From NCBI GenBank assembly GCA_013538715.1, contig JACAFH010000002.1, forward strand, positions 1-64,000: a stretch of 64,000 nt of DNA, written 5' to 3'. The stretch comes from Candidatus Nitrosothermus koennekei (GTDB lineage Archaea > Thermoproteota > Nitrososphaeria > Nitrososphaerales > Nitrosocaldaceae). Of this stretch, positions 1 through 64,000 are shown in pieces (position 1 is the first letter of the stretch; every line of letters begins with the position of its first letter). The notes beneath the pieces were generated by a model. It was not told the origin of the DNA. It saw only the letters and a program-made list of their open reading frames with translations, and searched no databases. The translations under genes and the position numbers were made by a program.

Positions 1-1
1 T

Positions 2-247
2 ATGTTTAAAGATTGTAATATTGATGCAAAGGTTAGTCTTTATGCTATATGCTGTCCTATGAACTATAGATATAATATGTTACCAATATTATTTGCTAAT
101 GTATTAAAGGATAATTTTATATCTAATAGGCTAATATCCGAATCTGAATATGAAGATATTATAAATGGTATTAAAGAATTTGCACAAAATAGCAATGCAA
201 TACTATTATATTCATCAGTATTTCGTGTATATGGTTTGAAGATATAA
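2..247 (+). CDS. C-terminal part of a protein, possibly a methyltransferase (cut by window edge)
   Basis: An open frame runs from the window edge to a TAA at 245-247. The first in-frame ATG is at position 2, but the gene very probably starts upstream of the window. The 81 visible residues end in a pattern of a helix followed by two beta strands (ILLYSSVFRVYG). This weakly resembles the tail of class I SAM-dependent methyltransferases. No catalytic motif is visible, so the family is a guess. A short hairpin (GAAGAT-ATA-ATCTTC) overlaps the stop codon. Confidence 0.4.
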   Translation: MFKDCNIDAKVSLYAICCPMNYRYNMLPILFANVLKDNFISNRLISESEYEDIINGIKEFAQNSNAILLYSSVFRVYGLKI

Positions 248-756
248 TCTTCGATCTCTGTTATCTTAACATTTATCCTTAATATTCAAAACATTATATT
301 ATGAATGAGAACGTTAGTAGTTAATAAGAACTAGATGCAACTTTGAGATATTAGAGATGATAAACTTGATAATGCTATATGAAGTTAAGAATTGCAGAAA
401 GAATACTTGCTATATAGCAAGTATTGATAGTTGCACATGTGAAGCATTATAAGAGTTGCAAACATGTATTAAATCTATAGACGAGGAAGAGATAACTATG
501 ACCATTTAATAATACTAACCTTTTTCTATAAAGGAAGGAGGTTAACACGCTAATATAGTTCCAGAATTGCTAACGTTCATCATATAATTTTATACCTTTA
601 GTTAATAACCAGCCTTTATCATATCTAACATCATCAATTCTCTACTATCTATTGACTTTTTAGTAGTCTTTTGTTTCCTATCAAATAAGTTACTGAAATC
701 AATCGAACTGTATTAATAGATACAAACAATTACTTATAATTTCAGTAACTTTGTTA
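248..756. other. gene-free stretch with a perfect palindrome
   Basis: About 500 nt with stops in all frames. I see no gene or RNA. The only notable structure is the 24-bp palindrome listed separately. The region continues into broken genes on the minus strand, so it is best read as decayed DNA. Confidence 0.6.
402..425. repeat. 24-bp perfect palindrome
   Basis: The half-site AATACTTGCTAT is followed immediately by its exact reverse complement. The 12+12 symmetry has no spacer and no mismatch, and the flanking bases (G401, G426) do not pair. It could be a dimeric protein-binding site or a mobile-element end. It lies in decayed DNA with no adjacent intact gene. Confidence 0.85.
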
Positions 757-1248
757 CTAACCATATATCTTTGCTTCTTCTATAGCATCTGGCATTGCTT
801 TAATATCATATACTATTATTAACTTGCCTCTAATATATTGAGGATACTTAATCTATCGATATCCTTCTCTATCTGTAATATTGCTTTCTTTACTGCTTGT
901 CTTTGCTTCTCCTACTATACAATAATATCTTTAGCATAAGTATGGAAGTATAAGCTCTGTAACATTAAGAGTAATACCCTTCTGTTTAAGCAGATATGAT
1001 ATCATATCTCTTCTATGATAACTGATATGTTATCTATGGATTCAACATACGTTTAGTCTCTTATCCATTCTCTTAAACCCTTCTTGCATATCCTTTCTAA
1101 GATTATTGCTTCTCTAAGATCTCTAATCTCTCATCCATTCTAGCCTCTAAATCAGCAAACTTATCATCTCTTTATATCCTGTTACTGCATGTCTAAACTC
1201 CTTATCCTCTCCTAACATATCTAATAACTTCAATTCATTACTCTGCAT
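757..1248 (-). pseudogene. broken DUF3782-like (PD-(D/E)XK-type) gene
   Basis: Reading the minus strand across several frames recovers one protein-like series. It begins MQSNELKLLDML, followed by DKEFRHAV, a frameshift, then FADLEARMDERLEILEK and GFKRMDKRL. Later come a VGEAKT-like stretch, QAVKKAILQIEKDIDR, and an ending KLIIVYDIKAMPDAIEEAKIYG before a stop at 757-759. The order of N-terminal LL.ML.EDKEFR.AV, heptad-like DE..L segment, GE.KT strand and A...GI.VYG-like tail is that of archaeal DUF3782-type proteins, which carry a nuclease-like fold. At least three frameshifts and internal stops make it a pseudogene. The family assignment is from pattern memory. Confidence 0.5.
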
Positions 1249-1665
1249 GTGTAGATTTAAGTGATATACATCACTTTATACACTCTTCTTCTTGCTTGTA
1301 CAATACAAATAATATAAGGCATCTATCTAGATATAATAAGAGATGTGTTCAATCTATCAATCTAATACAATTTATCTACTACCATTTCTCCTTCATTCAT
1401 ATCTTCTACTATGAATGCATTAATGTTACCTAATTCAAATCATGAATAGATTTAACATCATTATGTAGAATATTAGATACTGCTAAGATGCTATCTATTT
1501 AATGTATGGTATATCTATCATTTTTTATCAACAAGCTATAAGAGGATTAGTAAAGAGATGAAGTATCTAAAACTGTTATCTAATTTAAATAGATATTATT
1601 TAATAACAATCATTGATATTAACACTCTTTATAGCTTCTTCTAATACTAGATAGTTCTTATTCTC

Positions 1666-1833
1666 TCAACAAATAATATCATAGTTCAGCAATTTGAGAT
1701 ATTTGATATCTCCCATAATCTCTTCTTTAGCCAAAAGATTTGCATATACTATCAATTCTTTCTCTAACTTCTCTTTAGACTCCTCTCTATCAATAATAGT
1801 TTGAATTGAAGGTATGGCTATAACATCTTTCTA
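1666..1833 (-). pseudogene. remnant of an unidentified gene
   Basis: A 56-codon stretch on the minus strand reads KDVIAIPSIQ, then a charged helix (REESKEKLEKEL), and ends NYDIIC before a stop at 1666-1668. No start codon fits, and the frame upstream is closed by a stop. Further coding-like pieces in other frames continue towards 1390 (for example DMNEGEMVVDKL). I read it as the decayed tail of a gene I cannot identify. It lies directly beside tRNA-Ala. Confidence 0.35.
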
Positions 1834-1863
1834 TGATGATAGACATGTCTGCTCTAATAATAA

Positions 1864-1936
1864 TGGACCGGGCGGGATTTGAACCCGCGATCTCTCGCTT
1901 GCGAAGCGAGCATTACTACCACTAAACTACCGGCCC
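1864..1936 (-). tRNA. tRNA-Ala(CGC)
   Basis: The minus strand folds as a 73-nt tRNA. The acceptor is GGGCCGG paired with CCGGTCC plus discriminator A, with one G-T pair. The anticodon stem is CTCGC/GCGAG around loop TTCGCAA, giving anticodon CGC. The T stem is GCGGG/CCCGC with loop TTCAAAT. There is no intron and CCA is not encoded. Confidence 0.95.
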
Positions 1937-1941
1937 CTTTA

Positions 1942-2325
1942 CTATTCTTGTCTAGCACCACACTCTGCACAGAATCTTGCATCATATGATAGCTCATTAC
2001 CACATTCATGACAATATTTCTTCTCTATCTTCTTTACTGCATCAAAATACGATGTTATAGCACCTGTTGGTTTAAATACCTCTTCACTCTCTATTTTATA
2101 TGGAGCATCTCTCTCTTCAATGAAGAGCATTAGTCTTGGTACTTTATGTTTTGGATGCATGTTATCCTCATTTTGACACTTGCTAGCATCTAATTTACAA
2201 TCAATCTCTATTGTCTCTCCTAACCAAGATCCAAATTTCCTAAGTATTGTATCAGGAGTAGAATATGTTAAGCTATGTGTAGAGGTATACTCCTCAATAG
2301 CAGCCTTACTATTGAATACTTTCAT
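1942..2325 (-). CDS. small protein with C-terminal zinc ribbon
   Basis: A 127-residue protein of unknown function. The last 25 residues form a zinc ribbon with Cys105, Cys108, Cys119 and Cys122 in the spacing CxxCG-x9-CxxCG. The first 100 residues match nothing I recognise. Its 3' end lies 5 nt from tRNA-Ala. The next gene upstream on the same strand (2358-2702) ends in the same kind of ribbon, and a third such protein is at 3158-3748. This suggests a local family with a shared tail. The role is unknown; nucleic-acid or protein binding is only an inference from the ribbon. Confidence 0.8.
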   Translation of the reverse strand: MKVFNSKAAIEEYTSTHSLTYSTPDTILRKFGSWLGETIEIDCKLDASKCQNEDNMHPKHKVPRLMLFIEERDAPYKIESEEVFKPTGAITSYFDAVKKIEKKYCHECGNELSYDARFCAECGARQE

Positions 2326-2357
2326 ATAGTTAGTTAATATCTATCAATATTATTTCT

Positions 2358-2702
2358 TTACTGTTTCTTACCACACTTTGTACAAAACTTTGCTGTTGGA
2401 GGTAATTTCGCATTACAGTATTTACAGTGCAACTCTTGTATAATTATTTGTGGTTTGGTTTCTACTTGTTTTGATATACTCTTATCCAACTCAAGTATAA
2501 CCTTGATAGATAGAAATCCTAATGCCGTAAATATTTTTACAAACTCTCCCATCTTGATAAAGAATTCACGTTCATCTAACTTACCTTGTTCAAAGAGAGT
2601 TTGTGCATCAAGAAATTCTTCATATTTGCTTTGCACATCATTAAGGAGATTCTTTAGTTTTTCTATTAAAGGTCCTTTGGTATTATATCCAAGATCTTCC
2701 AT
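2358..2702 (-). CDS. small protein with C-terminal zinc ribbon
   Basis: A 114-residue protein. Residues 1-85 are mostly helical and charged, with a hydrophobic stretch around residues 58-70. The tail carries a zinc ribbon with Cys93, Cys96, Cys107 and Cys110. It sits between thioredoxin (2747-3079) and another zinc-ribbon gene (1942-2325), all on the minus strand with short gaps, so the three may be co-transcribed. Function unknown. Confidence 0.8.
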   Translation of the reverse strand: MEDLGYNTKGPLIEKLKNLLNDVQSKYEEFLDAQTLFEQGKLDEREFFIKMGEFVKIFTALGFLSIKVILELDKSISKQVETKPQIIIQELHCKYCNAKLPPTAKFCTKCGKKQ

Positions 2703-2746
2703 GCAATATTATAACATACAATTTTATATATACTTAAAAAATGTGT

Positions 2747-3079
2747 TTAAGCATTCTGTAGTGAATTCTCTATAAATCTTCTTAATACTTCTTTTGATGT
2801 CGCACCTATGTGATGACCTATTATCTCTCCATTCTTAAATAGTAACAACGTAGGTATGCTATATATCTGATACTTCATTGCTATATCCTGATTCTCGTCA
2901 ACATTTAACTTTAGAAATTTAATCTTATTAGTGTATTCTTTTGCTAGCTCTTCAAGCACAGGTGCAATCATTCTACATGGTCCACACCATTCAGCCCAAA
3001 AGTCTACTAATACAGGCGTTGTAGCTCTAACTACATCGTCATCCCAATTCTTTGATGTCGTTGCTTTTATATCTCCCAT
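2747..3079 (-). CDS. trxA: thioredoxin
   Basis: A complete thioredoxin of 110 residues, the usual single-domain length. The active site WAEWCGPCRM places the redox pair at Cys32 and Cys35. The cis-Pro loop (SIPTLLLF) and the GATSKE region near the C terminus are also present. It reduces protein disulfides in the cytoplasm and takes electrons from a thioredoxin reductase not seen here. It lies upstream of two zinc-ribbon genes on the same strand. The intergenic space to 3158 is short and serves divergent genes. Confidence 0.95.
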   Translation of the reverse strand: MGDIKATTSKNWDDDVVRATTPVLVDFWAEWCGPCRMIAPVLEELAKEYTNKIKFLKLNVDENQDIAMKYQIYSIPTLLLFKNGEIIGHHIGATSKEVLRRFIENSLQNA

Positions 3080-3157
3080 GGATATATGTTTATTAAACCA
3101 TTATATATTCATAAGGCTGAGTATATTTTAAATAAAAAGTAATCGTTACCTTACTAT

Positions 3158-3748
3158 ATGAGCAAGAAGGTAAAAGGTTCGAATGGTTATATAATAGCAG
3201 AATTAACAACAGAAGAAGATAAGAGATCTAGAGTAGGTGATGAATATTTCATAGGTATATTGGGAAGAATTGACGAGTCTAGGATCTTATCATACCATTG
3301 TAATATATGTAACAAAGATTTTGAGTATGCTCCAAAGATAACATTTGAGACTTTAGGGAAGGATGTAGAAGGAGTCACTCTAAGGGAAGAGGGGAGTTAT
3401 ATATGTAAGGAGTGCAACTCTATAATTGCAACATATAAGATATTTAGATATGCAGATGTTAATAATGGTGATGAAGAAGAGAAGATATCTTTAAATAAAT
3501 TCTTAGGTATGTCAGTTTTTGATGATAAAGCAAGAATGATAGGAAATGTTGATAATGTATATTTAAGCAATAATAGATTAATCTTAAGTGTAAAGAAGGA
3601 TAACAATATAGAGGATCTACCATGGGATAAAATAATAGCAATTAAGGATATAGTACTAGTAAAGAGCATATCATCTATGTGTAGTGCATGTAATTATTTA
3701 AATAAAGAAGGGGCTAAATTCTGTGAACAATGTGGAACCAAATTATAA
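3158..3748 (+). CDS. PRC-barrel-like protein with zinc-binding Cys pairs and C-terminal zinc ribbon
   Basis: A 196-residue protein with three parts. Residues 45-90 carry two CxxC pairs (Cys48/51 and Cys83/86). Residues about 110-172 resemble a PRC barrel (FLGMSVFDDKA...IGNVDNVYL...LPWDKIIAI..IVLV). Residues 175-192 form a terminal zinc ribbon (Cys175, 178, 189, 192). PRC barrels occur in RNA-processing and photosynthetic proteins and bind RNA or partner proteins, but the role here is unknown. It is divergent from trxA and convergent with the 4-hydroxybutyryl-CoA dehydratase gene, 4 nt away. Confidence 0.8.
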   Translation: MSKKVKGSNGYIIAELTTEEDKRSRVGDEYFIGILGRIDESRILSYHCNICNKDFEYAPKITFETLGKDVEGVTLREEGSYICKECNSIIATYKIFRYADVNNGDEEEKISLNKFLGMSVFDDKARMIGNVDNVYLSNNRLILSVKKDNNIEDLPWDKIIAIKDIVLVKSISSMCSACNYLNKEGAKFCEQCGTKL

Positions 3749-3752
3749 AAAA

Positions 3753-5288
3753 TTAACGTAATCCTTTACCATCTCCTTCATGTTTCTTTATGTTAAATAT
3801 TCTGTTTAGATATGATTCCCGTGCTAATGTCACCTCTTGCTCATCCTTAATACCTGCAAGCCTCTTTGCTAATACCATCTTGAAATCTATCTCCATATTC
3901 CTACCTATCTGTATCCTTTGTGCTTGTGGAGAACCAGCACCATGTAGTGATTCTGAAAGATATGATACAGCATTTCTTCCTAAAGTCATATTCTCTATTA
4001 GTCTTAAGATTCTAAATCTATCTTCTGGATCTACCCCTTTTCTACCTCTTAGATACTTCTTTAGCAACGGTCCAATCTCTGGGTGTTTTATATCTTTCTC
4101 AGATGGCAACGTAACCACTAAACCTCCTGCAAGATCTTGTGCGAATCTAGCCATCTCATATACGAATCTTGTTAGGTTATGTTTACATACATTTGCTAAC
4201 ATCTCATCATTTATCCAGTTACCAGCTTTCGTTTGCCATCCTTCGAATGATGAAGATATACCTGTCCCATAAACCGTCTCATTTAAATGTGTCATCTCTA
4301 TCAGTTTATCTTTAATATGAGATGCATTTGAGACTCCATTGTAATCAGCAATAGTAGCAGCAGCACCTATTAAAACATCACCAACTCCTGTCTTACAAAC
4401 GTAACTTCTTCTATGATATGCAGTAAATCTCTCAACTAGAGGTGCAGCAAACTCATACTCACCGTTCATAAATATCTTATCCCATGGTACGAATACATTA
4501 TCTATTATTATTAATGCTTCTTGCCCAGAATAATTCGTATTACCTACATCTATCTCGCCCTCTATACTCCTTGTATCACATGATTGTCTTCCGTATATGT
4601 ATGTTAGATTTGGATGGTCCACTGGAATTGCACATGATATGGCATAATCCTTATCAGCCTCTGTAAGTCTCATAGTAGGCATTACTATTATCCAATGAGA
4701 GTTCAGACATCCTGTCTGATGAGCCTTTGCACCTTTGATAACTACCCCATCTTTCCTTCTCTCTACTACATGCACAAACACATCGGGATCCTCTTGTTCT
4801 GAAGGTCCTTTGCTTCTATCACCTTTTGGATCACTCATAGCTCCTCCAATGACTAGATTCTCTTCTTGCACATATTTGATGAAGTTTATAAGATTTTGAT
4901 GATATCTAGTTCCATATTTTTCATCTATATCATATGTTACAGAATATAATGAATTTATAGCATCCATACCTACACATCTTTGGAAGCATGTTCCAGTCAG
5001 CTGACCCAATCTTCTCTGCATCTTATTCTGTAAGACAAGATCATCTCTACTCTCTGTAATATGCAAGAATCTATTTACACGTTTATTTATTAACGATGAA
5101 TGGGCAGTAGCAAGTTCTGGTTCTTTATTTGCTAGTTCATATGTCTCTGCTATAGCATTTATAGACGGTCTTATAATGGGATGATCAACTATGTTGTCTA
5201 CCAGTTCCCCAAAGAGATATACCTTGATCTTTCTCTTCCTTAGACTCTCTATATACTCTTCTTTATTTCTGATAGGCACAAGGTACAT
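3753..5288 (-). CDS. abfD: 4-hydroxybutyryl-CoA dehydratase / vinylacetyl-CoA delta-isomerase
   Basis: 511 residues, the expected full length. The enzyme dehydrates 4-hydroxybutyryl-CoA to crotonyl-CoA using FAD and a [4Fe-4S] cluster, a marker reaction of the 3-hydroxypropionate/4-hydroxybutyrate cycle. The cluster ligands are visible: Cys101 and Cys105 in TGTCFQRC, and His292 with Cys298 in YHRRSYVCK. The clostridial enzyme uses two Cys, His and Cys in the same order, with one residue more between His and the last Cys. The flavin-region signature MSDPKGDRS is at 151-159. It is a single-gene unit with about 130 nt upstream of its start. Two other pathway steps are encoded elsewhere in the window (40746-41879 and 48837-52401). 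Confidence 0.95.
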   Translation of the reverse strand: MYLVPIRNKEEYIESLRKRKIKVYLFGELVDNIVDHPIIRPSINAIAETYELANKEPELATAHSSLINKRVNRFLHITESRDDLVLQNKMQRRLGQLTGTCFQRCVGMDAINSLYSVTYDIDEKYGTRYHQNLINFIKYVQEENLVIGGAMSDPKGDRSKGPSEQEDPDVFVHVVERRKDGVVIKGAKAHQTGCLNSHWIIVMPTMRLTEADKDYAISCAIPVDHPNLTYIYGRQSCDTRSIEGEIDVGNTNYSGQEALIIIDNVFVPWDKIFMNGEYEFAAPLVERFTAYHRRSYVCKTGVGDVLIGAAATIADYNGVSNASHIKDKLIEMTHLNETVYGTGISSSFEGWQTKAGNWINDEMLANVCKHNLTRFVYEMARFAQDLAGGLVVTLPSEKDIKHPEIGPLLKKYLRGRKGVDPEDRFRILRLIENMTLGRNAVSYLSESLHGAGSPQAQRIQIGRNMEIDFKMVLAKRLAGIKDEQEVTLARESYLNRIFNIKKHEGDGKGLR

Positions 5289-5416
5289 TTAATTCATTCT
5301 AATATAATTGTTTAATTGACTTTCTATATTATAATTTAATATAAATACAATTTCTTAATGATACTTATGTAATATATTTTTGGTTTATCAAATAATAATT
5401 AGCTTATATTTTATAA

Positions 5417-5869
5417 TTAATTAGCACCTTCTTCCAATTTGTTAATGACAGACGCTTCTTTTAACGCGTTGCTTAACTCATCATACTTCTGCATTATGAA
5501 TTTCAACGCTTCCTCTATCCTCTTTGTCTTACCATATTTATAGCGGATCAATTCTCTATGCTTCCAAAATATGGTACCACTATCAAGCGATAAAGTGCTG
5601 AAGTAATCTCTATTCTTCAAATGATCTGGTAATGTTATATCATATGGAAATAGATACTCTACAATGAACCACTCGTCACCATCATTATAATCAGAACCAC
5701 TATTTATATCAAAGAAGATATGGAGAAATTTATTAGATGTAAACCCTTCACTATTTATATAAGGATGCTTCACATCAGACCTTTTATAATCAGCCTTTTC
5801 TAATTCTGGTTCGAAATAGACTTTAATTATACCCTTCCTAAATATAGTATTTATCTCATCTATCTTCAA
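5417..5869 (-). CDS. hypothetical protein
   Basis: A 150-residue soluble protein I do not recognise. The N-terminal two thirds are rich in aromatic and acidic residues with beta character (KFLHIFFDI, WFIVEYLF). The C-terminal 40 residues form a charged helix. There is no signal peptide and no membrane segment. It has its own promoter region and is divergent from the CBS-domain gene at 5941. Codon use matches its neighbours, which supports a real gene. Confidence 0.7.
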   Translation of the reverse strand: MKIDEINTIFRKGIIKVYFEPELEKADYKRSDVKHPYINSEGFTSNKFLHIFFDINSGSDYNDGDEWFIVEYLFPYDITLPDHLKNRDYFSTLSLDSGTIFWKHRELIRYKYGKTKRIEEALKFIMQKYDELSNALKEASVINKLEEGAN

Positions 5870-5940
5870 ACATATATCATCTCTTCTTACTATTTTATAA
5901 TCTTTCTAATTAGCATTATATATTTTTAAGAAGGAAGAGC

Positions 5941-6744
5941 ATGAGTGATAGCATGAGTATATTAGACCTAACAATAGAAGATCTCTTCCCTAACATATTC
6001 AATAGACAATATTTCTTTGTGTCTCCTAACGATAAAGTGTATATGGCATGCATATGTTTGATTCCATCCATAGAGATCTATATAGATGGGGTAGTGGTAA
6101 TAGATAATGAAAAACTTGTAGGAATGATAGGTAGTAAAAATATACTTAATGCATATTATGAACATGGTAGTAAGATATTATATAAAGAAGCAAGAGAAAT
6201 AATGTACGATTCGACAGTACATATTAAACCTGATAATAAATTAAGCGAATTTTTAGATCATATGAGGAAGCATAGATTGGGTTTTCTACCAGTTATCAAT
6301 AATAGTATCATAGCTGTTGCATCTATCTATGATATACTAAGACTCATAACTAAACATGCAATAAATATATCTATAACAGAGATTGCATCTAAATTACTAG
6401 TAATAGATGATAATTATAATATAAAAGATGCATTAAAGATTATGATAGAGAAGAATATTAGGAGATTATTTTTTAAGGAAGATGATGGAATATATGCCAT
6501 AGTAGATAGAGATATACTCGATTTTATAGTAAATAATATAGTTATGGAGAATAGAGATATAAATATTGAAGAATTAAAGATTAATACTATTAAGAAGCGA
6601 AAGATTCTAGAGATAGATAGTAAGACAAGTATAAGTAATGCTGCTATATTATTATTAAAAGAGAAAGCCCCTTCATCATTGATAATCGATAAAGAGTATG
6701 TCGTAACTGCATGGGATATAGTTACGAAGGTAAAGTATAAGTAA
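5941..6744 (+). CDS. CBS-domain protein (two CBS pairs)
   Basis: A 267-residue protein made of four CBS-like repeats arranged as two Bateman modules, roughly residues 15-145 and 146-265. Typical elements recur: a hydrophobic strand followed by GMIGSKNIL, FLPVINNSIIAVASIYDIL, RRLFFKEDDG..AIVDRDIL and SLIIDKEYVVTAWDI. Such modules sense adenine nucleotides or other ligands and regulate partner proteins. No effector domain is attached. The start is ATG, and a second in-frame ATG lies 12 nt downstream. It is followed after 120 nt by the convergent M20 peptidase gene. Confidence 0.85.
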   Translation: MSDSMSILDLTIEDLFPNIFNRQYFFVSPNDKVYMACICLIPSIEIYIDGVVVIDNEKLVGMIGSKNILNAYYEHGSKILYKEAREIMYDSTVHIKPDNKLSEFLDHMRKHRLGFLPVINNSIIAVASIYDILRLITKHAINISITEIASKLLVIDDNYNIKDALKIMIEKNIRRLFFKEDDGIYAIVDRDILDFIVNNIVMENRDINIEELKINTIKKRKILEIDSKTSISNAAILLLKEKAPSSLIIDKEYVVTAWDIVTKVKYK

Positions 6745-6764
6745 AGTAATCATGTAGCAATGAT

Positions 6765-6866
6765 ATGTTTAATGAGTATAGATATAGGAGATGCAATCTA
6801 ATAAAAGCATATAGTAAGAAGGTAAGAAATGCTGCACGAGTTAAGATAAAAAGGAGTAAACGTTAA
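6765..6866 (+). CDS. possible 33-residue basic mini-protein
   Basis: A short frame from ATG at 6765 to TAA at 6864-6866 encodes 33 residues, 13 of them Arg or Lys, with a terminus of RVKIKRSKR. It fills the gap between the CBS gene and the convergent peptidase gene and overlaps the end of the latter by 4 nt. Small Arg/Lys-rich proteins are common in archaea, often RNA- or DNA-binding. No ribosome-binding site is obvious, so this may be chance. Confidence 0.35.
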   Translation: MFNEYRYRRCNLIKAYSKKVRNAARVKIKRSKR

Positions 6867-8212
6867 GATCTGCTAAACTCCTTCATTATTGCAGCAGCAT
6901 AGCATACACCATCAAGTACATTTCTTATACCAATAAACTCGTTAGGTGCGTGTATATTTGCATATGCTGGAGAACATCCAGTCCATATCGATTGTTGTTT
7001 AAGTATCTTAGTAAATACAAAGTCTGGTCCTGACCCCCACATATTAGGAAAGATCGATGGTTTTCCTCCATATACTTCTTTAGCAGCATTTGCAGCAGCA
7101 TTAACTATATCTGATTTTGGATCTGTCTTTGATGGTTTTAACGAACCAAATATGTATAATTCTATATCCTCAAAACCTCTTTTATCAAGATGTTGTCTTA
7201 ACAATGTTATTAATTTGTCTGGATCTTGATCATAAACAAGTCTGAAATCTAGTTTTACAGATGCTGCACTTGGTAATACAGTCTTACTACCTAAACCAGT
7301 ATAACCAGAATATATTCCTGCGATATTACATGTTGGTTCAAAGAGTAACTTCTTTAGTGCTGCCTTTCCTTTAACATCATTAATGAGATATTTTATACCA
7401 TACTCATTTGTAATTATCTTCTCATCGTAATCTAATCTCTTTAGTAATACAAGATCTTCATCGTTAGGCACTTTAACATCATCGTACCATCCTTCTATCG
7501 TTATCTTTCCCATATCATTTCTTATAGATTGTAATGCTCTTAGTAACTTCCATGCAGGATTTGGTACTATTGGAGCTAAACTTGAGTGTACGTCTACAGA
7601 TGCTGTCTTGCATCTTAGCTCAACATATAGTAAACCTTTCAATCCTGCATATATAGATGCTGTACCACTTTGTGTTAATGAGGCATCAAAACATACAGTA
7701 GCATCTGCTTTTAGTTTATCCTTGTTCTCTTCTATATATTTTGGTAGGTTTATAGATGAGATCTCTTCCTCTCCTTCTATAAGAAATTTTAAATTAACTG
7801 GTGGAGATCCAACTGTATCAAGATAATATTTTGCACCATTGATCATGGCTATGATATTACCCTTTGAGTCTGCAGCTCCTCTACCATGAACTTTATCATC
7901 AGCAATAACTCCAGAGAATGGGTTATATCTCCATGCATCTATTGGTTCTACTGGTTGAACATCGTAGTGGCCATAAAAGAGTAAAGTCTTGTCACTAGTC
8001 CCTTTTATCTCAGCATATAAGATAGGATTACTATCATTGACTCTATTTATTGTAGTTGTTATATCAGCATCACGGAATATTCCATTTAATGTCGATGCAC
8101 ATTCATCTATACCTATATTTTGTGCGGATATACTTGGGTGCTTTACTAAATTTCTTAGATCACTTATTATATCATCTTTATTCTTTTCTACATATCTCCT
8201 TATCTCTTGCAT
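6863..8212 (-). CDS. M20-family metallopeptidase (dipeptidase/carboxypeptidase type)
   Basis: 449 residues, normal for the M20 family (ArgE/DapE/ACY1/CPG2), closest in form to the carnosinase-like branch. Visible metal and catalytic elements are His82 and Asp84 in YGHYDVQP, Asp115 in GRGAADSKGN, the catalytic Glu pair in EGEEEISS (148-151), and a late metal His in the NIHAPNE stretch. It probably hydrolyses dipeptides or N-acyl amino acids with two zinc ions in the cytoplasm. No signal peptide is seen. The exact substrate cannot be told from sequence. It is transcribed away from the trp operon. Confidence 0.9.
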   Translation of the reverse strand: MQEIRRYVEKNKDDIISDLRNLVKHPSISAQNIGIDECASTLNGIFRDADITTTINRVNDSNPILYAEIKGTSDKTLLFYGHYDVQPVEPIDAWRYNPFSGVIADDKVHGRGAADSKGNIIAMINGAKYYLDTVGSPPVNLKFLIEGEEEISSINLPKYIEENKDKLKADATVCFDASLTQSGTASIYAGLKGLLYVELRCKTASVDVHSSLAPIVPNPAWKLLRALQSIRNDMGKITIEGWYDDVKVPNDEDLVLLKRLDYDEKIITNEYGIKYLINDVKGKAALKKLLFEPTCNIAGIYSGYTGLGSKTVLPSAASVKLDFRLVYDQDPDKLITLLRQHLDKRGFEDIELYIFGSLKPSKTDPKSDIVNAAANAAKEVYGGKPSIFPNMWGSGPDFVFTKILKQQSIWTGCSPAYANIHAPNEFIGIRNVLDGVCYAAAIMKEFSRS

Positions 8213-8457
8213 GCTATATATAGAAATGATATAGGCTTAATACTTTGCTCATATTGTAATATAAATCTGCTATTATAGATAGATATTATATTTCTATTAT
8301 CATCTCAAATTATCTAATATAATTTCATAATAATATTCTTATTATCTATTCTAATTATAAATATTGAGATCTTTATATCAACATTTTATATTGGCGATGT
8401 TATATATTAGTATCAATTTATATTAATATTATATCGTTAATTCATCATTTTTAGTAT

Positions 8458-8475
8458 TATGATATTAATATCATA
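8458..8475. promoter_or_regulatory. 18-bp perfect palindrome upstream of trpE
   Basis: Half-site TATGATATT followed by its exact reverse complement, about 130 nt before the trpE start. It could be an operator for the trp operon. The surrounding DNA is so A+T rich that chance palindromes are more likely than usual. Confidence 0.35.
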
Positions 8476-8569
8476 TTATTTTATAAGTTATTTATAAGAT
8501 AATATAATTAAATTATTTTTCTATTATATTATAATATTAATTACTATATTGTTACGCTTAATAAGTTGA

Positions 8570-8578
8570 TTTATAAAT
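8570..8578 (+). promoter_or_regulatory. TATA box of the trp operon
   Basis: The sequence TTTATAAAT stands about 30 nt before the GTG start of trpE at 8605. At the archaeal TATA-to-start distance, transcription would begin within a few nucleotides of the GTG, so the message is probably leaderless. Confidence 0.6.
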
Positions 8579-8604
8579 GAGTTATAACAACTTAACTGTG
8601 TTGG

Positions 8605-9951
8605 GTGAATATCTTTGGTCTCAATAAGGAATACGAAGTTAAATTCTTATCGTTAGATATTGATTCTGATGCATATACAATCTTCTCATCATTATATGAA
8701 CAATATGACGATCTCTTTATGTTAGAATCGTTAACTGGACCAAGAGAGATGGCAGAGTTTACAATAATAGGTTTTGATCCACTTATAAAATTTAGTGCAA
8801 GCAAAGGATATGTAGAGAGTGTAACTAGAGATGGTTCGAAGGATAGGTTTAGAAGCGATGATCCACTTGTGAATCTCAAAGAACTTTTGCCAACAATTAA
8901 CGATAATAGGTTTAGATATATTGGAGGTGCTGTAGGTTACATATCATATGATGCAATAAATTATTGGGAGAATATAAGAGTTAGAGAGAGTAGTTATCCT
9001 AGCATGGAATTTGGTCTTTATACAGATGGTATAATCTTTGATCATCTTAATAATAAAAAGTATTATTTCTATTTTGATAAGAGAAGGTTGAATGAGATTA
9101 AATATAAGTACATGGAGAGTGATATAAAGATTAATGATATAAAGAGGAATATTAGTATGGATGAATTTAAAGATATGGTAGAAAAGGCTAAAGAGTATAT
9201 TTATGATGGAGATATATATCAAGTAGTACTATCAAAGAGATTTGAACTTAACATAAAAGGAGATGTTAGAAAAGTGTATAATAATCTTAGAAGAATAAAT
9301 CCCTCGCCATATATGTATATGTTAAAGATGGGTAAGAGAATAATACTAGGTTCCAGTCCAGAGATGTTAGTTAGGACTGTAAATGATACTGTAGAGACAT
9401 TTCCTATTGCAGGAACTAGACCTATAAGTAAGAATAGAGAAGAGAATGAGAGGTTAAAAATAGAGATGTTAAATGATGAGAAAGAGATAGCTGAACATAC
9501 AATGCTTGTAGACCTTGCAAGAAACGATCTTGGGAGAGTATGTGAATGGGGTAGTGTTAGGGTTGATGAACTAATGCAAGTAAAAGAGTTTAGTCATGTT
9601 CAGCATATAGTATCTCATGTAAAAGGTAAATTGGCTAAAGGAAATGATTGTTATAGTGCATTAAAAGCAGTATTTCCTGCAGGAACTGTATCAGGTGCTC
9701 CAAAAGTTAGAGCCATGGAAATAATTAATGCATTAGAGAAGGACGCTAGAGGTCCATATGCAGGCGCAATAGGTTACTTCTCATTTAATAATTCATCAGA
9801 TTTTGCCATTAGTATAAGATCTCTCTTCATAAATGATGGAAAGGGATATATTCAAAGTGGAGCTGGCATAGTTGCTGATTCAGATGCTGAGAGGGAATGG
9901 TACGAGACTGAGCATAAAGCACAAGCAGTATTAGATTCTCTGAGGTGTTAG
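8605..9951 (+). CDS. trpE: anthranilate synthase component I
   Basis: A 448-residue chorismate-binding enzyme that, with TrpG, converts chorismate and glutamine to anthranilate. The C-terminal chorismate-binding domain (about 170-447) shows YQVVLSKRF, the SPEMLVR loop, FPIAGTRP, and the HIVSHVKG..P.GTVSGAPK and YAGAIGYF segments typical of TrpE. A GTG codon at 8605 is chosen as start because a TATA box lies about 30 nt upstream and no in-frame start exists further up. It is the first gene of a tightly packed operon; trpG begins 2 nt after its stop. Confidence 0.95.
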   Translation: MNIFGLNKEYEVKFLSLDIDSDAYTIFSSLYEQYDDLFMLESLTGPREMAEFTIIGFDPLIKFSASKGYVESVTRDGSKDRFRSDDPLVNLKELLPTINDNRFRYIGGAVGYISYDAINYWENIRVRESSYPSMEFGLYTDGIIFDHLNNKKYYFYFDKRRLNEIKYKYMESDIKINDIKRNISMDEFKDMVEKAKEYIYDGDIYQVVLSKRFELNIKGDVRKVYNNLRRINPSPYMYMLKMGKRIILGSSPEMLVRTVNDTVETFPIAGTRPISKNREENERLKIEMLNDEKEIAEHTMLVDLARNDLGRVCEWGSVRVDELMQVKEFSHVQHIVSHVKGKLAKGNDCYSALKAVFPAGTVSGAPKVRAMEIINALEKDARGPYAGAIGYFSFNNSSDFAISIRSLFINDGKGYIQSGAGIVADSDAEREWYETEHKAQAVLDSLRC

Positions 9952-9952
9952 G

Positions 9953-10540
9953 ATGTTAATCCTTATAATAGATAATTATGACTCATTTACATATAATCTT
10001 GCTCAATATATAGGTGAGCTTGGTGCTGAGCCTATAGTATATAGAAATGATAAGATAGGCATGAAGGAGATAATAGAACTTGATGCAGATGCTATTATAA
10101 TATCTCCAGGTCCTGGACATCCAGCAAATGATCGTGATTTTGGTATATCAAAAGACGTTATACTAGAATTACATAATAAGATCCCGATTCTTGGAGTATG
10201 CTTAGGACATCAAGGCATAGTGCATTTATTTGGAGGAAGAGTTATCCATGCAAAGATGTTAAGACATGGCAAGACAAGTAACATTAAACATAATGAAGAA
10301 GATATATTTGTAGACATGAAGAATCCATTCAAAGCAACACGATATCATTCTCTAGTAGCAGAACCATCTACCATACCTTCTATACTTGAAGTTACTGCTA
10401 GATCTACTGATGATGATGAGATCATGGGAATTAAGCATAAACAATACCCATTATATGGTGTACAATTCCATCCAGAATCAGTGCTTACAGATAATGGTAA
10501 GAGAATATTAAGTAACTTTCTTTATATAGTGAAGAGATGA
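9953..10540 (+). CDS. trpG: anthranilate synthase component II (glutamine amidotransferase)
   Basis: A 195-residue class I glutamine amidotransferase that supplies ammonia to TrpE. The catalytic Cys83 lies in GVCLGHQ, and the His-Glu pair in the C-terminal FHPESV. The oxyanion strand SPGPGHP is at 51-57. This length is normal for a free-standing TrpG. The 1-nt spacing after trpE and its place in the operon identify it as TrpG rather than a folate PabA-only enzyme, although a dual role cannot be excluded. Confidence 0.95.
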   Translation: MLILIIDNYDSFTYNLAQYIGELGAEPIVYRNDKIGMKEIIELDADAIIISPGPGHPANDRDFGISKDVILELHNKIPILGVCLGHQGIVHLFGGRVIHAKMLRHGKTSNIKHNEEDIFVDMKNPFKATRYHSLVAEPSTIPSILEVTARSTDDDEIMGIKHKQYPLYGVQFHPESVLTDNGKRILSNFLYIVKR

Positions 10541-10543
10541 GAT

Positions 10544-11590
10544 ATGATAAGAAGTATTATAGAAAAACCAATTAACGAACAATTAAGTTATAAAGAGGTA
10601 AGAGAAGCATCAGAAGAGATAATGGCAGGTAAGGTGGATGATATAAACATAGGAGCATTCTTAGTAGTATTAAGAATTAGAGGAGAAGAGGTAGATATAC
10701 TAAGAGCGGTTTATGATGCTATGCTAAAATATGCAATAACTATAAGACCACAGATAAATGGTAGATTGATTGATACTTGTGGCACTGGGGGAGATAAACT
10801 AAGAACATTTAATATAAGCACAGCAGCTGCATTTGTAGCATCAGTATATACCTATGTTGCAAAACATGGTAATAGATCCTCTAGAGGTTATGCTGGGAGT
10901 GCTGATATACTTGAAGCACTAGGTTATAATCTTAAGACTGAACCAAATAAGGTTAAAGAATCTATAGAGCAATTAAGAATAGGATTTTTATTTGCACCGC
11001 TTTTTCATCCAGCAATGAGATATGCTTCTACTGCTAGAAAAGCATTAGGGATAAGAACTATCTTTAACATATTAGGACCAATAGCAAATCCATGTAATAT
11101 AGACGCACAGATAGTTGGAGTTAGCGAACTATCTCTAATGCAAAAGGTAATTGAATTACTAAAATCAATAGGAAGAAGAGAGGCAATGGTATTTCATTCT
11201 CTTAATGGTATAGATGAGCTATCTATATCATCTATGAATAGGATACTATGGCTTGAAGACGGTATTAATGTAAAAGAACTATCTTTAGATCCAAAGACTT
11301 TAGGAATAATGGATAGAGATGAGAATATAATCATAAAGAGTAAGGAAGAAGCTATAACAGCATTTCTTAATGCATTAAATGGATATGACAAAGCAAAGAG
11401 TAATATAGTATCATTAAATGCAGCAGCTGCATTGATAGTTGCTAATATAACAAAAAGGTTTGACGAGGCTTTAGAGATGGCAAGAGAGGCTATAAATAAT
11501 GGTAAAGCATATGAACAATTAAGATTATTGATAAAAAGATATGGAGATTACTCTAAACTAGAAGAGTTGGAGAAGATATGTCTTTCATAA
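10544..11590 (+). CDS. trpD: anthranilate phosphoribosyltransferase
   Basis: A 348-residue enzyme that transfers phosphoribosyl from PRPP to anthranilate. Family signatures are present: DTCGTGGDKLRTFNIST for PRPP-Mg binding, KHGNRSSRG, and the paired loop FAPLFHPAMR followed by RTIFNILGPIANP. The ATG at 10544 is 3 nt after the trpG stop. Its 3' end overlaps the start of trpC by 13 nt, consistent with translational coupling. Confidence 0.95.
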   Translation: MIRSIIEKPINEQLSYKEVREASEEIMAGKVDDINIGAFLVVLRIRGEEVDILRAVYDAMLKYAITIRPQINGRLIDTCGTGGDKLRTFNISTAAAFVASVYTYVAKHGNRSSRGYAGSADILEALGYNLKTEPNKVKESIEQLRIGFLFAPLFHPAMRYASTARKALGIRTIFNILGPIANPCNIDAQIVGVSELSLMQKVIELLKSIGRREAMVFHSLNGIDELSISSMNRILWLEDGINVKELSLDPKTLGIMDRDENIIIKSKEEAITAFLNALNGYDKAKSNIVSLNAAAALIVANITKRFDEALEMAREAINNGKAYEQLRLLIKRYGDYSKLEELEKICLS

Positions 11591-12339
11591 AAAGATTGGT
11601 AGAAGATACTAGGAGAGCAATAAACGAAGGATACTACGATCTCTCTTTACGTCTTTATCATACTAGCCATAGATTATCAGATGCTATACTTGCATCTAAA
11701 CATGCAGCAATAATAGGCGAGATAAAATTTGCTTCTCCATCTATGGGGAAGATTAGAGAGTATAGTGACCCAGTAAAGATAGCAAGAGATATAATTAGTG
11801 CAGATGCAATAGGTTTATCTATTTTAACTAATAGATTATTTAATGGAAGATTGGATTACCTCTTAAATGTTAGAATTGCAACTGACATACCAATACTAAT
11901 GAAGGATATTGTGATAGATAACAAACAGATAGATGCCGCATATAAAAGTGGAGCGGATTGTATACTTGTAATAAGTTCAATCTTTGATGATAAACATGTT
12001 ATGAGAGAGCTTATAGATTATGCTCATTCTTACCATCTAGAGGTATTACTTGAAGTCCATGATAAAGAAGAACTTAAAGATGCTTTAGAGAGTAACGCTG
12101 ATCTTATTGGCATTAATAATAGAGATCTAAATAGTATGAAGATAGATCTAAGTACTACAGAAAATCTATTAAGAGATATATCATCTGATAAGATAATAGT
12201 TAGTGAAAGCGGTATAGAATCATCTCAAGACATAGTAAGGCTTTATAAAGCTGGTGCTAGAGCATTCCTTGTAGGTACAAGTATAATGAAAAGTAATAAT
12301 ATTAGATTGAAATTAAAGGAGTTAGTGAAGGCTATTTGA
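11578..12339 (+). CDS. trpC: indole-3-glycerol phosphate synthase
   Basis: A 253-residue single-domain TIM-barrel enzyme that closes the indole ring. Visible signatures are [10 protein letters not shown] near residue 47 (catalytic Glu-Lys strand), [34 protein letters not shown] and VSESGI. It is not fused to TrpF, and no TrpF follows. The start overlaps trpD, and the stop overlaps the TTG start of trpB. Confidence 0.95.
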
Positions 12340-13511
12340 AATATCCAAAGAATGGAAGATTTGGGGTGTTTGGAGGCGCCTTTGTACCAGAGACATTAGT
12401 GCCATTATTAGAAGAATTAGAAGAGGCTTATAAAAAATTTAAAGATGATGATGGATTTAAAGAAGAGTTAAGATATTATCTAAGAGAGTATGCTGGGAGA
12501 CCTACTCCCTTATATTATGCTCAAAATCTTTCTAAGAGATTTGGTTGTAAGATATATCTAAAAAGGGAAGATCTATTACATGGTGGAGCTCATAAGATAA
12601 ACAACACTCTAGCACAAGCGTTGTTAGCAAAGAAAATGAAGAAGAAGAGGATAATAGCAGAGACTGGTGCAGGACAACATGGAGTTGCTACAGCTATGGC
12701 ATCTGCTGCTCTAGGTTTAGAATGTGAGATCTATATGGGTTTAAAAGATACAGAGAGACAAAAATTAAATGTATTTAGGATGAAACTTTTAGGAGCAAAT
12801 GTTCATGAAGTATCATCTGGTTCACAGACTTTAAAGGATGCTATAAATGAAGCATTAAGAGATTGGATAAGCAATGTTAAAGATACTTATTATCTAATAG
12901 GTTCAGCAGTAGGACCCCATCCATACCCATTAATGGTTAGAGAATTTCAGAGTGTGATAGGTAAAGAGATAAAGAAAGAGGTAGAGTTGGATAGCAATGA
13001 CGCTTTAATAGCATGTGTAGGAGGAGGGAGCAATGCAATAGGGACATTCTATCCATTCATAGATAGTAACGTTAAGATGTATGGTGTAGAGGCTGGAGGT
13101 GAAGGTATAGAGAGTAATAAGCACTCAGCATCTTTATCTGCTGGAAGTCTAGGTATACTTCATGGCATGTTAACATATCTCTTGCAAGATGAACATGGTC
13201 AGATAATGGATACACATAGTATATCTGCAGGTTTGGATTATCCCGGTGTAGGACCAGAACATGCTTATCTAAAAGAGATAGGAAGGGTAAAGTATGTTAA
13301 TGTTAACGATCAAGAAGCAGTTGAGGCATTTCTTCTATTAGCAAAGTATGAAGGTATATTACCAGCATTAGAATCCGCTCATGCATTAGCATATGCTACT
13401 AAGATAGCAAAGAAGCATAAGAAGATAGTTGTAACTTTATCTGGAAGGGGAGATAAAGATGTTGGTATAATAGAGGAGTATATGATGAAACATGGTATCA
13501 AGGATAGTTAA
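12336..13511 (+). CDS. trpB: tryptophan synthase beta subunit
   Basis: A 391-residue TrpB of the standard type that pairs with TrpA. PLP-binding Lys87 lies in [11 protein letters not shown], the indole-tunnel segment is AETGAGQHG, and the phosphate-binding GGGSNA loop is present. The start is a TTG overlapping the trpC TGA in the sequence TTGA. This gives the family-typical N terminus [15 protein letters not shown], and no ATG is available. TrpA follows with a 20-nt overlap. Confidence 0.95.
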
Positions 13512-14262
13512 TCTATTTGAGACAAAGGCTAAACATATATTGATAGGGTATACTGTTGCTGGTTATCCATCATTAAAAGGTAGTATGGATGTTATTAAGG
13601 CAATGGTAAATGGAGGTGTAGATATGCTTGAGATAGGCATACCGTTCTCTGATCCAATAGCAGATGGTCCAACTATACAGAGAGCATCCCATACTGCATT
13701 AAATAATGGTATGACTCCAACATTGGCATTAGAATTATGCGAGAATGTTAGAAAGGAGTTTGATATACCATTATCGATAATGACATACTCTAACATTCCA
13801 TACAGGATAGGCTATGATAAATTTGTAAAGAGAGCTTATGAAGCTGGAGTAGATGGTTTAATAATACCAGACCTTGATCTTGAAGAAGCGCCTAAACTAA
13901 AAGAGTTACTATCAAAGAATGATATGAATATTATATTGCTAGTATCACCAAATACAAGTAAAGAAAGGATCAAGGTTATTTCCAATATAGCAACTGGTTT
14001 TATCTATCTCGTATCTGTATATGGCACTACAGGAGCAAGAAAAACATTTGAGGATTATACGAGAGATGCTATTGTAAAGGTTAAAAGATACTCAAAGTTA
14101 CCTTTAGCTGTAGGATTTGGAATAAGTAATACTGAACATGTTAGATTTATGTTAGAAGCTGGTGCAGATGCTGTTATAGTAGGAAGCGCGTTTATAGATG
14201 CCATAGATAAAGGTAATGTAGAAGATTTTACTAAAGAGTTAAAGCGGGCTTGCTATAGTTGA
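13492..14262 (+). CDS. trpA: tryptophan synthase alpha subunit
   Basis: A 256-residue TIM barrel that splits indole-glycerol phosphate and passes indole to TrpB. Catalytic Glu47 ([10 protein letters not shown]) and Asp58 (ADGPTIQ) are present, as are the phosphate-binding GFGIS and VIVGSAF strands. The ATG at 13492 lies inside trpB. It is the last gene of the operon. Its 3' end overlaps the convergent histidine phosphatase gene by 32 nt. Confidence 0.95.
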
Positions 14263-14872
14263 TGTATCTATCAATCTTCATAACATTCATTGCTAGAAGT
14301 GAATGTTTACTTCCATGTTTAAGTATAGTTAATGATGCATTTGGTATATCTAGATCAAATAATACATTGCCATTAAGATTTAATATATCTGATATAGCAG
14401 CCTTTATTGGATCTAGGTGTGTTACTAGCAATACATTCTCATCTTTATGCTTATCAGCAATATAGTCTAGCATAGATCTAACTCTCTCCTTAACTTTACT
14501 AAACCTCTCTATCTTTAATGCATCAATTATAGGATCTCTATCCTCGTAAAACTTTTTAAATATATCTTGATACCTTTCCATTGCTTCATAGTAATTTAAA
14601 CCTGTTAGTCTTCCAGCATCTATCTCTATAAGTCTATCATCTATAGTATAACCTAGTGAAAGTTCTTTACATATTATCTCTGCACTCTCTCTTACTCTAG
14701 TTATAGGGCTAGAATAAACTGCCTTGATATTTGCATCTTTAAGACTCTCTGCAGTTGATTTAACCTGTTCTCTACCTTCCTCTGTTAGATGAAATTCTAA
14801 CACTCTCCCAGCTAGAATTCGTTGTATATTGTTACCTGCTCTTCCATGTCTCATCATTATCGTTAATGTCAT
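14231..14872 (-). CDS. histidine phosphatase family protein
   Basis: A 213-residue protein of the phosphoglycerate-mutase-like histidine phosphatase superfamily. The phosphorylated His9 lies in MRHGRAGN, the YSSPITRVRESAE segment (53-65) provides the second Arg, and a later His152 is in VTHLDP. Typical PGAM has RHGQT or RHGET; here RHGRA makes a small-molecule or protein phosphatase more likely than a mutase. The substrate cannot be named. It is convergent with trpA. Confidence 0.85.
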   Translation of the reverse strand: MTLTIMMRHGRAGNNIQRILAGRVLEFHLTEEGREQVKSTAESLKDANIKAVYSSPITRVRESAEIICKELSLGYTIDDRLIEIDAGRLTGLNYYEAMERYQDIFKKFYEDRDPIIDALKIERFSKVKERVRSMLDYIADKHKDENVLLVTHLDPIKAAISDILNLNGNVLFDLDIPNASLTILKHGSKHSLLAMNVMKIDRYINYSKPALTL

Positions 14873-14926
14873 TATATTAATTTAGAGTAAACATTAATAT
14901 AAATTATGTAAGTTAGGAATGGAGAA

Positions 14927-15598
14927 ATGAGGATATCAATAATAGGCGGCACTGGTGGAATGGGTGAAGGTTTAGCATTACGTTGGGCATTAAATCATGA
15001 TATATTGATAGGATCAAGAGATATAGAAAAAGCAAAAAATACAGCTTCTGAGTATGAGAAGAGAGCTAGAGAATACTATAAAGACATCAATGGAAGTATA
15101 AAAGGAGGAGATAATATAGAGATAGCAAAAGATTGTGACCTACTTATTCTCTCTATACCATATGAATATGCAAGAGATACATGTAGCAGAATAAGTAAAG
15201 TAGTTAGAGATGATACAATTATACTTTCTCCAATAGTACCTATGAGAAAAGGGAAGAATGGGTTCGAGTATATACCTATGCATGATAATGTAAAGAGTGC
15301 TACGGAGATAGTTATTGAGAATATAAGTAATAGAGAGAGAATAGTATCAACACTTCATACAATCTCAGAAGTTAAACTTAGAAATCTAGATGCTAGTTTA
15401 GATTGTGATGTATATATTGCAGGAGATAACATAAACAATGTTAAGAAGATAAGTGAGTTATTGCAAGAGATCAAGGGCTTAAGACCGTTATATATAGGCG
15501 ATTTAACTCTAGCATACCAGATAGAAGTCTTAACACCTATGCTACTTAATGTTGGTATAAAGAATAAGATCAAACATCCAGCACTAAGAATAATTTAA
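14927..15598 (+). CDS. npdG: F420H2:NADP oxidoreductase (NADPH-dependent F420 reductase)
   Basis: A 223-residue dinucleotide-binding protein. The N-terminal Rossmann motif IIGGTGGMGEGLALR is characteristic of the Fno/NpdG family, which moves hydride between coenzyme F420 and NADP. The GSRDIEKAK stretch after strand two fits NADP(H) specificity, and the following LILSIPYEYA strand fits the family. The length fits. F420 is present in ammonia-oxidising archaea. It is transcribed divergently from the phosphatase and in the same direction as the Psp genes. Confidence 0.9.
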   Translation: MRISIIGGTGGMGEGLALRWALNHDILIGSRDIEKAKNTASEYEKRAREYYKDINGSIKGGDNIEIAKDCDLLILSIPYEYARDTCSRISKVVRDDTIILSPIVPMRKGKNGFEYIPMHDNVKSATEIVIENISNRERIVSTLHTISEVKLRNLDASLDCDVYIAGDNINNVKKISELLQEIKGLRPLYIGDLTLAYQIEVLTPMLLNVGIKNKIKHPALRII

Positions 15599-15623
15599 TT
15601 ATCAATTCTTAGTAGTAAGATAC

Positions 15624-15863
15624 ATGAGATATAAAGCAAGAAGACCGAAGAATTGGCTTACAGCGCTTGCTATATTACTAATTGTAGTAGCAAGTATATC
15701 ATTAGTATTTAATTTTGCTATTTATGTTGCTAATAATGCTACAGAGATATTTATAGATGAGTTACTAAAACCAGAGTTTACCCAACAGAAGATAGCCTTT
15801 ATTACATATATTATAGCAATAATAATGTTAATAATAGGTTATAGGATGGAAATTGAGTTATGA
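15624..15863 (+). CDS. small membrane protein with two transmembrane helices
   Basis: A 79-residue protein with a basic N terminus (RYKARRPKNW), a membrane helix at about 14-36 and another at about 58-74. The loop between them is acidic and probably outside. Function unknown. It sits 33 nt before pspA on the same strand and 25 nt after npdG, so it may belong to the envelope-stress group, which is an inference from position only. Confidence 0.7.
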   Translation: MRYKARRPKNWLTALAILLIVVASISLVFNFAIYVANNATEIFIDELLKPEFTQQKIAFITYIIAIIMLIIGYRMEIEL

Positions 15864-15896
15864 AAAGTTTTTATAGTAATTCTATTATTTTAGAAT

Positions 15897-16616
15897 ATGG
15901 GTTTAATAAACAGATTTACATCAGTGGTTAAACAAAAGGTTAATACAATGCTTGATAAATTTGAAGATCCTAGAGAAGCATTAGACTATTCATATGAGAA
16001 GCAGTTGGAACTATTAGTAAAGTTAAGGAGGGATATAGCCGAGGTAATAACTGCAAAGAAGAGGTTAGAGATGCAAAAATCCAAACTTATGGATAATGTT
16101 TATAAGTTAGAGGAACAAGCAAAGAGCGCTCTAGATATGAATAGAGAGGATCTAGCAAGACTAGCATTACAAAGAAAGAATATGAATATTGCACAATTAC
16201 AAGATATAAACAAACAGATAGAAGATATGGAGAAGGAGCAGATAAAACTAGAAGAGACTGAGAAGAGGTTATCAGCAAAAGTAGAAGAATTCAAGTTAAA
16301 GAAGGAAGTAATAAAAGCAAAATATAGTGCAGCAAAGGCAGAGGTTAGAGTAAAAGAGAGTATAACTGGTATATCTGAAGAGATGGCAGATGTTGGGCTA
16401 TCAATGCAGCGAGCAGAAGAAAAAGTGGAGAAGATGAAGGCTAGATCTGAAGCATTAAGCGAGATGATAGATATTGGAGTATTACCAGATTACACATCTA
16501 ATAAGGATGAGATAGAGAAAGAGTTAGAGAAGATGAGTATAGATGCATCAGTAGAAGCAGAGTTAACAAAACTAAAGGCTAGGAAGAAGAAGGAGGAGAA
16601 GAGCGTTGAAGAGTGA
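15897..16616 (+). CDS. pspA: PspA/IM30 (ESCRT-III-like) membrane-stress protein
   Basis: A 239-residue coiled-coil protein. The N terminus (GLINRFTSVVKQKVNTMLDKFEDP) is the conserved amphipathic helix and start of the PspA fold; long heptad-rich helices follow from about 25 to 165. PspA/Vipp1 proteins polymerise on damaged membranes and limit ion leakage. The next gene is a PspAA-domain protein overlapping by 11 nt, and PspAB with HtpX converge from the other side. This makes a complete Psp-associated cluster. Confidence 0.92.
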   Translation: MGLINRFTSVVKQKVNTMLDKFEDPREALDYSYEKQLELLVKLRRDIAEVITAKKRLEMQKSKLMDNVYKLEEQAKSALDMNREDLARLALQRKNMNIAQLQDINKQIEDMEKEQIKLEETEKRLSAKVEEFKLKKEVIKAKYSAAKAEVRVKESITGISEEMADVGLSMQRAEEKVEKMKARSEALSEMIDIGVLPDYTSNKDEIEKELEKMSIDASVEAELTKLKARKKKEEKSVEE

Positions 16617-16914
16617 GAATATAATAGTAAGGATATTAGGAAAAGGACAGTATACAGTAAGTAAAGATATCTTGAAGGAGCTTAATAATATAGATAATAG
16701 AATTGTAAGGTTATTAAAGAAGGATGGAGAGGAGGAAAAGTTAAGAGAGTTAGTTAGAGAGATGATCAAACTAGTTAAAAGTAATGGTAAAAAGGTTAAC
16801 AATAAGAGGATATTACCATCATCAATAGCTATACCAAATGAGGATATAACTTTAGCAGAAGCGAAGAAGATATTTCAAGGTGAAGGTATAATATCTGAAG
16901 AGTTGGTATCATAG
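16606..16914 (+). CDS. PspA-associated PspAA-domain protein
   Basis: A 102-residue protein starting with TTG inside the end of pspA. The sequence follows the PspAA pattern: an opening strand IIVRILGKGQYTV, then LKELNNIDNRIVRLL, a charged helix ending ...VKSNGKKV, a short SIAIPNEDITLAEAK and a terminal EGIISEEL. PspAA proteins accompany PspA in bacteria and archaea; their molecular role is not well defined. The overlap with pspA implies co-translation. It meets the convergent pspAB gene with a 6-nt overlap. Confidence 0.8.
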   Translation: MKSENIIVRILGKGQYTVSKDILKELNNIDNRIVRLLKKDGEEEKLRELVREMIKLVKSNGKKVNNKRILPSSIAIPNEDITLAEAKKIFQGEGIISEELVS

Positions 16915-17409
16915 AGGCATATTCCACATAGGATACCATCTCTCCATATCATCTATCATTGGCAACTCGTTCTTGATTAAAGTATATATTCTCATCTCTT
17001 CGCTAATATCTCTTTTATTATTTATCAACACAAATGGATAAAACTTCTTCTCATTAAATCTAAATATTAGATATACTCTCTTCTTATTAAGAAACTCAAA
17101 TACTGCTGCTAATATATTTGAAGAAAAGCCATTTTTCTCTATGGTATCTATAATAGCATCTATAGCTGCTGTTTCTGCTTCTATACTTGATGATAATATA
17201 AACCATATATAGCCATATCTATCTCTTACACATTCATACGAGAGTTCTTTGCTTATTTTTAGGAAATTCTCTACCTCTTCAACTACTGATTTAAAGATAC
17301 CACTTGACTCTTTTACACATATTGCAGCCTTTCCACTCTTCAAACCCAGTTTTATATCTAAGGATATACTTGCTGATGGTAATGCAAACAATCCATCTCT
17401 AAGCCTCAA
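16909..17409 (-). CDS. PspA-associated protein PspAB
   Basis: A 166-residue protein matching the PspAB family: LFALPSASISLD near residue 7-18, then RDRYGYIWFIL in the middle, IEKNGFSSNILAAVFEF, a strand plus FYPFV, and the ending ERWYPMWNMPL. Families with this ending are found beside PspA/PspAA and HtpX. Here its start overlaps the htpX stop by 4 nt (17406-17409), so the two form an operon. The function is unknown but tied to membrane stress by association. Confidence 0.8.
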   Translation of the reverse strand: MRLRDGLFALPSASISLDIKLGLKSGKAAICVKESSGIFKSVVEEVENFLKISKELSYECVRDRYGYIWFILSSSIEAETAAIDAIIDTIEKNGFSSNILAAVFEFLNKKRVYLIFRFNEKKFYPFVLINNKRDISEEMRIYTLIKNELPMIDDMERWYPMWNMPL

Positions 17410-18275
17410 TAAAGTCTTTCCTCCATAGCCATTAATCTCTTTATTCTAGCCTCAACTGGAGGATGGGTAGCAAATATGTTTGCTAATGAATCTCCTATGG
17501 CTGGGATTATAAAGAATGCATTTAACGATTCTACTTCTCTAAGATCTCTAGTAGGTATTCTACTCATCTTACCACTAATCTTCATTAATGCGTTTGCTAA
17601 CTTGATAGGTTTTCCAGTAATTATAGCACCATCTCTATCAGCAACATACTCCCTATATCTTGAGATAGCTCTAGTTATAAGAAAACTTACAAACCATGTT
17701 ATCATTGCTACTATTATTGCTATTATTATAGCACTGTTATCTCTCCTGTTATAACTAACGCCATACCAACCATAATGCATGACATACCATGCTACTGTAG
17801 AGAATAGACTTGCTAGTGTTATTGCTAGCATATCTCTATTCTTTATATGAGCAAGTTCATGTGCTATAACACCTTCTAACTCCTCATCATCTAATAGATT
17901 TAATAACCCACTAGTAACAGCTACAACAGCACTACTTTTACTCTTACCAGTAGCAAATGCATTTGGAATATCACTATACATAACCGCTAATTTAGGCTTC
18001 TTCAAGCCTATCCTCATAACCAATCTATCAGTTATATCATGTAATATTGGATACTCTTCTCTACTAACTATCCTTGCTCCAGTACTCCATAAAACTATCT
18101 TATCAGATATTAGATACTGAATCAGAACCATAAATACGCCTATTGCTATTAATGGTATCATTCCAATTCCAAAATATGCTAGTATAGATAAGAAGACAAA
18201 GTATACTAATGCTAATACTACAAATGCTAATACTATTCTAGCAGTTAAACCATGATCTCTCTTTATTCTTTGCAT
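17406..18275 (-). CDS. htpX: HtpX-like membrane M48 zinc protease
   Basis: A 289-residue integral membrane metalloprotease. Two N-terminal membrane helices (about 11-33 and 37-56) precede the catalytic HELAH motif (His139, Glu140, His143). Two further hydrophobic segments follow (about 150-170 and 180-203), and then the Glu-bearing helix SRYREYVADRDGA supplies the third zinc ligand. HtpX degrades damaged membrane proteins. Together with PspAB it faces pspA-pspAA, forming an envelope quality-control cluster. Confidence 0.92.
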   Translation of the reverse strand: MQRIKRDHGLTARIVLAFVVLALVYFVFLSILAYFGIGMIPLIAIGVFMVLIQYLISDKIVLWSTGARIVSREEYPILHDITDRLVMRIGLKKPKLAVMYSDIPNAFATGKSKSSAVVAVTSGLLNLLDDEELEGVIAHELAHIKNRDMLAITLASLFSTVAWYVMHYGWYGVSYNRRDNSAIIIAIIVAMITWFVSFLITRAISRYREYVADRDGAIITGKPIKLANALMKISGKMSRIPTRDLREVESLNAFFIIPAIGDSLANIFATHPPVEARIKRLMAMEERLY

Positions 18276-18289
18276 ATTTATAATTTGGA

Positions 18290-19486
18290 TTATTGCATTA
18301 ATAATCTTTTATGCATAAATGCTTCAAGTCTATTCATTGCTTCTTCTAGTATAGTTAATGATGGTAGATATACTATCCTAAAATGATTAGAACCATACTC
18401 CCTACCAAATCCAGAGCCATTAACTGTTAACACTCCAGTCTCTAACAATAACTCCTTAACAAACTCTAGATCACTCTTCCACTTACCTATTGTAAGATCT
18501 ATCTTTGGGAATGCATAAAATGCTCCACTTGGGTTTACACACTTTAAACCTTTGATAGTTGATATCCTCTTAATTATATAATCCCTTCTTAAGCGTAGTT
18601 TTGATACCATCTCATCTATATAATCATCATTGCTTCTTAACGCTTCTAATGCTGCATATTGTACAGGCATATTAGATGATATTCTCAATCTAGCGAGTTT
18701 AGGTAACTCCTTCTTTAATTCATTAGATACTTTATCATTCATACAAAGATAACCTAATCTCAAACCAGTCATTAGATATACTTTCGAGAAGCCATTAAGC
18801 ATTATTAATGGAGCGTCTTTAGCAACTTTAGATATACTCACAAAATTATCTTCAAATATTATTCTATCATATATCTCGTCAGCAATTAGGTATATACTAT
18901 TACTAGAAGCAAGATCTGCAATCTTCTTTAATATATTCTCATTATAAACAGCACCAGTAGGATTGTTTGGATTTATTATCACTATTGCTACAGTCTTATC
19001 TGTTATCTTCTTTTCTAAATCATCTATATCTGGCATCCATTTATTATCTTCGTCACACTTATACTCTATTGTTCTACCTCCAAACAGATTTGTATATGAT
19101 GAATATGGTGGATAGCATGGACCTGGGACTAAAACCTCATCACCTTCATCAAGTATAGAAGCCATTACCATACTTATTGCCTCTGATACACCATTGGTTA
19201 TTATTACATCATCTCTTGTAAGGTTCATACCTTTCTTACTTTCCATACTTACTATCTCATTCCTTAACTCACTTATCCCTTCAGATGCTGGATAATAGTT
19301 TTTATCTTTTTTTACAGCATCTATTAATGCATCTTTAATATGATTAGGTGTCTTAAAGTCATAAAGCACGGGATCTCCAATATTTAAGTAAAGTATATCT
19401 CTTCCCTTCTCTTCTAACGATCTAGCATATAGTGTTATATCTCTTATTGCATACTCTACGCCTTTTATTCTCTTTGATACTTTCAT
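18290..19486 (-). CDS. class I/II PLP-dependent aminotransferase (alanine/aspartate type)
   Basis: 398 residues, normal for fold-type I aminotransferases. PLP Lys235 lies in NGFSKVYLMTGLRLGY, PLP-ring Asp203 in IADEIYD, and the INPNNPTG substrate/PLP loop is at 171-178. The GFSKVYLMTG variant is typical of AlaA-like alanine-pyruvate transaminases. Aspartate or aromatic activity cannot be ruled out. Its start lies about 40 nt from tRNA-Arg on the opposite strand, and it follows htpX on the minus strand with a 14-nt gap. Confidence 0.88.
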   Translation of the reverse strand: MKVSKRIKGVEYAIRDITLYARSLEEKGRDILYLNIGDPVLYDFKTPNHIKDALIDAVKKDKNYYPASEGISELRNEIVSMESKKGMNLTRDDVIITNGVSEAISMVMASILDEGDEVLVPGPCYPPYSSYTNLFGGRTIEYKCDEDNKWMPDIDDLEKKITDKTVAIVIINPNNPTGAVYNENILKKIADLASSNSIYLIADEIYDRIIFEDNFVSISKVAKDAPLIMLNGFSKVYLMTGLRLGYLCMNDKVSNELKKELPKLARLRISSNMPVQYAALEALRSNDDYIDEMVSKLRLRRDYIIKRISTIKGLKCVNPSGAFYAFPKIDLTIGKWKSDLEFVKELLLETGVLTVNGSGFGREYGSNHFRIVYLPSLTILEEAMNRLEAFMHKRLLMQ

Positions 19487-19524
19487 TCAATATTCTAATA
19501 AATAACTAATTGATAAACGTTAGT

Positions 19525-19599
19525 GGACCCGTAGCCTAGCAAGGATAAGGCGGTTGGCTTCGGACCAACAGATCAGGGGTTCAAGTCCCCTCGGGTCCA
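19525..19599 (+). tRNA. tRNA-Arg(TCG)
   Basis: A 75-nt cloverleaf. The acceptor GGACCCG pairs with CGGGTCC plus discriminator A. The anticodon stem is GTTGG/CCAAC around loop CTTCGGA, giving anticodon TCG. The T stem is AGGGG/CCCCT with loop TTCAAGT. There is no intron and CCA is not encoded. The atypical region 19600-22140 begins directly after it. Confidence 0.95.
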
Positions 19600-20183
19600 T
19601 TATTATATATTGGTGTGTAATAATTGAATAATATGATATTGGTTGAAACATATAAAGGAAACAGGATATGAGTATGACCTTACAGATTTGTAAATGCATT
19701 AAGACTAACAAGAAGGATGTTCAATATACATACAAGATATTACTAGTGTAAGAGTTAGAGAAGAGTAGCAAATAATTATTTAACATTATGCTGATAATTA
19801 TAGAATAGTATAAACATGTGCTAAATATGTTGTGAATATAAGAGCATAATAGGGATAAGAGCTTTGTACTAATTATCGATGTTATATGCAACTTTCAGAA
19901 ATGTTAGTGATTATATTTGATTCATAAAGGCACTGTTGGTCATTAATATTATGTAATTAATTATATGTAAAAACTATGCTTTTTCGTGTATGATATGCAA
20001 CAAAAGCGTTGGATAATTCGTTGCATATGCACTGAACCGTCAAAACATCATTTCTGCTAAACATCTCGACCCAAATAAAGACTATATGGTATATCTATCC
20101 CCTATCACGTCACTGTCAAGTAATAATCCTATTCGGAAAAACTATTCCAGACTTGATATCATACAATAATTGCATCTCAGAGG
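19600..20183. other. gene-free decayed DNA after tRNA-Arg
   Basis: About 580 nt with no intact frame. A 27-codon fragment (19668-19751) opens MSMTLQICKCIKTNKK and could be a transposase N terminus, but it is too short to assign. A 9-bp inverted repeat at 19993-20028 is listed separately. Confidence 0.5.
19993..20028. repeat. 9-bp inverted repeat with 18-nt spacer
   Basis: ATATGCAAC at 19993-20001 is matched by its exact complement GTTGCATAT at 20020-20028. It would form a stable hairpin beyond the 3' end of the minus-strand pseudogene 20184-20792. It may be an old element end or terminator. Confidence 0.55.
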
Positions 20184-20792
20184 TTAGGCTTTGTCCTTTT
20201 TGACCCGTTTTCTCTTACCGTTGTTAATAGAGGTGCCATCTAGCAGGTCTATCCGGTTGATTGCGATGGATCGCTCCTTTCCATTTCCTATGCCCAAAAG
20301 TCTGATGCTTCTATTTAGTCCCAAATGTTCCAGCAGGTATTTCCAATCTAGTTTACCTCCTCGACCAGCTGATATATTTTATAGAGGAATTGGAAGCTAA
20401 AGTTCTGTTCGTTTGAAATATTGATGGCGAAATCTTTGCTATGTGCATCAGACCAGAACTGCAGCTTGTGAAAACCTGAACCAGAAAAACAATGACCTTT
20501 TACCCTCATATGAGTGCAATCACTCAAGCCGTAACTGTGCCATTTCAGTAGAAGATTTAGAGCTATTGCCTTTTTTACCATTTGTGTTGCATAGCTAGAT
20601 TTCCTTCTGCAAGACAGATGCGAATGATTGTAAAAACTGCCGCCTAGTTTCTATCATTTACCAAACCACTCTTTTTGCACCCAGTTTTCCGAGTTGCCTA
20701 CGATATTCCTAAATGACCAGCCTCGCCAGAATCCTTCATCTGCTTCAAGAATTGATATTACCATCATCTACAGTTAGGTTGATTCGTGGCAT
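20184..20792 (-). pseudogene. broken gene of unknown function in an atypical island
   Basis: The minus strand recovers one protein in pieces. The start MPRINLTVDDG at 20792 is followed by a frameshift, then ILEADEGFWRGWSFRNIVGN, two in-frame stops, and a long intact part with KWHSYGLSDCTHMRVKGHC and SGFHKLQFWSDAHSKDF. Another frameshift follows near 20350, then WKYLLEHLGLNRSIRLLG to a stop at 20184-20186. It is about 200 residues in all. I do not recognise the family. The base composition is less A+T rich than the flanking chromosome, suggesting it was acquired and then decayed. Confidence 0.5.
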
Positions 20793-20898
20793 AGATGATA
20801 TACATTCATGCACACTCGATTCTGTATAACAACGCCTTAACCATATACAAATATAGAGCGATAAAGTAGATTAAAAGATAACACAGGAGGACTATTGT

Positions 20899-21375
20899 AT
20901 GACGAGTATAAGCAACTTCTTTCACAAATACAGAGATGCTATCCTGTTTAACAAGAATCTAATAATCTCTGGCGCAGGCGGCTTTTTTGCAAGTGCCTAT
21001 GTCTCCCAACTATATTCAGAGTACGACGATAATGAATTTGTGAATTCGGTCGTCGCGCTGATCACAGAATACGCTGTCTACATTCCACTCTTTGCGCTGC
21101 TATTCTATGTTAACAACAAGAATAGGTATGTAGATCCTCTAACTGGAAAAAAGAATACAAAGCAACTAAGACATGACATAAAGAAGCTGTTTGCGACATT
21201 TTCAATTTCGGAGGTCATATTCTCCATAACTAGGGTGCTAACCCAGTACCAGTTACTGCAGAGCGATATCCAAGCGTATGAAGTATCCATGGTAAGTTCG
21301 ATAATTGCGTGGGCAGTATTCTTTATAGCGGTCAATGTGATGGTGAAACTGGTCAAGCTATTCAAAAAAGTCTAG
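20899..21375 (+). CDS. membrane protein, probably horizontally acquired
   Basis: A 158-residue protein with about four hydrophobic segments (around 20-38, 47-67, 92-112 and 128-152) and basic loops. It has no signal motif I recognise and the function is unknown. Codons such as CTG, GCG and GGC, rare in neighbouring genes, are frequent here, so the gene differs in origin from the chromosome around it. It follows a broken gene and lies in a region without other intact genes. A purine-rich AGGAGG precedes the ATG by 8 nt, a Shine-Dalgarno site unlike the leaderless starts seen elsewhere. Confidence 0.7.
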   Translation: MTSISNFFHKYRDAILFNKNLIISGAGGFFASAYVSQLYSEYDDNEFVNSVVALITEYAVYIPLFALLFYVNNKNRYVDPLTGKKNTKQLRHDIKKLFATFSISEVIFSITRVLTQYQLLQSDIQAYEVSMVSSIIAWAVFFIAVNVMVKLVKLFKKV

Positions 21376-22173
21376 TCCTGCATCTTTATACAGCAGCTTT
21401 GTCGTTTGATAACCAATTACTATGTCAATAAAGTGATACACGGTGCTTATCCATATTTGTAACTATTCACATTATGTATTATATGAGCCTAGCAACTGAC
21501 ATCTTTTTATGCATTAGGACAATGCTGGATAGAGAAGGTATCAACGGAATTTAGACTAGTACAAAGTTCTGTCAGGGTAGACGATAATTGAGATGGATGT
21601 CTACGTGTCAGACTGTCCTCCCAGACCAGCGACGCTTATTAAGGGCTGTATACTGCTGCAAAGATCAAAAGGTCAAAGTAATCATTGTTGATGTATCTCT
21701 CATTTCAGCATACACACAACATCATTACTGTGCTTGTCCATAGTCACTATCTATAAATTTGATAGGTTAAATGCCATGTGATTAATCTTAAAGATGAGGC
21801 AAAATGTCCGGAAGAGTAGTTCCTGTCAAACATATAAGGACTAGAAAGTATGAATGGATAATAGTCGAACAGGAATAGGCTACACATTAAGTCATATCAT
21901 AAGTGGGAGACAAATTTGAATGTAGTCCACACTGGTTCACTTTTACCATCAGCATATATATAGTCTGACTGCATCTACTTGTGCAACAAAATCGAAAGAT
22001 AATTATTCTATAAGCATATCAAATTAATAACATATACCCATATAAGGATAATTAATATATATTATATTTGATTTTGGTTAGATATTTATTACTATTATAA
22101 TTATATATAATATATAGTAATAAATATTCTATAATGGAAATTGATTTATCAAAATTATTTATATAGATATTAC
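21376..22173. other. gene-free region before the PhoX-like gene
   Basis: Nearly 800 nt with no convincing frame on either strand. The first 600 nt share the higher G+C of the island; the last 150 nt are very A+T rich and probably hold the promoter of the PhoX-like gene. No tRNA or repeat was found. Confidence 0.5.
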
Positions 22174-22935
22174 ATGCAGACAATAAACAAAAAAGTAATA
22201 ATTACAGTGCTTGTAGCAATGGTAATACTACCTACATTTTATATAGGATATATAACAGCAGATAGTAATGGAGGACTTATAAGTTCTAGAAGATCGGCTG
22301 AATGTATACCACTAACTGCTGGTTCTGCACAACCATATAAACTTCCTTTAGGATGGAAGATAGAGACTATAATTGAAGAGGATATAGCACAAGCATACAT
22401 TGAAGATCTTCCAGATATGAACCAACAGAATATGATAGCAATAGATATGCCACAAGCATTAAAGGATCATGGAGTAAATGATGATAGTGCAGAAAGAGGC
22501 AGATTACTATATCAAACACACGAACGTTGGGAAGGTGGTGCATCAGTCTCCGTAGTTGATTTAGAAACAAGAATTGCAGCAAAGATGCTTGAAGCTGATC
22601 ATCTAGAAGCATTAGATGGATTATTATGGACGCCATGGAATACTCTAATTTTTGCTGAAGAAATGGATGAACAGAAAATAAGAGATCCAAACGTTCCAGA
22701 TGCGATAGGAGGTTTAGCGTATGAGATGGATCCAGTTAGTGGTGAGTATTGGCCATTACCACAATTAGGTGCAATGGCTCATGAAGGAATAATGATTGAT
22801 GAAAATATGAATATATATGTAGTAGACGAAGACAAGCGTGGTTCTATATACAAGTTTATACCAAATGAGAATCCAATGATAAATGGAAGGATAGGAGATG
22901 GAGATCTATACGTGTTAAGGATAATAGATGATTGA
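22174..22935 (+). pseudogene. PhoX-like (DUF839) secreted phosphatase, N-terminal part of interrupted gene
   Basis: Starting at ATG 22174 the protein has a basic tip, a membrane/signal helix (about 7-26, VIITVLVAMVILPTFYIGY), then a beta-propeller-like region. It carries the PhoX-family features MPQALKDHG, THERWEGGASVSVVD, DGLLWTPWNTLIFAEE, GLAYEMDPVSG and the DEDKRGSIYKFIP strand. An upstream in-frame TTG at 22141 is possible. The frame ends at TGA 22933-22935, inside a 66-bp insertion. PhoX enzymes are extracellular calcium-dependent phosphatases. Without the 66 bp the frame joins perfectly to 22999 onwards. Confidence 0.75.
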
Positions 22936-22998
22936 TTTTTGTAAAACTTTAAGAAGAAATAATATATCGATCTATACGTGTTAAGGATAATAGATGAT
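22903..22998 (+). repeat. 30-bp direct repeats flanking a 36-bp spacer inside a gene
   Basis: The same 30 nt occur at 22903-22932 and 22969-22998, both beginning GATCTATACGTG and ending ATAGATGAT. The 36 nt between them carry three in-frame stops (TGA, TAA, TAA). Deleting one repeat plus the spacer removes exactly 66 nt (22 codons) and restores one continuous 456-codon frame from 22174. Each copy also contains a 6-bp inverted repeat, ATCTAT/ATAGAT. Confidence 0.95.
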
Positions 22999-23610
22999 AC
23001 TGCCGCTCCAGGAGAGAGAACAGGTACAGCAGAGTGGATATTATTGAATCAGACATTAGTTAGAATAGATGCAGAGAAAGCAGCAGAAGTAGTTAATGCT
23101 ACACTTTACAATAGACCAGAAGATCTAGAATTAATAGGTAACAAACTTTATGTAGCTTTAACAGGAGCTAGTAGTCCAGGTCCAGTAGATAATAGGATTA
23201 TATCGATAGACATATCTAATCCAACTCAACCATTCGTTACAGAGTTTGTAGTTCCAGGAATCAATGTTCCTATAGAGATTGACAACGATGATGATAAATC
23301 TGATGAACAGACAGGATTTAGTAATCCAGATAATTTAGCGAAGAGAGGAAATGAGTTATGGATAGCAGAGGATAACAGTCCAAGTGATATCTGGGTTGCA
23401 AAACCAGATAGGGATGGCGATGGTTATTCTGACAAAATAACATTGTTTACATCAATGGAGGATTGTGCAGCCGAGTCAACTGGTTTACTATGGGGTATAG
23501 GAAAATACCACAATAAACTCTTCATCACACAGCAACATGCTGGTCCTATATATGAGGATGTCGAGATAGGTGCAGATAAGATATTTGTTATAAGCAGAGG
23601 ACAGAATTAA
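22978..23610 (+). pseudogene. PhoX-like (DUF839) phosphatase, C-terminal part of interrupted gene
   Basis: This frame continues the phosphatase after the second 30-bp repeat. It reads RPEDLELIGNKLYVALTGAS, IISIDISNPTQPF, a Ca-binding-like acidic stretch DNDDDKSDEQTGF, SNPDNLAKRGNELWIAEDN and a glycine-rich tail KIFVISRGQN. The RPED and PDNL strands are typical of the PhoX/DUF839 propeller. If translated alone it could start at GTG 22978 but would lack a signal peptide and half the fold. Codon use is normal and there is no further damage, so the interruption looks recent or conditional. Confidence 0.75.
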
Positions 23611-23693
23611 AAATAGAAACAAATATTTTTTATATTATATAATTTGTTATTTTATATGATACAACTATTAATCACATGGGTTAATACTCATGA

Positions 23694-24059
23694 CTAATAA
23701 TATCTAGAATATATAATAAGTTCTTCTATGCATCTTATTCTTCCTTTTGTTATCTCTACAAGCCTCTTCTTATATAGAAGATCAACATTACTAAGCATGT
23801 TAAGTATTCTATTTGTTAGCATAATCCCTTTTCTATCCATATCAAGTAGTAATATTACTTTCGATGCATTCTCAAGATATTCAACCAGTTTATAAATTCC
23901 TTTAAAACTATTAAGTATTATAGCATTCCCTTTATATCCTAATCTAATTAATGCTTCTTTATCTCTTTTACCTTCAACTACAACTATAGCCTCCTCTTCG
24001 TTTAAACTCTCTATAAAATCATAGATTGCCTGTAATTCTATATTATCTATAGAATGCAT
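23694..24059 (-). CDS. Toprim-domain protein
   Basis: A 121-residue single Toprim domain. The catalytic Glu is in IVVVEGKRDKEAL (about 26-38), and the acidic DxD lies in ILLLDMDRKG (about 69-78). Small archaeal Toprim proteins resemble the nucleic-acid-cutting domain of RNase M5 and DnaG and act on RNA or DNA, but their target is unknown. The gene stands alone, convergent with the PhoX-like gene. Confidence 0.85.
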   Translation of the reverse strand: MHSIDNIELQAIYDFIESLNEEEAIVVVEGKRDKEALIRLGYKGNAIILNSFKGIYKLVEYLENASKVILLLDMDRKGIMLTNRILNMLSNVDLLYKKRLVEITKGRIRCIEELIIYSRYY

Positions 24060-24313
24060 ATTATCTATTTGTAGAAATGGTATAATTACTTTTATTAATA
24101 CAATATATCATTATTATATTTTTACTATAATCAATGATACTCACTAGTGAATAAATTTCTTTGATTTGATTATTATCAAGGATCACTTTGTAGGTATTAC
24201 TGTTATATATTGATGGAATATAAATATTATGCATAGAGGAGCTTTATTCTTATAATAAAATTAGTTTTTTAATGTATCATTTCTATAATGAAAAATGGAG
24301 GCACAGGCTCTTT

Positions 24314-25522
24314 TTATATCCATGTCAATTTTGGTTCTGATACTTTAAATCTCTCTAACCTCTTTAGAGTATCATTTCTTAACTCATCTACATTCTTAAA
24401 TCTCCTAACTATCTTGCCATCTTCAATTAACGGTTTTAATAATGGCTCATAACCTTCTGGCGCATCATTTCTGATAGTTACTATATCATGGAAATCTTTT
24501 CTATAGACATATTTCTTACCAGAAAGATCTCCTCTTTTTGATCTAAATACTCTTCTTCCATCTTCTTGAACCTCTACTATCTTGAAGCTAAAGTCTATAG
24601 ACTTTGCAGAACTAACACTAGTCCCAACACCAAATCCATCAACTATATCTACTAAATTCCTTATTTCATCCTCATCTAATCCTCCAGATACAAATATCTT
24701 AACATCTTTTGCCCCTCTGATAGATAACTCCCATCTAACCTCTTCTATGATCTTTCTCCAATTGCCTCTTCTGCTACTGGGAGTATCTAGCCTAACACCG
24801 TATAACCTATCTTTTAATGCATCATATGCCATAATTGCCTCGATCTTCTCATCATATAATGTATCTATTAGTGCTATCCTCTTTACACTTTCTGGCATAT
24901 ATTTATCAAATGCCTTCCATGCCTTTACTTGATCATTAAATGATAGGATTAGTGCATGAGGCATTGTTCCTACAGCCTCCTTACCCATCAGCTTTGCACC
25001 TAGAGTATTTGATACATAATCAAAACCAGCTATATAACATGATCTCTCTATCAACGGAGCAAGAAAAGGATGTGATCTTCTTGTTCCAAACGACAATAAT
25101 ATCTTATCATTGGCAGCAATTCTAACTCTTGCTGCTTTACTTGCTATACCACTAGCAAAACATAAGAATCCTAAAATCGGATTTTCAAATATTGAGATAT
25201 CAGCATAATTTGCTTCAATACTTATTATAGGTTCATAAATACTAGATCTATCACTCGTTAAGAAGATCTCACCTTCTTCCATGGCATATACATTAACATC
25301 AAATCCTTCAAGAAGCTTTGCTACTTCGTAGATACCTAAGACTATACCCCAATTGTTATCTACCTTTCTAGCAAATACTTCTATAGTTACTTTAGGATTT
25401 ATACGTTCATTCTCTAATATCTTCTTTGTATATTGAAAGTATACATCAGTTGTTAATCCATTCTTAACTTCATCCTCTTTTGCGATCCAGAATAGCCTGT
25501 CATGTAGATCTCTCATATGCAC
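24314..25522 (-). CDS. nicotinate phosphoribosyltransferase
   Basis: A 402-residue enzyme that makes nicotinate mononucleotide from nicotinate and PRPP. The recognisable core includes DKILLSFGTRRSHP, the AGFDYVSNTLGAKLMG stretch with GTMPHALI, GVRLDTPSSRRGNW and the phosphate loop VSGGLDEDEIRNLV. These fit the archaeal branch of the family. It would provide a salvage route to NAD beside the NadA/NadC de novo route at 28572-30348. The downstream end lies near a T-rich stretch. Confidence 0.88.
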   Translation of the reverse strand: MHMRDLHDRLFWIAKEDEVKNGLTTDVYFQYTKKILENERINPKVTIEVFARKVDNNWGIVLGIYEVAKLLEGFDVNVYAMEEGEIFLTSDRSSIYEPIISIEANYADISIFENPILGFLCFASGIASKAARVRIAANDKILLSFGTRRSHPFLAPLIERSCYIAGFDYVSNTLGAKLMGKEAVGTMPHALILSFNDQVKAWKAFDKYMPESVKRIALIDTLYDEKIEAIMAYDALKDRLYGVRLDTPSSRRGNWRKIIEEVRWELSIRGAKDVKIFVSGGLDEDEIRNLVDIVDGFGVGTSVSSAKSIDFSFKIVEVQEDGRRVFRSKRGDLSGKKYVYRKDFHDIVTIRNDAPEGYEPLLKPLIEDGKIVRRFKNVDELRNDTLKRLERFKVSEPKLTWI

Positions 25523-25548
25523 ATTATTTGTTCTTAGATATAAGTGCT

Positions 25549-25944
25549 TTATGCTATTAATAATCTAACGTGCTCCATACCCTCATTAACTTGGAACTCT
25601 TTAGTCATATTCTGTATCTTCATAGAATCTCCTTCCATAACAAACAACTCTAAACACTTATTATTCTTTAATTTACAATGTAGATGAGTCTTTATTATCT
25701 CTTCATACTTTAACTTTATCTTTGTTGATTCTGCATCCTCCTCTTCATGAGTTACTATCAATACACATCCTATATTACCTACCATCTTCTCTTTCTCTAT
25801 CTTATCTGTTAGTAACATCCTTATCCCGGCTCTAATAACCTCTGATCTACCAGAAAATCCATACTCTTTTTGCAACTCATCTATATTCTTTAGCATATTT
25901 TCGTTAAGAGAGATACTTACTATCTTTGTATTATTATCTTCCAT
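25549..25944 (-). CDS. NikR/CopG-family metal-responsive regulator
   Basis: A 131-residue repressor with an N-terminal ribbon-helix-helix (about 6-45; SISLNENMLKNIDEL, GRSEVIRAGIRML) and a C-terminal ACT-like metal-sensing domain. Candidate ligands are His66, His87, His89 and Cys97. In E. coli NikR the last Cys follows the second His by 6 residues, here by 8, and an extra Cys90 is present. The metal may therefore be nickel, zinc or another. It is divergent from a zinc-type ABC transporter; an inverted repeat lies between the two TATA boxes (25955-26000). Confidence 0.85.
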   Translation of the reverse strand: MEDNNTKIVSISLNENMLKNIDELQKEYGFSGRSEVIRAGIRMLLTDKIEKEKMVGNIGCVLIVTHEEEDAESTKIKLKYEEIIKTHLHCKLKNNKCLELFVMEGDSMKIQNMTKEFQVNEGMEHVRLLIA

Positions 25945-25954
25945 TATAAATCAC

Positions 25955-26000
25955 TTCTTAATAATTATTTATAAAGTTTTTCTATCGTTCTTATTAAGAA
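25955..26000. promoter_or_regulatory. candidate operator between nikR-like gene and metal transporter
   Basis: TTCTTAATAA at 25955-25964 and its exact reverse complement TTATTAAGAA at 25991-26000 form a 10-bp inverted repeat. The right arm is also part of the 13-bp palindrome TTCTTATTAAGAA (25988-26000). The arms lie beside the TATA boxes of both divergent promoters (25968-25978 minus strand, 26005-26013 plus strand), a position where a dimeric ribbon-helix-helix repressor would block both. Confidence 0.5.
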
Positions 26001-26004
26001 AATA

Positions 26005-26013
26005 TTTATAAAT
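26005..26013 (+). promoter_or_regulatory. TATA box of the metal transporter operon
   Basis: TTTATAAAT centred about 26 nt before the GTG start at 26035, implying a leaderless message. Confidence 0.55.
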
Positions 26014-26034
26014 TAATAATAATAATATAATGAT

Positions 26035-26901
26035 GTGGACAATAAAAATAAGATAATATTGATAAGTATAGGAGTAGTTATTAGTACGATAGTAATTATA
26101 ACAACTTCATACATGATAAGTAATCCAAATATAAAGGTTGAAAAAGAGATAAGGATAGTTACAACGTTTTACCCACTTTATGAATTTACAAATAATATAG
26201 TTAAAGATAAGGCTAAAGTGGAGATGCTCATACCGCCAGGTGTAGAAGTACATGATTGGGAACCTAGTGCAAAGGATATAGAACAATTAAGAGATGCTGA
26301 TCTATTAATCTATAATGATAATAGTCTAGAATCGTATATTAAAAAGGTCGATATAAATAAGGTAGCAGTAGCATCAGATCTTATAAAAGATAACAATCCC
26401 CATGTATGGCTAGATCCTTTATTAGCAAAAGAGCAGGTTAAGAGTATATTAAATGCTATTCTAACTATAGATAAAGAGAATGAGGAGTATTATAAGAAGA
26501 ATGCAGAGGAGTATATGAATGAATTAAAGCTCCTTCATGAGGAGTATGTTAACGGATTAAGCGATTGTGAGAAGAGAGAGTTCATCGTCTTTCATGCAGC
26601 ATATAGTTATTTAGCAGATAGATATAATCTTACACAGATTACACTTATAGGAACAGACATAGAGATCGATGATTTATCTGTACAAGAGATGAGAGAGATT
26701 ATAGATACTGCTAAAGAGAAGAATGTTAAATTTGTATATGCTGAAGAGCATTTAGATGAGAGGATCATGAAGGCATTTGCAGAAGAGGTAAATGCTCAAA
26801 TCTTGATATTAAATCCTATTGAAGTATACGATGGCGTTTCATATGTAGATGAGATGAGAAATAATTTAGAGAATTTGAGGATAGGTTTAGTATGCAGATA
26901 G
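26035..26901 (+). CDS. zinc/manganese ABC transporter, substrate-binding protein (ZnuA/TroA family)
   Basis: A 288-residue cluster-A1 metal-binding protein. A hydrophobic N-terminal helix (7-28) anchors it outside the membrane. Metal ligands follow the family layout: His73 (PPGVEVHDWEP), His123 (NPHVWLDP), His187 (VFHAAYSY) and the Glu pair at 237-238 (YAEEHLDER). There is no His-rich loop. GTG is the start because the overlapping ATG is in a closed frame and the TATA box is at the right distance. It overlaps the next gene by 10 nt. Confidence 0.9.
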   Translation: MDNKNKIILISIGVVISTIVIITTSYMISNPNIKVEKEIRIVTTFYPLYEFTNNIVKDKAKVEMLIPPGVEVHDWEPSAKDIEQLRDADLLIYNDNSLESYIKKVDINKVAVASDLIKDNNPHVWLDPLLAKEQVKSILNAILTIDKENEEYYKKNAEEYMNELKLLHEEYVNGLSDCEKREFIVFHAAYSYLADRYNLTQITLIGTDIEIDDLSVQEMREIIDTAKEKNVKFVYAEEHLDERIMKAFAEEVNAQILILNPIEVYDGVSYVDEMRNNLENLRIGLVCR

Positions 26902-27656
26902 TAGATGTTAAAGGTCTTACTGTAAAGATAAATGATAGGCTAATATTAGAAGATATTAATTTTAGTGTAGAAAGAGGAGATATATTAGGTGTCTTAGGCT
27001 CAAATGGTGCTGGTAAGACCACACTCTTTAGAGCAATACTTCATCTAATAAGGTATGAAGGAGAGGTTAGTTTATTTGGATACAAGGATGAGAGAGCATT
27101 ACCATTCATATCATACCTGCCTCAAAGATTTAGTATAGATACTAATTTTCCTATTACTGTTAAAGATCTTCTTGCTACATCATCCATACAACTAAAATAT
27201 ATACGTAAGCACTCAAATCTAATTAAAGATTATAGTATTGAGGAGGGGTATGATCTAGAGGAGGCATTGAAGATGGTTGGTTTAGAAGAGAAGAAGCATG
27301 TTAGGCTTGCAAATCTATCAGGAGGAGAATTACAAAGAGCTTTATTAGCAAGGGCATTGATAACAAGATCTCCATTACTTATATTAGATGAACCTTTTAC
27401 AGCATTAGATGTTAATACACAACTACTCTTATTGGATATATTAACAATGCTTAACAAAGAGTTAAAGGTAACTATCATACTTGCCGCACATGATCTGTTA
27501 TTATTAATGAAATTAGCCAAAAATATTATGTGTCTGATGAATAGAAAAATATTCTTTCATGGTAGTAAAGACGAATGTATGAATAATGACATAATCAAAT
27601 CTTATAGCGGAGAATCTGCTATGCATATACATCTCCAAGATCATTTAGGTGTTTAG
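26892..27656 (+). CDS. metal ABC transporter ATP-binding protein (ZnuC type)
   Basis: A 254-residue ATPase. The Walker A loop GSNGAGKTT lies at 36-44, the Q loop in SYLPQRFSID, the signature LSGGELQRALLARAL in the middle, Walker B LLILDEPFTALD, and the switch His in ILAAHDLLLL. The YLPQR variant is typical of ZnuC/MntB partners of cluster-A1 binding proteins. The start overlaps the binding-protein gene, and the stop is directly followed by the permease ATG. Confidence 0.93.
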   Translation: MQIVDVKGLTVKINDRLILEDINFSVERGDILGVLGSNGAGKTTLFRAILHLIRYEGEVSLFGYKDERALPFISYLPQRFSIDTNFPITVKDLLATSSIQLKYIRKHSNLIKDYSIEEGYDLEEALKMVGLEEKKHVRLANLSGGELQRALLARALITRSPLLILDEPFTALDVNTQLLLLDILTMLNKELKVTIILAAHDLLLLMKLAKNIMCLMNRKIFFHGSKDECMNNDIIKSYSGESAMHIHLQDHLGV

Positions 27657-28484
27657 ATGCTTGAGATATTTACTTATCTATTTATACAAAAAGCTCTGAT
27701 TAGTGGTATAGCAATAAGCATTGCATGCTCTATGTTAGGATTATTTCTAGTAGTTAAGAGATATGCTTTATTTGGAGACGCAATATCACATATAGCATTA
27801 AGTGGAGTGTCTATAGGTATATTCTTAAATGTATATCCATTATGGACATCAATAATAACATCAACAATTGCATCTCTAGGTATTATACGATTAAGAAAGA
27901 GCACAAAGCTACATGGCGATACTATAATATCCATTCTACTACTTAGCGGTGTAGCATTTGCGGTAATGCTCATAAGTATATCAAATGGCTTTACTTCTGA
28001 TCTCTTTTCTTATCTATTTGGTAATATTTTATTGATTAGTAACGAAGATTTCATAACAGCATTAATAGCTAGTAGCATAATAATTGCATCAATACTAATC
28101 CTAAAAGATAGACTATATTATATAGCAATCAATCTTGAACAAGCAAAGTTAAGTGGCATTAAGGTTGATCTAATAGAGTATATATTTATGATATTGGCAA
28201 GTGTAATTGCTATAGTTGCTATAAGATTAGTTGGTATACTGCTTGTTTCATCTATTATAGTGCTGCCAAATGCAGCAAGTCTTATGTTAGGCAAAGGATT
28301 TAAATTTACTATGCTAGCCTCTATCATAATATCAGTAACCTCAGTAGTTATAGGAATAATCTCTTCATATTATCTAGATATAGCACCATCATCAATGATA
28401 GTTATTATTGGTTTAGTAATACTTCTTGGCATAGTTATAAAGAATTCTTATATCTCAAAAAAGGGTTTTATACTAAATAGATAA
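27657..28484 (+). CDS. metal ABC transporter permease (ZnuB type)
   Basis: A 275-residue membrane protein of the ABC-3 family with about eight hydrophobic segments. Family landmarks are ISIACSMLGLFLVVKRYALFGDAISHIALSG near the N terminus (split as ACSMLGLFLV and GDAISHIALSG) and LVGILLVSSIIVLPNAAS late in the protein. It completes a three-gene import system whose likely regulator is the divergent NikR-like protein. Zinc is the most common substrate for this family; manganese, iron or nickel are possible. Confidence 0.93.
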   Translation: MLEIFTYLFIQKALISGIAISIACSMLGLFLVVKRYALFGDAISHIALSGVSIGIFLNVYPLWTSIITSTIASLGIIRLRKSTKLHGDTIISILLLSGVAFAVMLISISNGFTSDLFSYLFGNILLISNEDFITALIASSIIIASILILKDRLYYIAINLEQAKLSGIKVDLIEYIFMILASVIAIVAIRLVGILLVSSIIVLPNAASLMLGKGFKFTMLASIIISVTSVVIGIISSYYLDIAPSSMIVIIGLVILLGIVIKNSYISKKGFILNR

Positions 28485-28571
28485 TGGCAAATCTTACATA
28501 AGGATGATATATAAATGGTAATTTGAATACTATTTTGTATCAATTTAAATATCATTATTAAAGATGTTATC

Positions 28572-29531
28572 ATGATGGATCTCAAGGATGAGATATTAAG
28601 ATTGAAAAGAGAGAAGAATGCAATAATACTTGCTCATAATTACCAATTACCAGATGTTCAAGATGTAGCAGATTTTGTTGGTGATTCATTAGGATTGTCT
28701 CAACAAGCAGCAAATACTAGAGCTGATGTTATAGTATTTTGTGGAGTGCATTTTATGGCAGAAACAGCATCTATACTATGTCCAGATAAGAAGGTATTAC
28801 TACCAGATCTAGAAGCTGGATGTTCATTAGCAGATACAATCTCTGCTGAAGAGCTTAGAAGATGGAAGAATGAGCATCCAAATGCTGTTGTAGTAGGATA
28901 TGTTAATACTACTGCTGAAGTAAAGGCAGAGTGTGATTACTGTTGTACATCTAGCAATGCTGTTAATGTAGTAAAGAGTATATCAAAAGATAGAGAGATA
29001 CTATTTCTTCCTGACATGTTCCTAGGTTCTTATGTTGCCGAGGTTACAAAGAGGGATAATATGTTATTATGGCCAGGAGAATGTCATGTTCATGCTGGAA
29101 TTAGACCATCGCTAGTAAAGGAGATGCTTAAGAATAACAAAGGTTCTGACTTTCTTATTCATCCAGAATGTGGATGTACAACATCAATGATGTATTATTT
29201 TGGAAATGGAAATGGAAATGGAGAGAAGATTATTGAAGATTGTAAAGTAAAGTTCTTATCAACTGAAGGTATGATGAGATATGCTAAACAATCCAGCTCT
29301 AAAAAACTTATAGTTGCTACTGAGATAGGCATATTGCATAGAATGAGGAAAGAGAATCCTGATAAAGAGTTTATACCATTGAGTAATGATGCGATATGTA
29401 AATATATGAAGATGATCACACTTGAGAAGGTTTATAGATCATTAAATGAGATGATTTATGAGGTTAAAGTTAGAAAGGATATAGCAGATAAAGCAAGAGT
29501 AGCAATAGAGAGAATGCTTGCTATAAACTAA
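28572..29531 (+). CDS. nadA: quinolinate synthase A
   Basis: A 319-residue [4Fe-4S] enzyme that condenses iminoaspartate with dihydroxyacetone phosphate to give quinolinate. Signatures are ILAHNYQLPDVQD, FCGVHFMAETA, YCCTSSNA, LPDMFLGSYV and HPECGCTT, which supply the three cluster Cys. An internal (GN)3 insert is encoded by three copies of GGAAAT at 29202-29219. It is convergent with nadC, overlapping by 11 nt. NadB is not in this window. Confidence 0.95.
   Translation: MMDLKDEILRLKREKNAIILAHNYQLPDVQDVADFVGDSLGLSQQAANTRADVIVFCGVHFMAETASILCPDKKVLLPDLEAGCSLADTISAEELRRWKNEHPNAVVVGYVNTTAEVKAECDYCCTSSNAVNVVKSISKDREILFLPDMFLGSYVAEVTKRDNMLLWPGECHVHAGIRPSLVKEMLKNNKGSDFLIHPECGCTTSMMYYFGNGNGNGEKIIEDCKVKFLSTEGMMRYAKQSSSKKLIVATEIGILHRMRKENPDKEFIPLSNDAICKYMKMITLEKVYRSLNEMIYEVKVRKDIADKARVAIERMLAIN
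29202..29219 (+). repeat. hexanucleotide repeat (GGAAAT)3 in nadA
   Basis: Three perfect copies of GGAAAT encode Gly-Asn repeats between MYYF and the STEGM segment of NadA. Being a multiple of three, copy-number change would not shift the frame. Confidence 0.8.
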
Positions 29532-30348
29532 TCTCAAGGTTCATATCAATAGCCTTTACTGAATGTGTTAGGCTACCAATTGATATTATATCTATATCAC
29601 TTTTTGCATAATCTTTGATATTTGATAATTTTATACCGCCAGATACTTCTATCTTAACTTTATCTCTCAAGTTTTTCCTCTTTAGCTCTTCTACAATATT
29701 ATACACTTGAGCTGGCTCTAGATTATCAAGCATAATAATATCTGCACCATAGTTTATTGCATCTATAGCATCTTCTAATGAGCGTACTTCTACCTCTATA
29801 TCATATCTATCTCCATACTTCTCTTTAGCAAGCAATAACGCTTTCTTTACAGAACCCAATATGGCAAGATGATTATCTTTTATGAGTATCATCTCATCTA
29901 ATCTATATCTATGTGTATAACCATTTGCAACCTTGATAGCCTTCTTATCAAAATATCTAAAACCAGGTACAGTCTTTCTAGTTCCAGCGATCATAACCTT
30001 TCCTTTAACTTCATCAATATATCGTTTGGTAAGAGTTGCAATACCACTCATTCTCATAAGTATATTTAATGCAGTTCTCTCTACAGAGAGTATGTTTTTT
30101 GCATTACCTTCTATCTCTATTATCTTACTTCCTTTACTAACCAAATTCCCATCATGTACTAGAGGTATAGCATTGCATTTTAAGATAGAAAATAATCTTA
30201 TACTCTCTTCAACACCCGCTATAATAGCATCTTCATTACATATTATGAATGCCCTTACTATCTTATCTGGCAATATATTACTTGTTATATCATCACTCCC
30301 TATATCCTCGTTCAAAAAGTTTAGTAGTAGTTTATCTATTTCATTCAT
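29521..30348 (-). CDS. nadC: nicotinate-nucleotide pyrophosphorylase (carboxylating)
   Basis: A 275-residue enzyme that converts quinolinate and PRPP to nicotinate mononucleotide. Typical parts are EDIGSDDITS, SVERTALNILMRMSGIATLT, AGTRKTVPGFR, LIKDNHLAILG, EVEVRSLEDA, DIIMLDNL and VSGGI. It overlaps spt4 by 4 nt at its start and nadA by 11 nt at its end. So de novo NAD genes lie tail to tail, and nadC is co-transcribed with the RNA polymerase genes rpo7-spt4. Confidence 0.95.
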   Translation of the reverse strand: MNEIDKLLLNFLNEDIGSDDITSNILPDKIVRAFIICNEDAIIAGVEESIRLFSILKCNAIPLVHDGNLVSKGSKIIEIEGNAKNILSVERTALNILMRMSGIATLTKRYIDEVKGKVMIAGTRKTVPGFRYFDKKAIKVANGYTHRYRLDEMILIKDNHLAILGSVKKALLLAKEKYGDRYDIEVEVRSLEDAIDAINYGADIIMLDNLEPAQVYNIVEELKRKNLRDKVKIEVSGGIKLSNIKDYAKSDIDIISIGSLTHSVKAIDMNLEISL

Positions 30349-30533
30349 GTTACTTTTAGTGCGTACTTGCCTTTCTGTGTTAGCTCTAATAGCCTTGCTA
30401 TCTGTGACATTTGAGGCTCTACTATTAATATTATACCAGACCAGTCTGCTGTTAAATCTGTAGATTTACATACTGGACATATCTTGCCAGTAGTTATAGC
30501 TCTACATCTTCTACATGCTAATTCTCTAACCAT
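30345..30533 (-). CDS. spt4: transcription elongation factor Spt4 (RpoE2)
   Basis: A 62-residue zinc protein, normal for archaeal Spt4. The four cysteines are in ACRRCRAI and ICPVCKS, followed by the conserved WSGIILIVEPQMSQIA strand-helix, which pairs with Spt5. The Spt4-Spt5 dimer clamps RNA polymerase for processive elongation. It overlaps rpo7 by 8 nt and nadC by 4 nt, a three-gene operon. Confidence 0.93.
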   Translation of the reverse strand: MVRELACRRCRAITTGKICPVCKSTDLTADWSGIILIVEPQMSQIARLLELTQKGKYALKVT

Positions 30534-31077
30534 CTTCTCCCTCTTTCTCCTTTATCCACTCTTCTGCACCAAGGAATGGCTGCCTACATGTTATACCTAT
30601 CTTACCCATTGTACTGCCCTTACCTAAGCTTACTGCTGTTACTCTTGATCTAATTCTTGTTCCTATCTTCAATACCTTACCAGATTGTGTAGCTGTTATA
30701 ACTCCATGTTTTACATCACTCTTCAAGAAATCATCCATTATCTGTGAGAGATGAAGTAATGCATCAGTAGGACCAATTCTTATGAAAGCACCAAACTCTG
30801 TTATCTCTACTATCTTTCCTTCCACAATCTCCTGTAACTTAGGATAGAATGTTAACAATTTAAAGTTTACCTTATGATATGTAGCAGCATCCCCTGCAAT
30901 TATCTTCCCTACATTATCTACTTTTGCATCTACAACCATTATTACATAACCCAATTCTGGATTTATCATACTCTCATACTTCTCTTTTAACATAAGCATT
31001 GCAGCATCATTTAGATCCGTTCCTAAACGATTAGGTGGGATTCTTATAACATCTGATGTATCTACAATAGCAAACAT
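30526..31077 (-). CDS. rpo7: DNA-directed RNA polymerase subunit Rpo7 (RpoE')
   Basis: A 183-residue subunit with an N-terminal tip domain (VIRIPPNRLG at 10-19) and a C-terminal S1 RNA-binding domain (GKIVEITEFGAFIRIGPTDALLHLSQI, split as EITEFGAFIRIGP and DALLHLSQI). With Rpo4 it forms the RNA polymerase stalk that aids promoter opening. It is the first gene of rpo7-spt4-nadC and is divergent from a zinc-ribbon protein at 31192. Confidence 0.95.
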   Translation of the reverse strand: MFAIVDTSDVIRIPPNRLGTDLNDAAMLMLKEKYESMINPELGYVIMVVDAKVDNVGKIIAGDAATYHKVNFKLLTFYPKLQEIVEGKIVEITEFGAFIRIGPTDALLHLSQIMDDFLKSDVKHGVITATQSGKVLKIGTRIRSRVTAVSLGKGSTMGKIGITCRQPFLGAEEWIKEKEGEDG

Positions 31078-31191
31078 ATCCTATCAATTGCAAATCTTTG
31101 TTCAACTTATGAATCTTTTGTTTAAGATATAATTTGTACACTAGTTTATCCCAACTATAAACTTATATTTAAATATGCGTGTTATTCATTT

Positions 31192-32058
31192 ATGGCTAAA
31201 ACTGAGCACTTCACTAACCTAAATGTAGATCTCGAGAGACTTGCTACAAGAATAGAAACTTATTTGCAAGAAAATGAATACGAAGTTGCTTTTTCTAAAG
31301 ATCAAACAGAACCCGCCTCATGGTTTTTTATACAAGCAAGAAAATTAAGTGCATTAAGAACAGTAGCTGGAGCAAGAAGGAGTATTGATATTATAATTCG
31401 TGGTTCTCCAAACGATTTTAGTGTTAATATAGGAAGTGGAGAATGGGGTAAGAATATGCTTGCATCAGCACCATTATTTATAGTTCCATTAGTGGGTGTA
31501 ACAGTAACAGTAGCAAAACTATATGCAGGGAAGAAAGCAGAATCTAACATATGGAAGTTCATAAAAGAGCAAGCATCGTATCTAGCAAACAGTGCTAAAA
31601 ATAAAGAACATGATCTTAGAGAATACGCATGTGATTATGTCGAAGGGTATCCAGAGTTAAAGAAGAGTATAGAAGGAGGAAAATTAATACTTGAAAGATC
31701 TAGTAGTGGTAAGAATAGAATAATCTTTAGAGGCAATTCAAGTGAGATAATAATACCAGCTGAAAACGTAGAGAGTGCACAGATAATAGCAAAGAGAAAA
31801 GGTTTACATGAGGATGATCTAATGATAAAGGTTGCGTATACTGATATAAATGACAGGAAACTTAAAGTGGTCTTTAATATTAATGATGATATAATAAGAG
31901 GAGTTTTAGGAGGTATAAAGGAGCTTGTGGGAGAGGATAAGATTCTTAAGAGTATAGAGCACATAAACATAATAAGCGATGTAAAGTTCTGTCCAAGTTG
32001 TGGAGCGCAAGTACCAAAAAGTGCTAAATTCTGTATGTCATGTGGAGCTCAAGTATAA
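31192..32058 (+). CDS. zinc-ribbon protein with a central hydrophobic segment
   Basis: A 288-residue protein I cannot name. An N-terminal domain (1-80) is followed by a hydrophobic stretch (about 88-107, LASAPLFIVPLVGVTVTVAK). A second domain (150-265) rich in beta strands follows, and the tail is a zinc ribbon with CPSCG and CMSCG pairs. The same tail is found on the small proteins at 1942, 2358 and 3158. It could be a membrane-linked adaptor. Confidence 0.8.
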   Translation: MAKTEHFTNLNVDLERLATRIETYLQENEYEVAFSKDQTEPASWFFIQARKLSALRTVAGARRSIDIIIRGSPNDFSVNIGSGEWGKNMLASAPLFIVPLVGVTVTVAKLYAGKKAESNIWKFIKEQASYLANSAKNKEHDLREYACDYVEGYPELKKSIEGGKLILERSSSGKNRIIFRGNSSEIIIPAENVESAQIIAKRKGLHEDDLMIKVAYTDINDRKLKVVFNINDDIIRGVLGGIKELVGEDKILKSIEHINIISDVKFCPSCGAQVPKSAKFCMSCGAQV

Positions 32059-32098
32059 ATATAATAAAATTTATTTATTTATACCATTATAATAAACC

Positions 32099-33841
32099 AT
32101 GGTTGAACTAACTCAATTATTGTTATGGTTAACTATTCTTATAGGAGGCTCAGTAGTATTAAGCACTATATTAAAAAGATTTAACATTCCTTTAGTCGTC
32201 AGTTTTATAATAATAGGAATGGTTAGTGGTCCATACGGTTTTAATGTAGTAACTGATGTAGAGATGATAGATCTATTTGCTGGATTGGGGGTTGTTATAC
32301 TAGTATTTGTAATAGGTTTAGAGTTTAACATCGAGAGGATAAAGGATGTTAGTAGCACTATAATAATAACTACCTTGATAGCAGTATCTATATCATTCTT
32401 ATTAGTCTTTATAATAGCATATATGTTAGTTGAGGGGATAATAGAATCGTTCTATATCTCCTCTATCATAGTAATGAGCAGTACAGCAATAATCCTAAAA
32501 CTGTTACAAGAGCTTGGTATCTCTCATACCAAAGAAGCTAGTACTCTCGTAGGGATATTGATAATTGAGGATATTGTTACTATATTGATCCTGGCAATAC
32601 TTATTGATCTAACTAAAAGTATAGAGACGAATATATCTAATATTATCATAATATTAGCACAATCTGTGACATTCTTCATAGTTACATTGATCATTGGTTT
32701 GAAAATTGTTCCAAAAATAATAAATTATATAGATAAGGTTGGTATAGAGGAAGCACCAACTTTAACTGCTTTAGCATTAGGATTTGGTCTAGCGTTACTT
32801 GCCACTATATTAGGATTAAGCACTGCTATAGGTGCATTCTTAATAGGTATGATGTTATCAACAGTGCATAAATCATCATCAATTAGAGAGAGGCTCTTAC
32901 CTTTAAGGGACTTTCTTGCTGCTATCTTCTTTATATCTATAGGAATGTTGATAGATGTAAGAGAAGTTCCTCAGTATATACTATTCTCACTCCCATTACT
33001 TATAATAGCAATTACAAGTAAATTTATAGGCGTATATATAGGTGCAATCATTACAGGTCATAATAGATTAAGTGCTTCAACCATAAGCACTTTAATGATA
33101 CCTAGAGGAGAATTCTCATTCATAATAGCAAAACAAGGTACAGAATTAGGAATTAAAACAGCTCTGATGCCATTAGCTATGATAATAGTTTTAGTAACTA
33201 CAATAATAATGCCTTTAATGCTAAGAATAATGCCAACAGTTATTGATGCAAGAACTATATTCCCATCTAAATTTTTTGCTGGATTGGAATTTATAGGCTC
33301 CCTTATAAGAGGATTAATATTAAAAGGATATAATACAACTTCAAAAAGGATACTCAACAAAATACTTGCCAATATATTGATAATGATAATAATCCTAACA
33401 GCGTTAGTTGTTATGGAAGATTTTATTGTAACAGTCTACAATACATTCAATACATTACAGATAGTTAAGTATGAGTATTTCAAACTAATTCTAACATCAA
33501 TTCTACTAATATATCCTTTCATTAACATATTTATGGATATAAGTATTTTTGCGCAATCTCTATCCCAATCTTTTAGGCTAGTAGATGTAAAAGCACCAGA
33601 GAATATAAGATATTTGTATAGAATCATGAGAAATGTAGCTAGTGCTCTTGCTATACTATTAATATCGAGTTTTATTGTTCCATCTATAGCTGTTATATCT
33701 GGTGTAAAGATAGTCTTACCTATCTCATCAATAATCTCTCTTGTATTATTCGTCTATTTCTTCATAGATACATTCTTTATCATACATAAGAAACTCGAGA
33801 AGGAGATAATCTCTTCCTTACTTGGAGAGAAAGAATCATAA
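32099..33841 (+). CDS. CPA2-family cation:proton antiporter (KefB/NapA type)
   Basis: A 580-residue membrane protein. The first 380 residues carry about 12 hydrophobic segments with antiporter landmarks: GPYGF, a VIGLEFNIERI helix, SSTAIILKLLQELG, IEDIVTILILA, and TAIGAFLIGMML. The C-terminal 200 residues contain three to four more membrane segments rather than a TrkA-N nucleotide domain, so it is not a classical KefB channel. It probably exchanges Na+ or K+ for H+. It stands alone with a short leader. Confidence 0.88.
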   Translation: MVELTQLLLWLTILIGGSVVLSTILKRFNIPLVVSFIIIGMVSGPYGFNVVTDVEMIDLFAGLGVVILVFVIGLEFNIERIKDVSSTIIITTLIAVSISFLLVFIIAYMLVEGIIESFYISSIIVMSSTAIILKLLQELGISHTKEASTLVGILIIEDIVTILILAILIDLTKSIETNISNIIIILAQSVTFFIVTLIIGLKIVPKIINYIDKVGIEEAPTLTALALGFGLALLATILGLSTAIGAFLIGMMLSTVHKSSSIRERLLPLRDFLAAIFFISIGMLIDVREVPQYILFSLPLLIIAITSKFIGVYIGAIITGHNRLSASTISTLMIPRGEFSFIIAKQGTELGIKTALMPLAMIIVLVTTIIMPLMLRIMPTVIDARTIFPSKFFAGLEFIGSLIRGLILKGYNTTSKRILNKILANILIMIIILTALVVMEDFIVTVYNTFNTLQIVKYEYFKLILTSILLIYPFINIFMDISIFAQSLSQSFRLVDVKAPENIRYLYRIMRNVASALAILLISSFIVPSIAVISGVKIVLPISSIISLVLFVYFFIDTFFIIHKKLEKEIISSLLGEKES

Positions 33842-33946
33842 GTTTTATATTATTATTTTATATTTTTCTTAAATATTGTAGATGAGTTACATAAAAAGGT
33901 GTAAAAATATGATCTATAATAAGAGATTAAATATTTTATGTATGTG

Positions 33947-34045
33947 GACCGGGTGGGATTTGAACCCACGACCTATCGCGGATTATATCATATTATAACC
34001 TTCCGCGTGCAAAGCGGACATTCTACCCCTGAACTACCGGCCCAC
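33947..34045 (-). tRNA. tRNA-Ala(TGC) with a 27-nt intron
   Basis: On the minus strand the acceptor GGGCCGG pairs with CCGGTCC plus A, the anticodon stem TCCGC pairs with GCGGA around loop TTTGCAC (anticodon TGC), and the T arm is GTGGG/CCCAC. The T arm is separated from the anticodon arm by 27 extra nt. Removing them leaves a 72-nt tRNA with the usual five-base variable loop AGGTC. The intron therefore lies in the variable region, not at the common 37/38 site. Confidence 0.92.
33974..34000 (-). other. non-canonical tRNA intron (variable-loop position)
   Basis: The intron can be placed at 33974-34000 or shifted by up to 3 nt because AGG is repeated at both junctions. Exon CGCGGA just before the junction pairs with TCCGCG near the intron 3' end, an AGG bulge follows, and an inner TTATA/TATAA stem closes the intron. 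This resembles a relaxed bulge-helix-bulge site for the archaeal splicing endonuclease. Confidence 0.7.
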
Positions 34046-34083
34046 TTTTAGATATTTAATCTAATGATGATTTAAGTGTTTAT

Positions 34084-34368
34084 CTATAGCTTCAAACCAA
34101 ATGCTTCAGCCATATCATAAAAGTCAGTATATACATCTAAGAATTTCTTTCCTTTCTCACTTATTATATATCTATTATTTCCTTCTACATTTTCAAGCTC
34201 TATCAATCCTTTTGTAATTAGGATATCAAGTATCTGTTTTAATCTATTATATGATATGTTTGCCTTTCTAATTATATTGGTTACATTAGTACCTTCTGCA
34301 CTATAAGCAACATTTAATATATCAGCAACTATCCTTACATTTGTCCTATACGCCATTCCTAACACCAC
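34084..34368 (-). CDS. winged-helix DNA-binding protein
   Basis: A 94-residue archaeal winged helix-turn-helix protein. The pattern VADILNVAYS...NVTNIIRKANISYNRLKQIL followed by LITKGLIE and a wing NNRYIISEKGKKFLDVY is that of small archaeal regulators (HTH_45-like). The true start may be the second Met (34356), giving MAYRTNVRI. It overlaps the end of the membrane-protein gene 34346-34948, so the two are co-transcribed. Targets unknown. Confidence 0.85.
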   Translation of the reverse strand: MVLGMAYRTNVRIVADILNVAYSAEGTNVTNIIRKANISYNRLKQILDILITKGLIELENVEGNNRYIISEKGKKFLDVYTDFYDMAEAFGLKL

Positions 34369-34948
34369 TTATCTTTAAATATATTGGAGTCATGATGACA
34401 GACAAACCAAGCATCTTAATGGTAAGAGAGAGTTCATAGAAGAATGATTGTGGGTAAATAAAACCGTACCATCCTATAAATTCGCCAAATGCCAATAAGG
34501 CTAAACCATTAGATGTCATTAAAGTATTAACATTCTTCTTCATCATATATGCTACAAATGCATTGGTTGAGCCATATACTATTAAGACAAAAGAAATTGA
34601 CCTAATAATATGCTCTAATGAATCTCCTGGTATTATAATTAATGGTGATAATGCTATAGAGATGAGTGCTATAGCAGGGATCATGTGTTTAAATTGTAAC
34701 GATTGTATACTATAGGAGAAGGATAAGAGAAAATATCCTATTATATGAAATATTAAACTTATTATGAGTGTATTAATGAATATATTAAACGATAAAATCA
34801 AGAAACCACAGCTTATAAATGAGAATGCCAGAAATAGTCTAAGAAGAGTAGGACTTTTTAGTAGACTATAGCCCTTATAGGCTGATATTGCAATCAGCAT
34901 ACTTATTATTGTTGATGTAAGTGTAATACTAATTATATACTCCATCAT
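34346..34948 (-). CDS. multi-pass membrane protein of unknown function
   Basis: A 200-residue hydrophobic protein with about seven membrane helices (roughly 3-23, 34-55, 58-78, 90-108, 115-133, 146-162 and 172-192) and very short loops. I recognise no motif. It overlaps a winged-helix gene downstream by 23 nt and may be controlled by it or signal to it. Confidence 0.75.
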   Translation of the reverse strand: MMEYIISITLTSTIISMLIAISAYKGYSLLKSPTLLRLFLAFSFISCGFLILSFNIFINTLIISLIFHIIGYFLLSFSYSIQSLQFKHMIPAIALISIALSPLIIIPGDSLEHIIRSISFVLIVYGSTNAFVAYMMKKNVNTLMTSNGLALLAFGEFIGWYGFIYPQSFFYELSLTIKMLGLSVIMTPIYLKISGVRNGV

Positions 34949-35017
34949 AATATCTTCAAAGAGTGATAATAAAAATTATAAGCTATAGATTTTTACTATC
35001 TACTTGATGTTATATTG

Positions 35018-35908
35018 ATGCTCTCTACAGATATATGCGTGAGATTAAGAAATCCTACTTTACTAGCATCAGGCATACTTGGAATATCATACCCTGTCTT
35101 AAAGAGGGTTTATGAGGCTGGCGCTGGAGCAGTGATAAGTAAATCTATAAGTATAGAAGCTAGAGAAGGCTATAAGAATCCTATTATAGTTAAGACTGAA
35201 CATGGATGGATAAACGCTGTAGGTTTAGCAAATCCAGGAGTTGAATACTTTGCAAAGGAGATAGAGAATTGTGATATACCATTAATTGTAAATCTTGTAG
35301 GATCAAATGAGGAAGAGTTTGGTAAGATGGTTAAAATACTCGATAATCTAAAGATAATAGCATATGAAATAAACTTTTCATGTCCACATGTAGAGAAGGT
35401 AGGATTAGAAATTGGCGATGATCCAGAGCTTGTATATAAGATTGTTAAAAAGATTCGAAGTTTAAGTAAGAAGCCTATAATAGTAAAACTTGGTTTAGGT
35501 TCAAGTAATATGATAGAGATTGCAAGGGTAGCAAATGATGGTGGTGCAGATGCTATAACTGCTATAAATACTATTAGAGCAATGTGTATAGATATAGATG
35601 TAGCAAAACCCATACTAAGTAATAGGATTGGAGGATTATCTGGGGCAGCGATAAAACCTATTGCTATAAGATGTGTTTACGAACTTTCTAAAGCGTTTGA
35701 TATACCTATTATAGGATGTGGCGGCATTAAAGATTGGAGGGATGCTATAGAGTTTATACTTGCTGGTGCTTCTGCTGTTCAGATAGGAAGTGCTGTAAGT
35801 GAAAGATGGCTTGATATATTTAATGAGATAAATAATGGTATAATGCAATATATGTTAAGGAAAGGTTATAAGAGTATAGATGAGATGATTGGCATTGCAA
35901 GATATTGA
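35018..35908 (+). CDS. pyrD: dihydroorotate dehydrogenase catalytic subunit (class 1B)
   Basis: A 296-residue FMN TIM barrel that oxidises dihydroorotate in pyrimidine synthesis. Landmarks are NPTLLASGILG, KSISIEAREGYKNP, NAVGLANPG, the ISFSCPH-like EINFSCPHVE with the catalytic region, PIIVKLGLG, and the FMN phosphate loop IIGCGGI..W..A....AGASAVQIGSA. ATG 35018 is preferred over the TTG one codon earlier. PyrK follows 4 nt later, which fixes the class as 1B. Confidence 0.93.
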   Translation: MLSTDICVRLRNPTLLASGILGISYPVLKRVYEAGAGAVISKSISIEAREGYKNPIIVKTEHGWINAVGLANPGVEYFAKEIENCDIPLIVNLVGSNEEEFGKMVKILDNLKIIAYEINFSCPHVEKVGLEIGDDPELVYKIVKKIRSLSKKPIIVKLGLGSSNMIEIARVANDGGADAITAINTIRAMCIDIDVAKPILSNRIGGLSGAAIKPIAIRCVYELSKAFDIPIIGCGGIKDWRDAIEFILAGASAVQIGSAVSERWLDIFNEINNGIMQYMLRKGYKSIDEMIGIARY

Positions 35909-35912
35909 TAGG

Positions 35913-36695
35913 ATGAGGATAGTTGAGATAGAAGATGTTATAGATGAGAGCCCTACCATTAGAACATTGATATTTAATGATAAGATAACTGCTAATGCAA
36001 AGGCTGGACAATTCATAATGGTATGGCTTCCTAGCATAGATGAACTACCTATGAGTGTTATGATACCATATAAGTATGATGAGAAATTATATGCTGCAAT
36101 AAGTGTAAGGAAGCGTGGTATATCATCAACATATCTCTATTCAAGGAAGAAGGGAGATAAGATAGGTGTTAGAGGACCTTATGGAAGAGCCTTTGAGATT
36201 AAGAGTGAGAGATCGCTATTGGTAGGAGGGGGAACTGGTTTAGTGCCATTGATCAGATTAGCAAAGCAGAATAGATGTCATACACTAATAATGGGTGCAA
36301 GAAGTAAGGATGAGGTTATATTCGAGCAGTTAGCAAGATCTATGGTTGATAGAGTTATAGTAACTACAGACGATGGAAGTTATGGTTTAAAAGGATTTGC
36401 GACCGATCCTTTAGAAGAATTATTAAAAGAAGAGAGATTTGACATCATTTATACTTGTGGGCCAGAGAAGATGATGAAGAGAGTGTTAGAGATAGCAAAT
36501 AGATATGGAATAGAAGCAGAAGCTAGCCTTGAGAGGATAATGAAATGCGGTATTGGATTATGTTCAAGCTGTGCACTAGATAAATATATACTATGCAAAG
36601 ATGGTCCTGTGATGAAAGGTTCTATAATATTAGGATTAGAAGAGTTTGGTAAGTGTTATAGAGATAAATCTGGACAGTTAAAATCAACTATATAG
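35913..36695 (+). CDS. pyrK: dihydroorotate dehydrogenase electron-transfer subunit
   Basis: A 260-residue iron-sulfur flavoprotein that takes electrons from PyrD. It has an FAD-binding barrel (AGQFIMVWLP, ISVRKRGISSTYLY), a nucleotide-binding domain (GPYGRAF, LLVGGGTGLVPLI, IYTCGPEKMM) and C-terminal cysteines CGIGLCSSC plus a later CKDG for a [2Fe-2S] cluster. The ATG at 35913 is preferred to an in-frame TTG at 35889 because it gives the usual N terminus and starts 4 nt after pyrD. Confidence 0.92.
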   Translation: MRIVEIEDVIDESPTIRTLIFNDKITANAKAGQFIMVWLPSIDELPMSVMIPYKYDEKLYAAISVRKRGISSTYLYSRKKGDKIGVRGPYGRAFEIKSERSLLVGGGTGLVPLIRLAKQNRCHTLIMGARSKDEVIFEQLARSMVDRVIVTTDDGSYGLKGFATDPLEELLKEERFDIIYTCGPEKMMKRVLEIANRYGIEAEASLERIMKCGIGLCSSCALDKYILCKDGPVMKGSIILGLEEFGKCYRDKSGQLKSTI

Positions 36696-36726
36696 ATTTA
36701 TTAGTAAATAATTACATTTATCATTT

Positions 36727-37035
36727 ATGTGTTTAGCATTCCCTGGAAGAATTATAGAGATAGATGGTGATTATGCCAAAATAGATTTTGGATCAAATGT
36801 TATTAAGAGTAATATAAATATAGCAGAAATAAATCCAAAGGTTGGCGATTATGTTTTAGTTCATGCTGGCTATGCTATTCAAGTATTAGATATGGAAGAG
36901 GCTGAGAATACCATAAAATATTGGCAAGAGAACCTATTATGGAAGTGTGAGAGATGCTCTATAGCAGAAGAGTGTCCACTAGGTAATATAGCAATGAGTA
37001 TAAAGAGGAGAATATATGATATTAGAAGAGTTTAA
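36727..37035 (+). CDS. hypC: hydrogenase maturation chaperone HypC with extra C-terminal cysteines
   Basis: The N terminus MCLAFPGRI with essential Cys2 is the HypC/HupF hallmark. HypC with HypD carries the Fe(CN)2CO unit to NiFe hydrogenase. Residues 1-60 match the usual fold (DFG...VKSNINIAEINPKVGDYVLVHAG..., read in part). A tail to residue 102 adds Cys74, Cys77 and Cys83, not part of typical HypC proteins of about 75-90 residues. It overlaps hypD by 20 nt. Confidence 0.92.
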   Translation: MCLAFPGRIIEIDGDYAKIDFGSNVIKSNINIAEINPKVGDYVLVHAGYAIQVLDMEEAENTIKYWQENLLWKCERCSIAEECPLGNIAMSIKRRIYDIRRV

Positions 37036-38122
37036 AGATCCTATACTTGCAAAGAGGATTGTAGAGAAGATAAATGAGTACAACAAAGCAATAGATGAGA
37101 ATCTTATATTCATGCATGTATGTGGCTCTCATGAATGGAGTATTACACATTATGGTATAAGATCACTTCTTCCTCATGGATTAGAGATAAGGGCTGGTCC
37201 TGGATGTCCAGTATGTATAACACCAGCATCAGATATAGATACTCTTGTTAAACTTGCATTAGAAGGAAAGAGTATACTTACATATGGAGATCTATCTAGA
37301 GCAAAAGGTTCCAAAGGCATGAGTTTAATAGATACAAGAGCACTAGGAGGAGATGTTAGATTAGTTTATAGTGTTCATGATGCTGTAATCAAAGCAAAGA
37401 ACGAGCCTAGTAAAGAGTTTATATTCTTTGGGGCAGGATTTGATACTACTGCTCCTCCTACAGCTTATGAGATACTTAAAGGAGTTCCAAGTAATCTTTG
37501 TTTTATGATATCTTATCGTTATATGCCACCTATAGCAGGAGCGGTATTAAGATCATCGTTGTTAGGAATAGACGGTATAATAAATCCCGGCCATTCATCT
37601 ACTATAACAGGTATGAAACCATATCATAGATATTTTATAGAGACAAAGAAACCACAGGTATTCTCTGGATTTGAGCCTATAGATCTTCTTCTCTCTATTC
37701 TTATGCTTTTGAGACAGATCAAAGATAATAAACCAAGACTAGAGAACGAATATACTAGATCAGTTACATGGTTAGGTAACATCCACGCACAAAAGACGCT
37801 TGATAAAGTATTTGAATTAGGTGAAGGATATCTAAGGGGAGTTGCTACTCTTCCAGAATGTGGATTTAAGTTAAGAGAGGAGTATAAAGATTTAGATGTT
37901 TATAATAGATACTCTATAAAGAAGAGAGATGCTAGAGAAGAGTTCGTTCATGGTGCTAGATGTGGTGAAGTGATACTCGGCTTATGTGATCCTCCAGAAT
38001 GTCCATTATATATGAAAGAGTGCACGCCATCTATGCCTAAGGGTCCAACTATGATATCTCAAGAAGGCACATGTAAAATATGGGCAGATCATGGATTGAT
38101 CAACTCTATATGTAGACTATGA
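37016..38122 (+). CDS. hypD: hydrogenase maturation protein HypD
   Basis: A 368-residue [4Fe-4S] protein that assembles the Fe(CN)2CO centre with HypC. The CGSHE motif (Cys36), RAGPGCPVC, the GFDTTAP segment, NPGHSSTITG and the late cysteine cluster in GARCGEVILGLCDPPECPLYMKEC (read in pieces) are all present. No hypE, hypF, hypA or hypB and no hydrogenase subunit lie in this window, although these could be elsewhere. Its stop overlaps an aldolase-like gene by 4 nt. Confidence 0.95.
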   Translation: MILEEFKDPILAKRIVEKINEYNKAIDENLIFMHVCGSHEWSITHYGIRSLLPHGLEIRAGPGCPVCITPASDIDTLVKLALEGKSILTYGDLSRAKGSKGMSLIDTRALGGDVRLVYSVHDAVIKAKNEPSKEFIFFGAGFDTTAPPTAYEILKGVPSNLCFMISYRYMPPIAGAVLRSSLLGIDGIINPGHSSTITGMKPYHRYFIETKKPQVFSGFEPIDLLLSILMLLRQIKDNKPRLENEYTRSVTWLGNIHAQKTLDKVFELGEGYLRGVATLPECGFKLREEYKDLDVYNRYSIKKRDAREEFVHGARCGEVILGLCDPPECPLYMKECTPSMPKGPTMISQEGTCKIWADHGLINSICRL

Positions 38123-38739
38123 GTTTCTTTATTGGTAATGCATTCTGTAGATTATGTCATATAGATGTTAACTCTTTACTTAAAGAACTTACTATCTCTT
38201 ATATTGGATTAAATAATAAAGGATTAATAATTAAGAGATATGGTTCTAGTGCAAGATTGCCTTCAAGTAAGGTTATATGGTTTAATGATGAGGCTATAGA
38301 TATTGATAGCTGTGACCATAAAGTCTCAAATTATCTAAAAATATACAGGCTAAGATATGATGTAAATGCTATCTTTCACGCAGAGAGTGCATATATATAT
38401 GCGGCAGTAAAGGATGGTTTAATAGATACCATTCATGCAGAGGCTACACTAGTGTTAGGGGATATAATATTAACAAAAGATAACGATGTAAGTAAATACT
38501 CTATAGGTGAACCATTAAGACCTATAAGAGTAATAATATGCAACAATGAGATATATGCTTTAGGAGCGTGTATACATGAAGCAAGAGCATTTATTGAGAT
38601 AATGGACGAATGGGCTAGAGTAAAGGTTATTGCTAATCGTCTAGGAGGAGCTAGATATGCTATAACATTGGAAAGGTTAAGAGATCTAGGATCTAGGTAT
38701 GCTCGAGCAATAAAGTTTGGTGGGAGGAGTGTTAGATAA
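38119..38739 (+). CDS. class II aldolase-like protein lacking metal ligands
   Basis: A 206-residue protein that follows the class II aldolase/adducin fold: a RLPSSKVIWF region, then FHAESAYIYAA where active enzymes have HAHSxYA, VLGDIILT, and an ICNNEIYALGACIHEA where active enzymes have xHGxxxxG. The second His is Glu89 and the late metal His is replaced by Asn143, leaving only His87. It is therefore probably not an active aldolase. It overlaps hypD by 4 nt and an apparently active paralogue by 23 nt. A partner or regulatory role is an inference. Confidence 0.75.
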   Translation: MSFFIGNAFCRLCHIDVNSLLKELTISYIGLNNKGLIIKRYGSSARLPSSKVIWFNDEAIDIDSCDHKVSNYLKIYRLRYDVNAIFHAESAYIYAAVKDGLIDTIHAEATLVLGDIILTKDNDVSKYSIGEPLRPIRVIICNNEIYALGACIHEARAFIEIMDEWARVKVIANRLGGARYAITLERLRDLGSRYARAIKFGGRSVR

Positions 38740-39349
38740 GTGCTTATGCTATACTAATGATAGAGAGTATCTAAAACATGAACTTGTTAGATGTGTAAAA
38801 ACCTTGTTTGCTAAAGGATATGTATCATCTGGGGGTGGTAATCATAGTTTTAGATATAATGATACGGTATTCATAACACCATCTGGATACCCTAGATCAC
38901 ATCTAAAACCCTCAGATCTAGTACTTATAGATATGGATGGAAATATAATAGAAGGAGACCTAAGACCATCAATAGAAGTTCCCTTTCATACAGAGATATA
39001 TAAGAAGAGGAGCGATATAAATGCCGTTTCTCATGCACATTCTCCATACTCTCATGCATTATTTCAGACATTCAATTTAATTGAAGAGGAGGATGGCATA
39101 TTTAGGACCGATGATATGCGCTTTCCATTAAAACTTGGAAAGGTAAAGGTATTGGAATATAGACAACTCGGTTCTAGAGCTTTAGCAAGATTAGTAGGTA
39201 ATGCATCTAAAGATGCAAAGATCATGGTATTATTAGACCATGGTGTAATAGGTATAGGAAGATGCATACATGAAGCATTATTTTATGTGGAATTGTTAGA
39301 AGAGTATGCTAGATGTATACTTATCTCAAAAGTTTTTGGAGAGTATTAG
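38717..39349 (+). CDS. class II aldolase family protein (fuculose-phosphate-aldolase type)
   Basis: A 210-residue zinc aldolase-like enzyme. Landmarks are [24 protein letters not shown], Glu87 in RPSIEVPFH, the zinc pair His106/His108 in [10 protein letters not shown], and a third His in [10 protein letters not shown]. Members cleave or epimerise phosphosugars; the substrate cannot be told. The start is TTG at 38717 or one of two GTG codons nearby. It ends the hypC-hypD-aldolase-aldolase operon and is convergent with purP, overlapping it by 24 nt. Confidence 0.85.
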
Positions 39350-40348
39350 ATCCAATTTATCATTCTCCCTAGCAATCTTTATCTCCCTAGCAATCCTTCT
39401 ACCAGTGCTCATAGGCTCATTATATAACAATGTAGAGTATGGTGAACCTTGTATGTATAGATTTGTTCCAGCTACTATCCTTCCAGAGAACTCAAATGTT
39501 ATAAAATTAGCATCTTCATCATATACTCCTTCTAAGCAGAACGGTCCTATCATTCCAGGCTCTACTAATCTTTTACAAGCGTTAACAAACCTATCACCCA
39601 TCTTATATACCTCGTCTAAGAGAGATTCTCTTAACACTAATGGCTGATTACCTATAACATTATATGATGCGCTAATAATATCTTGATACCTTGCAGGTAT
39701 TCTTCCTATACTATCTACATTAGATTCGTATCTCTTATCTATTCCTAACAATTCTAATTCATTATTTATAGGCGAGTAGAAATATTGTAGATATACTGGC
39801 ACACCAACTACATACTCTTGAATAAAGAGCTCGTTCTCATTATTAATAACTCCCTTCTCCTTTAGCACTCTAAAATTATTCATAAAACTCTCTTTATCCC
39901 ACGCAAGAAAATAACCTTTTCCTCCTGCAGCACCATGTAATTTTACTAATACTAACCTATCAATCTCTTCATAACTATCAAAACTCTTTGGTATAGTAAG
40001 ATTAGCGCTCTTTAAGAGTTCATTTTTTAACCTTCTATCAGCCTCCCAATATAATATCTTCTTATTACCAAAGAATGGTATCTCTAACCTATCAATCTCT
40101 TCTTTACTCATACTTGATATCATCGTTCCATGTGGTATAAGTACACTCTCAACCAATTCATCACTTACCTTTTTCTCTTTAATCTCATTAAATCTATCAA
40201 CTATAATCATCTCATCTATAAATCTAAATCTCTTATAGAGCTCTACGCGTTTCTTCTCACATACTAATTTTGTTTTAAACCCTTCATCTTTTGCGCCCTT
40301 CAAGACTTGTAACGCACAATGAGAACCTAAAGTAGAGATTGTATTCAT
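39326..40348 (-). CDS. purP: FAICAR synthetase (formate-dependent AICAR formyl ligase)
   Basis: A 340-residue archaeal ATP-grasp enzyme that formylates AICAR with formate and ATP in purine synthesis. The N-terminal [20 protein letters not shown] segment is the PurP hallmark. The ATP-grasp elements [33 protein letters not shown], and [23 protein letters not shown] follow. It is a single gene with a short upstream gap before the small zinc protein at 40426. Confidence 0.93.
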
Positions 40349-40425
40349 ATCTCTAAAACTAAATGGATTATATTAATAGATAACTAATTGAGAAAGTTTA
40401 TGATTAAGCTGTGTGAATTACTAAT

Positions 40426-40734
40426 ATGATAGTTAGATGCGAGAGATGCGGTTCATGGATAGCATCAAATAATACATCATTTATAAAAGAGCATCAATGT
40501 GATCTCAAGATTAGATCTATTACTGCAAAACATGTGAGTTGGTGCATTATAAAGATTAATGATATAATCCTAAAAGCTGCAGTTGAGCCAAATAACAGAG
40601 GCAAGTTTAGGATACTCTGGACTGAAAAAGAGTATAAGCATCTAATCAATAGATATATAGATGCATCATATATAATGCAAATTATAATAAACGATCCTCC
40701 AGATTACTGTCATGATGACTTTACAATGGATTAA
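40426..40734 (+). CDS. small protein with N-terminal zinc-finger-like motif
   Basis: A 102-residue protein. The first 25 residues carry CERCG and, further on, HQC, which could bind zinc as CxxC-x17-HxC. The remainder is a mixed alpha/beta domain without known motifs (a WCIIKINDIIL strand and WTEKEYKHLINRYIDASY helix). Function unknown. It is divergent from purP and convergent with the 3-hydroxybutyryl-CoA dehydrogenase gene. Confidence 0.75.
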   Translation: MIVRCERCGSWIASNNTSFIKEHQCDLKIRSITAKHVSWCIIKINDIILKAAVEPNNRGKFRILWTEKEYKHLINRYIDASYIMQIIINDPPDYCHDDFTMD

Positions 40735-40745
40735 TTAAATAAAAA

Positions 40746-41879
40746 TTATTTTAGTTTTATTAGTAATGGATCTGGTTTATAGAACTCTGTACGAATGCTT
40801 AATTTGTTAAGTGTGTTAACTATTCTATCATATCCATAATTCTTTGCAAGTTCAAATACGCTGTATCTTAAACCCATACCCAGTCTTAATGCTTTTTCTA
40901 CATCTTCTTTACTACTAACATCGTTCGTTATAAGCCATGAAGCATTGTTGATAGCAACTGCTAGTAACCTTATTGGATCATAAGTTGCCTCATCCTCTTT
41001 AAGATCTATTCTTGTATAACTTCCTTGTTGATAATCATAGAAACCTTTACCATTCTTCTGCCCTAATCTATTCTCTTTGTATAATTTCTCTATTAATGGA
41101 GATGGGTTTATTACCTTCTTATCTCTAGCATGCATCTCAACTGTCGCTTTATGAACTACATCTATACCAGTATAATCTGCGAGTTCAAATATACCCATAG
41201 GAAAACCAAGTTTATATTTGACACTTGCATCAATACTTCTCATCTCAACCTTCTCTTCCTCTAATATCCATGCTGCCTCATGAACTAGCGGTATGAATAT
41301 TCTATTTACAATAAATCCAGCTACATCCTTCTTACACAAGACTGGTTCTTTCTCAACCTTTCTAACATAGCCTATAGCAGTATCTATAATCTCTTGTTCA
41401 GTACTACTGCTGGGTATAACTTCTACTAATTTCATTAGCTGTGGAGGATTAAAGAAGTGAATACCAATAAATCTATTAGGTCTAGAGGTTAAAGATGCTA
41501 ATTCTGTTATAGGTAATGTACTTGTATTAGATGCATATATAGTCTTCTCTTCAGCATATCTATCAACCTCACTGTATACCTTCTTCTTGAGATTGAGATC
41601 TTCTGGAACTGCTTCTATTACTAAATCACTATCTCTTAACGCTTCTTTAAGATCCACATGTGTAGTAATTCTTGCTAATGTAGCATCAGCTTCTTCTCTA
41701 CTTAACTTATTCTTCTCAACTAACTTATTTATACTCCACCTTATCTTCTCCATTGCTTTATCTAAGAATGATTGATCAATATCTCTTAACGCTACTTTGT
41801 AACCAACCATGGCTGAGATCTGTGCTATTCCATGCCCCATAGTGCCAGAACCTAACACTGTTATCTTCTCTATCTTCAT
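40746..41879 (-). CDS. 3-hydroxybutyryl-CoA dehydrogenase
   Basis: A 377-residue enzyme with an N-terminal NAD-binding Rossmann domain (VLGSGTMGHGIAQ at 8-20, VIEAVPEDL, ASNTSTLPIT) and the catalytic IGIHFFNPPQLMKLVEVI region with His and Glu. A C-terminal dimerisation domain follows (AGFIVNRIFIPLVHEA), then a second partial copy of it. It oxidises 3-hydroxybutyryl-CoA to acetoacetyl-CoA. In thaumarchaea such enzymes serve the 4-hydroxybutyrate half of the carbon-fixation cycle, after the dehydratase at 3753-5288. Confidence 0.9.
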   Translation of the reverse strand: MKIEKITVLGSGTMGHGIAQISAMVGYKVALRDIDQSFLDKAMEKIRWSINKLVEKNKLSREEADATLARITTHVDLKEALRDSDLVIEAVPEDLNLKKKVYSEVDRYAEEKTIYASNTSTLPITELASLTSRPNRFIGIHFFNPPQLMKLVEVIPSSSTEQEIIDTAIGYVRKVEKEPVLCKKDVAGFIVNRIFIPLVHEAAWILEEEKVEMRSIDASVKYKLGFPMGIFELADYTGIDVVHKATVEMHARDKKVINPSPLIEKLYKENRLGQKNGKGFYDYQQGSYTRIDLKEDEATYDPIRLLAVAINNASWLITNDVSSKEDVEKALRLGMGLRYSVFELAKNYGYDRIVNTLNKLSIRTEFYKPDPLLIKLK

Positions 41880-41918
41880 TGTTATAGCATATACATTTGC
41901 TATAAAAAACTCTTTTGT

Positions 41919-42200
41919 TTATCTTTTCTTCAAGAAATCTACCAACTCTCTTAATGCTTTACTCATTGATATATCTGTAACTTCTATAGTATTACTCTTT
42001 CCTTCCTCTTCTACTTTAATCTTATAAATGATATAATCCGCTCCTCGTTTTGGTTTTGCTGATCTAGCATTAAATAGATTTGCGCTCTTTACCAACTCTA
42101 ACAATCTTTCCTTCTCATCATAGCCTAAAGATTCAGTATCTATTGATATTGAGCGATGGAATCCTGCAAACCCCCCACTTATTTCAAGAGTTATCTTCAT
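41919..42200 (-). CDS. emfourin-like (protealysin inhibitor family) protein
   Basis: A 93-residue protein resembling emfourins: ITLEISGGFAGFHRSISID at the N terminus, then ERLLELVKSANLFNA, a YIIYKIKVEEEG strand and a terminal ALRELVDFL helix. Emfourins inhibit M4 metalloproteases, and related proteins are scattered in bacteria and archaea. No M4 protease is encoded here, so the partner is unknown. It lies 39 nt upstream of the dehydrogenase on the same strand. Confidence 0.65.
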   Translation of the reverse strand: MKITLEISGGFAGFHRSISIDTESLGYDEKERLLELVKSANLFNARSAKPKRGADYIIYKIKVEEEGKSNTIEVTDISMSKALRELVDFLKKR

Positions 42201-42351
42201 GACAAAAAGTATTCTAACATCTATTTTAAATTATCTGTATGTATTTAGGTGGAATCTGATTTTACGTATGAATTTTGGTAAGAACCCTCAAATTCCACGA
42301 AGGACCTAACAGTATGTGAAGAAAGGATAAATCTAACATAGTGCAATATGC

Positions 42352-42733
42352 ATGTTCGTTGGACTCCACAGAAACTACATACAGGCAGCTGTTATGGATG
42401 AGCAAGGAATAATACTGAGGGAAGAAAAGATTCAAAATAGCATACAGAACATACAAGGGTTCTTCGCCAATATTAAAGATGCCAAGGTAGTCATGGAATC
42501 GTCAACACATTCATCGGGAGGAGTAACCTATCATGGAAGAATAACAGAGGGGAAGCAAGTATCTCAGATGGATAATGATCGAATGTATGTATGTCCATAA
42601 AAGAACTTCACCTGGAAACAATGTTTCAAAATTCTATGCCAGGCTAGCGAAGAAGGGAAAGCAGAAGATAGTTTACTGGGTCGTGAAGGAACGAAGTATC
42701 ATGGTTAAGGGGTTAACCACCATACATGTTTGA
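42352..42733 (+). pseudogene. IS110-family transposase remnant
   Basis: The first 82 codons (to a stop at 42598-42600) match the N-terminal DEDD domain of IS110 transposases: FVGL, QAAVMDEQGIILREE, FANIKDAKVVMES. In another frame, 42601-42733 reads NNVSKFYARLAKKGKQKIVYWVVKER, like the IS110 C-terminal domain. The middle (about 250 residues) is missing, the first catalytic Asp (normally VGIDvH) is absent, and the frames disagree. It is a dead, internally deleted copy. No terminal repeats or direct target repeats are visible. Confidence 0.7.
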
Positions 42734-42859
42734 GGGTGAGCCTAGTGGACCTAATTGTGGCATCCCTTAACGAGTAGATAGAGACGGCAGTGAGAGCAAG
42801 CCTCGCATGGGTAAATACATACAATTATCTATATAGTAAATCTCTTTAAGCCATGCATA

Positions 42860-43445
42860 ATGATAGAAAAGTATAGAAGAGATAGTACCAAAGATAAGAC
42901 AAAAATTATCTATATAACAGGTAATGAGGAGGCTAGAACATCAATGATGAGTGTTGTAACAAAACATCCCTACTAAACAGCCAGATCCCTCAATGTTAGA
43001 AAACTATGTCTAATGAGATATCTCAAGAAGGAATACTCAGTATTGATAACAGTCCAGTCAAGCTTACCCACCCTTACTAGCATTAAGAGACTTGATTTTA
43101 CTAACCTTTATGAAGAGGATTATGATATATGAAGGCTAAACATTTACTTGCAATAGTTTACGAGAAACCAGAAACAATGGTTCTGAGACAAAATTGCAGT
43201 AAATATTTGGCATTGTTAAATCACGTATAAGCAAAAGAGTGATTGAGAAGAGAAACCACATTGAAATTCTGATAAGAAAATAGCCACTACCTTGACAAGT
43301 ATCCTAGGCTAGATTTAGACAGATGTATTCTTGTCTACAAATATAAATGGAGTATTCATTCTGAAGCAGATGATACTTTATGGAGGATTGTTAAAAATAG
43401 TAGAGTTATATGGGTAGCTTTTTGTCTAGTTCGAATTCTGCTATA
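42860..43445 (+). pseudogene. decayed gene(s) of unknown function
   Basis: Coding-like pieces appear in changing frames: a 38-codon opening MIEKYRRDSTKDKTK, then LPTLTSIKRLDFTNLYEEDYD, MKAKHLLAIVYEKPETM, ISKRVIEKRNHIEILIRK and LDRCILVYKYKWSIHSEADD. The pieces are ordered along one strand with at least four frame changes. I do not recognise the family. Confidence 0.3.
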
Positions 43446-44109
43446 GATCATAGCAATATAATTAAACTGTTTAAATTCATAAAATAAATGCATCAAAAAA
43501 CCGTCTATAAACATAGGATCAGCACATTAGCAGATAAAGATATGCAGGAATCATTAGAGTCTTGAATAGAAATCCTGTCTTTTGTGATTACCAGAGATAG
43601 TGGAGGTCTGAATTTTCTACCAAATGCTTTGAGATCATGCAAATCGGATTCGTCTATGTTATGCCTACAATTAGGAATATCTTGTTGAAGGTTCTATTAT
43701 GAAATCCACTTAAATTCTCTCACCAGTAAAAGAGGGAGGAAATGTTTTGCTTCCAAAATTGGAGTCTTCTTGTGTGATCTGCTATTACTCTTCAACTATT
43801 CTTCCCATTTCACTTTTTGTTAGTATCTTCATCAAAGACCGTCGCAGAAACATTCCTTATACCAGCATTATTTACGAAGATCTTTTTCTCCCTACGTGCC
43901 CTTTAATAACGCCTAGAACTGATAGGAGTACTGACCTAGATATACCATATTACAAAATAGGAAAAATTATTAGTAATACTTGAAGAAGATTGCAGAAAAA
44001 GTTTAGCAATTGTATATTTTTGAGTTTGTTTTGAACCATGCTACTATGCAACAAGTTATGCAATGTTTTGATGCATTAGACACTTGTAGAAAGTGATTTC
44101 CCCAAGTAA
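43446..44109. other. gene-free decayed region
   Basis: About 660 nt without a supportable gene. A plus-strand frame at 43747-43983 exists but looks non-protein-like. On the minus strand a short piece reads KIFVNNAGIRN with FDEDTNKK, which recalls a short-chain dehydrogenase NNAG motif, too little to call. Confidence 0.45.
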
Positions 44110-44265
44110 CTATTTATATTTATCTACAATTCTATATCTTATATACTTATCATCTGGTGAGAATTTTGGAGGATGAGCAGTAATAGTCTTCATATTACAT
44201 ATTGTGCATGTATCTTTCATAGTATATTTATTACAATTATTACATCGTCTTAATATATATTTCAT
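44110..44265 (-). CDS. nop10: ribosome biogenesis protein Nop10
   Basis: A 51-residue protein with the full Nop10 pattern: two CxxC-type pairs (RRCNNCNKYT and DTCTICN) and the core AHPPKFSPDDKYIRYR. Nop10 is part of the H/ACA guide RNA complex that makes pseudouridine in rRNA, with Cbf5, L7Ae and Gar1. Its ATG at 44263-44265 overlaps the aIF2-alpha stop by 4 nt, an arrangement common in archaea. It is short enough to be missed by length-filtered gene finding. Confidence 0.93.
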   Translation of the reverse strand: MKYILRRCNNCNKYTMKDTCTICNMKTITAHPPKFSPDDKYIRYRIVDKYK

Positions 44266-45047
44266 AATATACCCTTCTTTGATTCTTCTCTAATGAATTT
44301 AAATGTACACCCTTCTTTCTTCAAATTATTCTCTATACTTTCTATTGTCTTACTAAGTATCTTCTCAGCTATTTTAAAGTTTTCTGCATTTATTATTATT
44401 CTATATTTAGGAGCACCGATATATCTTATTTCTATATTATCATCATCTAAACTTAATGCTTTACTTATTATATTTATTCCATTTGGTTTAGCACATGTTA
44501 TCTCCATTGTTCCTCTAACCTGAACAGTAGGTACCTTTATACTACTACTAATCTCTAATATAACATTCTTCATCTCTTCTGGTAGATCTATCTTTGATAA
44601 GATCTTCTTATTTCTAACAACATCTTCAAACATATCATATATTAATGGATATTTGTCACTTATAATTTCTATATACTTGCTCATTTCTTCATCAGTATAC
44701 TTGCATCTATCTTTTATTGCATCAATAAACGCCTTTGCTTTCTCTTTCTTCTTTACTTCGATCATCTTTCTTCTTCTTTCATCGTCTGTAACCTGTTTTA
44801 ATGAAAGATCTACCTCTCTCCTACTCTTGTTAACTCTAATTACCTTTAATATCATCTTTTGTCCTTCTCTTGCAAACCTCTCTATGCTTCTTACCCATCC
44901 AGTTGCTACTTCTGATACATGAAGAAATGCAATCATGTCATTATATTCGTCTAATGTAACATATGCACCATGTGTAGTCACATCTTTAACCGTAGCTAAA
45001 ACTAATTCTCCTTCCTCTGGCAACTCATTCATAGAGATGATATCCAT
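44262..45047 (-). CDS. translation initiation factor aIF2, alpha subunit
   Basis: A 261-residue protein with an N-terminal S1 domain (GELVLATVKDVTTHGAYVTL, AFLHVSEVATGWVRSI, DLSLKQV), a helical middle domain and a C-terminal alpha/beta domain ending in the RYIGAPKYRIII strand and EGCTFKFIRE. Together with beta and gamma it brings initiator tRNA to the ribosome. It is co-transcribed with nop10 and divergent from larC. Confidence 0.93.
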   Translation of the reverse strand: MDIISMNELPEEGELVLATVKDVTTHGAYVTLDEYNDMIAFLHVSEVATGWVRSIERFAREGQKMILKVIRVNKSRREVDLSLKQVTDDERRRKMIEVKKKEKAKAFIDAIKDRCKYTDEEMSKYIEIISDKYPLIYDMFEDVVRNKKILSKIDLPEEMKNVILEISSSIKVPTVQVRGTMEITCAKPNGINIISKALSLDDDNIEIRYIGAPKYRIIINAENFKIAEKILSKTIESIENNLKKEGCTFKFIREESKKGIL

Positions 45048-45106
45048 AATACTTTATTTATTGTTATAGATCAAGTTTTATATTATTATGTGCTCTAACA
45101 ATAAAT

Positions 45107-46327
45107 ATGCTAATGATAGATTGTCAAGTATGTGGTATAGCAGGTGATATGCTCCTTTGTGCATTAGTAGATCTTGGAGCAGATAAGGATAAAGTTATAA
45201 ACGGTATATTAACAGTTAGAGAATTCTCTGATAGTAAGATTAACAATATACAATTTAGAGAATGTAAGAGATATGGTATGAGAGGATTAGAGCTAATAGT
45301 AGATTATAAGGAGAACATAGAGTATAGAAGAGGTATAGAGATAGAGAATGCAATAGATAGGTGTGTTAATAGATTAGATTTAAGTAATAGAGCAAAGATA
45401 TTTGCTATAAATACCATAAGAGAGATCATAAAGGCTGAAGCGAAGATTCATGGGGAAGCATATAATGAAGTTCATCTACACGAAGCAGCAAGTATAGATA
45501 CTTTAATAGATATAATAGGATGTGCAGTAGCATTGGAAGATCTAAGTATATTTGGAGAGAAAGTATATTCAAGTAAGATAGCTGTAGGAGGAGGGTTGAT
45601 GAGTTTTTCTCATGGGCTAATGCAGAATCCAGGTAATGCTATACTTGAGATACTTAAAGATAGGTTTATTATAGTTGGAGGGGCAATAGATAGAGAGTTA
45701 ACAACTCCAACAGGAGCAGCATTGTTAGCATCATTAGCAGAATCTTCTCTATTATCATATCCTTTAATGAGAGTATCAAGTGTGGGATATGGTGCTGGGA
45801 GAAATGATTTTGAGGGTGTAGCAAATATTCTAAGGATTGTTAGAGGTAGAGAGGTTAAAGATCTTGTAAGAGAATCTATAATGGTATTAGAGACAAACAT
45901 AGATGATGTTAGTAGTGAAGTTATAGGTAGTATGATAGATGAACTATTTAGTGCTGGAGCAAAGGATGTTAATATAATACCTGCTGTAAGCAAGAAGAAT
46001 AGGTTGGCAAATATAGTTAAAGTAATAACAGATAAAGATTCATTAGAAGAGATAATGAGTATACTCATTAGAGAAGGTAGCACATTAGGTATTAGAGTTC
46101 AAGAGGTCGAGAGATATATACTGATGAGATCCATTTTAAGTATGCCAGTAACTATTAATGGTGAAGAGTTTATAGTTAGAGTAAAGGTTGCTAGAGAAGG
46201 TGAGAAGATAGTAAATATAAAGCCAGAATATGATGATCTTAAGCTAATTGCTAATAGATTAGGTTTATCATTATCGCTAGCAAGAGCGTTGGTAGATAAA
46301 GAGATACTCTCTAAATTTAAATTATAA
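45107..46327 (+). CDS. larC: nickel-pincer cofactor biosynthesis protein LarC
   Basis: A 406-residue protein of the LarC family. It opens MLMIDCQVCGIAGDMLLCAL, has VHLHEAASIDTLIDIIG in the middle, TTPTGAALLASL, and ETNIDDVSSEVIGSMIDELF in the C-terminal domain. LarC inserts nickel into the pyridinium dithiocarboxylate cofactor in a CTP-dependent step. It is one continuous protein, without the frameshift between two parts found in Lactobacillus. LarE follows 18 nt later. LarB and a LarA-type racemase are not in this window. Confidence 0.93.
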   Translation: MLMIDCQVCGIAGDMLLCALVDLGADKDKVINGILTVREFSDSKINNIQFRECKRYGMRGLELIVDYKENIEYRRGIEIENAIDRCVNRLDLSNRAKIFAINTIREIIKAEAKIHGEAYNEVHLHEAASIDTLIDIIGCAVALEDLSIFGEKVYSSKIAVGGGLMSFSHGLMQNPGNAILEILKDRFIIVGGAIDRELTTPTGAALLASLAESSLLSYPLMRVSSVGYGAGRNDFEGVANILRIVRGREVKDLVRESIMVLETNIDDVSSEVIGSMIDELFSAGAKDVNIIPAVSKKNRLANIVKVITDKDSLEEIMSILIREGSTLGIRVQEVERYILMRSILSMPVTINGEEFIVRVKVAREGEKIVNIKPEYDDLKLIANRLGLSLSLARALVDKEILSKFKL

Positions 46328-46345
46328 TAACTTATAATTACAAAT

Positions 46346-47149
46346 ATGCATGAGGTTGATATGCTTATAGAATGGTTTAAAGAAAACACTATAGAGAAAT
46401 CTATGGTAGCCTTCTCTGGCGGAGTAGATAGTAGTGTAGTAGCATATACATCTAAACTTGCTCTTGGTGGTAATGCAATAGCAGTAACAGCGGATTATAA
46501 GACATTATCTAGAGATGAATTAGAAGAAGCAAAGATTATAGCAAAAGAGATAGGTATCAAGCATGTAATAATAGAGTATAATGAATTAAATGACATTAAT
46601 TTCATAGCTAATGACAGATATAGATGCTATTATTGTAGAGAGAATCTAGCAAAACATCTATTAGATGTAGCAAGAGATTATAATTGCACTTTGATTGTAG
46701 ATGGAACTAATATAGATGATCTGAGGGATGAGAGATATGGCATAATTGCAATGAGAGAGCATAAAATCAGAAGTCCATTGGTTGAGTTAGGGATAGATAA
46801 GTTAAAGGTAAGAGAGATAGCAAAAGCATTAGGTTTATCAAACTGGGATAAGCCTTCTAACTCATGTCTTGCATCAAGGATAGGTAGAGGTATAAACATA
46901 ACATATGAGAGACTTAAAAGAATAGAAGAAGCAGAGAAGATAGTTAAGATGATGACAGGAGCCAAGCAAGTAAGAGTTAGAGATCACGATAGTATAGCAA
47001 GAATAGAGATAGGAAGAGATGAGAGACACTTAATGTTTGATACTAACATACTTGATGCTATTGATTCTAAATTAAAGATGCTTGGGTTTAAATTTGTTAC
47101 AATAGATGCAATGGGTTATAAGAGTGGTAGTATGAACATACTACAATGA
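46346..47149 (+). CDS. larE: LarE-type ATP-dependent sulfur transferase
   Basis: A 267-residue PP-loop protein. SGGVDSS at 24-30 binds ATP and Cys174 in SNSCLASRIG corresponds to the sulfur-donating Cys of LarE. Two more cysteines (Cys94, Cys97 in RCYYCREN) could help hold an iron-sulfur cluster, as in cluster-type LarE. It sulfurises the nickel-pincer precursor. The gene overlaps a cysteine desulfurase by 4 nt (ATGA). This suggests that the desulfurase regenerates its sulfur, so LarE might not be self-sacrificing here. Confidence 0.88.
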   Translation: MHEVDMLIEWFKENTIEKSMVAFSGGVDSSVVAYTSKLALGGNAIAVTADYKTLSRDELEEAKIIAKEIGIKHVIIEYNELNDINFIANDRYRCYYCRENLAKHLLDVARDYNCTLIVDGTNIDDLRDERYGIIAMREHKIRSPLVELGIDKLKVREIAKALGLSNWDKPSNSCLASRIGRGINITYERLKRIEEAEKIVKMMTGAKQVRVRDHDSIARIEIGRDERHLMFDTNILDAIDSKLKMLGFKFVTIDAMGYKSGSMNILQ

Positions 47150-48291
47150 TATATCTAGACAATGCATCAACTACAAGATTGCATAAAGATGTGCTTGAGG
47201 AAATGTTACCATATTTTACAGAGTCATATGCTAATCCTTCTTCATTGCATAAACTTGGAAGAGAAGCAAATAATGCTTTGACACTTGCAAGAAAAAGGGT
47301 CAGAGATGTTGTTAAGATGGATAAGATAATATTTCTATCTGGTGCTACAGAAGCAAATAATCTGGCATTAAAGGGTGTAATGCATGCTAATAAAGATAAA
47401 GGTAAACATCTAATAGTTAGTAGCATAGAACACGAATCTATACTTGCTACATGTAAAACCTTGGAGGGAGAGGGTTTTAGTGTATCATACATACCAGTTA
47501 ATAGGAATGGTATAATTGATCTAGATACATTTGAGAAGATGATAAGAGAAGATACAATAATGGTTAGCGTCATGCTTGTAAATAATGAGATAGGAACTAT
47601 ACAACCACTTAGAGAAGTTATAGAGATTGCTCATAAATATGGCATTATAGTACATAGTGATCTAGCTCAAGCAACTGGCAAATTAGATATACCGTGTGGG
47701 ATAGATCTTGCAACATTATCTGCTCACAAGATGTATGGACCAAAAGGTGTTGGTGCTTTATGTATAAATAATACTATAAAGATAAATTCTATAATAGATG
47801 GTGGTGGACAAGAATTCAATTTAAGATCTGGAACTCAAAACGTTCCAGCTATAGTAGGGATGGGAAAAGCATTTGCTATATCATCAGCATTTGATTATGG
47901 GAGAGTAAAGATTATGAGAGATAAACTTTTAGATAGATTACTAGAGATACCAAATACGTATCTAAATGGTGATAGAAGAGAGAGGATTCAAAATAACATA
48001 AATGTATCATTCCTTGCTGTTAATGGTGAGGATATGATAATAAAATTAAGTGAGAAAAATATAGCAGCATCTACAGGTTCAGCATGCTCATCTAATAAAC
48101 AACATGCATCGCATGTATTAAGAGCAATGAATCTATCATATGAAGAGATAAATGGCTCATTAAGATTAACGTTAGGGATAGATAACACAATTGAAGAGAT
48201 AGATATTGCTGGAGAAGTAATTGAGGATAATGTAAGAGAGCTTAGGAGGTTATCTCCATATGCCAATAAATATAGCCGAAATATTTTATAA
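47146..48291 (+). CDS. cysteine desulfurase (NifS/IscS family)
   Basis: A 381-residue PLP enzyme that takes sulfur from cysteine. MIYLDNASTTRLH opens the protein, the HSDLAQATGK loop binds PLP, SAHKMYGPKGVG holds the catalytic Lys, and STGSACSSNKQHASHVL carries the active-site Cys. Its ATG overlaps the larE stop, so it belongs to the larC-larE unit. It may also serve Fe-S assembly with SufC at 61224-61979. Confidence 0.93.
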   Translation: MIYLDNASTTRLHKDVLEEMLPYFTESYANPSSLHKLGREANNALTLARKRVRDVVKMDKIIFLSGATEANNLALKGVMHANKDKGKHLIVSSIEHESILATCKTLEGEGFSVSYIPVNRNGIIDLDTFEKMIREDTIMVSVMLVNNEIGTIQPLREVIEIAHKYGIIVHSDLAQATGKLDIPCGIDLATLSAHKMYGPKGVGALCINNTIKINSIIDGGGQEFNLRSGTQNVPAIVGMGKAFAISSAFDYGRVKIMRDKLLDRLLEIPNTYLNGDRRERIQNNINVSFLAVNGEDMIIKLSEKNIAASTGSACSSNKQHASHVLRAMNLSYEEINGSLRLTLGIDNTIEEIDIAGEVIEDNVRELRRLSPYANKYSRNIL

Positions 48292-48314
48292 ATAGTGAAT
48301 ATTTATAATATATC

Positions 48315-48836
48315 ATGGTAAAAGAAGGAGTAAAAAAGACATCTAAAGAAAAGAAGACTGTAAGATCTAGTATAAAGATAGGAAGCAAAGCTCCAGATTT
48401 TAAACTTGTAGATCAAGATCTAAAGATGCATAGTATTAAAGATCATAAAGGAAGGAAAGTTGTATTAGCATTCTTCCCTGCTGCAATGTCGCCAGTATGT
48501 ACAAGAGAGATGTGCGCATTTAGAGATTCATTTGCAGAACTTCAGAATGCTGGTGCTGATGTAGTTGCTATAAGTGTAGATGGACCATTTGCAAATAAAC
48601 AATTTGTAGAGATGCACCACCTAAACTTTCCAGTATTAAGTGATTATGATAGGAAGGTTGTAAAGAAGTATAATGTATTAATGCCTAATCTTTTAAACTT
48701 AAAAGGTTATAATGCAGCAAAGAGAGCAGTTTTTCTGATTGATGAGAAAGGTATTATAAGATATAGATGGTTATCTAATGATCCATCAGTAGAGCCAAAT
48801 TATGAAGAGATAAAAAATGCTATTCATGCTAAATGA
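48315..48836 (+). CDS. peroxiredoxin
   Basis: A 173-residue thiol peroxidase. The peroxidatic Cys62 lies in FFPAAMSPVCTREMC, with a possible resolving Cys67 five residues on. GADVVAISVDGPFANKQF, FPVLSDYDRKVVKKY and a YRWLSNDPSVEPNY tail are typical of the AhpE/Bcp-like branch. A basic extension of about 18 residues precedes the fold. It detoxifies hydrogen peroxide and lipid peroxides with thioredoxin (trxA at 2747) as a likely reductant. It meets the carboxylase operon tail to tail. Confidence 0.9.
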   Translation: MVKEGVKKTSKEKKTVRSSIKIGSKAPDFKLVDQDLKMHSIKDHKGRKVVLAFFPAAMSPVCTREMCAFRDSFAELQNAGADVVAISVDGPFANKQFVEMHHLNFPVLSDYDRKVVKKYNVLMPNLLNLKGYNAAKRAVFLIDEKGIIRYRWLSNDPSVEPNYEEIKNAIHAK

Positions 48837-49352
48837 TTACTCGATCAATGCTACAGCATCGTTTCTAGATATATTACCTCCTTCTTTTATTCTTAACTCT
48901 TTAATTACTCCATCTTTATGAGCCTTGATAGCTACTCTCATCTTCATAGATTCTAATATTGCTATTACATCTCCTTTCTTTACACTCATCTCTGGCTTTG
49001 CTTCTATAGAGACTACTCTTCCGGGAATAGGACTTCTTAACATTTTTTCTGTGTCGACTAATGACGCAGAACTACTTTTAATTATCTTTTGAAGATGTGG
49101 ATACTTACTAATAGTAACACTCTCCTTACCTATAATCTGTATTTTCATATGAGTAGGTGTATTTTCTATATATTTTACATTATAATATGAATTACCTAAT
49201 ATAAATTCTGCCTTATCACCATCATAAGAGATGATTCTTAATAAATATTCCTTACCATTAATATTTACTAAAGCCACTTCGGATGATATCCTTTTTATAA
49301 TATCTATATTTACAATCTCCCCTATATCTTCTAGCTTAAATTCCATATCCAA
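48837..49352 (-). CDS. biotin carboxyl carrier protein of acetyl-/propionyl-CoA carboxylase
   Basis: A 171-residue carrier. The C-terminal lipoyl-type domain (about 105-170) has the biotinylated Lys137 in ESMKM, preceded by SPIPGRVVSI and PEMSVKKGDVIAIL. The first 100 residues are a beta-rich linker domain common in archaeal carriers. It overlaps the biotin carboxylase gene by 17 nt. Third gene of the operon. Confidence 0.92.
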   Translation of the reverse strand: MDMEFKLEDIGEIVNIDIIKRISSEVALVNINGKEYLLRIISYDGDKAEFILGNSYYNVKYIENTPTHMKIQIIGKESVTISKYPHLQKIIKSSSASLVDTEKMLRSPIPGRVVSIEAKPEMSVKKGDVIAILESMKMRVAIKAHKDGVIKELRIKEGGNISRNDAVALIE

Positions 49353-50847
49353 AACTCCTCAAGAATCTTCCGCTCTCCTTCCATCTCTCGACACCTATCC
49401 TCTTCCCCCTACCTTCATACATTATATTTATCATACATGCAGAGGCTATAACATCTTTATACATCTTTATATTATCTCTCCTTCCATCTTCTAATCTCTT
49501 AATTATATTATATCTTGTAATATAATCTGTAGATATGTCACCTTTAACAAACGCCTCTTCGTTCATTATGAACTTATGTAATGGTACTGTAGTTATTATT
49601 CCATCTATATAAAACTCATTTAAAGCATTAATCATCCTCTTCCTACTCTCTTCAAATGTATTACCCCACGATATTATCTTAGCGATTAGAGAATCATAGT
49701 AACTAGAGACTGTGCAACTAGGATAGAGATATGTATCAACTCTTATACCAGGTCCATGTGGTATGATAACATCATTAACTTTTCCATACGATGGTGCGAA
49801 ATCGTTAAATGGATCCTCAGCGTTTATCCTACATTCAATTGCAAAACCATTTATCTTTAAATCTTCTTGTTTAAACGGTATCTCATTACCAGCCGCTATG
49901 CTTATCTGTAACTTAAGGAGGTCTTTATTACTTATCATCTCAGTTACTGGGTGTTCAACTTGTAATCTAGAGTTTATCTCTATAAGATAAAGATTACCGC
50001 TATTCTCATCCCTTATAAATTCTACAGTACCAGCATTTATATAATCTAGGGCATCTGCTAACTTTACAATCATACTTCCTATCTTATGCCTAGTCTCTTC
50101 ATCTATAACTGGTGACGGAGCAAGTTCTATAAGCTTTTGATATCTTCTCTGTATAGAGCATTCTCTCTCAAATAGATATCTACCATTTCCATGCATATCT
50201 CTAATTAATTGAAATTCGATATGCCTTATCCTGGGGAAATACTTCTCAACAAACATAGCTGCCCTCCCATATGAAGCCTTTGCTTCCATTGTAGTTAATT
50301 CAAACTCTTGTCTTAATTGCTCTTCATTCTGTACTAATCTAATACCTCTGCCTCCTCCACCAAATGCAGATTTAAGAAGAACTGGATAGCCAAACTCTCT
50401 TGCAAACTCTGCAGCTTTTTCTACGTCATCTAATATACCATCGCTTGCAGGAACTACTGGTATACCTAAACTCTTTGCTAATTGTTTTATAGCCATCTTA
50501 TCACCAGACGAGCGCATAGTCTCACTTTTTGGTCCAATGAATATTATAGATGATCTTTCACATCTCTCAACAAACTCTGCATTCTCTGATAGAAAACCAT
50601 AACCAGGATGTATAGCATCTGCACCAGATTTTTTAGCAACTTCGATTATCTTATTTTGATCTAGATAACTCTCTTTAGCATTTGATGGACCTATATGGTA
50701 TGATTCATCAGCAAGTTTAACATGTAAAGCATTTGAATCGTCATCAGAATATATTGCAACATTTTTAATTCCTAATTCTCTACAAGCCCTAATTATTCTA
50801 ACTGCTATCTCGCCTCTATTTGCTATGAGAATCTTCTTTATTTTCAT
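49336..50847 (-). CDS. biotin carboxylase subunit of acetyl-/propionyl-CoA carboxylase
   Basis: A 503-residue ATP-grasp enzyme that carboxylates biotin with bicarbonate. Typical segments are KILIANRGEIAVRIIRA, HPGYGFLSENAEF, FGGGGRGIRLV, the ERECSIQRRYQKLIE stretch, EFIRDENSGNLYLIEINSRLQVEHPVTE (in part) and RINAEDPFNDF. In thaumarchaea one carboxylase handles both acetyl-CoA and propionyl-CoA and is the entry of the 3-hydroxypropionate/4-hydroxybutyrate cycle. The dual role is known for the lineage, not visible in sequence. Confidence 0.94.
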   Translation of the reverse strand: MKIKKILIANRGEIAVRIIRACRELGIKNVAIYSDDDSNALHVKLADESYHIGPSNAKESYLDQNKIIEVAKKSGADAIHPGYGFLSENAEFVERCERSSIIFIGPKSETMRSSGDKMAIKQLAKSLGIPVVPASDGILDDVEKAAEFAREFGYPVLLKSAFGGGGRGIRLVQNEEQLRQEFELTTMEAKASYGRAAMFVEKYFPRIRHIEFQLIRDMHGNGRYLFERECSIQRRYQKLIELAPSPVIDEETRHKIGSMIVKLADALDYINAGTVEFIRDENSGNLYLIEINSRLQVEHPVTEMISNKDLLKLQISIAAGNEIPFKQEDLKINGFAIECRINAEDPFNDFAPSYGKVNDVIIPHGPGIRVDTYLYPSCTVSSYYDSLIAKIISWGNTFEESRKRMINALNEFYIDGIITTVPLHKFIMNEEAFVKGDISTDYITRYNIIKRLEDGRRDNIKMYKDVIASACMINIMYEGRGKRIGVERWKESGRFLRSFGYGI

Positions 50848-50853
50848 AATAGA

Positions 50854-52401
50854 TCATAAATTTATATTTCCGTGCTTTTTGAATGGTCTACTCTCTTTCT
50901 TATTTATTAATGCTTCAAGTGCTCTTATAAGCATAGGTCTACTCTCTATAGGATCTATAACAGCATCTATATAACCCTGACTAGCAGCAACATATGGATT
51001 AGCGAATTTGCTTCTATACTCATCTATCAACTGCTTCTTTATACTAACTTTATCAGTAGCATCTGTTATCTCTTTCCTAAATATGATGTTTATAGCCGCT
51101 TCAGGTCCCAAAACTGCTATCTCAGCTGTAGGCCATGCTAGATTTATATCAGTTCTAAGATGCTTACTACTCATGGCTATATATGCACCACCATACGCTT
51201 TACCTACTATCATAGCTATCTTTGGAACAGTAGCTTCACAATAAGCAAAAAGTAACTTACTACCATGTCGTATTATACCATGTCTTTCTTGTTCAATTCC
51301 AGGAAGATAACCAGGTGTATCAATAATAGATATGATAGGTATATTGAAACAATCACAAAATCTTATAAATCGAGCAGCTTTACATGATGAATCTATATCT
51401 AGTGAACCAGCAAGATATTGAGGTTGATTGGCAATTATACCTACACTTCTACCATTTAATCTACCAAACCCAATAACAATATTTGGAGCCCAATATTGAT
51501 GTACTTCAAATAATTCATTATTATCAAGCACAGATGTAATTATCTGCTTTACATCATAAGGTTCATATGGAGTTGAAGGTATAACATTTGCTAATTTATT
51601 ATCTATCCTATTAGGATCATCTGTTGGTATTACATAAGGAGGATCTTCCATATTATTTTGAGGTATGTATGATAATAATCTCTTCACTATATCTATTGCC
51701 TCGTATTCATTTGCTGCTATGAAATGTGCTACTCCACTATACTTTGCATGTACTTGTGCACCACCTAAATCTTCAAATGATACATCTTCACCAAGCGCTG
51801 TCTTTACAACTTCTGGACCAGTTACAAACATATGACTAGTCTTATCTATCATTATTATAAAATCTGTAATAGCGGGGGAGTATACTGCACCACCTGCACA
51901 TGGACCAGCATTTATAGTTATTTGAGGTACAACACCTGATGCGAGAGTATTTCTATAGAATATCTCACCATATCCCGCTAAGCTCATAACACCTTCTTGT
52001 ATCCTTGCCCCACCAGAATCTATTATTCCTACTACTGGGCATCCATTCTTTATAGCATGATCCATAATCTTAGTTATCTTCTTTGCAGACATCTCACCAA
52101 GTGATCCTCCTAACACTGTAAAATCTTGCGCGTATACAAAGATTTGTCTATTATTTATCATACCATAACCAGTCACTACACCATCTCCATAGAATCTCTT
52201 CTTATCTAAACCAAAATCTGTTGCTCTAGTAAGCACGAACTTATCCAACTCTACAAATGTTCCAGCGTCAAACAATAGATTTAACCTTTCTCTTGCAGTT
52301 AACTTTCCTTTATTATGTTGAGCCTCTATACGTTCTTCTCCTCCTCCTATCTCTGATTGTCTCTTTATATTTGCTAGTTTCTCAAACTTCTCTTCATGCA
52401 T
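50854..52401 (-). CDS. carboxyltransferase subunit of acetyl-/propionyl-CoA carboxylase
   Basis: A 515-residue crotonase-fold enzyme that moves CO2 from biotin to acyl-CoA. It is a single polypeptide with fused N and C halves, as in propionyl-CoA carboxylase beta. Landmarks are KGKLTARERLNLLFD, GYGMINNRQIFVYAQDFTVLGGSLGE (in part), IDSGGARIQEGVMSL, INAGPCAGGAVYSPA, and DTPGYLPGIEQERHGIIRHG with KAYGGAYIAMSSKHL later. It is the first gene of the operon, 6 nt before the carboxylase gene. Confidence 0.94.
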   Translation of the reverse strand: MHEEKFEKLANIKRQSEIGGGEERIEAQHNKGKLTARERLNLLFDAGTFVELDKFVLTRATDFGLDKKRFYGDGVVTGYGMINNRQIFVYAQDFTVLGGSLGEMSAKKITKIMDHAIKNGCPVVGIIDSGGARIQEGVMSLAGYGEIFYRNTLASGVVPQITINAGPCAGGAVYSPAITDFIIMIDKTSHMFVTGPEVVKTALGEDVSFEDLGGAQVHAKYSGVAHFIAANEYEAIDIVKRLLSYIPQNNMEDPPYVIPTDDPNRIDNKLANVIPSTPYEPYDVKQIITSVLDNNELFEVHQYWAPNIVIGFGRLNGRSVGIIANQPQYLAGSLDIDSSCKAARFIRFCDCFNIPIISIIDTPGYLPGIEQERHGIIRHGSKLLFAYCEATVPKIAMIVGKAYGGAYIAMSSKHLRTDINLAWPTAEIAVLGPEAAINIIFRKEITDATDKVSIKKQLIDEYRSKFANPYVAASQGYIDAVIDPIESRPMLIRALEALINKKESRPFKKHGNINL

Positions 52402-52433
52402 TACACTTATTGTTTATTTACTCACATATAAAG

Positions 52434-54254
52434 TTAGATATTAAATAATGAAGTTATAAAAGGAGATATTACAATGCATATTAAACTTATTATTGTTAGA
52501 ATTAATGCATGTTTAAAACCTGCAGATACTCTCCCTTCTCCCATCTTACCTGCAACTATACCAGTAGTAAAGGACTGGATTATTACACCAGTTAATAGAA
52601 TACTCTTATTCTCTTCACTCATTCTTAATGTATTGTTAAACCCTTCTATAGGCGCAGTAAATACATCAAGCATGACCAAAAAAGTAATTGTAGATATAAT
52701 TGCACCTATATATGGTATTAAACTATATAATCTAAGAGATGAAGATTTCTCTTTATCAAGCTGGCTCACTCTTTCTGCAAATTCTGCAAGTGTATTTACA
52801 GCTTCTGGTTTACCTCCTGTAGTAACAATTTCTAATAAGATGAATATATTAACTCTAACAAACCAGCTGTTTGTCTTTAGCCTCTCAATTATCTTCTCTA
52901 TTGGAAAACCCCATGAGAGTTGTGAAGCAAGTGTATTTACATATTCTGTAAGTTTACCATAATTCCTTCCAACCAGTTGTTGTAATGCCTTTTCTATTGA
53001 GATACTATTCTTGCTTACTTCTGCTAGATCTCTTAAAAAGTGTGCTAGCCTAGACTCTACAGATCGTTTAGAGACTGAATACTTGATATCTATGATAGAT
53101 GCAGGTAATACAGAGATTATCAACCCTATAATTATCCTAATATGCAAAGGTATAGATAATAGAGCATATTTTATTATCCTTATATAATTAGCGAATTCTA
53201 TTATATTATCTTTAAATATTATATCTATGTCTTCGATATATGAGAGTAAAATTAGTATATTATCACTAATTGTTATAGAGATCTGCTCTATAGGTAGAAT
53301 GCTTATTATATCATTAAAGAAGAACATGAGTAATAACGATGGAAGGAATATCATAAAATATTTGTATGGTTTATAGAAACTTATAGGCTCTCTAGGTTGA
53401 TTGGTATGTAATATACCTATGAATGCTGCTGAGATAACTGGTATAACAACTGTAGAGAAGAGTGTTGATTGCATTATACTATCATCTGATAGATTCAATG
53501 ACGAATTGCCACTGATTAAACCTTGACTTGTAAAGATAACTAATAGTACAATTCCAAGTACCACTACTAGTCCCATGTACGCTTCTGCAAGATTTCCTGT
53601 AAAATCTATTAACGATTTTAATCTTAACGCTCTATAATGATAAGCATCTTTTAACTTCATTAAGAGATAATTGAGTGTATCTCCTCCACTCTTTAATGTT
53701 ATAACATAACCTCCAATAAAATCAGTAAAAGAGTGATTTGGATTATATTTAGATATATCTTCTAACGCAGAGATTGGGTCTTTACCAAAAAGTTTTATAT
53801 GTATGAATATATGCCTTGCCTCTCTTGCTGAAGCTGGTAAGAGTTTATTGTCAGAGATTCTCTCTAAAGCAAATGGGAGTGCTATACCTCCAGCAGCTAG
53901 GATTGATGCATATCCTATCATAAACGGTAATTCATCTTCAATTGCTGCCTTTCTATTTGATACACTAGATTTAGGATAAGTTATTATCATAATAAATACT
54001 AAAGGTGGTATAGCAATCAATACTAAGAATAATAATGATTGATATTGGAGAAAGAGATATACTCCAATAATAGAAAGTGGAGATGTTAATAATGTCATAA
54101 ATAATGCAAATGAGACCAGACTCTCTGGTGTTATGTTCATATACGAACTAAGAATTGTATCTCTTAACTTCATTCGCTTGCTTATATTACTAGATACATT
54201 CCTAAAGATCCTTAGAGATATAGATATAAATATATCAAAACTACTTTGACTCAT
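52434..54254 (-). CDS. type IV pilus assembly membrane protein (TadC/FlaJ-like)
   Basis: A 606-residue inner-membrane platform protein. It holds two GspF/TadC-type domains, each with a cytoplasmic helical bundle followed by membrane helices (LPFMIGYASILAAGGIALPFALE; LAEVSKNSISIEKALQQLVG; ETLNYLL-like and FPIEKIIERLKTNSWF), and about nine membrane segments in all. It anchors the pilus motor. It follows the ATPase gene with a 4-nt overlap, as in archaellum and adhesion-pilus loci. Confidence 0.88.
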   Translation of the reverse strand: MSQSSFDIFISISLRIFRNVSSNISKRMKLRDTILSSYMNITPESLVSFALFMTLLTSPLSIIGVYLFLQYQSLLFLVLIAIPPLVFIMIITYPKSSVSNRKAAIEDELPFMIGYASILAAGGIALPFALERISDNKLLPASAREARHIFIHIKLFGKDPISALEDISKYNPNHSFTDFIGGYVITLKSGGDTLNYLLMKLKDAYHYRALRLKSLIDFTGNLAEAYMGLVVVLGIVLLVIFTSQGLISGNSSLNLSDDSIMQSTLFSTVVIPVISAAFIGILHTNQPREPISFYKPYKYFMIFLPSLLLMFFFNDIISILPIEQISITISDNILILLSYIEDIDIIFKDNIIEFANYIRIIKYALLSIPLHIRIIIGLIISVLPASIIDIKYSVSKRSVESRLAHFLRDLAEVSKNSISIEKALQQLVGRNYGKLTEYVNTLASQLSWGFPIEKIIERLKTNSWFVRVNIFILLEIVTTGGKPEAVNTLAEFAERVSQLDKEKSSSLRLYSLIPYIGAIISTITFLVMLDVFTAPIEGFNNTLRMSEENKSILLTGVIIQSFTTGIVAGKMGEGRVSAGFKHALILTIISLICIVISPFITSLFNI

Positions 54255-55843
54255 TTGAATCCAGGCACCTTTAGATCTAAAGAATTATCTTGAGAATCAT
54301 CAAACATCTTTTTAATTATATTATCTATATCTATATTTTTAGATTTAAAATCATTATCGATCATTGTGATCAATTCTTGAGGTGTAATTCTATATCTTTG
54401 GAGTACTTGTGAGACTTCTCTAAAACTATTAATATTGTTAGAGTTTAACCAATAAAGTACTTTTATTCTATTTGTGAATTCATTCATTAGTTTATCAGCA
54501 TCATAAGATTGTATTTGCATGATCTTCTGTAACTTTACACTCTTCTGTAACTTTTTAATTACAAATCTATCGTCTCTAGCATTCCATTCAAACATTCTAC
54601 TTCTAGTATTTGCATCTATAATCTCGTCAACATTGATAAGCCTTCTAACAGTTTTATTATTTACAGTAACTCTTCTTACTACCAACGCAAGATCTAGAAA
54701 TTGTATATATGCTGGGGCAACATTCATAGGCTTAGAGATTAGACGTTGTATTGCTGAATTTGCATCTTCTGCATGCATTGTAAACATACCTCCATGTCCA
54801 GTGCTTAGTGCTTGAAAGAGCGCATATGCTTCTTCGCCTCTAACCTCACCTATAACCAATAGATCTGGCCTCATTCTCATAGCTGCTTTTACAAGTTTAA
54901 ATGCCGAGACAGATGCACTCTTATCTATGTAACTAAATCTAACTAGTAATGGAAGCCAATTTTCGTGATCAATATTTATCTCTTTAACCTCTTCAATAGT
55001 TACTATCTTCATATTTGCTGGCAACAATGATAATAAAGCATTTAAAGTAGTTGTCTTTCCACTTCCAGTAGAACCTATAACAACACTAGTTATTCTATTC
55101 TCCATTAAAAGCCAGAGATACGCTGCTATTAGATAGTTTATAGTGCCATATCTAATAAGTTCTATTATACTTATAGGAATCTCTTTAAACTTCCTTATTG
55201 TTATACTACTTCCATCTGGAGATACTTCTCTCCTAAACGTAGCGTTTAGCCTATGCCCACCTGGAAGAGCTGCATCTGCTATTGGATTGGCAGATGAGAT
55301 ATGTCTATTACTTATATGAACCAATCTAGTTATATTATTATCTAATGTTTTCTCATCTCTAAATATAAGATTTGTAGGTATATTCTCATAAACTCGATGC
55401 CATACATAGACATACTTGTTTAGCCCATTAATAGATATATCCTCTATATTAGGATCTAATAGAAGAGGTTCTAATGGACCTAATCCAACCATGTCCCTTC
55501 TAACATAGTACTTTATCTTTTCAAGATCTATACCCTTATTTCTTATACCATAGATCTTTATAACCTTGTTTAATAATGCATCAAAATATTCTATAGGATT
55601 AACATACTCTCGAGGAACATTTATCTCGTATTCTAACGCAGTAATAACATCATGATATACTGCAAGTTCATTATTAGTGAGAATAGGCTCTATTAAATAA
55701 TAGAATCTAATCTTATTATGTTCTATTATCTTTGCATATATGAAATTCTCTTTTAATGTATATTCATTTATCACTATACACTCTTCTGGTAATGATTCTC
55801 CACATAATGGGTGTTCATATACACTCTTCTTTTCTTTCTTCAT
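54251..55843 (-). CDS. type II/IV secretion ATPase for pilus assembly
   Basis: A 530-residue motor ATPase of the VirB11/TadA/FlaI type. The N-terminal domain ends in YVRRDMVGLGPLEPLLLDPNIEDISINGL (in part), Walker A is GSTGSGKTT at 257-265, the Asp box is ITIEEVKEINI, Walker B is RPDLLVIGEVRGEEA and the His box is STGHGGMFTMHAE. It extends about 100 residues beyond the usual core. Downstream is its membrane partner and upstream are three pilin-like genes, so it most likely drives an adhesion pilus. Confidence 0.92.
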   Translation of the reverse strand: MKKEKKSVYEHPLCGESLPEECIVINEYTLKENFIYAKIIEHNKIRFYYLIEPILTNNELAVYHDVITALEYEINVPREYVNPIEYFDALLNKVIKIYGIRNKGIDLEKIKYYVRRDMVGLGPLEPLLLDPNIEDISINGLNKYVYVWHRVYENIPTNLIFRDEKTLDNNITRLVHISNRHISSANPIADAALPGGHRLNATFRREVSPDGSSITIRKFKEIPISIIELIRYGTINYLIAAYLWLLMENRITSVVIGSTGSGKTTTLNALLSLLPANMKIVTIEEVKEINIDHENWLPLLVRFSYIDKSASVSAFKLVKAAMRMRPDLLVIGEVRGEEAYALFQALSTGHGGMFTMHAEDANSAIQRLISKPMNVAPAYIQFLDLALVVRRVTVNNKTVRRLINVDEIIDANTRSRMFEWNARDDRFVIKKLQKSVKLQKIMQIQSYDADKLMNEFTNRIKVLYWLNSNNINSFREVSQVLQRYRITPQELITMIDNDFKSKNIDIDNIIKKMFDDSQDNSLDLKVPGFK

Positions 55844-55846
55844 AAT

Positions 55847-56755
55847 CTATCCCGCTATTATCACTTTATGGTCAATTATTTTTGAATAAGGTCTGTTAAG
55901 ATCTGGTGCGTTATCTCCATAATAACCTACTAGCAAAAGTGTAGTACCGCATACAGAACCTCGAACAAAAACAAATATAGGAGGATCAGCATCTCTTCTA
56001 TCATAATTCTTTGCGGCAAAATATAATATAGTATTGCTATTTGCTGGTATCTTGATATATGGATTAACTTCATCGTAAAGATAATCTATTGAATTCTCAG
56101 CATTCTTTACTAAGTGCCAATTTGCCTGCTGTAAGGTAGAAAATATAAATAATGATGAGCGAGAGGAGAGCCATATATTTTCATCACTATTATTAATAAA
56201 CTCTACTTTAAATGCTACTTGTTGTAGAGTTTGTACAGTATTTTTATTACTCCATTCTGTAATTCTTCTTCCTCTTTGGAATTCTGCATGCATTAGTTCT
56301 AAAACATCATTATTCTCATTGTTATTATTCTCATTGTTATTATTCTCATTGTTTACTTTATCACAGCACTTAGCAAGAAAGAGGGAACCTCTTTCACTAA
56401 CAAACTTTATTATATTATTATTTTCAACTCCTATGTCTATTAGGGCGCTTTCTCCATTCTTTAGAGTTAGATTTAATATGTTACTACGTATTAGATCATC
56501 ATCCTTTAATACAAAGTAGTATAGTAATGTTATTGTCAACGGACTCTTATTTGTAATATTAACTAGATTAGTATCAAATCTTATATCTAGATCTTCTCTG
56601 CTCTTCTCTTCAAGCCTAGTAAGCTTTATGATTTGTGAATCGTTAATTCTTTGGTTTTCTCTCTCTATAGATAGAAAATAACTTGCTACTGTAGTGAAAA
56701 TTATTGTAAGGATTATAACAGCTCCTACTACAGTTCCGCTACCTTTATTATTCAT
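55847..56755 (-). CDS. pilin-like secreted protein with an Asn/Glu repeat
   Basis: A 302-residue protein with an N-terminal hydrophobic helix (8-28, GTVVGAVIILTIIFTTVASYF) preceded by NNKGSG, like an archaeal class III signal. The body is beta-rich and probably extracellular. Residues about 135-150 consist of an Asn-rich NNENN repeat encoded by a 15-bp tandem repeat (56311-56351). It overlaps the next pilin gene by 4 nt and precedes the ATPase gene. It may be a minor pilin or pilus tip protein. Confidence 0.75.
   Translation of the reverse strand: MNNKGSGTVVGAVIILTIIFTTVASYFLSIERENQRINDSQIIKLTRLEEKSREDLDIRFDTNLVNITNKSPLTITLLYYFVLKDDDLIRSNILNLTLKNGESALIDIGVENNNIIKFVSERGSLFLAKCCDKVNNENNNNENNNNENNDVLELMHAEFQRGRRITEWSNKNTVQTLQQVAFKVEFINNSDENIWLSSRSSLFIFSTLQQANWHLVKNAENSIDYLYDEVNPYIKIPANSNTILYFAAKNYDRRDADPPIFVFVRGSVCGTTLLLVGYYGDNAPDLNRPYSKIIDHKVIIAG
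56311..56351. repeat. 15-bp tandem repeat, about 2.7 copies
   Basis: Unit TATTCTCATTGTTAT on the plus strand occurs at 56311-56325 and 56326-56340 and partly at 56341-56351. It encodes NNENN on the minus strand. Copies are exact. Unit length is a multiple of three, so copy number can vary without loss of the frame. Confidence 0.9.
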
Positions 56756-57174
56756 ATAATCACCGTATATTCTATCTCATTGCCATGTTCAAGTTGTATA
56801 TGCAATTGATGTTCTCCAGAATTTGAATAATTGATACAAACAACAGTTATAGTAGCTTTAGCAAGAAAGTCTTGTGATAAGCTTACTTCAGTAGTATCAA
56901 TAACAGCCTTGATTATCTTACTATCTATACTCCCAGCATTATAAAACCATATCCCTAATGCTCTTCTGCAATATGCATTATCATAATCACTATGCACTAT
57001 TATGACATCTTCATTATTCTTGTTTATTATATCAGCAGCATTTTTAGCATGCTCTCTCATCCTATCACCTGCTAAACTATTAATATACATGGCAGAAGAT
57101 AAAGACGCTATTATTGAGACTGTAATAATTATGATAGTAGATATTAATTCACTTGCACCTATCCTTGAATTCAT
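56752..57174 (-). CDS. pilin-like protein
   Basis: A 140-residue protein with a short N-terminal leader (MNSRIGASELIST), a hydrophobic helix (about 11-31, ISTIIIITVSIIASLSSAMYI) and a beta-rich C-terminal domain with Cys residues at about 69 and 114 that could form a disulfide. The layout matches archaeal type IV pilin-like proteins. It lies between the major-pilin candidate and the larger pilin-like protein. Confidence 0.75.
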   Translation of the reverse strand: MNSRIGASELISTIIIITVSIIASLSSAMYINSLAGDRMREHAKNAADIINKNNEDVIIVHSDYDNAYCRRALGIWFYNAGSIDSKIIKAVIDTTEVSLSQDFLAKATITVVCINYSNSGEHQLHIQLEHGNEIEYTVII

Positions 57175-57192
57175 ATTCTCACCAAAAAAAAA

Positions 57193-57600
57193 TTAACGAG
57201 CTGTTGTAGTTATTGTAAGTGTTGAACCGTTAGAGAACTCTAGAGTAAAGGTATACGTCTTTCCTGCAGTGAATGTAGCACTACTAAATGTCAGAGTTGT
57301 AGATGCACTTGATGAGGGGCCTATTGATAGAGTAGATGTAGCACTATATGAATTTGTTCCTATCACTGTAGTAACCTTTGTTAGTTGCACTGTTGCTCCA
57401 CCGCTATTATCTAGAGTTAATGATAATTGCCTTGAACTTGCTACTAGATCTGTACTTATTATCTTTATATTTGCTGACTTTGATAAATTACCAAATAGAC
57501 CCATTGTATAACTTGCTACTCCTAACCCTACAGCTACAGTAACTCCTACCATTATCATAGTTGCTAGAACTGGCGATACACCTCTTTTTTGTCTGTTCAT
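57193..57600 (-). CDS. archaeal type IV pilin (major pilin candidate)
   Basis: A 135-residue pilin. MNRQKRGVSPVLATMIMVGVTVAVG (in part) is the classic archaeal pilin start: a basic leader cut after Gly by prepilin peptidase, then the polymerising hydrophobic helix. The body is Ser/Thr-rich and nearly free of charge, as in exposed pilins. ATG 57600 is preferred to the TTG at 57609. A TATA-like element (57615-57623 on the minus strand) lies about 20 nt upstream. It is the first gene of the pilus operon. Confidence 0.85.
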   Translation of the reverse strand: MNRQKRGVSPVLATMIMVGVTVAVGLGVASYTMGLFGNLSKSANIKIISTDLVASSRQLSLTLDNSGGATVQLTKVTTVIGTNSYSATSTLSIGPSSSASTTLTFSSATFTAGKTYTFTLEFSNGSTLTITTTAR

Positions 57601-57724
57601 AGCTCTCAATATTCTTATAAAGTAAGTAGATTAAGAATATTTGTTATAATTATTAGATACATACTACTATGTAATATTATATACTTACAAATAGAGATAT
57701 AGTATGTTAACGAAATAATTATCT

Positions 57725-58411
57725 ATGTTAGAAGTAAGAATTGCTATATGTTTAATAACTCTTATAGTAGCATCTATAATGGATCTTAAGAAGAGAGAGA
57801 TTAGTGATAAGGTATGGATTATATCGTCATCATTTTCACTTATCCTCTTTATATTAGAATTCAAGAATATAGATATTATAGCATATATTATATCACTAAC
57901 TATAACTTCAAGTATCTCATACTCAATCTATAAATTTGGATTATTTGGTGGTGCTGATGCAAAAGCATTAATAGTGATATCCTCACTGCTACCATATTAC
58001 GATACTGGTATACACAATATAAGTGCATTAACAGTATTAACAAACAGTGTCATCTTAACAGTAGGAAATATTATTTATAATGTTATAAAGAATAGTATTG
58101 ATATTATTAAAGGCAGAAATATATTTCAAGGTTTTAATGAACCTTTATCAAGAAAGATCTTTGCATTTATGTTAGGCAATAGAGTTTATAAGGTTAATGG
58201 ATTTGCTTTTTTGATGGAAGAGAAGAATGGTAAAGAGAGAAGGTTTAGATTTCATGCACATGCATATGATGAATTCGCTAATGCCAATGATGTATGGGTC
58301 ACATACGCTATACCATTCATAGTATATATAACTATTGGATTTGTTATAATGATATTGTACGGAGATATTATTTGGAAGATTATAGAATTTGTGATATATA
58401 AGGGTCTCTAA
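57725..58411 (+). CDS. archaeal prepilin peptidase (A24B, PibD/EppA type)
   Basis: A 228-residue membrane aspartic protease. The two catalytic aspartates are Asp20 (IMDLKKREISDKVW) and Asp78 (LFGGADAKAL, the GxGD-type motif). About five membrane segments are present, with a longer hydrophilic loop late in the protein (about 140-195) not common in small homologues. It cleaves pilin leaders and is divergent from the pilin operon, whose products are its likely substrates. Confidence 0.88.
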   Translation: MLEVRIAICLITLIVASIMDLKKREISDKVWIISSSFSLILFILEFKNIDIIAYIISLTITSSISYSIYKFGLFGGADAKALIVISSLLPYYDTGIHNISALTVLTNSVILTVGNIIYNVIKNSIDIIKGRNIFQGFNEPLSRKIFAFMLGNRVYKVNGFAFLMEEKNGKERRFRFHAHAYDEFANANDVWVTYAIPFIVYITIGFVIMILYGDIIWKIIEFVIYKGL

Positions 58412-58458
58412 ACAATTATTATAACAAGATATATTAGGAGATAGATAGATGATAATAT

Positions 58459-58524
58459 TAGGGATGAGGTAAAAGCCGCTCCAGACTGAGTTATACTATG
58501 AAGAGCTCGCGACGAACTGACCTA
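58459..58524 (+). ncRNA. candidate C/D box guide sRNA
   Basis: The ordered boxes fit an archaeal C/D sRNA: C box GGGATGA (58461-58467, one mismatch to RUGAUGA), D' box CTGA (58486-58489), an 8-nt spacer, C' box ATGAAGA (58498-58504, one mismatch), a 12-nt guide and D box CTGA (58517-58520). Flanking TAGG and CCTA can pair as a terminal stem. The region is more G+C rich than neighbouring spacers. The guides would be the 12 nt before each D box (58474-58485 and 58505-58516). The rRNA targets were not determined. Confidence 0.55.
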
Positions 58525-58574
58525 CCAATGTATAGTTAATATGTGAGGATTGAGCACCCATCATAGATTTCAAT

Positions 58575-60032
58575 ATGGATGATTACGATATAATTGTAGC
58601 AGGGGCTGGAATAGCAGGTATGATATCAGCTATCTCGGCATCTATTCATTCTAAACAGCATCTTAGAATATTGGTTGTTGATAGAAATGATAGTAATAAT
58701 GTAGGAAGGAAGAGTATCAATGGATGGGTATGTGGCGATGCAGTAGGCAAGAAGAGTGTAGATTACATGACTGAACGTATAGGGATTCATTGGAATAAAC
58801 CAGAGATTGAGCATCCAGTTAAAGGGGTGGTAGCATACTCTCCAGATCATGAGACAAAGATATACTTTGATGGTGATGGTTACATTCTTAACAGAAAGTT
58901 ATTACCTTTAAGACAATTAAGTGATGCAATGAAACTAGGCATAGAGTTTGATTGGAATGTTAACCTTACTAATGTTTATCAAGAAGATGGGTTTGTAAAA
59001 GGTGTTGTAGGATTAAAAGAAGGTAAGCCGTATAAAAAAAGAGCAAAGATAGTTATAGATTGCACTGGTATAACATCTCCACTAAGAACAAATCTTCCAA
59101 TAAAGAGTTTTATAGAGAGAAGAATAGATAGAGATGATATAGAATCTACTGGGAGATATATATTAGAATTTGATCCTGCTAGTGACGATAAGATATATTT
59201 TGATGAGGACTATGCTATAATACATTTGGATCAGAATATAGCACCAGGAGGTTATGCATGGACATTTCCTAAAGGTAAGAACAAAGCGAATATTGGTTTA
59301 GGAGTACAGTATAAGAGTTTAGTATTAAGGAATAAAACATTAGGGAGAAACGATGATCTCAAATCACTTATAGATAGTTATGTTAGGAGTAATAATGTTA
59401 TAAAGAATCCAAGATTGGCAGACTCTAAGATAGACGAGGGTAATGCATGGGGTACATGGCAAGTTAGTGTAAGGAGACAGAATGATTGTCTGGTAGCAAA
59501 TGGGTACATGCTTGCTGGAGACTCTGCATGGATGCCAAAACCTTTAGATGCTGGAGGTATAGGTCCTGCTATAATTGCTGGTGTATTAGCTGGAAAGAAT
59601 GCTGTAAGAGCAATAGAAGAGAATGATGTTAGCGAAGAGGGTTTGTGGCAATATAATATAGATTTCGTAAATGATTATGGCTATAAGACTGCTGGCTTAG
59701 AGGTATTTAGAAGATTCTTACAAACCTTATCTAATGAGCAGATTAACTATGGAATGAAACATTTCCTTTCAAAACTTGATATAGAGAAGATAACAAAAGG
59801 TGAGCATCCAGAATTCAGTAGTGTAGATAAATTTGGTATGATTATAAGAGGTATGCTAAATAGAAAGACTGCAGAAGGGTTAAGATATACTGCAGAGAAG
59901 AATAAACTCTTAGTAGAGCATTATAAGAATTATCCAAAGAGAGATAAGTTTGAAGAGTGGCGTTCTACTCTAATGAAACATCTAAACGAGGCATATAGTA
60001 GATTTGAGATAAGAGAAGAGATCTACGCTTGA
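58575..60032 (+). CDS. geranylgeranyl reductase family flavoprotein
   Basis: A 485-residue FAD enzyme. YDIIVAGAGIAGMISAISAS is the N-terminal dinucleotide fold, DCTGITSPLR and the GGYAWTFPKGKNKANIGLG segment are family landmarks, and YMLAGDSAWMPKPLDAGGIGPAIIAG binds FAD late in the protein. Members saturate the isoprenoid chains of archaeal lipids or the side chain of menaquinone. Which substrate applies here is not visible. The start ATG at 58575 lies about 50 nt after the candidate sRNA. Confidence 0.88.
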   Translation: MDDYDIIVAGAGIAGMISAISASIHSKQHLRILVVDRNDSNNVGRKSINGWVCGDAVGKKSVDYMTERIGIHWNKPEIEHPVKGVVAYSPDHETKIYFDGDGYILNRKLLPLRQLSDAMKLGIEFDWNVNLTNVYQEDGFVKGVVGLKEGKPYKKRAKIVIDCTGITSPLRTNLPIKSFIERRIDRDDIESTGRYILEFDPASDDKIYFDEDYAIIHLDQNIAPGGYAWTFPKGKNKANIGLGVQYKSLVLRNKTLGRNDDLKSLIDSYVRSNNVIKNPRLADSKIDEGNAWGTWQVSVRRQNDCLVANGYMLAGDSAWMPKPLDAGGIGPAIIAGVLAGKNAVRAIEENDVSEEGLWQYNIDFVNDYGYKTAGLEVFRRFLQTLSNEQINYGMKHFLSKLDIEKITKGEHPEFSSVDKFGMIIRGMLNRKTAEGLRYTAEKNKLLVEHYKNYPKRDKFEEWRSTLMKHLNEAYSRFEIREEIYA

Positions 60033-60607
60033 GCAGCTCTTCTTGATATAATATCTGCTAATCTTATAGGCTCAGGCAATCTAAACCTACAAACTTCCTT
60101 AACCAATCTAACAGCTGTAGAAAGAGAGACCATATTACCTATACTAATATAGATGTTATTAAATTTCTTTCCTATTACTTCTCCTTTATCGATAATGTCA
60201 TCATTAACTATCTCTCCACACAATAACCTCTTTGCTACACCGATTGTAGGTTTATTAAGCATTAAACCTATGTAAGATGCTAACCCAAACCTTCTAGGAT
60301 GTAATATACCGTTTCCATCTACCATTATAAGGTCATACTCTTTATTTTTTAATACACTAAGCATAGCATTTCCCTCTCTTAGAAATAGTAAAGATGGTAT
60401 GTATGGTATATCAAGTATAAACTCCTTACATTCATAATTTATCATCTTTAAGCTCTCCTTTTCAATTATAACTATACAAGGATATGCTTTTTCTCTTCTA
60501 TATGAAACATCAACTCCTGCTATATATCTAATCTCCTTGAACCTATCTTCCCTAATTATATATTTACTTAGATACTCTTGAAGTTTTATAGCATATTCAT
60601 ATCGCAT
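60023..60607 (-). CDS. nfi: endonuclease V
   Basis: A 194-residue enzyme that nicks DNA near deoxyinosine. Catalytic Asp33 is in IAGVDVSY, the FLREG and MVDGNGILHPRRFGLAS motifs hold the wedge and second Asp, and NKPTIGVAKRLL follows. It overlaps the translin gene by 11 nt, so it is probably co-transcribed, and is convergent with the flavoprotein gene (10-nt overlap). Confidence 0.93.
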   Translation of the reverse strand: MRYEYAIKLQEYLSKYIIREDRFKEIRYIAGVDVSYRREKAYPCIVIIEKESLKMINYECKEFILDIPYIPSLLFLREGNAMLSVLKNKEYDLIMVDGNGILHPRRFGLASYIGLMLNKPTIGVAKRLLCGEIVNDDIIDKGEVIGKKFNNIYISIGNMVSLSTAVRLVKEVCRFRLPEPIRLADIISRRAAQA

Positions 60608-61193
60608 CTCTTAACTCATTTAAGAAGATCTTTCTTCTACTTTCTTCTGTTATCACTTCTCTTACTGATTCTACTATCATCCTATCTTGATCCAACTTCT
60701 TCCTAACTCCTTGTATTATATTATCATACGCAGCAAATTGTATTAATGCTGAATACATCTCTTCCATCTTCCTAAATATATCTTGTGCTCTCTCATATCT
60801 ATCACTCCTTAATAGATCTAGAACTATCCGTTTCATCTCTCCTATACAATCTAGTAAACCTAGAATATACGAAGAACCCTTAACATTCATCTCGTCATAA
60901 GATGGAAGTCTGGAATCTATATAGATAGCATATAATGCTTTTGCTTCTACTATTTCAACCTCTGCTGCTATTAGATAGTAATATAGATCATCTTTAGCAT
61001 ACTCTTTAAGCTCTTTATGCTTCTTCTCTGCTAGCTCTATATAATGTAAGGCCTCCTCCATCTTTGTTAAATGAGTTGATACTATAGCCTTTCTACAATA
61101 CATTAAGACATCTCTATTACCCTTCAATATCTCTTCTCTTCTCTTTTCAATAGATGATATCTCATCCATTATCTTTTCAAGTGATTCAATCAT
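60597..61193 (-). CDS. translin-family protein
   Basis: A 198-residue all-helical protein. The pattern EVEIVEAKALYAIYIDSRLPS, then GSSYILGLLDCIGEMKRIVLDLLRS and MEEMYSALIQFAAYDNIIQGVRKKLDQDR (in parts) is that of translin/TRAX-like proteins. These form RNA- and DNA-binding rings; archaeal members may act as nucleases. The acidic residues of the DCIGE and EVEIVEAK helices are present. It lies before endonuclease V, suggesting a nucleic-acid maintenance operon. Confidence 0.88.
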   Translation of the reverse strand: MIESLEKIMDEISSIEKRREEILKGNRDVLMYCRKAIVSTHLTKMEEALHYIELAEKKHKELKEYAKDDLYYYLIAAEVEIVEAKALYAIYIDSRLPSYDEMNVKGSSYILGLLDCIGEMKRIVLDLLRSDRYERAQDIFRKMEEMYSALIQFAAYDNIIQGVRKKLDQDRMIVESVREVITEESRRKIFLNELRDAI

Positions 61194-61223
61194 ATTAAAG
61201 ATAAAACTAAGTATGAATAAAAA

Positions 61224-61979
61224 CTATTCTTCTATCCAGCTGTAACCTTTCTCTTCAAGTATCTCTGCTAGTTCTTTGCCACCAGACTTTACAATCCTTC
61301 CCTTTGCCATTATATGCACGAAATCTAATCTATTCAAGTATCTCAAGATTCTTGCATAATGTGTTATAACTATAACTGAAGCATCACTATTCTCTATTGC
61401 ATAGTTTATTGCATTCGCTACAGATTTTACTCCGTCTATATCTAAACCAGAATCTGGTTCATCAAGTATTATGAATCTTGGCTTCAATACAAGCATTTGT
61501 AATACTTCAGATCTCTTCTTCTCTCCTCCAGAAAATCCTTCATTAAGGTATCTTGTAAGAAACGATTGATCAAATCCTACTATATCCAGATTCTTCTTTA
61601 TATAGTCATGAAACTCTTTTACTGTTATGAATACCTCCATATTGTTTGTTTTGCTTAATGTATTGTAAGCATTTCTTAGGAATGATGTATAACCAACTCC
61701 GGATACCTCGACTGGATATTGAAAGCCAAGAAATAATCCTTTCTTTGCTCTTGCGTCTGTTGATAACTCCAGTATACTCTCTCCGTCTACCTTAATATCA
61801 CCTTTGGTTATAGTATATTTTGGATGACCTAGCAAGGTATATGCTAGAGTGCTCTTTCCTGATCCATTAGGACCCATGATTGCATGTACTTCATTATTTT
61901 CTGCTTTCAATGTCACTCCTTTTAATATCTCTTTATCATCTATATTTGCATGAAGATCTACTATCTCTAACCTATTCAC
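61224..61979 (-). CDS. sufC: SufC Fe-S cluster assembly ATPase
   Basis: A 251-residue ABC-type ATPase. Walker A is MGPNGSGKSTLAY (about 35-47), signature FSGGEKKRSEVLQML, Walker B FIILDEPDSGLDIDGV and the switch His is in IVITHYARIL. The FLGFQYPVEVSGV segment is specific for SufC. It powers the SufBD scaffold, not found in this window. It is transcribed in the same direction as translin and endonuclease V. A TATATATAAATAT stretch near 62000 could be its promoter. Confidence 0.94.
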   Translation of the reverse strand: MNRLEIVDLHANIDDKEILKGVTLKAENNEVHAIMGPNGSGKSTLAYTLLGHPKYTITKGDIKVDGESILELSTDARAKKGLFLGFQYPVEVSGVGYTSFLRNAYNTLSKTNNMEVFITVKEFHDYIKKNLDIVGFDQSFLTRYLNEGFSGGEKKRSEVLQMLVLKPRFIILDEPDSGLDIDGVKSVANAINYAIENSDASVIVITHYARILRYLNRLDFVHIMAKGRIVKSGGKELAEILEEKGYSWIEE

Positions 61980-62056
61980 AACATCATATAACGGCGTTAT
62001 ATATATAAATATTATTATAGAAAGGTTAAATTACTAGAGTAAGAAGAAAAAAAGAT

Positions 62057-62197
62057 ATGGAGATAGAACTCGAATTTGCGAGTAAAGTAAACGATAAAGC
62101 AGAGATCTTAACAAAATTGGTTGATGTTATAAAAATTGCTGAACAACAAGGTTTCTCTCTAAAAGAGATAGAACTAGAAGATGAAGAAGATAAGTAA
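62057..62197 (+). CDS. small acidic protein
   Basis: A 46-residue frame from ATG at 62057 to TAA at 62195-62197, too short for most gene finders. The product is acidic and helical, with SKVNDKAEILTKLVDVIKIAEQQGF in the middle (in part) and an ELEDEEDK tail. The regular amphipathic pattern and good codon use favour a real protein. Function unknown. It is convergent with the membrane-protein gene 62204-62587 and divergent from sufC. Confidence 0.55.
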   Translation: MEIELEFASKVNDKAEILTKLVDVIKIAEQQGFSLKEIELEDEEDK

Positions 62198-62203
62198 TAA
62201 AAA

Positions 62204-62587
62204 CTAATTCTTAAATATTTTCTTTGCACCTATGAATATTTTTGTAATAATCTTACTTATCTTTACAAATTTTATAGCTTTATATATACTTATTGATAAT
62301 TTTATAAGTTTAAATATTCCAAATATTGGAAATAGTGCAGTCATCATTATATCAAACCACTGCTTAATCATAAAATTTTTGATGTTATTTATCTTTCTAT
62401 ATTTGAGATAAAGCTCAATTATAAATAATGAAAAGATTATCCAAGGAAGAATCTCTAATAATATACTAAATTGATGCTGTAAAGAGAGAATTGGTTTGCT
62501 TAAACCTAATGTCTTATGCTCAAACTCAACATATACTATGAATAAGAGCAGTAATAATACTATTATAATAATATTAAGTATCTTCAT
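62204..62587 (-). CDS. small membrane protein
   Basis: A 127-residue hydrophobic and basic protein. Membrane helices are likely at about 3-20 and 42-62, with a third at about 80-100. The tail is basic (KIITKIFIGAKKIFKN). No motif is recognised. It follows the solute-binding protein gene with a 14-nt gap on the same strand, so the two may be co-transcribed. Confidence 0.65.
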   Translation of the reverse strand: MKILNIIIIVLLLLLFIVYVEFEHKTLGLSKPILSLQHQFSILLEILPWIIFSLFIIELYLKYRKINNIKNFMIKQWFDIMMTALFPIFGIFKLIKLSISIYKAIKFVKISKIITKIFIGAKKIFKN

Positions 62588-62601
62588 ATTATTGATATGT
62601 A

Positions 62602-64000
62602 TTAAATATATAATAAAAATTTGGTTTTTGTTAGTAGTATAGTGGTAGCAAGCGACATTATAAGTATAAGCAGTGCTATAATTCCAAATTCTGGAACTAT
62701 TTGAGTTCCTGTTATTCTAATCTCTTTGCTATCTTCTTTTAATGGTATCTCTAATACCCTCTCTTTAGCATTCTCTTCTATCGCATTAACTATAGTATCA
62801 TCAACCATTACTACAAATGGCTTATCTAATCCATTCTCTTTAGCATCTATTACATCACGAGGTAAATAGACTTTTAATGTGTTATTCTTCACCTCAGAAA
62901 GTCTTAATACAAGCGAATTACCATCTATGCTAACATCGACATCATTCCCAACTACACCTATACTATATTTATCATCATTAAAGCCAAACTCTTCTACTTG
63001 TATGTTACTCTCTCCTAACGCTATAAAACTCTTACTTATAATATCTGGTATTAAGGCTTTATCACTTATCGACATAACCTTTAACTCATTAGAACCCGTT
63101 GATATCCTTGCTAAATCTAATAAAGATAATTCTATTATGAATTCTCCTTTATCATCTGGTCTTACCTCTCCTTTACTACTTATCTTACCATTACCATCTT
63201 TTATGAAGTATAGCACTCTAACATTATTATAGTCATCATCATATTCTATACTTCCACTTATACTACTCTCTTTCATTCTATTTACTGAGAGTGGTATATC
63301 TATATTAGATATCTTAGCAGTCTTTAACTCTTCAAATTTACTCCAATAGTCTTGTTCAAATGGATATGTATCATCTCTAAATGCTTTTATAGTTATAGTT
63401 CTCGCATCTGGATTATAATTATCTAGATAGAACGGTCCATTACTAACAACAGCATGTTTCTTAGTATCTATCCATGTTACTGCTTTATTATATCTATCAT
63501 GTGCATATTCCTCATCTATATCTAATGGTTTTGGAATAAACTTCTCATCTATGAATTTGGTCAATGATTCTTTAAGCATCTCAGAATCATCTTTTATTAA
63601 TAGAGAGAGCCAACTCACATTATTAGTAGTTGCTTGAGGTTTTGAGAATGCAGCTTTGTTACTCTTCACTAAATCTTCCATCGCAGCATATATCTCCCAT
63701 GGAGTACTGCTCCATATACTTGCATAATCTGCTATATAGTTCTCATCAAAATGCCAATAATCTACATAAACTTCTATAGTATCATCATCTATAAATCTAA
63801 ATCCTTTTATAGTATTGATGAATTGCTTTGCTAAAGCTGCATACTCTTCATCAAATGTGGGATCATCTTCACTCTCTTTACTGCCCCACTCATATAAGAA
63901 GTAGATTGAGTATAAGATATCATTTTTATCCATCATTGCATTGTGATGCCATTTACTATATGAGAGATTATATGTTACCTTACTAGTTGCATTTACATTG
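62602..64000 (-). CDS. ABC-type solute-binding protein (family 5) with PEFG-CTERM anchor, 5' part outside window
   Basis: The frame is open to the window edge, so the N terminus is missing. Residues seen first (DDTIEVYVDYWHFDENYIADYAS, VVSNGPFYLDNYNPD, ITIKAFRDDTYPFEQDYW, in parts) match the C-terminal lobe of peptide/oligosaccharide-binding proteins. A beta-sandwich-like region follows. The end VPEFGIIALLILIMSLATTILL followed by a basic tail is a PEFG-CTERM sorting signal recognised by an archaeosortase. The protein is thus processed and fixed to the cell surface. Confidence 0.85.
   Translation of the reverse strand, partial: NVNATSKVTYNLSYSKWHHNAMMDKNDILYSIYFLYEWGSKESEDDPTFDEEYAALAKQFINTIKGFRFIDDDTIEVYVDYWHFDENYIADYASIWSSTPWEIYAAMEDLVKSNKAAFSKPQATTNNVSWLSLLIKDDSEMLKESLTKFIDEKFIPKPLDIDEEYAHDRYNKAVTWIDTKKHAVVSNGPFYLDNYNPDARTITIKAFRDDTYPFEQDYWSKFEELKTAKISNIDIPLSVNRMKESSISGSIEYDDDYNNVRVLYFIKDGNGKISSKGEVRPDDKGEFIIELSLLDLARISTGSNELKVMSISDKALIPDIISKSFIALGESNIQVEEFGFNDDKYSIGVVGNDVDVSIDGNSLVLRLSEVKNNTLKVYLPRDVIDAKENGLDKPFVVMVDDTIVNAIEENAKERVLEIPLKEDSKEIRITGTQIVPEFGIIALLILIMSLATTILLTKTKFLLYI

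Follow-up and report, generated by a model that had tools for sequence, protein, structure and literature searches.

The question raised by this locus is how a gene for a PhoX-like secreted phosphatase in Candidatus Nitrosothermus koennekei, an ammonia-oxidising archaeon from hot springs, came to be interrupted by 66 bp (30 + 36) within its coding sequence (Table 1). We analyzed the gene in a stretch of 64,000 nucleotides, hereafter called the window. The first-pass annotation had described two identical 30-bp copies flanking 36 bp with three in-frame stops, and we confirmed this arrangement at 22903-22998. The bases bordering the two copies are unlike on either side (A and C on the left, T and A on the right), which sets the length of the duplication at exactly 30 bp. 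The stops within the insert (TGA at 22933, TAA at 22942 and TAA at 22960) are predicted to truncate the phosphatase after 253 codons. Removal of one copy together with the insert gives a frame of 456 codons, in agreement with the annotation. Pfam PhoX matches were found in both halves of the gene, one at the cut-off (E-value 2.7e-5) and the other just below it (4.8e-5), and the E-value was 9.5e-15 when the halves were read as one frame with three internal stops. The interrupted gene is presumably non-functional, and the insertion appears to be recent, since the copies are still identical and the gene carries no further disabling change. The annotation had also noticed no counterpart of the 36 bp in the window; we found no second copy of it in the whole genome at up to three mismatches, nor any further place for the 30-mer at the same threshold.

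The only close PhoX orthologue that we found is in the metagenome-assembled genome of Candidatus Nitrosocaldus sp. SKYG19 (G002). When read without the insert, the window protein is 62% identical to the SKYG19 PhoX. The comparison of orthologues had been proposed from the start, and it showed an uninterrupted gene at the site, with the insertion point crossed gap-free in the alignment with this one orthologue. The simplest reading of the single comparison would be that the insertion arose in the lineage of the window. The SKYG19 protein has about 130 additional C-terminal amino acids, including a membrane segment, that are missing from the window PhoX, which corrects the initial claim that the reconstructed gene has no other damage. 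This C-terminal domain with its membrane segment recurs on many otherwise different Nitrosocaldaceae proteins and may be a surface-anchoring module. Because the domain behaves as a module within the family, its absence from the window PhoX need not be damage.

Table 1. Features of the interrupted phoX locus (window coordinates)
Feature	Coordinates	Strand	Remarks
Interrupted PhoX-like (PF05787) secreted phosphatase gene	22174..23610	+	ATG 22174, TAA 23608-23610; from Pfam, frame and orthologue
30-bp target duplication, copy 1	22903..22932	+	GATCTATACGTGTTAAGGATAATAGATGAT, perfect
36-bp insert, putative spacer	22933..22968	+	TGATTTTTGTAAAACTTTAAGAAGAAATAATATATC, 17% G+C
30-bp target duplication, copy 2	22969..22998	+	GATCTATACGTGTTAAGGATAATAGATGAT, perfect
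Inverted repeat ATCTAT...ATAGAT near the target-site ends	22904..22929	+	From the sequence; present in copy 2 too

We propose that the best explanation, and a probable one, is an off-target integration of a CRISPR spacer into phoX by the resident type I-B adaptation machinery, a reading that was absent from the first-pass annotation. The CRISPR integrase attaches a spacer at both ends of a repeat, once on each strand, and the repeat is doubled when the gaps are filled. A 30-bp target duplication around a 36-bp insert is the product expected of off-target Cas1-Cas2 activity, and these two lengths point to spacer integration. According to this proposal, the type I-B Cas1-Cas2 integrase of the host, with Cas4, would have taken up a 36-bp prespacer and joined it to both strands of a 30-bp stretch of phoX instead of entering a CRISPR array at its first repeat. 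Fill-in of the two 30-nt gaps would then duplicate the target and leave the 36-bp spacer between two 30-bp copies, and the stops within the integrated spacer would end the phosphatase early. Cas1-Cas2 would be the presumed maker of the insertion, and the 36 bp is presumably foreign DNA.

The host genome (1.46 Mb in 34 contigs) is of the same family as Candidatus Nitrosocaldus. The only cas1 that we found in it sits at one end of contig C11, in a gene set consisting of Cas1b (cut by the contig end), Cas4, two copies of Cas6, Cas8b, Cas7, Cas5 and Cas3, which is classified by its gene content as type I-B. Of the presumed cognate adaptation machinery, this Cas1b fragment and Cas4 were seen in the same genome; cas2 was not seen in the host assembly, and no full array with 30-bp repeats is assembled in the host genome, although one exact copy of the 30-bp repeat is retained on the contig of the window. 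We compared these genes with those of the closed genome G001, most likely that of Candidatus N. cavascurensis, which has been described as having a type I-B system and arrays of 101 and 96 spacers (PMC5797428). The Cas4 proteins of the two genomes are 83% identical, and the G001 cas1 adjoins a 30-bp-repeat array. In the Nitrosocaldaceae arrays with the repeat GTTTGAATCGAACTATAGTAGGATTGAAA(T/G/C), each repeat is exactly 30 bp, the length of the target duplication in phoX. The 197 spacers of G001 are 35-41 bp long, a range that includes the 36 bp of the insert; the commonest lengths are 36 bp (67/197) and 37 bp (67/197). The type I-B arrays of Candidatus Nitrosocaldus (PMC5797428, PMC6563490) are built of units in which a 30-bp repeat is joined to a 36-37-bp spacer, dimensions that the phoX locus shares, and the host Cas1 fragment is 94% identical to the G001 Cas1 over 108 amino acids. 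The locus differs from the arrays in that the duplicated 30 bp is coding sequence and not a CRISPR repeat, that there is a single unit, and that no leader is present. An ordinary CRISPR array at this site was rejected as an explanation; the 30-mer occurs at a single place in the genome and is unlike the CRISPR repeat. Another array on contig C33 (L066:4705-6242) has 20 repeats of 37 bp (GTTGCAATCGAAAAAGTTCCGATAAGGGAATTGAGAG) and spacers of 37-50 bp, and the 14 kb that we examined around it contained no cas genes. Integration with the 37-bp ruler of this array would be expected to yield a duplication of 37 bp, not 30.

We searched for a protospacer of the 36 bp in the host's own genome, 150 relatives, phages, plasmids and IMG/VR and found none; the matches were at chance level, the best being 29/36. 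Spacers of environmental archaea mostly lack a known source, and the failed search therefore neither supports nor refutes a spacer origin. The target site shares 10/30 identities with the CRISPR repeat, a level that many random 30-mers reach. Its resemblance to leader plus repeat is weak (p about 0.09, with the leader taken from a relative and not from the host), and the off-target sites of a type II system have been reported to resemble the leader-repeat junction (PMC6895254). The phoX insertion is a single event, for which no statistics are possible. The missing protospacer, the lack of likeness between target and CRISPR repeat, the cut cas1, the unseen cas2 and the missing full array all weigh against certainty. 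The 6-bp hairpin ATCTAT/ATAGAT pointed out in the first-pass annotation is real and modest, as about 1.2% of the 30-mers in the window have such arms in comparable placement. If this inverted repeat matters, it may be a feature of a Cas1 target; it is of interest because stem-loop binding has been reported for Sulfolobus Cas1, and integration outside arrays has been proposed to be held back there by an accessory factor (PMC9456107).

We also scanned for exact repeats of at least 19 bp at an offset of 40-100 bp in 1.16 of the 1.46 Mb of the host genome (sampled stretches) and in 0.4 Mb of G001, and classed the matches by their pattern and sequence. No second insertion-like pair with the dimensions of the phoX insertion was found in the 1.16 Mb of host sequence. 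The remaining matches are either part of the C33 array or resemble repeat families of the coding or tandem kind. A single further pair has the 66-bp offset, with 26/30 identities near position 211155 of C18, the contig of the window; we considered it as a second event and rejected it. The gene there encodes a small protein ending in GG (MoaD/ThiS-like, judged by eye), which aligns over its full length with a match in a distant relative (G010), and we treat the pair as an ordinary coding repeat.

Several other processes could leave 66 bp in a gene, and we weighed them against spacer integration. The first-pass annotation had suggested a recent slippage or insertion scar. The idea of an insertion scar stands in kind, with its agent unnamed; slippage fails to explain the 36 bp of unrelated sequence. 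An insertion scar could be left by DNA repair, if a double-strand break with a stagger of about 30 nt were filled and joined with a 36-bp filler, or if template switching duplicated the 30 bp and captured the filler. Such repair would produce the same anatomy without a special enzyme and would need neither a protospacer nor a resemblance of the target to the CRISPR repeat. We nevertheless consider it unlikely: the exact match of both lengths to those of CRISPR repeat and spacer would then be a coincidence, the source of the filler is absent from the genome at up to three mismatches, and there is no like scar in 1.16 Mb of the genome. An error of sequencing or assembly, with the 66 bp absent from the cell, might be suspected in an assembly of 34 fragments. 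However, the 66-bp unit is below the common short-read length, and the 36 bp is unique in the assembly, so a mis-join would require an outside source; we judge an artefact to be very improbable.

It is still less probable that the interruption is functional, being removed from the RNA as an archaeal bulge-helix-bulge intron or skipped by ribosomes that bypass it between the identical copies. Taking out the 66 bp restores the frame, since the length is divisible by three, which has a one-in-three chance of arising, and the sequence can be arranged as a bulge-helix-bulge with pairings of 4/4, 4/5 and 4/5. The same pairing score was reached by 18% of random copy-spacer-copy constructs; we rejected the intron on finding it above a plain null, yet not above a null that preserves the copy-spacer-copy design. 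The region does not fold more strongly than shuffled sequences (z -0.48), and ribosome bypassing, which the first-pass annotation had raised, gained no positive support. Both forms of the idea also face an orthologue without the insert, and neither intron nor bypassing explains a perfect 30-bp duplication. The annotation had further considered a reversible on/off switch operated by recombination of one 30-bp repeat with the other, which we regard as the least credible of these possibilities. Spacers are lost from CRISPR arrays by recombination between repeats, and the perfect direct repeats in phoX could likewise delete the insert at some rate and restore the frame. Such a deletion is one-way, however: the 36 bp would not be regenerated, no second copy was found from which it might be restored, and we saw no sign of a programmed switch.

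Off-target spacer integration has precedents in the laboratory. It was observed in E. coli overexpressing Cas1-Cas2 by Nivala, Shipman and Church (2018), as cited in two later papers (PMC9456107, PMC11788318), and there is an in vitro description of it from a type II system (PMC6895254). As far as those citing papers relate it, the E. coli 'neo-CRISPR' loci resemble the phoX case in that Cas1-Cas2 was held responsible for an insert of spacer length in the chromosome, away from a CRISPR array. They differ in coming from a type I-E system overexpressed in the laboratory, whereas the phoX insertion seems to have happened naturally, in a thermophilic archaeon whose system is of type I-B, and it lies inside a gene that it breaks. 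With a few word combinations we found no published natural example in the open-licence literature. The phoX case would be a natural, gene-breaking archaeal instance of the phenomenon known from E. coli. Casposons are kilobases long and have terminal inverted repeats and target duplications of about 14-15 bp. They share with the phoX case a Cas1-family integration that duplicates the target, and differ from its 36-bp insert and 30-bp duplication in being kilobase elements with shorter duplications. These transposons, which encode a Cas1 homologue, are known in Thaumarchaeota (PMC6563490).

Whether CRISPR adaptation in nature mutates the host chromosome has so far mostly been asked with overexpressed Cas1-Cas2. 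The signature proposed here, a repeat-length duplication around a spacer-length insert in a gene, with a matching Cas1 present, lends itself to searches of any genome that has been sequenced. Such searches could measure how frequently the immune system harms its owner, and could show how new CRISPR arrays may arise. A wider proposal is that Cas1-Cas2 of thermophilic ammonia oxidisers recurrently inserts spacers into chromosomal genes and acts as a natural insertional mutagen, seeding new one-unit CRISPR-like loci whose marks can disappear through recombination between the copies; genes would thereby be silenced and now and then recovered. We hold this wider proposal to be improbable.

A few further repeats were observed in these genomes. 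The exact copy of the 30-bp CRISPR repeat on the window's own contig (C18:131589-131618; L023:5590-5619) is solitary, with degenerate repeat-like stretches upstream of it as judged by eye, and a comparable lone copy is present in G003 (L024, about 6238). The lone repeats in the host and in G003 are possibly relics of deleted arrays. One spacer of the C33 array is perfectly matched on contig C30 (L060:14484-14522), inside a small open reading frame adjoining a methylase-like gene (by eye), a possible case of self-targeting of a resident mobile element. The start of C30 (L060:1-260), at the very end of the contig, consists of tandem repeats with a 38-bp unit followed by units of about 18 bp. In the window itself, the 15-bp sequence ATTATTCTCATTGTT occurs in three perfect tandem copies at 56309-56353.
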